Shown here: piece by piece, positions 1-21,264 of the stretch | How positions within the stretch are numbered: the first letter of the stretch is position 1 | Layout: each line of letters opens with the position of its first letter | Program-made: the position numbers and the translations under genes | Virus record (IMG/VR): IMGVR_UViG_3300006810_000490 | Location: 1 to 21,264 of that record | Reading direction: 5' to 3' (one strand) | Source: a virus | Length of the DNA stretch: 21,264 nt | Notes under the pieces: generated by a model | Told to the model about the DNA's origin: nothing | Seen by the model: only the letters and a program-made list of their open reading frames with translations | Database searches by the model: none

Positions 1-2
1 AG

Positions 3-158
3 ATGCAAGCGCTAAAAAAGGAGAACGACCAGCTAAAGCCCCTAATCCCCAGGGTGGCGGTCTTAGAGTCGCAGGCCACCAAAATGGGCGAAGACCTACA
101 AGAGATCAAATCAGACATCAAATTAATTCGCGATTTCTTGATGCGAGGTGAGAAATGA
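3..158 (+). CDS. C-terminal part of a small coiled-coil protein (5' end uncertain)
   Basis: An open frame from the left edge ends at TGA 156-158. The first ATG in the window is at base 3 and would give a 51-residue protein, but the gene may begin upstream. The visible protein is charged and rich in Lys, Glu, Asp and Leu with leucine or isoleucine at heptad-like spacing, and it ends in a segment reading EIKSDIKLIRDFL. This predicts a coiled-coil helix. There is no obvious membrane segment or signal peptide. Its stop overlaps the next start in an ATGA (155-158), so the two are probably translationally coupled. I do not recognise a family. Because the partner looks like a small membrane protein, a role as a lysis accessory or membrane-complex partner is possible but is only inference. 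Confidence 0.5.
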   Translation: MQALKKENDQLKPLIPRVAVLESQATKMGEDLQEIKSDIKLIRDFLMRGEK

Positions 159-484
159 GTCTGGTCACTCTGCTGGCTGGTCCGATTATTGAAATGGGGA
201 AAGAGCACTTTGCTCGTAAAGGTCGGATCAAAGCGGCAAAAGAAGAAGCAGCTATAGAGGCTATAAAAACTCGGTCAAAAAACCCCGGATATATGGACGA
301 CTTTTTGTTGTTCCTACATGCCGGGCCAATCGTCGGAGTTTTCTTTCCGCAAACGCGCGTACACACGATGGAGGGCATTGAGGCGCTGTCGGCATTACCT
401 GAGTGGTATCTAGCGGTCTGGTTTACGATGATCGCAGGTGTGTGGGGCGCACCTAAGCTGGCAGATCTCAAGTTAAAGAGATGA
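155..484 (+). CDS. Small membrane protein, putative holin (GTA-holin/3TM-like)
   Basis: A 109-residue protein begins at ATG 155 behind a GAGGTGAG ribosome site (145-152). A lysine- and alanine-rich amphipathic helix lies at about residues 15-40. It is followed by a hydrophobic segment at about 48-66 (MDDFLLFLHAGPIVGVFFP) and a second at about 84-98, preceded by the motif ALPEWY. From memory, the pattern of amphipathic helix, then membrane segment with FFP, then LPEWY and a second membrane segment occurs in small phage proteins annotated as holins of the gene-transfer-agent 3TM type. A holin would sit in the inner membrane and release the lysin. No lysin is next to it, and it lies directly before the terminase, overlapping it by ATGA (481-484). 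The membrane nature is clear from sequence; the holin call is moderate. Confidence 0.5.
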   Translation: MSLVTLLAGPIIEMGKEHFARKGRIKAAKEEAAIEAIKTRSKNPGYMDDFLLFLHAGPIVGVFFPQTRVHTMEGIEALSALPEWYLAVWFTMIAGVWGAPKLADLKLKR

Positions 485-2154
485 AACAGCAAACAGAGCA
501 GGAGATTTGCGACATTGCTTGGCGCTACGCAGAGCAAGTCGCAGAGGGAAAATTACCGGCGTGTGAGTACATAAAACTCTCATGCAAACGCGCATTAGAT
601 ATGCGTAAACGTACTGATATCACTTTTGACCCGGCAGCCGCCGTGCGACCTATACGTTTTGCTAATTTTATTAAGCACCTTAAGGGTCCAAAGGCTGGCG
701 AGCAGATCCAATTCGAACCTTGGCAGATGTTTCTTGTCAGTCAGGTGTATGGCTGGAAACGCGCTGACGGTTTGCGCTTACGCCGGTCAGTTTATATCGA
801 AGTGCCCAGAAAAAGCGGCAAGAGCACATTGTGTTCCGTCCTGTGTCTGTACCACCTTATGGCAGACGCAGAGGCGTCGGCAGAGGTCTACTCTGCGGCA
901 ACGTCGCGCGACCAGGCACGTATCGTGTTCGGCGACGCGCAGGCTATGGCGCGTGGTTCGGGTGATCTCAGTAAGCATTTAACGATCAACCGCAGCACTA
1001 TCGCTTTCCAGCGCGCAAACAGTAAGTTTGAGCCATTATCGGCTGACGCTGGGAGCCTAGAGGGGCGTTCGCCGTCATTTTCGGTAATTGATGAGCTACA
1101 CGTTCACAAAACACCGGAAGTCTATGACGTGCTTAACGTTGCGTCTGGCGCACGGGAACAACCGCTACTGTTCGCCATAACGACAGCCGGCGTAAACCGT
1201 GAAGGCATCTGCTATCAGCAGCGCGACTACGCCATCAAAGTGCTACAAGGACACGTTGATGACGATACGTTCTTTAGTCTTATTTATGGCATCGACGACG
1301 CTGACGATTGGCGCGACCCTGACGTTTGGGTCAAGGCTAATCCTAACTACGGCGTGTCTGTACAGCCTGACGACCTGTCGCGATTGGCTAAACAGGCAGA
1401 AGAGTCACCGTCTGCCGAGACGAACTTTAAAACCAAGCGCTTAAACGTATGGTGTAACACAGACTCTGCGTGGCTATCGCTCAGTGCCTGGGACGCGTGT
1501 AACAAGCCTCGGCCACCTATAGAGCACTTTAAGGGAAAGCCCTGCTACGTCGGTCTCGACCTCGCGTCAGTGTCTGACTTTGCGTGTGTCGCCTATTTGT
1601 TCCAAGAAGACGGCTTACTGTACCCGTACGTAAAGTCGTACGTCCCTATGGACACTGTTCTCGATAAATCAGGCGCTATGGGCGCGAAATATCGCGAGTG
1701 GATGGACAGCGGCTACCTAGTCGCTACAGACGGCAGTGTCACAGACCTCGCTTACATCCGCGAGGAGCTTTTACAAGCCTTTGAGACCTATCAGGTTAAG
1801 CAAGTTGCTTTTGACCCATACGGCGCATTAGGGCTCGTCACAGAGCTCATTGATCGCGGACTCCCGATGGTCAAGGTGCCACAGAACATTATGTCGTTAT
1901 CAGACCCGTCAAAAGAGTTTGAGAAGTCAGTGCTAGGCAAAACGCTGTGCCACGGAGACGACCCGGTGCTGCGCTGGATGGCTGCGAACTGCGTCATCTA
2001 CACAGACCCCAACGACAACATCAAGGTCAAGAAACAACAAGCGGCCAACAAGATTGACGGCGTTATCGCGCTGATCATGGCGCTTGGTCGGATGAAACTT
2101 AATGGAGGGCTAACGCCTAGCCCCTACGAATCTAGAGGCATACGAACTCTATAG
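481..2154 (+). CDS. terL: Terminase large subunit
   Basis: This 557-residue protein is the ATP-driven DNA-packaging motor and nuclease that docks on the portal. The N-terminal ATPase shows a Walker A PRKSGKS at residues 109-115, a Walker B with catalytic glutamate SVIDELH at 201-207, and a coupling motif AITTAG at 232-237. The C-terminal RNase H-like nuclease shows candidate metal-binding acids at GLDLAS (Asp360), AFDPYG (Asp445) and KIDGVIAL (Asp526). Length and motif order fit the HK97 gp2 / Terminase_1 type. The start ATG overlaps the upstream stop (ATGA) and has only a weak purine-rich site (about 474-480), suggesting coupled translation. No small terminase subunit is visible; it would have to lie upstream of the window. 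The family call is very secure. Confidence 0.97.
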   Translation: MKQQTEQEICDIAWRYAEQVAEGKLPACEYIKLSCKRALDMRKRTDITFDPAAAVRPIRFANFIKHLKGPKAGEQIQFEPWQMFLVSQVYGWKRADGLRLRRSVYIEVPRKSGKSTLCSVLCLYHLMADAEASAEVYSAATSRDQARIVFGDAQAMARGSGDLSKHLTINRSTIAFQRANSKFEPLSADAGSLEGRSPSFSVIDELHVHKTPEVYDVLNVASGAREQPLLFAITTAGVNREGICYQQRDYAIKVLQGHVDDDTFFSLIYGIDDADDWRDPDVWVKANPNYGVSVQPDDLSRLAKQAEESPSAETNFKTKRLNVWCNTDSAWLSLSAWDACNKPRPPIEHFKGKPCYVGLDLASVSDFACVAYLFQEDGLLYPYVKSYVPMDTVLDKSGAMGAKYREWMDSGYLVATDGSVTDLAYIREELLQAFETYQVKQVAFDPYGALGLVTELIDRGLPMVKVPQNIMSLSDPSKEFEKSVLGKTLCHGDDPVLRWMAANCVIYTDPNDNIKVKKQQAANKIDGVIALIMALGRMKLNGGLTPSPYESRGIRTL

Positions 2155-2162
2155 GAGACCCA

Positions 2163-3407
2163 ATGGCGTGGTATAACTTTCGAAGGTCCGCGCCGCAGCA
2201 GAAGAACGCATACAGTCTGGATTCCCCAGCGTTGCTCGATATGATGCTGCGCGCTGACAAACCTGGACTAAGCTCCGTGTCGTCCGAAGCGGCGATGCGC
2301 CTGTCAACCGTCTATTCCTGCATCAAGGTGCTGTCAGAAACCGTCAGCACACTGCCCTGTCACCTTTACAAACTAAGCGCTGACCGTATGACGCGGACGC
2401 ACGCTTATGACGACATTTTGCACACGCTTTGTATGCGCTCTCCGAACGATTGGCAGACGGCGCAAGAATTTTGGCAGATGCAGGTAGTCAATCTGTGCCT
2501 ACGTGGTAACAGCTACAACTACATAGTAAGAGGAGGATCTGGCCGTGTCGTTGCACTTCACCCGATACCTGTCGACTCAGTACATGTACATGTCGAAGCC
2601 CAAAATCGCATTCATTACAGCGTTACTATTGGCGAAAAAGGTAAGCAGCGTACCGAAATATTTGATCCGTCCGAAATTCTTCACTTTAAATCGATGTCTC
2701 TGGACGGCATTACTGGTATCAGCCCTATCTCATACCAGGGCTCTTTACTGGGCGGCGCCATTGAGCAGCGAGATCATAGTAATTCCGTGTTCGCAAACGG
2801 ATCGACGCCACGTGGTGTCCTCCAAGTCGACGGCACACTTTCAGACGACGCCTACAGCAACCTTAAAGATTCCTGGGAAGGAGCTCACGGTGGACGGTCT
2901 AATGCAAATCGTGTCGCTTTATTGGAAGCCGGCGTACGGTTTGAGCCTATATCCATGTCTCCAGGAGACGTGCAGTTATTAGAGACACGTAAGCTGTCTC
3001 GTGAAGAGATATGCGGCATTTTCCGCGTCCCACCGCACATGATTGCTGACTTATCGCGAGCAACATTCAGCAACATCGAAGAACAAACCCTCGACTTCTA
3101 TCGATCAGCCATCTACCCGTACATTCGCGGCTTTGAAACGCGCATGAACTACTCGCTGCTCGGCGACTCCACTCGTGAGTTCCGCTTTGAGGTAGGCGAG
3201 CTCCTACGTGGTGACTTTGCTGGCGAAGTCGACGCATACAAAAAGCTTTTGGAGATCGGCGTGATGTCACCCAACGAGGTCAGACACAAGCTTGATATGA
3301 ACCCACGCGAAGGCGGTGACGACTACGTTACTGACAGTAATAACTTGACGTTTGGCGCAAACGAACCAGAGCCGCCAGCGGAGGAAGAAGCAGATGAACA
3401 GGAATGA
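2163..3407 (+). CDS. Portal protein (HK97 gp3 type)
   Basis: This 414-residue protein would form the dodecameric ring at the unique capsid vertex through which DNA enters and leaves and onto which the connector assembles. Family-typical signs are the N-terminal stretch AAMRLSTVYSCIKVLSETV, the central GNSYNYIVR with HPIPVDSV, the GISPI segment followed by a run ending in FANGSTPRG, and the C-terminal REEICGIFRVPPHMIAD helix-loop with the run from SNIEEQTLDFY. The length is usual for the Phage_portal family (PF04860). A TAGGAGA ribosome site (2152-2158) overlaps the terminase stop. The C-terminus is acidic and disordered-looking (EPEPPAEEEADEQE) and its coding end overlaps the start of the protease gene by 14 bases. 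Confidence 0.96.
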   Translation: MAWYNFRRSAPQQKNAYSLDSPALLDMMLRADKPGLSSVSSEAAMRLSTVYSCIKVLSETVSTLPCHLYKLSADRMTRTHAYDDILHTLCMRSPNDWQTAQEFWQMQVVNLCLRGNSYNYIVRGGSGRVVALHPIPVDSVHVHVEAQNRIHYSVTIGEKGKQRTEIFDPSEILHFKSMSLDGITGISPISYQGSLLGGAIEQRDHSNSVFANGSTPRGVLQVDGTLSDDAYSNLKDSWEGAHGGRSNANRVALLEAGVRFEPISMSPGDVQLLETRKLSREEICGIFRVPPHMIADLSRATFSNIEEQTLDFYRSAIYPYIRGFETRMNYSLLGDSTREFRFEVGELLRGDFAGEVDAYKKLLEIGVMSPNEVRHKLDMNPREGGDDYVTDSNNLTFGANEPEPPAEEEADEQE

Positions 3408-4122
3408 GGCTATGAAAAAGGTATTCACGATTGAAAACCTAAAGTTGTATGACGACGAGGAGCGGAAATTTGAAGGTTACGCATCCACTTTCGGCAATGA
3501 AGATCGTGTTGGCGACATCGTTGAGCCGGGTGCGTTTACCAAGTCACTTTCTCAGCATAAAAACGAAGGCACTATGCCGTCGATGCTGCTTCATCACGAT
3601 ATGAAGCGCCCAATCGGCAAGTGGACAAGTATCGTCGAAGACGGAAAAGGCCTACGCGTTACCGGCACCCTGACTAAGGGTGTACGCGATGCAGACGAGG
3701 CATACGCGCTACTTAAAGACGGCGCGCTGAACAGTATGTCGATCGGTTACATCCCGACAAAAGAGGAGTACGACCGAAAGACCGGAGCTAACCTTTTGCA
3801 AGAGGTAAAGCTTCACGAAATTTCACTTGTCACTATCCCAGCAAATCGTATGGCTACGGTCACTGCGGTTAAGGATGCTGACGGTGAACTCAACGTGCGT
3901 GAGATCGAACGAGCACTGCGTGAAGCAGGTTTGTCTCGTCGCGAAGCGAAGGCACTACTGGCTGAAGGCTACAAAGCTTTGACGCCACAAGAGGACGCAG
4001 TCGAAGAATCAGAACCTGAGCGTGACGCTAAGGCCGACGAACGACAGCAACGCCTCAAGTCGATGTTGGACAAGCTGAACAACATCTATCCCCACACCTT
4101 AAAAGGAATAGGCAATGACTGA
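3394..4122 (+). CDS. Prohead maturation protease (HK97 gp4 / peptidase S78 type)
   Basis: This protein of about 242 residues would cleave the scaffold-like N-terminus of the capsid protein during head maturation. It carries the family start KFEGYASTFGNEDRVGDIV (about 25-43), the LLHHD motif with the candidate catalytic His67/68, GALNSMSIGY with the candidate nucleophile Ser114 or Ser116, and the LHEISLVTIPAN strand (140-151) that typically completes the site. The C-terminal 90 residues are charged and helical. I chose ATG 3394, eight bases behind GAGGA (3381-3385). ATG 3412 is also possible, eight bases behind AGGA (3400-3403), and would match the usual compact N-terminus. The farther upstream in-frame ATG at 3352 lies deep in portal coding sequence and is unlikely. 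Confidence 0.93.
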   Translation: MNRNEAMKKVFTIENLKLYDDEERKFEGYASTFGNEDRVGDIVEPGAFTKSLSQHKNEGTMPSMLLHHDMKRPIGKWTSIVEDGKGLRVTGTLTKGVRDADEAYALLKDGALNSMSIGYIPTKEEYDRKTGANLLQEVKLHEISLVTIPANRMATVTAVKDADGELNVREIERALREAGLSRREAKALLAEGYKALTPQEDAVEESEPERDAKADERQQRLKSMLDKLNNIYPHTLKGIGND

Positions 4123-5353
4123 AGAAGTTAAGGTCGAGGCTGTGGAAGCTGAAGTTCCAGCGGCTGACGACGTCACTTTAGACGCTGTTGAAAAGGCCAT
4201 CGAAGACGTTACTACCCAGAACAAGGAAGTAACTGCTGAGAACGAAGAGCTCAAGTCTCAAGCTGCAAGTGCAGCAAAAGAACTCGCAGATTTGCGCGCT
4301 GACCTCGACGAGGTAAAAGCAAAGCAAGCTGCTCCCGCATTTATCAAATCTCATGAGGAGAAATCCGTGGACACACGTGAAAACTTCAAGATCTTTTTGA
4401 AGGATGGCGTTGAAGGGCTTCGTAAAAAAGGCACTGATATGCAAATCTCTACTGACGCTCAAGGTGGCTATGCGCTTCCCGAAGAGCTTCGTCAGGAAAT
4501 CATTAAGCTCCAGTACGAGCAGTCGCCTCTACGTCAAGTATGTTCAGTAGTTTCTGCTGACACTACTGACGTTAAGCAACTGGTCGGTATCGGTGACGCA
4601 GCATCAGGCTGGGTTGGCGAAACTGACGCTCGCGCGCAAACAAACGCGCCTGAGCTCGCACAGCGCACAGCGACATTTGGTGAGATTTATGCTCGCCCAC
4701 GTATTTACCAGCACATGCTCGAAGATGCTTTCTTTGACGCTGCTGGCTACGTGACTACAGAAGTCGCTCGTCAGTTTTCTGAGCAAGAAGGTTCTGCTTT
4801 CTTGAGCGGTAACGGCACAAACAAGCCCGTAGGCATCCTTAACGGCCTGACCCTCGGTTCAGACCAAGCGTTGAACAATACGACTGGTAAGTTCCAGGTT
4901 ATGGACTCAGGCGTAAACAACAGCCTCGGTGCTACTTCAAGCGCAATCATCGATTTCCTCCGCACAGTCGTGAAGTCGGTCAAGACGCCTTACCTTGGCG
5001 GCTGCCGCTGGATGATGAACCGAAGCACTCACGACACTCTCGTGGGCCTTAAGAACGCAGATGGCGAGTACTTCTTGCAGCGTGACATCACGCAGGCAGC
5101 AGCTACCAGCTTGTTCGGCTACAGCATTGTCATCAACGAGGACATGGACGACATCGACGAAGGCGCAGCATCTGCACCTATCATGTTTGGTGACTTCGCC
5201 CAGGCGTTCCAGATTGTTGACCGTGTAGGTGTATCTATCCTCAACGATCCTTACACCAACCCCGGTTCGGTCATGTACTACACACGTAAGCGTGTAGGCT
5301 CAATGGTCCTTAATGCAGAAGCGCTGAAGGTAGTTTCAGTAGCACACGCCTAA
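4115..5353 (+). CDS. Major capsid protein (HK97 fold)
   Basis: This 412-residue protein would build the icosahedral shell. The first 75 or so residues are acidic and heptad-rich (VEKAIEDVTTQNKEV onward), which matches the HK97 delta domain that acts as a built-in scaffold and is removed by the protease. The mature part probably begins somewhere between residues 80 and 110, before the conserved QGGYALPEELRQEII. Later family signs are GDAASGWVGET, the FLSGNGTNKPVGIL loop, and the C-terminal region with MFGDFAQAFQIVDRVGVSI. There is no separate scaffold gene, as expected. An AAAAGGA ribosome site (4101-4107) lies in the end of the protease gene, which overlaps it by eight bases. Tandem TAA stops (5351-5356) end the gene. 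Confidence 0.96.
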   Translation: MTEEVKVEAVEAEVPAADDVTLDAVEKAIEDVTTQNKEVTAENEELKSQAASAAKELADLRADLDEVKAKQAAPAFIKSHEEKSVDTRENFKIFLKDGVEGLRKKGTDMQISTDAQGGYALPEELRQEIIKLQYEQSPLRQVCSVVSADTTDVKQLVGIGDAASGWVGETDARAQTNAPELAQRTATFGEIYARPRIYQHMLEDAFFDAAGYVTTEVARQFSEQEGSAFLSGNGTNKPVGILNGLTLGSDQALNNTTGKFQVMDSGVNNSLGATSSAIIDFLRTVVKSVKTPYLGGCRWMMNRSTHDTLVGLKNADGEYFLQRDITQAAATSLFGYSIVINEDMDDIDEGAASAPIMFGDFAQAFQIVDRVGVSILNDPYTNPGSVMYYTRKRVGSMVLNAEALKVVSVAHA

Positions 5354-5366
5354 TAAGGAGTGAGCA

Positions 5367-5945
5367 ATGGCAGACCCTGTGACACTAGCTGAAGCAAGAC
5401 TGCACTTGCGTCTGCCTTCGAATATCACCACCGACGAACAGACTGAGATCACTCGTCTGATTTCGGTTGCGACGGAGTATGCGGAACAATTCACTAATCG
5501 ACTGTGGACTACAGGTTCACGAGTAGAGACGTTCGATTCGTTCCCTTACTCCGTCCCCCGGAAACGCCAAGGCTTATATTTGCCTGGCGGCAACATCAGT
5601 AGCATCACTAGCATTACTTACTACGACGCTGACTATGCACAGCAAACCTTAGCGTCGTCTGAGTATCGCCTAGTCGGTGCGCCAGAGCGCGCAACTGTTT
5701 ACCCAGGTATGGGCAAAGAGTGGCCGACTGACGTTGCAAACGAGCCTGATCACATCGCTGTTACTTATGCCCTTGACGGGACAGTCGGCGTTCCTGCGGC
5801 AGTAAAGCAAGCTGTTTTACTAACTGTAGGAGCGTTGTACGAGTACCGCGAGGACGGTGTCATCGACAATGCTGGCTTGGCACTTGTGAAAGCGCCCAAA
5901 GCCGCAGAGGACTTGCTTACACCTTACCGAATACGCATAGCGTAA
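5367..5945 (+). CDS. Head-tail connector (HK97 gp6 / phiE125 gp8 type)
   Basis: A 192-residue protein predicted to form the adaptor ring under the portal. The N-terminus (PVTLAEARLHLRLP, then an acidic stretch, then ITRLISVATEYAEQFTNRLW) is the helical signature of phage connector proteins of the gp6-like and phiE125 gp8-like families. A middle beta-rich part (LPGGNISSITSITYYDADYA) and the helical end VPAAVKQAVLLTVGALYEYRED complete the usual arrangement. A TAAGGAG ribosome site (5354-5360) lies six bases before ATG 5367. Its position directly after the capsid gene is canonical. Confidence 0.92.
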   Translation: MADPVTLAEARLHLRLPSNITTDEQTEITRLISVATEYAEQFTNRLWTTGSRVETFDSFPYSVPRKRQGLYLPGGNISSITSITYYDADYAQQTLASSEYRLVGAPERATVYPGMGKEWPTDVANEPDHIAVTYALDGTVGVPAAVKQAVLLTVGALYEYREDGVIDNAGLALVKAPKAAEDLLTPYRIRIA

Positions 5946-5954
5946 GGAGGTAAT

Positions 5955-6284
5955 ATGAGAGCAGGTTCTCTACGTCACACCGCGACGATTTACGAGCGGT
6001 CAGCGACACCCGATGCTTACGGCGCCCTAGACCACACAATGGTTGCGGACGCGGTGACGCATAAGTGTTCCATTAAACAGCGAACTTTCCGCGAGCGTGC
6101 GGAGAACGGTCAAATGATGTCGCGCATCGAGTTTGAGCTTCATTTTCGCTATAGCGAAGCCCTTGAGCTCATCAACCCAGGCGCACAGATAGACGTAGCC
6201 GGCAGACGGCTCGAAGTTCTGTCTTCTTCGGATATGGACGGCAAGCGAAAGCATGTCGTCATATTTGCGGAGGACGTCAGATGA
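5955..6284 (+). CDS. Head-tail adaptor / head closure (stopper) protein
   Basis: A 109-residue protein matching in length and pattern the SPP1 gp16-like family (Phage_H_T_join, PF05521), which caps the connector and stops DNA leaking out. The N-terminal MRAGSLRHTATIYERSATPD and the middle segment with CSIKQRTFRERAENGQ are family-typical. So is the C-terminal run of strands ending in GRRLEVLSSSDMDGKRKHVV. A very strong AAGGAGGT site (5944-5951) overlaps the previous stop, with a short spacer to ATG 5955. The gene ends in an ATGA overlap with the tail terminator gene. Confidence 0.9.
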   Translation: MRAGSLRHTATIYERSATPDAYGALDHTMVADAVTHKCSIKQRTFRERAENGQMMSRIEFELHFRYSEALELINPGAQIDVAGRRLEVLSSSDMDGKRKHVVIFAEDVR

Positions 6285-6673
6285 TTGATCAATCTCTACG
6301 CACAATTATTCTCAACGACTCAACTATCAATAACTTGATTGCGACTAACGGCGTGTACCCACAACGGTTGCCGCAAGAGGTCGACAAGCCCTGTATCGCC
6401 TACCGGGTGATGGATGGCTTTAGTGATCTAACTGCATCAGGCACAACGGCGCTTCGTCGCTACACAGTCGACCTGACTGTGTTTGCAGAAACGTACGGTG
6501 CCATGCGTGAAATCACCGACGCAGTCATTAACAAGTTCAATGGTTTATCGGCCGTACAAGGCTCTGACCATATTGAGTCATCGCGGGTCCACAACGTCGT
6601 CACTGATTTCGAAGAGACGCTTCAGTTGTACTCAGCAACTATCGACATAACCCTTCTTGCACGAGGTAATTAA
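6281..6673 (+). CDS. Tail terminator / tail completion protein (DUF3168 type)
   Basis: A 130-residue protein that would cap the head-proximal end of the tail tube and join it to the stopper. The pattern LRTIILNDSTINNLIATNGVYPQRLPQ, then CIAYRVMDG, then a strand with RRYTVDLTVFAETYGAMREI and a closing LQLYSATIDITLLA, is that of the DUF3168 (gp17-like) family. The position between stopper and tail tube gene supports the call. The start overlaps the previous stop (ATGA 6281-6284), with a GGAGGA site (6269-6274) at good spacing. A GAGGT at 6663-6667, just before this gene's stop, serves the next gene. Confidence 0.87.
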   Translation: MIDQSLRTIILNDSTINNLIATNGVYPQRLPQEVDKPCIAYRVMDGFSDLTASGTTALRRYTVDLTVFAETYGAMREITDAVINKFNGLSAVQGSDHIESSRVHNVVTDFEETLQLYSATIDITLLARGN

Positions 6674-6675
6674 AC

Positions 6676-7143
6676 ATGGCAGCTATATCTGCACCATTCA
6701 CCGGGCAGAAGACCAAGCTTTACGCTAAATCTAGCGCGCACACCTTGTCATCACTGGCAGCCGGCGACCTAGTTGGTGAAGTACAGAACATCGGCGACAT
6801 TGAGCTTTCAGCCAACGTCATCGAGGTATCAACGTACGGATCTGACTACAAAGGTAAGCTGGTCGGTCAACGAGACTCTGGAACCGTAGACATTAGTCTT
6901 AACTGGGTTCCTTCTTCATCTGCACAAGCAGCACAGGACTTACTCCGCACTTCATACGAAAGCGGCGCTAAGGTTTACCTCGTGATTGTTTGGACAGACG
7001 CGTCAGATAACGTGGCAGCTTGCGACTTTGCAGGTTTTGTTCAGAGCTACGCAATTAGCTCACCACTTGAAGATGTAGTGACAGTCAACGTGACTGTAAA
7101 CATCGACGGAGACGTCACCTTCGACACCGACGGTACGCTCTAA
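6676..7143 (+). CDS. Major tail tube protein
   Basis: A 155-residue, mostly beta protein predicted to form the stacked rings of the tail tube. It has the compact layout of small siphovirus tube proteins: an N-terminal GQKTKLYAKSS strand, the GEVQNIGDIELSANVIEVST strand pair, GKLVGQRDSGTVDISLNWVP, and a C-terminal AISSPLEDVVTVNVTVNIDG strand pair. I see no Ig-like C-terminal extension. It follows the tail terminator by two bases, and a strong intrinsic terminator follows it, as often happens after a highly expressed structural gene. The following frameshifted chaperone pair confirms the position in tail gene order. Confidence 0.92.
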   Translation: MAAISAPFTGQKTKLYAKSSAHTLSSLAAGDLVGEVQNIGDIELSANVIEVSTYGSDYKGKLVGQRDSGTVDISLNWVPSSSAQAAQDLLRTSYESGAKVYLVIVWTDASDNVAACDFAGFVQSYAISSPLEDVVTVNVTVNIDGDVTFDTDGTL

Positions 7144-7146
7144 ACG

Positions 7147-7174
7147 AAAGGCACCTACGGGTGCCTTTTTTTTT
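7147..7174 (+). terminator. Intrinsic transcription terminator after the tail tube gene
   Basis: A perfect hairpin pairs GGCACC (7150-7155) with GGTGCC (7160-7165) around a four-base TACG loop. Three further A-T pairs extend the base of the stem, and nine T residues follow (7166-7174). The loop closed by C-G is a UNCG-class tetraloop (cUACGg), known to be exceptionally stable in RNA. It begins three bases after the tube gene stop and ends before the AAGGAGGAG ribosome site of the chaperone gene. It would lower, or stop, transcription into the chaperone and tape measure genes. Confidence 0.92.
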
Positions 7175-7190
7175 GTTTAAGGAGGAGTAA

Positions 7191-7529
7191 ATGGCTCTTA
7201 GTAAAGATCAGATTCTAGGCGCAGTGGACTTTAGCTTTGTAGAGGTAGAAGTCCCTGAATGGGGAGGCACAGTTCGTATTCGCGGCCTATCGGCAGCAGA
7301 ACGCGACCAGTTTGAGGCACGACTAGGTGTGTCCAACGATTTAACCAATATGCGCGCACGTCTTGTCGTCAGTTGCATGGTCGACGATGACGGTAACCGC
7401 ATTTTTAAGGACAGCGAAGCGAATGAGCTCGGTAAGAAAAACGCCGCGGTGATTACGCGACTGTTCGACCAGGTACGCAACCTTTCTGGCATGTCAGACG
7501 AAGCGTTAGGCATTGCTGAAAAAAACTAG
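7191..7529 (+). CDS. Tail assembly chaperone, short form (lambda gpG analogue)
   Basis: A 112-residue acidic protein with a strong AAGGAGGAG site (7179-7187) before ATG 7191. It reads VDFSFVEVEVPEWGGTVRIR, then LSAAERDQFEARLG, then a helical second half (NAAVITRLFDQVRNLSGMSD), which is the usual layout of the first half of a siphovirus tail assembly chaperone. In lambda, gpG and the frameshift product gpGT coat the tape measure protein and recruit tube subunits. The stop TAG (7527-7529) comes immediately after the slippery heptamer at 7520-7526, so most ribosomes would make this short form and some would continue in the -1 frame. Confidence 0.9.
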   Translation: MALSKDQILGAVDFSFVEVEVPEWGGTVRIRGLSAAERDQFEARLGVSNDLTNMRARLVVSCMVDDDGNRIFKDSEANELGKKNAAVITRLFDQVRNLSGMSDEALGIAEKN

Positions 7530-7852
7530 CATGCCCGGTACGTCGGTTTAAGTTCCGACTTGCGCTTGCTTTAGGTATGACGGTTCGACAACTCGAAACT
7601 CAACTTGAAGCAAGCGAGCTCAACGAGTGGATGGCGTTTTTCAATCTAGAACCCTGGGGCGCTGTCCGCGAGGACTATCGGGCAGGAGTGATCGCCGCAA
7701 CGTTGGTCAACGTCAACGGCGGCAAGAAAGGCGGTAAGCCGGCAGAGGTGACAGACTTTTTCGATCTGTACACCAGGCACACAAACCGTAAGCAAAGCAA
7801 CGAACAACAAATCAACATCTTTAAACGATATGCGGAGGCACGACGTGGCTAA
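7191..7852 (+). CDS. Tail assembly chaperone, -1 frameshift fusion (lambda gpGT analogue)
   Basis: A -1 slip at 7520-7526 joins the 112-residue short form to the frame starting at base 7526, giving a predicted 220-residue protein ending at TAA 7850-7852. The added 108 residues begin LACPVRRFKFRLALALGMTV and continue with the WMAFFNLEPWG and YRAGVIAATLVNV segments. These are hallmark features of the 'T' half of siphovirus chaperones, which often starts with a conserved Cys-Pro and an Arg/Phe-rich stretch exactly like this. The conserved part lies upstream of the first ATG in that frame (7577), and that ATG lacks a good ribosome site, so expression by frameshift is far more likely than independent initiation. 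Confidence 0.9.
7520..7526 (+). promoter_or_regulatory. Programmed -1 ribosomal frameshift site (A AAA AAC)
   Basis: In the zero frame the codons are GAA AAA AAC TAG, so the heptamer A AAA AAC fits the X XXY YYZ rule exactly and is followed at once by the stop. The frame entered by a -1 slip is open to 7852 and encodes the conserved second half of the chaperone. A small hairpin GTCGG/CCGAC (7542-7546 with 7555-7559, eight-base loop) lies 15 bases downstream. It is weak and somewhat farther away than usual for a stimulatory structure. The TAG itself may help by slowing the ribosome. Confidence 0.9.
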
Positions 7853-8417
7853 CTACGACTTTGACATCGTGAAAACCCGTAACGGTGTCTACAACCGCTT
7901 CAAGCTTGAGGGACTTGATGCGATGTGGGTTGATTTGGAACGCATGGCCGGCGAGTTTGCTGGCGACGAGTGTGAGACAGCAGCGGTCAACGCAATGAAA
8001 CCTGTTGAGGCGCGCGTAAAGGGCAACATTGTGCGGCAGGACATCCCTGACACCGGCTCATTGCTTAAGAGCGTGCGATTAGTCGGCTACAACCCCAACA
8101 GATTAGGGCGAGCGCCAAAACGCCGTAAAGGCCTGAGAGGCGCCTCTGTGATGGCCGGTGTTTCGGGCAGACACAGGTCTACATACAAGCGCGCCACTAA
8201 AACGGGATTCAACAAAGGTGACCGAAAGCCGGTGTACGCCTTGCAAAACGAATATGGCACAACCAACCCAACAATTTTCGGCATCGTTCACCCCGAACGC
8301 CCCTTTATGCGGCCTGCGTTTGACGGGTTTGAAGTGTCAATTGGTAACGCATTTAGAGATGAGCTCAAGCGGCGTGTCGCCGTTTGGAAGTACAAAATCA
8401 ACACAGGACGACGATGA
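7845..8417 (+). CDS. HK97 gp10-like minor head-tail/tail protein
   Basis: A protein of 190 residues. I chose GTG 7845 because GGAGG (7834-7838) lies six bases before it; ATG 7830 in the same frame precedes that site and has none of its own. The GTG start overlaps the chaperone stop by eight bases. The C-terminal signature VYALQNEYGT with HPERPFMRPAFDG is that of the HK97 gp10-like family (PF04883), a tail completion type protein, and the N-terminal part has the usual helix with ETAAVNAMKPVEARVKGNI. A basic stretch (about residues 88-125, rich in Lys and Arg) looks like a flexible insertion. It sits between chaperones and tape measure, not in the usual place between stopper and terminator. Confidence 0.82.
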   Translation: MANYDFDIVKTRNGVYNRFKLEGLDAMWVDLERMAGEFAGDECETAAVNAMKPVEARVKGNIVRQDIPDTGSLLKSVRLVGYNPNRLGRAPKRRKGLRGASVMAGVSGRHRSTYKRATKTGFNKGDRKPVYALQNEYGTTNPTIFGIVHPERPFMRPAFDGFEVSIGNAFRDELKRRVAVWKYKINTGRR

Positions 8418-10738
8418 TGAGTGGAGCAGTATTACGTACGTTAGCGGTACGCATTAGCGCCAACACAGCGCAGTTCCGCAAAGACATCGACAAAGTCGAT
8501 AAACGTTTTAAGCGCTTTAGTGGTGGTATGCGACGCGAAGCCATGATGTTCCAAGGACAGATGGCAGCGCTTGGCGCAACCGTAGCAACCGGCTTTGGCG
8601 TAGCGGAAGTAGCGCGCGCAGCAGACGAAATGGTCAACCTTCGTAACAAAATGGGCGCAACGTTTGATACGACACGCGAAGTTGCGAACGGCATGTTAGA
8701 CATCAAGCGTATCGCTAAGGAAAGTCGCTCTGAGCTCGATTCGGTTGGCACCCTATACCAGCGTATTGCTGTATCTACAAAGTCACTAGGCACCTCTCAG
8801 GAGGACGTAGCGAAGGTCACACAAGTCGTCGCCAACTCCTTCTTAATGTCAGGTACGACAGCCTCAGAAGCAGCTAACTCAGCACGCCAGTTCGCCCAGG
8901 GTCTGGCCTCGGGAACACTGCGCGGTGACGAATTTAGATCTGTCTCGGAAAACAACGTTGTACTGACGCAGATGCTTGCAGAAGGCTTAGGCATGACTGT
9001 TGGACAGCTACGCCTGTTCGCGCAAGAAGGTGGCCTGACTGCTGAAACAATTATTCCGATCCTTACCGAAAAACTTCAAGACACAAATACCGCTGTTGAC
9101 AAGATGGCGCTTACGTTAGGGCAGGCAAAAACGCTATTTCGAAACGCGTTTGTTGAAATGATCGATCGGCTCAACCAAACATTTAACCTCGTACCTAAAG
9201 TGTCGAAAGCCATTGGCATTTTAGGCCAGAACATACACCTAGTCGTTCTAGGTCTGGGCGCGATGACCGCAGTTTTAATCAGCCGTCTAGTCGTGGGGAT
9301 GGTGGCGTTTACCGCTGTAACTATAGGCGGCGCTGTAAAGGGAATGGTAATGCTGACATGGTCCATTACCTTGTTTTTAAGTAAAGCTGTGTTTGGGTTT
9401 TTAGGAGCATTAGCCTCTATAACGATGGCGGTGCAGGCATTAGCAACAGCGTTGATTAAAGGGCTGTACATGGCACTGCGTAGAGTGTTCATGCTAATGC
9501 TAGCCAACCCTTTGACGGCAATTATTATAGCTATTGCAGTCTTAGCGGCTGGCGTCGTTTACCTCGTAAGCAAGTTCATGACGATGGAAAGACTCGGCAT
9601 GATTATTACAGGGCTGTCTATGCAGATAGACGGCCTCGTAGACGTATTCAGAGATGTCGGCGATAACATTGGGCACCTTTGGTCGACGCTGATGAACAGC
9701 ATGAAGTTAAAGTTTGCTGACTTCGTAGCATCGCTTGGCAAAGATGAATGGGCAGCCAGCATAAAAGCCGGTATAGAGGACGTCGGCGCGGCTCCAAAGG
9801 GTCGCGGCGGTAAAACTAAAATGAAGATGGGCAGAGAACTCGTTGGTGGCGCGTTTTCGAGCGAGACCGGCCCAACCCTTTCCGAAGCAATGAGTGAAGC
9901 TAAAAACGGCGTCATGGGCGTACTAGGCGCCGGCACTGACGCTGTCATGGGCGGCGCTGGCGCAGCTATGGATGCCCTACCCGACTTTGCAAACTTACAA
10001 CAGGGCTTTGGAGAGTTCGTCAGCGGCGTCGGTACACAAGCCTTGGACGCTATACCAGGCTTCCGCGCATTCTGGGCGGCTCTAAAAGGCGACACAGACC
10101 CAGACGCAGCGGCCGCAGGCCCAGAAGCAGAGAAAGAAGACGTACAGATGTCGTGGGCGGAGCGCTGGCAGCTTGCCATCGCAAAAGTGAAAGAGGCATT
10201 CGGTACGTTGTCGATGGCTGTCAAAGGCCGCGTTAACGCCATGAAGCAGTCGTACGAGACGTGGGACGGTGTTCTTCAAGCTGGAGCACGGCGTAGTAAA
10301 AAGATTGCGGCCCTACAACGCGGACTGATGCTTAAAGAAGCAATCGTTATGCAAGGCAAAGCGATTATGGCAGCTTGGGGCGCGGCCCCGTTCCCGGCCA
10401 ACCTACCAGGCGTTGCGTTGACAACGGCGCAAACGGCTCTCGTGTTGTCAGACATCATGAAGGGTCAGGCACACGACGGCATGGACTCTCTGCCTTCGAC
10501 AGGCACGTACATGCTAGAAAAAGGCGAGCGAGTCGTAAGCTCACGGGCTAACCGCGACCTGACTACGTTCCTTGCTGACCGCAACAACCGTCCGTCTACA
10601 GGCGCTCCGTTGACGCTACAAATCAACGGCGTCGCTGACCCTGACCTCGTCTTTGGCGCGCTCGAACAGCGCCGTAACGAGCTCACCGACATGATCCGCT
10701 CTATCTCTGACGAGAATTTAGTCGCCCCATCATTCTAG
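8414..10738 (+). CDS. Tape measure protein
   Basis: A protein of 774 residues from ATG 8414, which overlaps the previous stop (ATGA) behind AGGA (8405-8408); ATG 8417 is an equal alternative. The conserved tape-measure N-terminal domain covers about residues 65-255 (VNLRNKMGATFDTTREVANG, SGTLRGDEFRSVSENN, GLGMTVGQLRLFAQEGGLT). A hydrophobic region with several membrane-type segments lies at about 275-390. It may insert in the host membrane during DNA ejection. The end carries AHDGMDSLPSTGTYMLEKGE, a motif common at the C-terminus of this family. At the usual rule of about 1.5 angstrom per residue the tail would be roughly 115 nm. I see no lysozyme or peptidase domain in it. Confidence 0.95.
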   Translation: MMSGAVLRTLAVRISANTAQFRKDIDKVDKRFKRFSGGMRREAMMFQGQMAALGATVATGFGVAEVARAADEMVNLRNKMGATFDTTREVANGMLDIKRIAKESRSELDSVGTLYQRIAVSTKSLGTSQEDVAKVTQVVANSFLMSGTTASEAANSARQFAQGLASGTLRGDEFRSVSENNVVLTQMLAEGLGMTVGQLRLFAQEGGLTAETIIPILTEKLQDTNTAVDKMALTLGQAKTLFRNAFVEMIDRLNQTFNLVPKVSKAIGILGQNIHLVVLGLGAMTAVLISRLVVGMVAFTAVTIGGAVKGMVMLTWSITLFLSKAVFGFLGALASITMAVQALATALIKGLYMALRRVFMLMLANPLTAIIIAIAVLAAGVVYLVSKFMTMERLGMIITGLSMQIDGLVDVFRDVGDNIGHLWSTLMNSMKLKFADFVASLGKDEWAASIKAGIEDVGAAPKGRGGKTKMKMGRELVGGAFSSETGPTLSEAMSEAKNGVMGVLGAGTDAVMGGAGAAMDALPDFANLQQGFGEFVSGVGTQALDAIPGFRAFWAALKGDTDPDAAAAGPEAEKEDVQMSWAERWQLAIAKVKEAFGTLSMAVKGRVNAMKQSYETWDGVLQAGARRSKKIAALQRGLMLKEAIVMQGKAIMAAWGAAPFPANLPGVALTTAQTALVLSDIMKGQAHDGMDSLPSTGTYMLEKGERVVSSRANRDLTTFLADRNNRPSTGAPLTLQINGVADPDLVFGALEQRRNELTDMIRSISDENLVAPSF

Positions 10739-10748
10739 GAGGTAACCC

Positions 10749-11303
10749 GTGATTTCGATGCCATCTAATGTGGCAGCAGCGCTTGCGTCTGCTAGTTACA
10801 GAACAGCCATCTTGATCAACTTGCCTGGCACAGGTTTCAAGGTCACTGACAACCACAAGCCTATAACTTACGCAGGTGTTACGTACTCGCCCGGCGACCA
10901 GGCACTGCTTGGCGCTAGTAGCGTACAGCGCACAACATCGCTGTCATCAAGCAGCTACCAAATTAAGTTTGCTGGCGCAGATCGTACGGCCTATCAGGAG
11001 TACGTAGACGACGCTCACTTCGGTGAAGAAGCGTCTGTTTATTTAGCGTTCCTCGATGATGAGTATGAGCTCTTAAGCAGTACGAGCGTCATCAAGCTCT
11101 ACGCAGGACTTGTCGATACATGGCAGTTCGATGAGACCAAAACCAAAAGCGATTTCACGATAAAGCTTACAAGTCACTGGGCGGCTTTTGAGGTCGTAAC
11201 TGGGCGGTTCACAAACACGTCGAGTCAAGAAGAGTACTACCCGAACGACACAATTTTTCAGTATTCGCAGCAGGAAAAGCTGCCCATTAAGTGGGGACAG
11301 TAA
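10749..11303 (+). CDS. Distal tail / tail-tip protein, possibly DUF2163-like
   Basis: A 184-residue protein. I chose GTG 10749 because AGGAGGT (10737-10743) lies five bases before it; ATG 10758 in frame would leave a spacer of 15 bases. The protein is beta-rich: YRTAILINLPGTGFKVTDN, then ITYAGVTYSPGDQALLGA, a strand pair ending in YQIKFAGAD, VYLAFLDDEYELL and LYAGLVDTWQFDE. This order resembles small tail proteins found between tape measure and hub genes in many phages, including the N-terminal part of DUF2163-type proteins. It probably forms the ring linking tube end and hub. The position is a strong argument; the exact family is not certain. It ends three bases before the giant hub-fibre gene. 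Confidence 0.7.
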   Translation: MISMPSNVAAALASASYRTAILINLPGTGFKVTDNHKPITYAGVTYSPGDQALLGASSVQRTTSLSSSSYQIKFAGADRTAYQEYVDDAHFGEEASVYLAFLDDEYELLSSTSVIKLYAGLVDTWQFDETKTKSDFTIKLTSHWAAFEVVTGRFTNTSSQEEYYPNDTIFQYSQQEKLPIKWGQ

Positions 11304-11306
11304 AAG

Positions 11307-14300
11307 ATGGTTGATCCGTTAACTATAGGTGTAATCGTAGTCGGCGCACTGACGGCTGCTAGTTATTACCAACAGCGCAAAATGCAACGCGAGGCTGAGA
11401 AACAAGCCAACGAAATGGCCTCCCATCAGATTTCAGGCCACGACAGTAACCGTGCTTTGTACACGGTCTACGGACGAGCCTTGGTCGGCACGACTACGCT
11501 TTATAAGCGTGTCTCGAGAAAGCAAGTGCCGATGGCTAACGCATCCTTTACTAACTACCGTGGCGGCGGCGGCTCACCAGATACATCCGATAAGCGTTGG
11601 GGCCTAAATCGCTTTTTGTACCGTATCTCGTCATTGAGCAACGGGCCGATTGACGGTATCGAAAAAGTGCTGATCGACGGCGAATCGCACCTTGCGTCAC
11701 GATTTACAGCAGGTCACTCGCGTCACTTTGAAGCAGCAGTATCGTTAGGCCCGACAGCGGGTAACTACTTTTCCAACCTAAAAACTACGTACTCAACCGA
11801 TTTCAGTCAGTGGGATTCAAGCAAAAAAGGTCAAGGTGTCGCGTACGTCGTAGAGCGCTTTTGGTTTGATAAGTCTAACCCGGCATACCAGGGCGAACCG
11901 CAAACACAATACTTGGTTCGCGGCCGTAAGCTTTACGACCCGCGACTAGACAGCACCGTTGCCGGTGGCAGCGGGTCGCATCGTAGCGCAACACCATCAA
12001 CGTGGGCGTTTAGCGACAACCCCGCGCTTGCTTTGCTCGATATGCTGACAAACACGGAGTACGGACGAGGCGTTGATTATTCAGAGTGTGATCTGCCTAG
12101 TTTTATAACAGCAGCAAACAAGTGCGACACGTATGTCGACATCCCGGCTAGAGCTACCAACCAAACGGGCAGCCAATTAGTTGTCTACGATCCCCATCTA
12201 GGGGTTACGTACGAGATAGCCGATAACGGCATCATACCTAACTACCGGATGGACCAAATTACGACAGGCTCTTTTGCCAACAAGCAAAAGCGTTTTCGTC
12301 TAAACATGGCTGTCGACAACAGCAAAGAAGTACTCGACAACATACAACAAATACTCCAATCCTTTAGAGCCAACTTGCATCACATCAACGGCGAGTACGC
12401 TGTACACATGGACGATGTGGCTTCGCCTGTTATTACTCTCAATGACGACGACATTATAGGTGGCTTGAAAATATCTCAGGGAGACAGAAAGCAGCGCATC
12501 AATCGCATGACTGCTAAGTTTCTCAACGCAAACAAGCACTACAAAACCGACCAAGTGTCTTGGCCTCCGCTCGATGAAACATCGGGCTCTCAATATCAAA
12601 CCTATCTAACGGCAGACTCCGGTGAGAAGTTACACAAAACTGTGACGCTTACCGGGTGCACTGATTACTACCAGGCTGAAGATATTGCTGAGTACCTAGT
12701 GCGCGAAAGCCGCGTGACGCTCACGGCAACTGGTACTTTTGGCAGTCGCTGTTTTAACTTAGTACCGGGCGACGTCGTAGCACTCGATTACGACAGTGCG
12801 GGTTACAGCGGTAAGTACTTCATTGTCGACCAGGTAGGCGTCGACATTTCGTCGATGAACGTCAAACTCAGCCTGCGTGAATACGACTCGTCGATATACA
12901 CCTGGAACGCCAACAGAGGTAACGAGCCTATTGGTCTGTTCTTCGACGAGGAACAGCAATACAACGTAACGCCTACATCGCCAACTATTGGCACCGTTAG
13001 CGCTGACTCAATTGCGTTAAGCGACGGCACTGCTGCCCTGCGTCTCAACATACCGTTCAGCGACATCCCAGAAGAGGCGTTGTCTGTAGAGATTGGCTGG
13101 TCAGTGCAGAACGCGGACGTTTATACGTCGCAAGTCATACTAGACGAGACCGCCACAAAAGCAGAGTTTTTAATCGGTATTGACGACCAAGTCATAGATT
13201 TACGCATACGCTACTTCGTAGCCAACGCTGACGGTATACAACTACCTAGCGGCTACAGCACGACAACCTTTACTTTACCGGCAGTCAGCGGCACCAAACT
13301 CGACAACATTGAAGACAACGCAACGCGTAACCAGGTGTTTCAACAAGACGCGCAGCCCAGTGGCGGTGCGTACCAAACTGGTGACATTTGGATCGACACC
13401 AACGACAACTTCAAAATGTACATGTACGACAGTGGCGCTTGGGTATTACGCGCTGACAGTCGTATTGCTACAGCGCTGCAAGACGCCGCAGGCGCGCAGT
13501 CTACTGCTGACGGCAAGATTGACACGTTTTATCAAGATAACGCCCCTACTAGTGCGTCAGAAGGCGACCTATGGATCGACACGAACGACGACAACAAACT
13601 TTACCGTTACGACGGCACTAACTGGCAAGCCGCCCGTGACTCAGGTATCGCAGAAGCCATTGCAGACGCAGAAACAGCACAAAGCACGGCTGACGGTAAG
13701 ATTACAACGTTTTTTGCTGCGTCAACGGCCACGCCAACTGCTGAAGGCGTTGGCGACATGTGGTATCAGACTGACAACGCGATCATGCAGCGTTGGAACG
13801 GTAGCACTTGGAACGACGTAGCTAGTTACAACACAGGCGATTTGGCTGATTTAGACACTGTTGGCAACTCGCAGATAGACAACGACTCTATCAACATCGA
13901 TAAGCTCGACGACTTGCAGTCTACTAACTACTCACAAGGCGTCTCGGGCTGGAAGTTAACTAAAGACGGTACATTTGAAACCGGCGATGGTACGTTCCGT
14001 GGCGAGGTGACAGCAACTTCAGGAACCATTGGCGGCTTCAGTATTGGATCAACGGCGCTGACCGCTGGCTCAGGGTCGTCGGCGGTCGGTATCCACACCG
14101 TCAAAGGTATTTACCTTGGCGCTACTTCGTTTTCAAGCTCACCTTTTAGAGTCAACACCGCAGGACAATTAACGGCAACAAACGCGAGCATTACGGGCGC
14201 CGTAACAGCTACCGATGGAGCTATTGCCGGGATCAACATTGACGCAACAAAACTGTACGCAGGGACAGGCGATTGGGCTAATAGCAATACCGGGTTTTAT

Positions 14301-17300
14301 CTCGACAACGCAGGCAAGTTTAGCCTCAAAGATAAGCTTTTCTTTGACCCGTCAAACAACACTCTTACAGTCGACGGTAACATTACTGCTGACGTCATTA
14401 CTGCAAAACAAAACCTTGTGGTTCTAGGCGATTTACAAGCAAGCAGCGTAGCTGCTGGTTCAATTACGCGAGCCATGCTGTCTCAAGACGCGTTAGACGA
14501 AATTTTTGGATCGCTTGCGTCTTCAGTTGGAGGGTCAAACGGCGATTTCAAAGACGGTACGGGAACGTTTACTACGTCTGGCGGTTCTGTGACGCTAGGC
14601 ACGTCCTCTGATAAATTTAATCATGGGTCGTCTGATGTCGAAGTCGAATTCAACATCAATACATTCTTTTATTCCACGACTAACTACACACAAGCGCAAG
14701 CGCAAGCCACGCTTACGTTTGAAGCAACTGCTGACGGCACGTTCAACGATCTGAACTCAGCAGACAAAACACACACACTGCAATTCTTAGAATACGACCT
14801 AAGTTCATACTATGGGTACACGTACCTGGTGTATCACATCAACACTGCAATCACTAAAACGTTTACTAGTGGGTCAGGTAGTGATCTTGCAGACAACACT
14901 GATGTGCAATTTAAAGTTGCAGTTTCCAGCGTGGGGTCAGCATTTACTAATCAAACATTACCGTTTTCTGTTGCCGCAAACGAAGGCGTTACAGGCGTTA
15001 CATCAACAGGCGGCAACGCTGACACGCTCGACAACTTAGACTCAACCGCTTTCCTCCGTTCGAACGTGGACGACACGTTTGACGCTGACCTTACGATTAC
15101 GGGTGATCTTTCACTGCAAGGCGCTCTGAATATCACAGGAGACATAAACAGCTACAACGTCACTGACTTAGACGTTACCGACAAGACGATAACCGTCAAC
15201 AGCGGCAACGCTCAGGAACTAAGCGACGGCTCTGGCCTTATCGTTGATCGCGGCACTGCGGATAGCGCTTCTATTACATGGAGTGAGACAAATGATCGGT
15301 TTGTTATTACGGATGGACTTTCTCTTGAAAACGGCAAAAACCTAAGAATTGCCAACGCTGGGAGCAGTAACGGCCGTTTAGATTTAGCGAACACAACGTC
15401 TACTTATGATTGGCTTTTATATCATCAGGACAATGGGAGCGTGATACTAACGATCAGCGGCACGGGAGGCGGTGAGTTTATTTTCGATGCCGACGCATCA
15501 GATTACACCAGTGCAACGCTTACGGTAGGCGGATCGCAAATAAGCGCTACTAAGATTAGCCAGTGGAATACAGCCTATGGCTGGGGCAATCACTCGACGC
15601 AAAACTACGCTGTCACAACAGGCGACACGTTTACAGGCAATCTGACTCTTGGAACAGGCACTGACAGCACTGCGCTCGTTTTCCCTGATAAAAATGTTGA
15701 CGATGATCCAGATGCCGCAAGTGACAAGCGTCAGCTAATCAAAATGGGCAATGGCGGCAACGGTGGTATGTACCAAACCACTGGTCGCGGCGGTCTTATG
15801 ATTGCGTCTGCTGACGACAGCGTGATCATCGCGTCAGGCGATATTGGGCGCAACTTTGATCCTAACGCAGGCGGACAGAATCCAAACCCTGATTCTGAAG
15901 AGTTATATCTAGTTACAGACGGCGGTATACGTTTTACTACCGGCCTCCAAGGCGGCTTTAGTGGCAGTGCAGACTACACACCTCGAACAGCCATATTAAG
16001 TCAGCATGGGCAGCTTCAAATGGGAACGTCGGGTACTGCTGACAGACCTACGTATTCGTTTAACGGTGACGTTAATACAGGCATGTATAAGCCATCAAAT
16101 GACGTGCTTGGCTTTTCGGCTGGCGGCCATCAGCGTATGCGCGTTACCACAAGCGCAGTACAAAACTATGTAAAGCTACATACGCAAACGTACACGGCGA
16201 GCAGTACGCTGGATTTCACCAATGTTTTTCGAGTCAATGGTCTTGACGTAGCTTCGCACACATACAGTGGACAACAACAAATACGTTTTTATCATGGTTC
16301 TTGGGCAGGCTACTATTACCTAAACAGCGGCAGTCCAAACGGTGAAAAAGAAAACATCCGCTTTACCTCGCACGGTCAAACTCAAACTAACAACAAGATC
16401 GAAATTAATGACGGCACTGCATGGCGCAAGGTACTGACAGAAACCAGTAACATCACGGTTGGCAAGGTAACGGCGTCAGGTAGCAACAACGTATATGCAG
16501 GCGTGTTCACTGGCGAGACTGCTCCAAACACTACGTCACTCGGCGTAAAGATCGTAACCACAAACGGAGCAAACGATGTCGCCCTACTCGTAGAGCAAAC
16601 AGACGGTACTGACCTGTTTAAAATTACAGGTCAGGGCGTAGGTTCATTCAGTCAGCGTATTAGCGTCCAAAACCAAGATATAACGGGTACACGAATAGAG
16701 AATTGGCAGGACGCTTATAGCTGGGGCGATCACGCTGATGCTAATTATTTATTATCAGAGACTAGCCACACGGATGTCGTGGTCGATGGTGACTTTAACT
16801 CCACTGGACTGATGAAGCGTGGATCATCAGCGGGCTCGTATAGCGTTATTGCTGATAACTCTAGCAATTGGAACACAGCTTACGGCGACAAAATTAACAG
16901 TGCGAACTTTAATACTAGTACAGGCATTCTGACTCTTACGCGCCAAGACGCAGGCACAGTAACAGTTGATCTTGACGGCAGATTCCAAGGTATTGATAGC
17001 GCACACTCTCGGTTTACGCCGCCAGATCAAGGCAACCTTTCGACTTATCCCGTGTACTACAAGGTCGCAGAGGTCAACACAGGCAATGGGGGTTTACACC
17101 TTAAAGGTCAACTTAATAACCACGTAGAGAGTTTCGGCACACAAGACTTTGACATCACTATTTACGGACGGGAGCAAAACTCAGGACAGAACGTAGAGAT
17201 TGCAGGTAGTTTTAACGTCGGCAAGTCCGGCGTTGGCGTCCGTGTGGTGCAGGCCACCAATACAGGCACCTACTACCGATATGACGTTTACATTGTGCTT

Positions 17301-20300
17301 ACACGCTATTCACTAGTGCGTGTGGATCTATACAAGTTTGGCTCATCGTCTCTTGTATCTAGCCCCACAAGCACAACGACTCAGCCGACAGGGTTTGCGG
17401 TCGAGCTAGATACCACGAGCAAAATAGAAGGCTCGTATGTCATACAGAACAGCCTAATTTACAACAATCTGCACTCAGGCTCAGTACTAACCACCGCAGG
17501 AGCGATAACGGCAGGCGGATCGTCCTCTTCGCTGGGTTACTACGTAGGGTCAACCCAAGTTATCAATGGAAACCGTGACCTAGTAAACATAGGCACGATC
17601 GGATCAGGTGCTATTACCAGTAGCTCGACTATCACAGCAACCACAACTCTCAGCGCACAGGACGGGCTGTTTTCTGGTTACGTAGACGCTAACGGATTGG
17701 TTAACGCCTATATGTTCCGTGTCGATGATACGACGGTCATAGATAGCAATCGCAACATATTAAACATAAACAGTATAAGACTCGACTCTACTGCTGATGT
17801 CACCCTTAGCTCAACGGGACACGCGTTTCAGACTGGCTCGGCAAACGGTGTCAACCTAGCGATAGATAACAACGAAATCCAAGCTAGAAACAACGGATCT
17901 AGTTCTTCCTTGTATTTGCAGGGAGATGGCGGCGCTGTCTATGTCAACGCCAATCTTTCTGCAAAAGTATTTTTTCAAGGTGGCGCAACGACGGCTAGTG
18001 CAACTATTGAAGGAGCGCCAAATCAAGACGCAGTGCTAAAACTGCTAGAAACTGGGACCGGGGATGTAGGCGCACATTTGTACTACGACGGTGGCGACAA
18101 CAAGCTACATATAAAAACAGGCAACAGCACCCCAGCGACGCGCATGACGTTTTTGCGCGACACCACGGCAGTAGGTATTGGAAATGTTAACCCTAGTAAA
18201 ACGCTTGATGTTGCAGGCGAGATACGAAGCACCGCAAAAATTACTGTAGACCAAGGATCGTATGATCCTGTCCAAAGTGCAGCAATGTCGTACTCGGGGC
18301 TAGTGATCCAAAGTAATGACGGCAACATGGACCTGCTGTCATACGACGACAACTCTTCAGTCGCAAACAACATTGGCTTTGGACGATTTTCGTCAACTGA
18401 CGGATCGCTTATTCATAAGTTTGGCATTACGCATTGGGCAAACACGGGAAGCCAAGGAAGCAACACAGGCAATAAGCTGTCGTTTAACTACGGTACAAAC
18501 ACAAACCCCTGGAGCAACGCTGAAAAATTCTCAATAACGTCAGGCGGCGATGTTACTGCCAGCAACAACATAACAGCACAAGGCTCTTTCATTACGGCAA
18601 CTGCATCTAGCGCTCAAGGTATATACGCCGGAAGTACGCAAGTCTTTGAAGGCTCAACGCGTAACCTCAAAAATATTGGAACAATTAGTGCTGGCTCTAC
18701 GACAGTAAATGGGCAGCTAACCTTTACTAGTAATTTAAACCTTGGCAGTGGACTCACGCGACTGGTGTGGGGTTGGGGCGCAAGTAGCGGCTCAAGTTTA
18801 CGCAATTACTTAGCACCACGTAATGACGCAGATGACGCGTGGAACTATAGCCATGAGTTTGGCTACGATCACAATGCGAACGCATGGTACATAGACGATC
18901 AACTGCATCTTGGGCATCGGCTAACGCACAAAGATGACACAGACACCTACCTGCAATTTGATGCTAACCGTATCCGTCTTATTGCGAACGGCACTACAAA
19001 GATTGATACAAATAACACGTATGTAACGACTGGGGACATTGCTGACTTCATTGAAAGCGAAGCTGACACGCTTGACTCGGTAACAGGTCGAGGCGCTACG
19101 ACCACAAACGACGTGCAAGTCGGTCACTTAGGTGTAGATGGCGCGTCAAGTTCTAGCTACCCGTTATACGTGCACGGTAGCATTGCTCAATCGTCAGGAA
19201 GCATTTACTCATTCGGTGACTTCATCATGGGTAACGGTGGGCTTAAGAAAGGCTCAACCACTGTCATTGACAGCAGCCGCAACATACTTAACGTCGGCAC
19301 CATAACGAGCAGTGGCAAGCTGGAAGTTAATCAAGCAGGCAATGGAACGAGCAATGTACCCAGCAGTGTTGCTGAGCTTTCTGGGCAAGAATCTACTGGC
19401 GTACTCAAAGCGCTGTCCCTAGTAAATAGCGTAAACGCTACATTTGGCAACGGAACAGAGCTTGCATTCCATAACGCCAGTATGTATTCGCCAACGGGAG
19501 CAGTGAGGGTCATCCAAGCTGGCGATGTAGTTACCGATTCAAAAATGGTTTTGCAAATCTATCGTGGCGGCCTAAAAGATGCGGTTGTAATTGACCACGA
19601 TGAAAACATGACTGTCGGCAACAACATAACGGCAGACGGGTCTTTTATAACAGCCACCTCATCCAGTGCACAGGGGATCTATGCTGGAAGCACGCAAGTG
19701 TTTGAAGGCTCTACCCGTAACCTAAAAAATATAGGCACGATTTCGTCGGGAGCGCTCACCTCAACAAGCGCCGTATCCGGTCTCGCAATTAGAATTAGCG
19801 GCACTGACGTTATTACTTCCAACCGCGTTGTAAAGCCAACGCAATATCAGGGACAAGATTTCGTAAGAACAGGAACGACAACAGCTAGCATTCATAAAAT
19901 GTACGGCGTTGTTTTGGGCCACCAGCCAGAAGACGGCCACGTTACGTCTCCGTTTTTTCATAACGATTTAGGAAACTTCGAGGCTCGCGGAGGAACAGTT
20001 ACTGTCGGGGGGCTAAGTTATACCCCTGCTATGACTAACGCATTTAAAGCGCACGGCAACTCTGCTTCCTGGGGCAACGCAAATTACAGCGGATCGACGA
20101 TGACGGTCACGCTTACCACTTTGCCAAAGAATTTAAATTACGGCGGCTACATTGGCATTTCTTTTGGCAATAGCTCTTGGGCACCAGCGTCATTGAAAAT
20201 TGAAATATCTACTGATGGCGGCTCTACGTGGACAACGCGACTTAACGACTCGTCAACGAAAACGATATATTTCACAACTACGGGCACAGGCGGCACTCCA

Positions 20301-21264
20301 CTTAACGCTATTCGATTTACGATAGGGCAAGCTGTCAATACCACGTCGATACGTGTCACAAATATTTGGGCATACAATTACAACAGTAATGGGATGCACA
20401 ATTACTTCATCGACAAAGCTGGCGACACTTTGTACGGTGAACTTAGCTTTAATGATGCAAACACCAAGCTGCTAGAGGGCGGTGGTAATCGGATAAGAGT
20501 ACAGACTGATTCTGGTTATGTTGAGGTCGGCGCAGGAAATACTGGTCACGCTCATTTTGTTACTGATAGACCAGAATACTACTTTGACAAACAGATAAAG
20601 GTAGACACTGGAATCATAGGGTCTTACAACGAAGATCTCGTGCTTCGGCGTGCAGGCAATTCTGGCGATCAGATAACACTAACTACGACAGGCGTCACTT
20701 TTGCCTCTGGCTACAATCTTAGTATGTCTGGCTCTATTTCTTCGGGCGCTATCACGGCTACAGGCCAGATCTACACGACTCGTGCTGATCGCGCGTTTTA
20801 CGCTAGTAATTCGTCAACTTACGTGCAAGTAGGGCCAAACAACCAGGGCGCGGCAGGTACATTTGGAGCGCACCGATTAACAACAAATACTGGTTTGGAT
20901 TACACAACATACGTAGGTTATGACTGCTATTACGATGACTCGGATGAAAAGTGGCACGCATTACGCACAAACCTAGGCCGCAAGTGGAAAACTAATTTCG
21001 GTGGATATCACCAAAACAGATTTACAATAAGCACGTATGACGGCGGCGGAACGTCAGGCAGTAGTATTTCGGCTGGATGGCTTGAAGCAGATTGGGAAGA
21101 AAAGTTCGGTGTAGATGCGGCAGGCGTGGTCGATATCGGTGACAGTCTTAGAATTGGCAGCACAACCGTTATTACTTCTAGTCGTAACCTAGTAAATATT
21201 GGCACCATCTCATCGGCCGCTATTACTAGTAGTGGTAATATGTCACTTACAGGTGAACTCGATA
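11307..21264 (+). CDS. Giant gpJ-like tail hub fused to a repeat-rich tail fibre (3' end outside window)
   Basis: The frame from ATG 11307 stays open to the right edge: 3319 complete codons and no stop. A moderate GGGGA site lies at 11293-11297. Residues 5-21 are hydrophobic. The tail-hub part (about 1-555) shows WAFSDNPALALLDMLTNTEY, a segment with NSKEVLDNIQQILQSFRA, DDDIIGGLKISQGDRKQRIN and the RESRVTLTATGTFGSRCFNL stretch, matching lambda gpJ order (Phage-tail_3 type). An FN3/Ig-like domain follows (about 556-660), then three repeats of about 61 residues (676-842), a GWKLTKDGTFETGDGTFRGE segment at about 881, and thousands of residues of Gly/Ser/Thr/Asn-rich beta repeats. The hub should sit at the tail tip and the fibre should bind host receptors. 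A C-terminal chaperone or adhesin domain is likely past the edge. Confidence 0.93.
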   Translation, partial: MVDPLTIGVIVVGALTAASYYQQRKMQREAEKQANEMASHQISGHDSNRALYTVYGRALVGTTTLYKRVSRKQVPMANASFTNYRGGGGSPDTSDKRWGLNRFLYRISSLSNGPIDGIEKVLIDGESHLASRFTAGHSRHFEAAVSLGPTAGNYFSNLKTTYSTDFSQWDSSKKGQGVAYVVERFWFDKSNPAYQGEPQTQYLVRGRKLYDPRLDSTVAGGSGSHRSATPSTWAFSDNPALALLDMLTNTEYGRGVDYSECDLPSFITAANKCDTYVDIPARATNQTGSQLVVYDPHLGVTYEIADNGIIPNYRMDQITTGSFANKQKRFRLNMAVDNSKEVLDNIQQILQSFRANLHHINGEYAVHMDDVASPVITLNDDDIIGGLKISQGDRKQRINRMTAKFLNANKHYKTDQVSWPPLDETSGSQYQTYLTADSGEKLHKTVTLTGCTDYYQAEDIAEYLVRESRVTLTATGTFGSRCFNLVPGDVVALDYDSAGYSGKYFIVDQVGVDISSMNVKLSLREYDSSIYTWNANRGNEPIGLFFDEEQQYNVTPTSPTIGTVSADSIALSDGTAALRLNIPFSDIPEEALSVEIGWSVQNADVYTSQVILDETATKAEFLIGIDDQVIDLRIRYFVANADGIQLPSGYSTTTFTLPAVSGTKLDNIEDNATRNQVFQQDAQPSGGAYQTGDIWIDTNDNFKMYMYDSGAWVLRADSRIATALQDAAGAQSTADGKIDTFYQDNAPTSASEGDLWIDTNDDNKLYRYDGTNWQAARDSGIAEAIADAETAQSTADGKITTFFAASTATPTAEGVGDMWYQTDNAIMQRWNGSTWNDVASYNTGDLADLDTVGNSQIDNDSINIDKLDDLQSTNYSQGVSGWKLTKDGTFETGDGTFRGEVTATSGTIGGFSIGSTALTAGSGSSAVGIHTVKGIYLGATSFSSSPFRVNTAGQLTATNASITGAVTATDGAIAGINIDATKLYAGTGDWANSNTGFYLDNAGKFSLKDKLFFDPSNNTLTVDGNITADVITAKQNLVVLGDLQASSVAAGSITRAMLSQDALDEIFGSLASSVGGSNGDFKDGTGTFTTSGGSVTLGTSSDKFNHGSSDVEVEFNINTFFYSTTNYTQAQAQATLTFEATADGTFNDLNSADKTHTLQFLEYDLSSYYGYTYLVYHINTAITKTFTSGSGSDLADNTDVQFKVAVSSVGSAFTNQTLPFSVAANEGVTGVTSTGGNADTLDNLDSTAFLRSNVDDTFDADLTITGDLSLQGALNITGDINSYNVTDLDVTDKTITVNSGNAQELSDGSGLIVDRGTADSASITWSETNDRFVITDGLSLENGKNLRIANAGSSNGRLDLANTTSTYDWLLYHQDNGSVILTISGTGGGEFIFDADASDYTSATLTVGGSQISATKISQWNTAYGWGNHSTQNYAVTTGDTFTGNLTLGTGTDSTALVFPDKNVDDDPDAASDKRQLIKMGNGGNGGMYQTTGRGGLMIASADDSVIIASGDIGRNFDPNAGGQNPNPDSEELYLVTDGGIRFTTGLQGGFSGSADYTPRTAILSQHGQLQMGTSGTADRPTYSFNGDVNTGMYKPSNDVLGFSAGGHQRMRVTTSAVQNYVKLHTQTYTASSTLDFTNVFRVNGLDVASHTYSGQQQIRFYHGSWAGYYYLNSGSPNGEKENIRFTSHGQTQTNNKIEINDGTAWRKVLTETSNITVGKVTASGSNNVYAGVFTGETAPNTTSLGVKIVTTNGANDVALLVEQTDGTDLFKITGQGVGSFSQRISVQNQDITGTRIENWQDAYSWGDHADANYLLSETSHTDVVVDGDFNSTGLMKRGSSAGSYSVIADNSSNWNTAYGDKINSANFNTSTGILTLTRQDAGTVTVDLDGRFQGIDSAHSRFTPPDQGNLSTYPVYYKVAEVNTGNGGLHLKGQLNNHVESFGTQDFDITIYGREQNSGQNVEIAGSFNVGKSGVGVRVVQATNTGTYYRYDVYIVLTRYSLVRVDLYKFGSSSLVSSPTSTTTQPTGFAVELDTTSKIEGSYVIQNSLIYNNLHSGSVLTTAGAITAGGSSSSLGYYVGSTQVINGNRDLVNIGTIGSGAITSSSTITATTTLSAQDGLFSGYVDANGLVNAYMFRVDDTTVIDSNRNILNINSIRLDSTADVTLSSTGHAFQTGSANGVNLAIDNNEIQARNNGSSSSLYLQGDGGAVYVNANLSAKVFFQGGATTASATIEGAPNQDAVLKLLETGTGDVGAHLYYDGGDNKLHIKTGNSTPATRMTFLRDTTAVGIGNVNPSKTLDVAGEIRSTAKITVDQGSYDPVQSAAMSYSGLVIQSNDGNMDLLSYDDNSSVANNIGFGRFSSTDGSLIHKFGITHWANTGSQGSNTGNKLSFNYGTNTNPWSNAEKFSITSGGDVTASNNITAQGSFITATASSAQGIYAGSTQVFEGSTRNLKNIGTISAGSTTVNGQLTFTSNLNLGSGLTRLVWGWGASSGSSLRNYLAPRNDADDAWNYSHEFGYDHNANAWYIDDQLHLGHRLTHKDDTDTYLQFDANRIRLIANGTTKIDTNNTYVTTGDIADFIESEADTLDSVTGRGATTTNDVQVGHLGVDGASSSSYPLYVHGSIAQSSGSIYSFGDFIMGNGGLKKGSTTVIDSSRNILNVGTITSSGKLEVNQAGNGTSNVPSSVAELSGQESTGVLKALSLVNSVNATFGNGTELAFHNASMYSPTGAVRVIQAGDVVTDSKMVLQIYRGGLKDAVVIDHDENMTVGNNITADGSFITATSSSAQGIYAGSTQVFEGSTRNLKNIGTISSGALTSTSAVSGLAIRISGTDVITSNRVVKPTQYQGQDFVRTGTTTASIHKMYGVVLGHQPEDGHVTSPFFHNDLGNFEARGGTVTVGGLSYTPAMTNAFKAHGNSASWGNANYSGSTMTVTLTTLPKNLNYGGYIGISFGNSSWAPASLKIEISTDGGSTWTTRLNDSSTKTIYFTTTGTGGTPLNAIRFTIGQAVNTTSIRVTNIWAYNYNSNGMHNYFIDKAGDTLYGELSFNDANTKLLEGGGNRIRVQTDSGYVEVGAGNTGHAHFVTDRPEYYFDKQIKVDTGIIGSYNEDLVLRRAGNSGDQITLTTTGVTFASGYNLSMSGSISSGAITATGQIYTTRADRAFYASNSSTYVQVGPNNQGAAGTFGAHRLTTNTGLDYTTYVGYDCYYDDSDEKWHALRTNLGRKWKTNFGGYHQNRFTISTYDGGGTSGSSISAGWLEADWEEKFGVDAAGVVDIGDSLRIGSTTVITSSRNLVNIGTISSAAITSSGNMSLTGELD
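13332..13833 (+). repeat. Three tandem protein repeats of about 61 residues in the hub-fibre protein
   Basis: Copies begin near 13332, 13515 and 13698; the second and third are exactly 183 bases apart. Each copy has a short start ending in TF or VF, then a GDxW(I/Y)xTDN or TND strand and a YxYDG or QRWNG turn with a Trp. The cores read GDIWIDTNDNFKMYMYDSGA, GDLWIDTNDDNKLYRYDGTN and GDMWYQTDNAIMQRWNGSTW. Copies one and two end in an alanine-rich linker closing with AQSTADGK. The repeats are clearly related in protein but have diverged in DNA. They probably form small beta modules joined by helical linkers between the hub and the fibre shaft. Confidence 0.88.
15564..16898 (+). repeat. WNTAYGWGNH-type motifs in the fibre
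   Basis: Three related motifs occur in the giant protein: WNTAYGWGNH (15564-15593), WQDAYSWGDH (16704-16733) and WNTAYGDKIN (from 16869). Each is preceded by a short segment ending in Ile-Ser-Gln, Ile-Glu-Asn or Ser-Ser-Asn. Similar motifs are familiar from long fibres of environmental phages, where they often precede a new shaft repeat block. Confidence 0.75.
16059..16152 (+). other. FNGDVNTGMY fibre motif region (chaperone-associated type)
   Basis: The giant protein here reads FNGDVNTGMYKPSNDVLGFS and then AGGHQRMRV. This 'gd.nTGmy.p..d.l.fs.gG..r.rv' pattern is common in phage fibres that end in a self-cleaving intramolecular chaperone (peptidase S74 type). A second such sign, VGIGNVNPSKTLDVAGEI, lies at 18171-18224. 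The chaperone domain itself is not in the window. Confidence 0.65.
18564..18698 (+). repeat. Long-range duplicated fibre segment, copy 1
   Basis: A 45-codon segment beginning NNITAQGSFITATASSAQGI and passing through YAGSTQVFEGSTRNLKNIGT is repeated at 19620-19754, 1056 bases downstream. By my alignment by eye only about four residues differ, while about 25 codons differ silently. The segment is part of the fibre shaft of the giant protein. Confidence 0.85.
19620..19754 (+). repeat. Long-range duplicated fibre segment, copy 2
   Basis: Partner of 18564-18698. The copy begins NNITADGSFITATSSSAQGI and keeps the stretch YAGSTQVFEGSTRNLKNIGT unchanged in protein. Many third codon positions differ from copy 1. 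The copies are separated by 352 codons of unrelated or weakly related fibre sequence, so this is a shuffled block and not a tandem repeat. Confidence 0.85.

Follow-up and report, generated by a model that had tools for sequence, protein, structure and literature searches.

The virus record analysed here (hereafter, the window) is 21,264 bases long, and its identified genes follow the order typical of siphoviruses: genes for the terminase large subunit, a head-tail connector, a head completion protein, and a tail completion/terminator protein are followed by those for the tail tube protein, a chaperone pair, a weakly matched tail-completion-like protein, and the tape measure protein. The chaperone pair consists of two overlapping ORFs flanked by the tail tube gene on one side and, after one extra gene, by the tape measure gene on the other (Table 1). 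This extra gene (7845–8417), which has a GTG start after GGAGG, shows a weak match to PHROG 5/222 (‘tail completion or Neck1’). Its position is common to close viral relatives, and its sole match in the phage collection was weak.

Table 1 Features of the chaperone locus and its flanking genes (positions in the window)
Feature	Position	Strand	Basis
Tail tube gene	6676–7143		PF16460
0-frame ORF, G-like tail assembly chaperone, 112 aa	7191..7529	+	PHROG 344, predicted fold
Slippery heptamer A_AAA_AAC, in phase, adjoining stop	7520..7526	+	Sequence; homologous heptamer in nearly all relatives
0-frame stop TAG adjoining heptamer	7527..7529	+	Sequence; same abutment in 57/75 relatives
−1 frame T-like extension, 108 residues (113–220 of fusion), then stop	7526..7852	+	PF06223, PHROG 337
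17 codons LACPVRRFKFRLALALG, without start codon, reachable only via shift	7526..7576	+	Conservation, third-position bias
Family downstream stem	7533..7576	+	Pair counts, 16 relatives
Stem outer helix	7533–7541/7568–7576	+	3/9 pairs lost in window
Stem inner helix	7542–7546/7555–7559	+	Intact in window
Strong alternative hairpin, −27.5 kcal/mol	7563..7616	+	Predicted; also predicted in relative L004
Tape measure gene	8417–10738		PF20155

The first ORF is preceded by a AAGGAGGAG ribosome-binding site, and its product matched PHROG 344 (tail assembly chaperone) with an E-value of 5.6e-29. When an AlphaFold model of this first half, built from 33 sequences (pLDDT 80), was compared to PDB entries, the top hit was 2ob9, the HK97 tail assembly chaperone (Foldseek E 1.7e-4; Z 9.4 across 98 residues), although identity in structural alignments was just 19–25%. 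The same entry also ranked first among PDB entries, with a weak score (E 0.021), when the first half was used in a sequence-profile search. By both its PHROG 344 assignment and its closest fold, the first ORF is a G-type chaperone gene.

In the −1 frame, a TGA at 7517–7519 closes the upstream side, and the frame is open from 7520 to 7852. As an earlier note on this DNA had read directly from the sequence, this frame opens into LACPVRRFKFRLALALG, continues with a Met at 7577, and ends at 7852. The same note had taken the stretch for the second half of a siphovirus chaperone, an assignment borne out by a match to Pfam PF06223 (minor tail protein T) with an E-value of 2.9e-17, which passes the curated cut-off. 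The second half also matched PHROG 337 (E 7.1e-21); a profile search of this half against solved structures gave no match. The second frame is therefore T-type as defined by the PF06223 domain. When the joined protein of 220 aa was compared to phage families, as had been suggested in the note, it matched PHROG 344, 337, 14766, and 25875, the last two across the junction.

The two ORFs meet at the heptamer AAAAAAC, which was correctly described in the note as lying in zero-frame phase (GAA AAA AAC TAG) with the stop codon directly after it. In-phase heptamers of the XXXYYYZ type occur 15 times in the 6896 codon positions of the window’s genes (four of the [A/G]3AAAN form), and the chance that one of them adjoins a given stop is about 1 in 460. 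Given this abutment and the direct opening into a Pfam-recognised partner (PF06223), a chance arrangement is untenable.

Scans of viral contigs, bacterial genomes, and isolate phages yielded about 100 distinct relatives. In these, the in-phase X_XXY_YYZ site that leads into the −1 frame close to the first ORF’s end is conserved. An in-phase heptamer was present at the homologous place in 48 of 48 close viral loci, in all distinct distant viral loci examined, in 24 of 25 bacterial-genome loci (AAATTTG in one), and in nine of 12 isolate phages; no recognisable in-phase heptamer was found at this place in REQ1, P1312, Mae-JY09, and locus L147. Among 75 heptamer-bearing relatives, GGGAAAC was the most frequent form (49), followed by AAAAAAC (20), AAAAAAA (2), AAAAAAG (2), GGGAAAG (1), and GGGTTTC (1). 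The zero-frame stop directly followed the heptamer in 57 of these relatives, and came one codon later in 10. Records of the phages Dubu, phiSASD1, and Jflix2 annotate the same two-piece joined gene. The −1 overlap is also kept in Rhodococcus phage REQ1 (L055 1492–2186), with GAATCTTTCGAG where its relative Jflix2 has GAGGGTTTCGAG; this site without a standard heptamer may represent a lost site, another mechanism, or a sequence error.

On the second-half protein tree, the first triplet of the heptamer was exchanged between GGG and AAA 10 times, with at least seven exchanges forced by well-supported branches, a count that is soft (7–10) in a tree of few columns and some long branches. No mixed GGG/AAA triplet was seen at the site. 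Within the final 60 codons of this ORF’s upstream partner, the first ORF (31 sequences), GGA and AAC were the only degenerate columns without synonymous differences, a count whose weight is limited by the relatedness of the sequences, and GGA makes up just 20 of the 127 glycine codons in this region.

The composition of the site also bears on whether the fusion could arise during transcription. If the polymerase were to add or drop an A on the seven-A run (7519–7525), some mRNAs would encode the fusion directly, and runs of at least six A are indeed present at the site in the window and in about a quarter to a third of the relatives. However, most relatives have GGGAAAC in the same place and phase, as do the nearest relatives outside of the window’s small clade. 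Because this predominant form contains no long homopolymer, we consider transcriptional slippage to be very improbable.

The 17 residues between the heptamer and the first Met are strongly conserved among relatives. Pairwise base differences among close relatives in this segment number 290, 154, and 777 at −1-frame positions 1, 2, and 3, respectively. Because these differences fall mainly on third positions, the segment evolves as protein in the −1 frame, as expected if it is translated. In the window, no ATG, GTG, or TTG exists in this frame between 7520 and 7577. The earlier note had called the ATG at 7577 the only one in this frame; it is the earliest start there, but a further ATG is found at 7631.

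This first start raises the alternative that the T half is a separate protein made from 7577 by internal or coupled initiation. A Met is kept at this position in 70 of 95 relatives, and certain phage records list T as a gene of its own. Nonetheless, no ribosome-binding site lies ahead of 7577, the conserved residues upstream of it show the protein-like pattern of change described above, and 43 of the 95 relatives have no ATG, GTG, or TTG at all from the heptamer to the first-Met point. Because 25 of the 95 relatives have lost the first Met, independent initiation is not the conserved route. A separately initiated T protein is thus highly improbable. Even less credible is the idea that a single gene was split by a mistake made in the A-run during sequencing or assembly. 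Homopolymers do invite such mistakes, and the virus contig is unfinished, but the split recurs at the same codon in dozens of independent sequences (contigs, isolate phages, and bacterial genomes), most of which carry G_GGA_AAC.

Based on these results, we interpret the locus, with a probability of roughly 95%, as the frameshift cassette through which a long-tailed phage of the lambda/HK97 type encodes its tail assembly chaperones; a programmed −1 shift would give G and a G-T fusion. Frameshifting is strongly supported by the homology seen in each half, the fold predicted for the first half, the phasing and conservation of the heptamer, the GGG/AAA exchange, and the constraint on the 17 residues. 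The gene order (tail tube, pair, tape measure) also counts for a frameshift cassette, whereas the four relatives without the heptamer, the low tendency to shift reported for A_AAA_AAC in E. coli (PMC5009743), and the weakened outer helix in the window count against it. Under the frameshift reading, most ribosomes would read 7191–7529 and stop at the TAG to produce the G protein. A minority would slip back by one base on A_AAA_AAC, as the tRNAs for Lys and Asn re-pair on AAA AAA, and would then read on to 7852 to produce the 220-aa G-T fusion; a downstream stem or the stop codon may stimulate this slippage. By analogy to lambda, G would act as a chaperone coating the tape measure protein, and the rare fusion would recruit the tail tube protein through its T part; the proportion of G to G-T fusion would be important.

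Downstream of the heptamer, the earlier note had described a weak hairpin at a distance of 15 bases (7542–7559). This hairpin is the inner part of a larger stem of near relatives, in which the outer helix begins about 6 nt past the heptamer. In eight relatives, the first 54 bases of downstream RNA fold with about −17 to −27 kcal/mol. Across 16 close sequences, the two-helix structure had 85.7% of cells paired and 12 two-sided changes, and 0 of 500 shuffles equalled it on these measures, bearing in mind that related sequences can beat shuffles even without structure; slid versions of the structure paired far less. In a second clade, the stem is continuous over 12 pairs and has modest support (about 50 of 500 shuffles scored as high), and forcing one RNA structure on both clades yielded little covariation energy. 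Compared to synonymous-codon shuffles, the region folds better in the window (z −2.9) and in about half of the tested relatives.

The note had proposed that the site may work mainly through the slippery run and the stop codon. This may hold, but relatives keep a conserved downstream stem, and a strong hairpin is predicted in the window itself. A tentative scenario, which we regard as unlikely, is that the window’s small clade rewired its stimulator: GGG would have changed to AAA, the ancestral stem (about 6 nt past the heptamer) would have decayed, and a strong hairpin 36 nt downstream would have been gained, with the shift being set mainly by the A-run, the adjoining stop, and the late hairpin.

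The cassette is the lambda G/GT device, which is already described in many phages, although the lambda slippery site is G_GGA_AAG, whereas the window has A_AAA_AAC directly beside the stop. The G/GT arrangement is widely conserved among long-tailed phages, and in lambda, the binding partners are the tape measure protein for G and the tail tube protein for T (PMC5009743). With regard to the site itself, AAAAAAC directly adjoins the stop of the first gene in Acinetobacter phage Loki (gp12/gp13; PMC5313236), and GGGAAAC is located directly before this stop in Burkholderia phage KL1 (gp18/gp19; PMC3483164). AAAAAAC is also found in phiCbK and GGGAAAC in Colossus (PMC3556154), and both forms exist in haloarchaeal viruses (PMC5009743). 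Like the window, Loki and KL1 have an extra gene between the chaperones and the tape measure gene, a likeness that is based on published layouts of different phages with different hosts. Such an intervening gene is described in KL1, HK97, and Loki (PMC3483164, PMC5313236). The Streptomyces phages Dubu and phiSASD1, which share 42–43% identity with the window fusion over 93–95%, have G_GGA_AAC followed by TGA in their annotated joined gene (i.e., GGG where the window has AAA); unlike in the window, no extra gene separates their pair from the tape measure gene. In E. coli, A_AAA_AAC is reported to be much less shift-prone than A_AAA_AAG (PMC5009743), and for this reason the preference for AAC among the relatives is of modest interest.

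With this locus, the known cases of tail-chaperone frameshifting gain a large family, most of which is uncultured. It also provides a comparative pattern, in which the slippery triplet alternates between GGG and AAA, no intermediate having been observed, and the rest of the site is fixed. Gene-calling software would break the fusion in two and drop 17 real residues. For specialists, the cassette is not a surprise but what would be expected; it is real and well supported, but ordinary.

Two other features of the window were recorded. A terminator-like hairpin with a T-run (7146–7178), located in the gap that separates the tail tube and chaperone genes, was the strongest in a scan for such sites, about two of which are expected by chance in the window. 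Farther downstream, a single open frame of >3300 codons (11307–21263) runs off the window end and probably encodes a very large tail tip or fibre protein.

Follow-up and report, generated by a model that had tools for sequence, protein, structure and literature searches.

The giant gene at the end of the 21,264-nucleotide window (the whole stretch of DNA analysed, IMG/VR virus record IMGVR_UViG_3300006810_000490) probably encodes a trimeric siphovirus tail tip of the gpJ type, in which the central fibre is a giant modular fibre of the Peptidase_S74 (S74) kind. Four observations underlie this reading: a single frame, its coding character, a hub fold, and five relatives in which this architecture is found complete, S74 end included. 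The parts expected from an earlier note on this DNA were all recovered, namely a gpJ-like hub, an FN3-like domain, three tandem modules of ~50 aa and a shaft, of which ~2,370 residues are in view (Table 1).

A giant open frame in the tail operon

The frame runs stop-free from its ATG at 11307 to 21263, confirming the earlier note's single uninterrupted frame of at least 3319 codons, and is still open at the contig end. The window is a complete public virus record, and the 3′ end of the frame falls beyond it. The proposal to obtain downstream sequence and locate the stop failed: the last 688 residues, used as query, found no other contig continuing the window, and an exact 29-base string near the window end found no IMG/VR contig continuing its last bases. 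The other two forward frames hold 8–31 stops per 300 codons (first 3,300 codons), and the open frame is thus far beyond chance.

The gene comes after the tape measure in an operon with the order of an HK97-like siphovirus: terminase, portal, protease, capsid, connectors, tail terminator, major tail protein, assembly chaperones, tape measure, 184-aa tail protein and the giant gene. Its length is 4.2 times that of the 784-aa tape measure, in agreement with the more than fourfold ratio claimed before. The 184-aa protein matched the baseplate hub N-terminal attachment domain PF09931 weakly (23.8 bits, cut-off 26). The two adjoining tail assembly chaperone genes (PHROG 344; Phage_tail_T, PF06223; window 7191–7852) occupy the lambda G/T position, and a programmed frameshift may join them.

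Table 1. Features of the giant gene and its upstream neighbours (window coordinates)
Feature	Position	Strand	Evidence
Tape measure protein, 784 aa	8384..10738	+	annotation search
184-aa tail protein between tape measure and giant gene	10749..11303	+	PHROG 2048
Open frame, at least 3,319 codons, no stop before contig end	11307..21263	+	frame translation
Predicted tail hub, gpJ / T5 pb3 type, residues 1-676	11307..13334	+	PF13550, PHROG, PDB sequence match, Foldseek
Predicted FN3-like beta-sandwich at hub end, residues about 560-659	12984..13283	+	model pLDDT 70-88; many FN3 Foldseek chains
Three tandem ~50-aa modules, gDlWiDTndxnKxYrydGxxW, residues about 676-835	13332..13811	+	read from translation
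Phage_Tail_Tip (PF09327), residues 856-907	13872..14027	+	Pfam match; present also in L003, L097
Conserved neck module, residues 952-1334	14160..15308	+	common to all complete giant genes
Modular fibre shaft, residues 1361-3319	15387..21263	+	composition and motif scan
Direct repeat copy 1, 132 nt, contains linker motif	18555..18686	+	DNA repeat search
Direct repeat copy 2, 79% identical	19611..19742	+	DNA repeat search

The tail hub

Sequence comparison and the predicted fold both identify residues 1–676 as a tail hub of the gpJ/T5 pb3 type that ends in an FN3 domain. The hub opens with a hydrophobic helix (residues 4–35); residues 337–496 match Phage-tail_3 (PF13550) at 48.7 bits, against a curated cut-off of 23, and the hub also matches PHROG 31 and PHROG 5616 (PHROG label, central tail fibre J). 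A profile of four hub sequences searched against the PDB recovered T5 pb3 (E = 3e–30) and lambda J (E = 3e–4). Structure prediction of pieces of the protein had been recommended earlier, and for the hub it was informative: an AlphaFold2 model built from 35 relatives (mean pLDDT 69) matched, by Foldseek, T5 pb3 (E = 1.8e–30), DT57C (4e–31) and lambda J (8k35/8iyk, 1.4e–23), with a TM-score of about 0.5 on a model of that mean pLDDT. Further matches were to T1, JBD30 and the GTA virion chain 6tba, and FN3 chains matched the C-terminal part of the model.

Relatives with complete genes and the S74 end

The closest relative, IMGVR_UViG_3300047368_000187 (hereafter G001), has a hub 92–94% identical to that of the window and a complete gene, joined from two loci, that encodes 4,556 aa and ends in Peptidase_S74. 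Residues 952–1334, the neck module, recovered 29 loci when used as query, eight of which carry hub and neck module in one frame; four of these eight are complete (L097, 3,476 aa; L098, 3,131 aa; L099, 2,954 aa; L102, 2,979 aa). With G001 there are thus five independent complete genes of the same architecture, which bears out the earlier claim that one frame encodes both a hub and a very long fibre. All five have Peptidase_S74 at the C-terminus, where they match the S16 long tail fibre distal subunit gp37, and all five have a Ser followed by a Lys at +5, the spacing of the endoNF self-cleavage dyad S911/K916 (PMC8326128). We infer that the missing C-terminus of the window gene is likewise a Peptidase_S74 intramolecular chaperone.

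The neck module is 73–84% identical to those of G001 and L097 and 43–63% identical to those of L098–L102, where the hubs are only 22–26% identical (for L099, 63% in the neck module and 24% in the hub). In a quick hub tree, with some long branches, the giants fell into two separate clades. Siphoviral hubs and giant S74 fibres are joined, with the same neck module, in at least two distant hub lineages. Free-standing fibres also share cassettes with the hub-fused genes; one of them (L184:5906–15631) is a complete 3,241-aa S74 tail fibre that lacks a siphoviral hub and shares a cassette with the window. Since two distant hub lineages share a neck module, fibre cassettes seem, from these sequences, to move between hub-fused and free-standing forms. 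A short stretch of the window fibre is also found in a 4,304-codon frame, open at its 5′ end, that is predicted to be rich in coiled coils (L142:3–12914).

Some neighbouring genes of G001 (locus L008) deserve mention in their own right. A T7-like single-subunit RNA polymerase (2–2254, –; PF00940, E = 5e–70), cut by the contig end, lies beside its HK97-like siphoviral tail genes, a combination found in Xp10-type phages. Genes for a helix-turn-helix-like protein and a tyrosine integrase (PF00589) occupy 2655–4054 (+), on the other strand from the tail genes, and this pair suggests that G001 is a temperate phage. Finally, a gene with weak, sub-threshold DUF2460 similarity (5705–6256, –) follows the giant gene, whereas distal-tail-type genes usually lie upstream.

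Tandem modules, neck and shaft

The window and G001 proteins share 92% identity up to residue 676, show no relationship from there to residue 951, and are 73% identical from 952 to 1334; that is, the tandem modules of the window are replaced in G001 by unrelated sequence. In the place of these modules, the 4,556-aa protein (L002) has at residues about 690–905 a stretch that by eye looks like a LamG/concanavalin-type lectin, with no Pfam call. The neck module holds a predicted beta-sandwich domain at about residues 1081–1226. Here the piecewise structure prediction that had succeeded for the hub gave no confident fold: the model was partial and jelly-roll-like, with pLDDT 52 for the module and 76–88 over much of the domain region, and it had no significant PDB match (best Foldseek E, 2e–3). 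A tblastn search of 50,697 cultured or deposited phage records did not find the module.

The shaft is rich in Gly, Ser, Thr and Asn and has almost no Cys. A linker motif, xGSTxVixxSRNLxNIGTISSGAIT, recurs near residues 2149, 2452, 2658, 2804 and 3293; past residue 1334 the window and G001 share only short stretches around this recurring linker (GSTQVFEGSTRNLKNIGTISSGAIT). At the DNA level the linkers sit in direct repeats of 132–300 nt. Scanning for the motif and searching the DNA for repeats revealed these; blastp self-comparison reported no internal repeats. We infer from this arrangement that cassettes have been exchanged by recombination at the linkers.

Codon-position patterns and dN/dS indicate that translation continues well beyond the hub. 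The neck module, compared between the window and L097 (dN 0.11, dS 1.8; codon-position identities 85/92/50%), is by this measure under purifying selection. The distal fibre has in-frame homologues in patches to about residue 3093, diverging mostly at third positions (for residues 2811–3047 against L184, codon-position identities were 66/72/30%), with dS values mostly saturated in these distal stretches.

Length survey and alternative explanations

Complete hub genes among the fetched relatives are bimodal in length. Across all fetched loci we counted 71 complete hub-bearing frames; 67 encode 557–1,156 aa with no S74, and the remaining four are of at least 2,954 codons with S74 (G001 makes five), S74 being found in the long class only. 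Cultured hubs from this family, sampled as controls, were of 670–1,417 aa. PF13550 was present in 133 of 399 sampled Pseudomonadota genomes, where the longest among the frames listed was 1,863 codons; frames in the sampled Alphaproteobacteria reached 1,709 codons once a run of N was excluded. We discarded as an artefact a 32,612-codon PF13550 frame in genome G058, which is a run of N.

The giant gene might be an ordinary gpJ/Tal gene that has no special architecture and merely marks the upper extreme of a continuous size range. In lambda gpJ a hub is already joined to a central fibre, and extensions of at least 2,000 residues have been reported for Tal/gpJ proteins (PMC7291167), a precedent that also removes the novelty which the earlier note had seen in the hub–fibre fusion as such. 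The gap between the two length classes, the confinement of S74 to the longer one and the 1,863-codon maximum in the PF13550-positive genomes nevertheless argue against a continuous range, and we consider this explanation unlikely. A search of the literature on giant hub–fibre proteins found no closer precedent. As a candidate precedent for giant tail genes, P-SS2 was set aside: its largest listed fibre ORFs are of 1,740 and 1,627 aa and are unfused to a hub. In the Vibrio phage D79 record (L010), 23297–32497 encodes a hypothetical protein of about 3,066 aa; a tail fibre gene of 1,553 aa lies a few genes upstream of it.

It is improbable that hub and fibre are separate proteins in the virion, whether through proteolysis of one initial chain or through additional production of the fibre from an internal start. 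S74 domains self-cleave (PMC7582827, PMC8326128), so some processing of such proteins is normal, and stand-alone fibres do share cassettes with the fused genes. This cleavage, however, takes off only the C-terminal ~100 residues, and within the giant gene we found no strong Shine–Dalgarno sequence at a second in-frame start that could serve as an internal ribosome site, whereas most of the neighbouring genes have one.

An assembly or sequencing artefact that joined separate hub and fibre genes, or lost a stop, is very improbable and is refuted in general terms: the 132–300 nt direct repeats inside the genes could mislead short-read assembly, and contigs often end inside the gene, but the parts follow the same order in complete genes on five other contigs, the neck modules of the window and G001, 73% identical, are each in frame with a hub, and repeated chance joining in the same frame is implausible. 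Such breaks were common, with 7 of the 12 contigs that have a hub frame of >1,200 codons ending within the gene, as expected from the prediction that it would be missed or fragmented in partial contigs. Because contigs often break inside it, host-recognition genes are under-annotated in viromes.

Proposed architecture and significance

In the tail-tip reading that we prefer, the trimeric state, the central position, receptor binding, signal relay and the S74 domain of the window phage are the proposed elements. The hub (~676 N-terminal residues) would close off the tube beneath the tail's distal ring, like lambda gpJ and T5 pb3, and the FN3 domain and the short repeated modules would connect it to the neck module. 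After the neck would come the central fibre, of >2,300 residues, built of exchangeable cassettes separated by the recurring linker motif. The predicted C-terminal S74 chaperone would trimerise and fold the fibre and then cut itself off. Distal cassettes may bind a receptor on the host surface, and binding would be relayed along the continuous polypeptide until the hub opens.

The fibre would then be a physically long tip appendage. Beta-structured phage fibres extend about 0.05–0.09 nm per residue, and tail length is ~0.15 nm per tape-measure residue. By these per-residue rules we estimate, very roughly, that the visible shaft would span 120–210 nm and the tail about 120 nm. Tentatively, these phages could represent a class of uncultured siphoviruses in which a DNA-gating hub and a giant, cassette-built S74 fibre, at least about as long as the tail, form one covalent trimer. 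If so, recognition of the host at a distance from the virion would be coupled mechanically to the DNA gate, and cassette swaps at repeated linkers within one gene would drive host-range evolution. Should virions confirm one continuous chain, they would offer a testable system for how distant receptor binding opens a tail.

Comparison with known systems

The closest cultured hub is that of Pelagibacter phage HTVC202P (gp46, a putative tail protein of 959 aa, 30% identity), which has the same gene order after the tape measure; this gene and those of related IMG/VR hubs, however, stop after the hub region and have no S74. RcGTA resembles the window in the fold match to 6tba and in the weak resemblance of the 184-aa protein to the RcGTA-type hub attachment domain, but in RcGTA and roseophage R4C the megatron and the fibre are separate proteins (PMC10276861). 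The S74 end of the complete relatives matches Peptidase_S74 fibres (S16 gp37 and the distal fibre of Vibrio phages nt-1/KVP40), which are not fused to a siphoviral hub.

Among solved hubs, T5 pb3 (949 aa) is the nearest in both sequence and fold. The long, L-shaped T5 fibre pb1 ends in an intramolecular chaperone (1,396 aa, of which 133 residues are chaperone; PMC4690869). In T5, pb3 and pb1 are encoded by separate genes, whereas the window encodes both parts in one polypeptide, in effect a pb3-type hub with a giant, probably chaperone-ended fibre.

Lambda gpJ (1,132 aa) belongs to the same hub fold family and, like the window protein, runs in one chain from hub to central fibre with FN3 domains between. 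It is three to four times shorter, lacks an S74 end and is distant in hub sequence (PDB E = 3e–4). The gene thus departs in length and composition from gpJ proper (about 1,100 aa, no S74), being of at least 3,319 aa itself and having relatives that end in S74. Because lambda gpJ is itself a hub–fibre protein, the novelty is limited to size and composition: what is new is the length and the S74 end, with a lambda-type tail tip extended to 3,000–4,600 residues.
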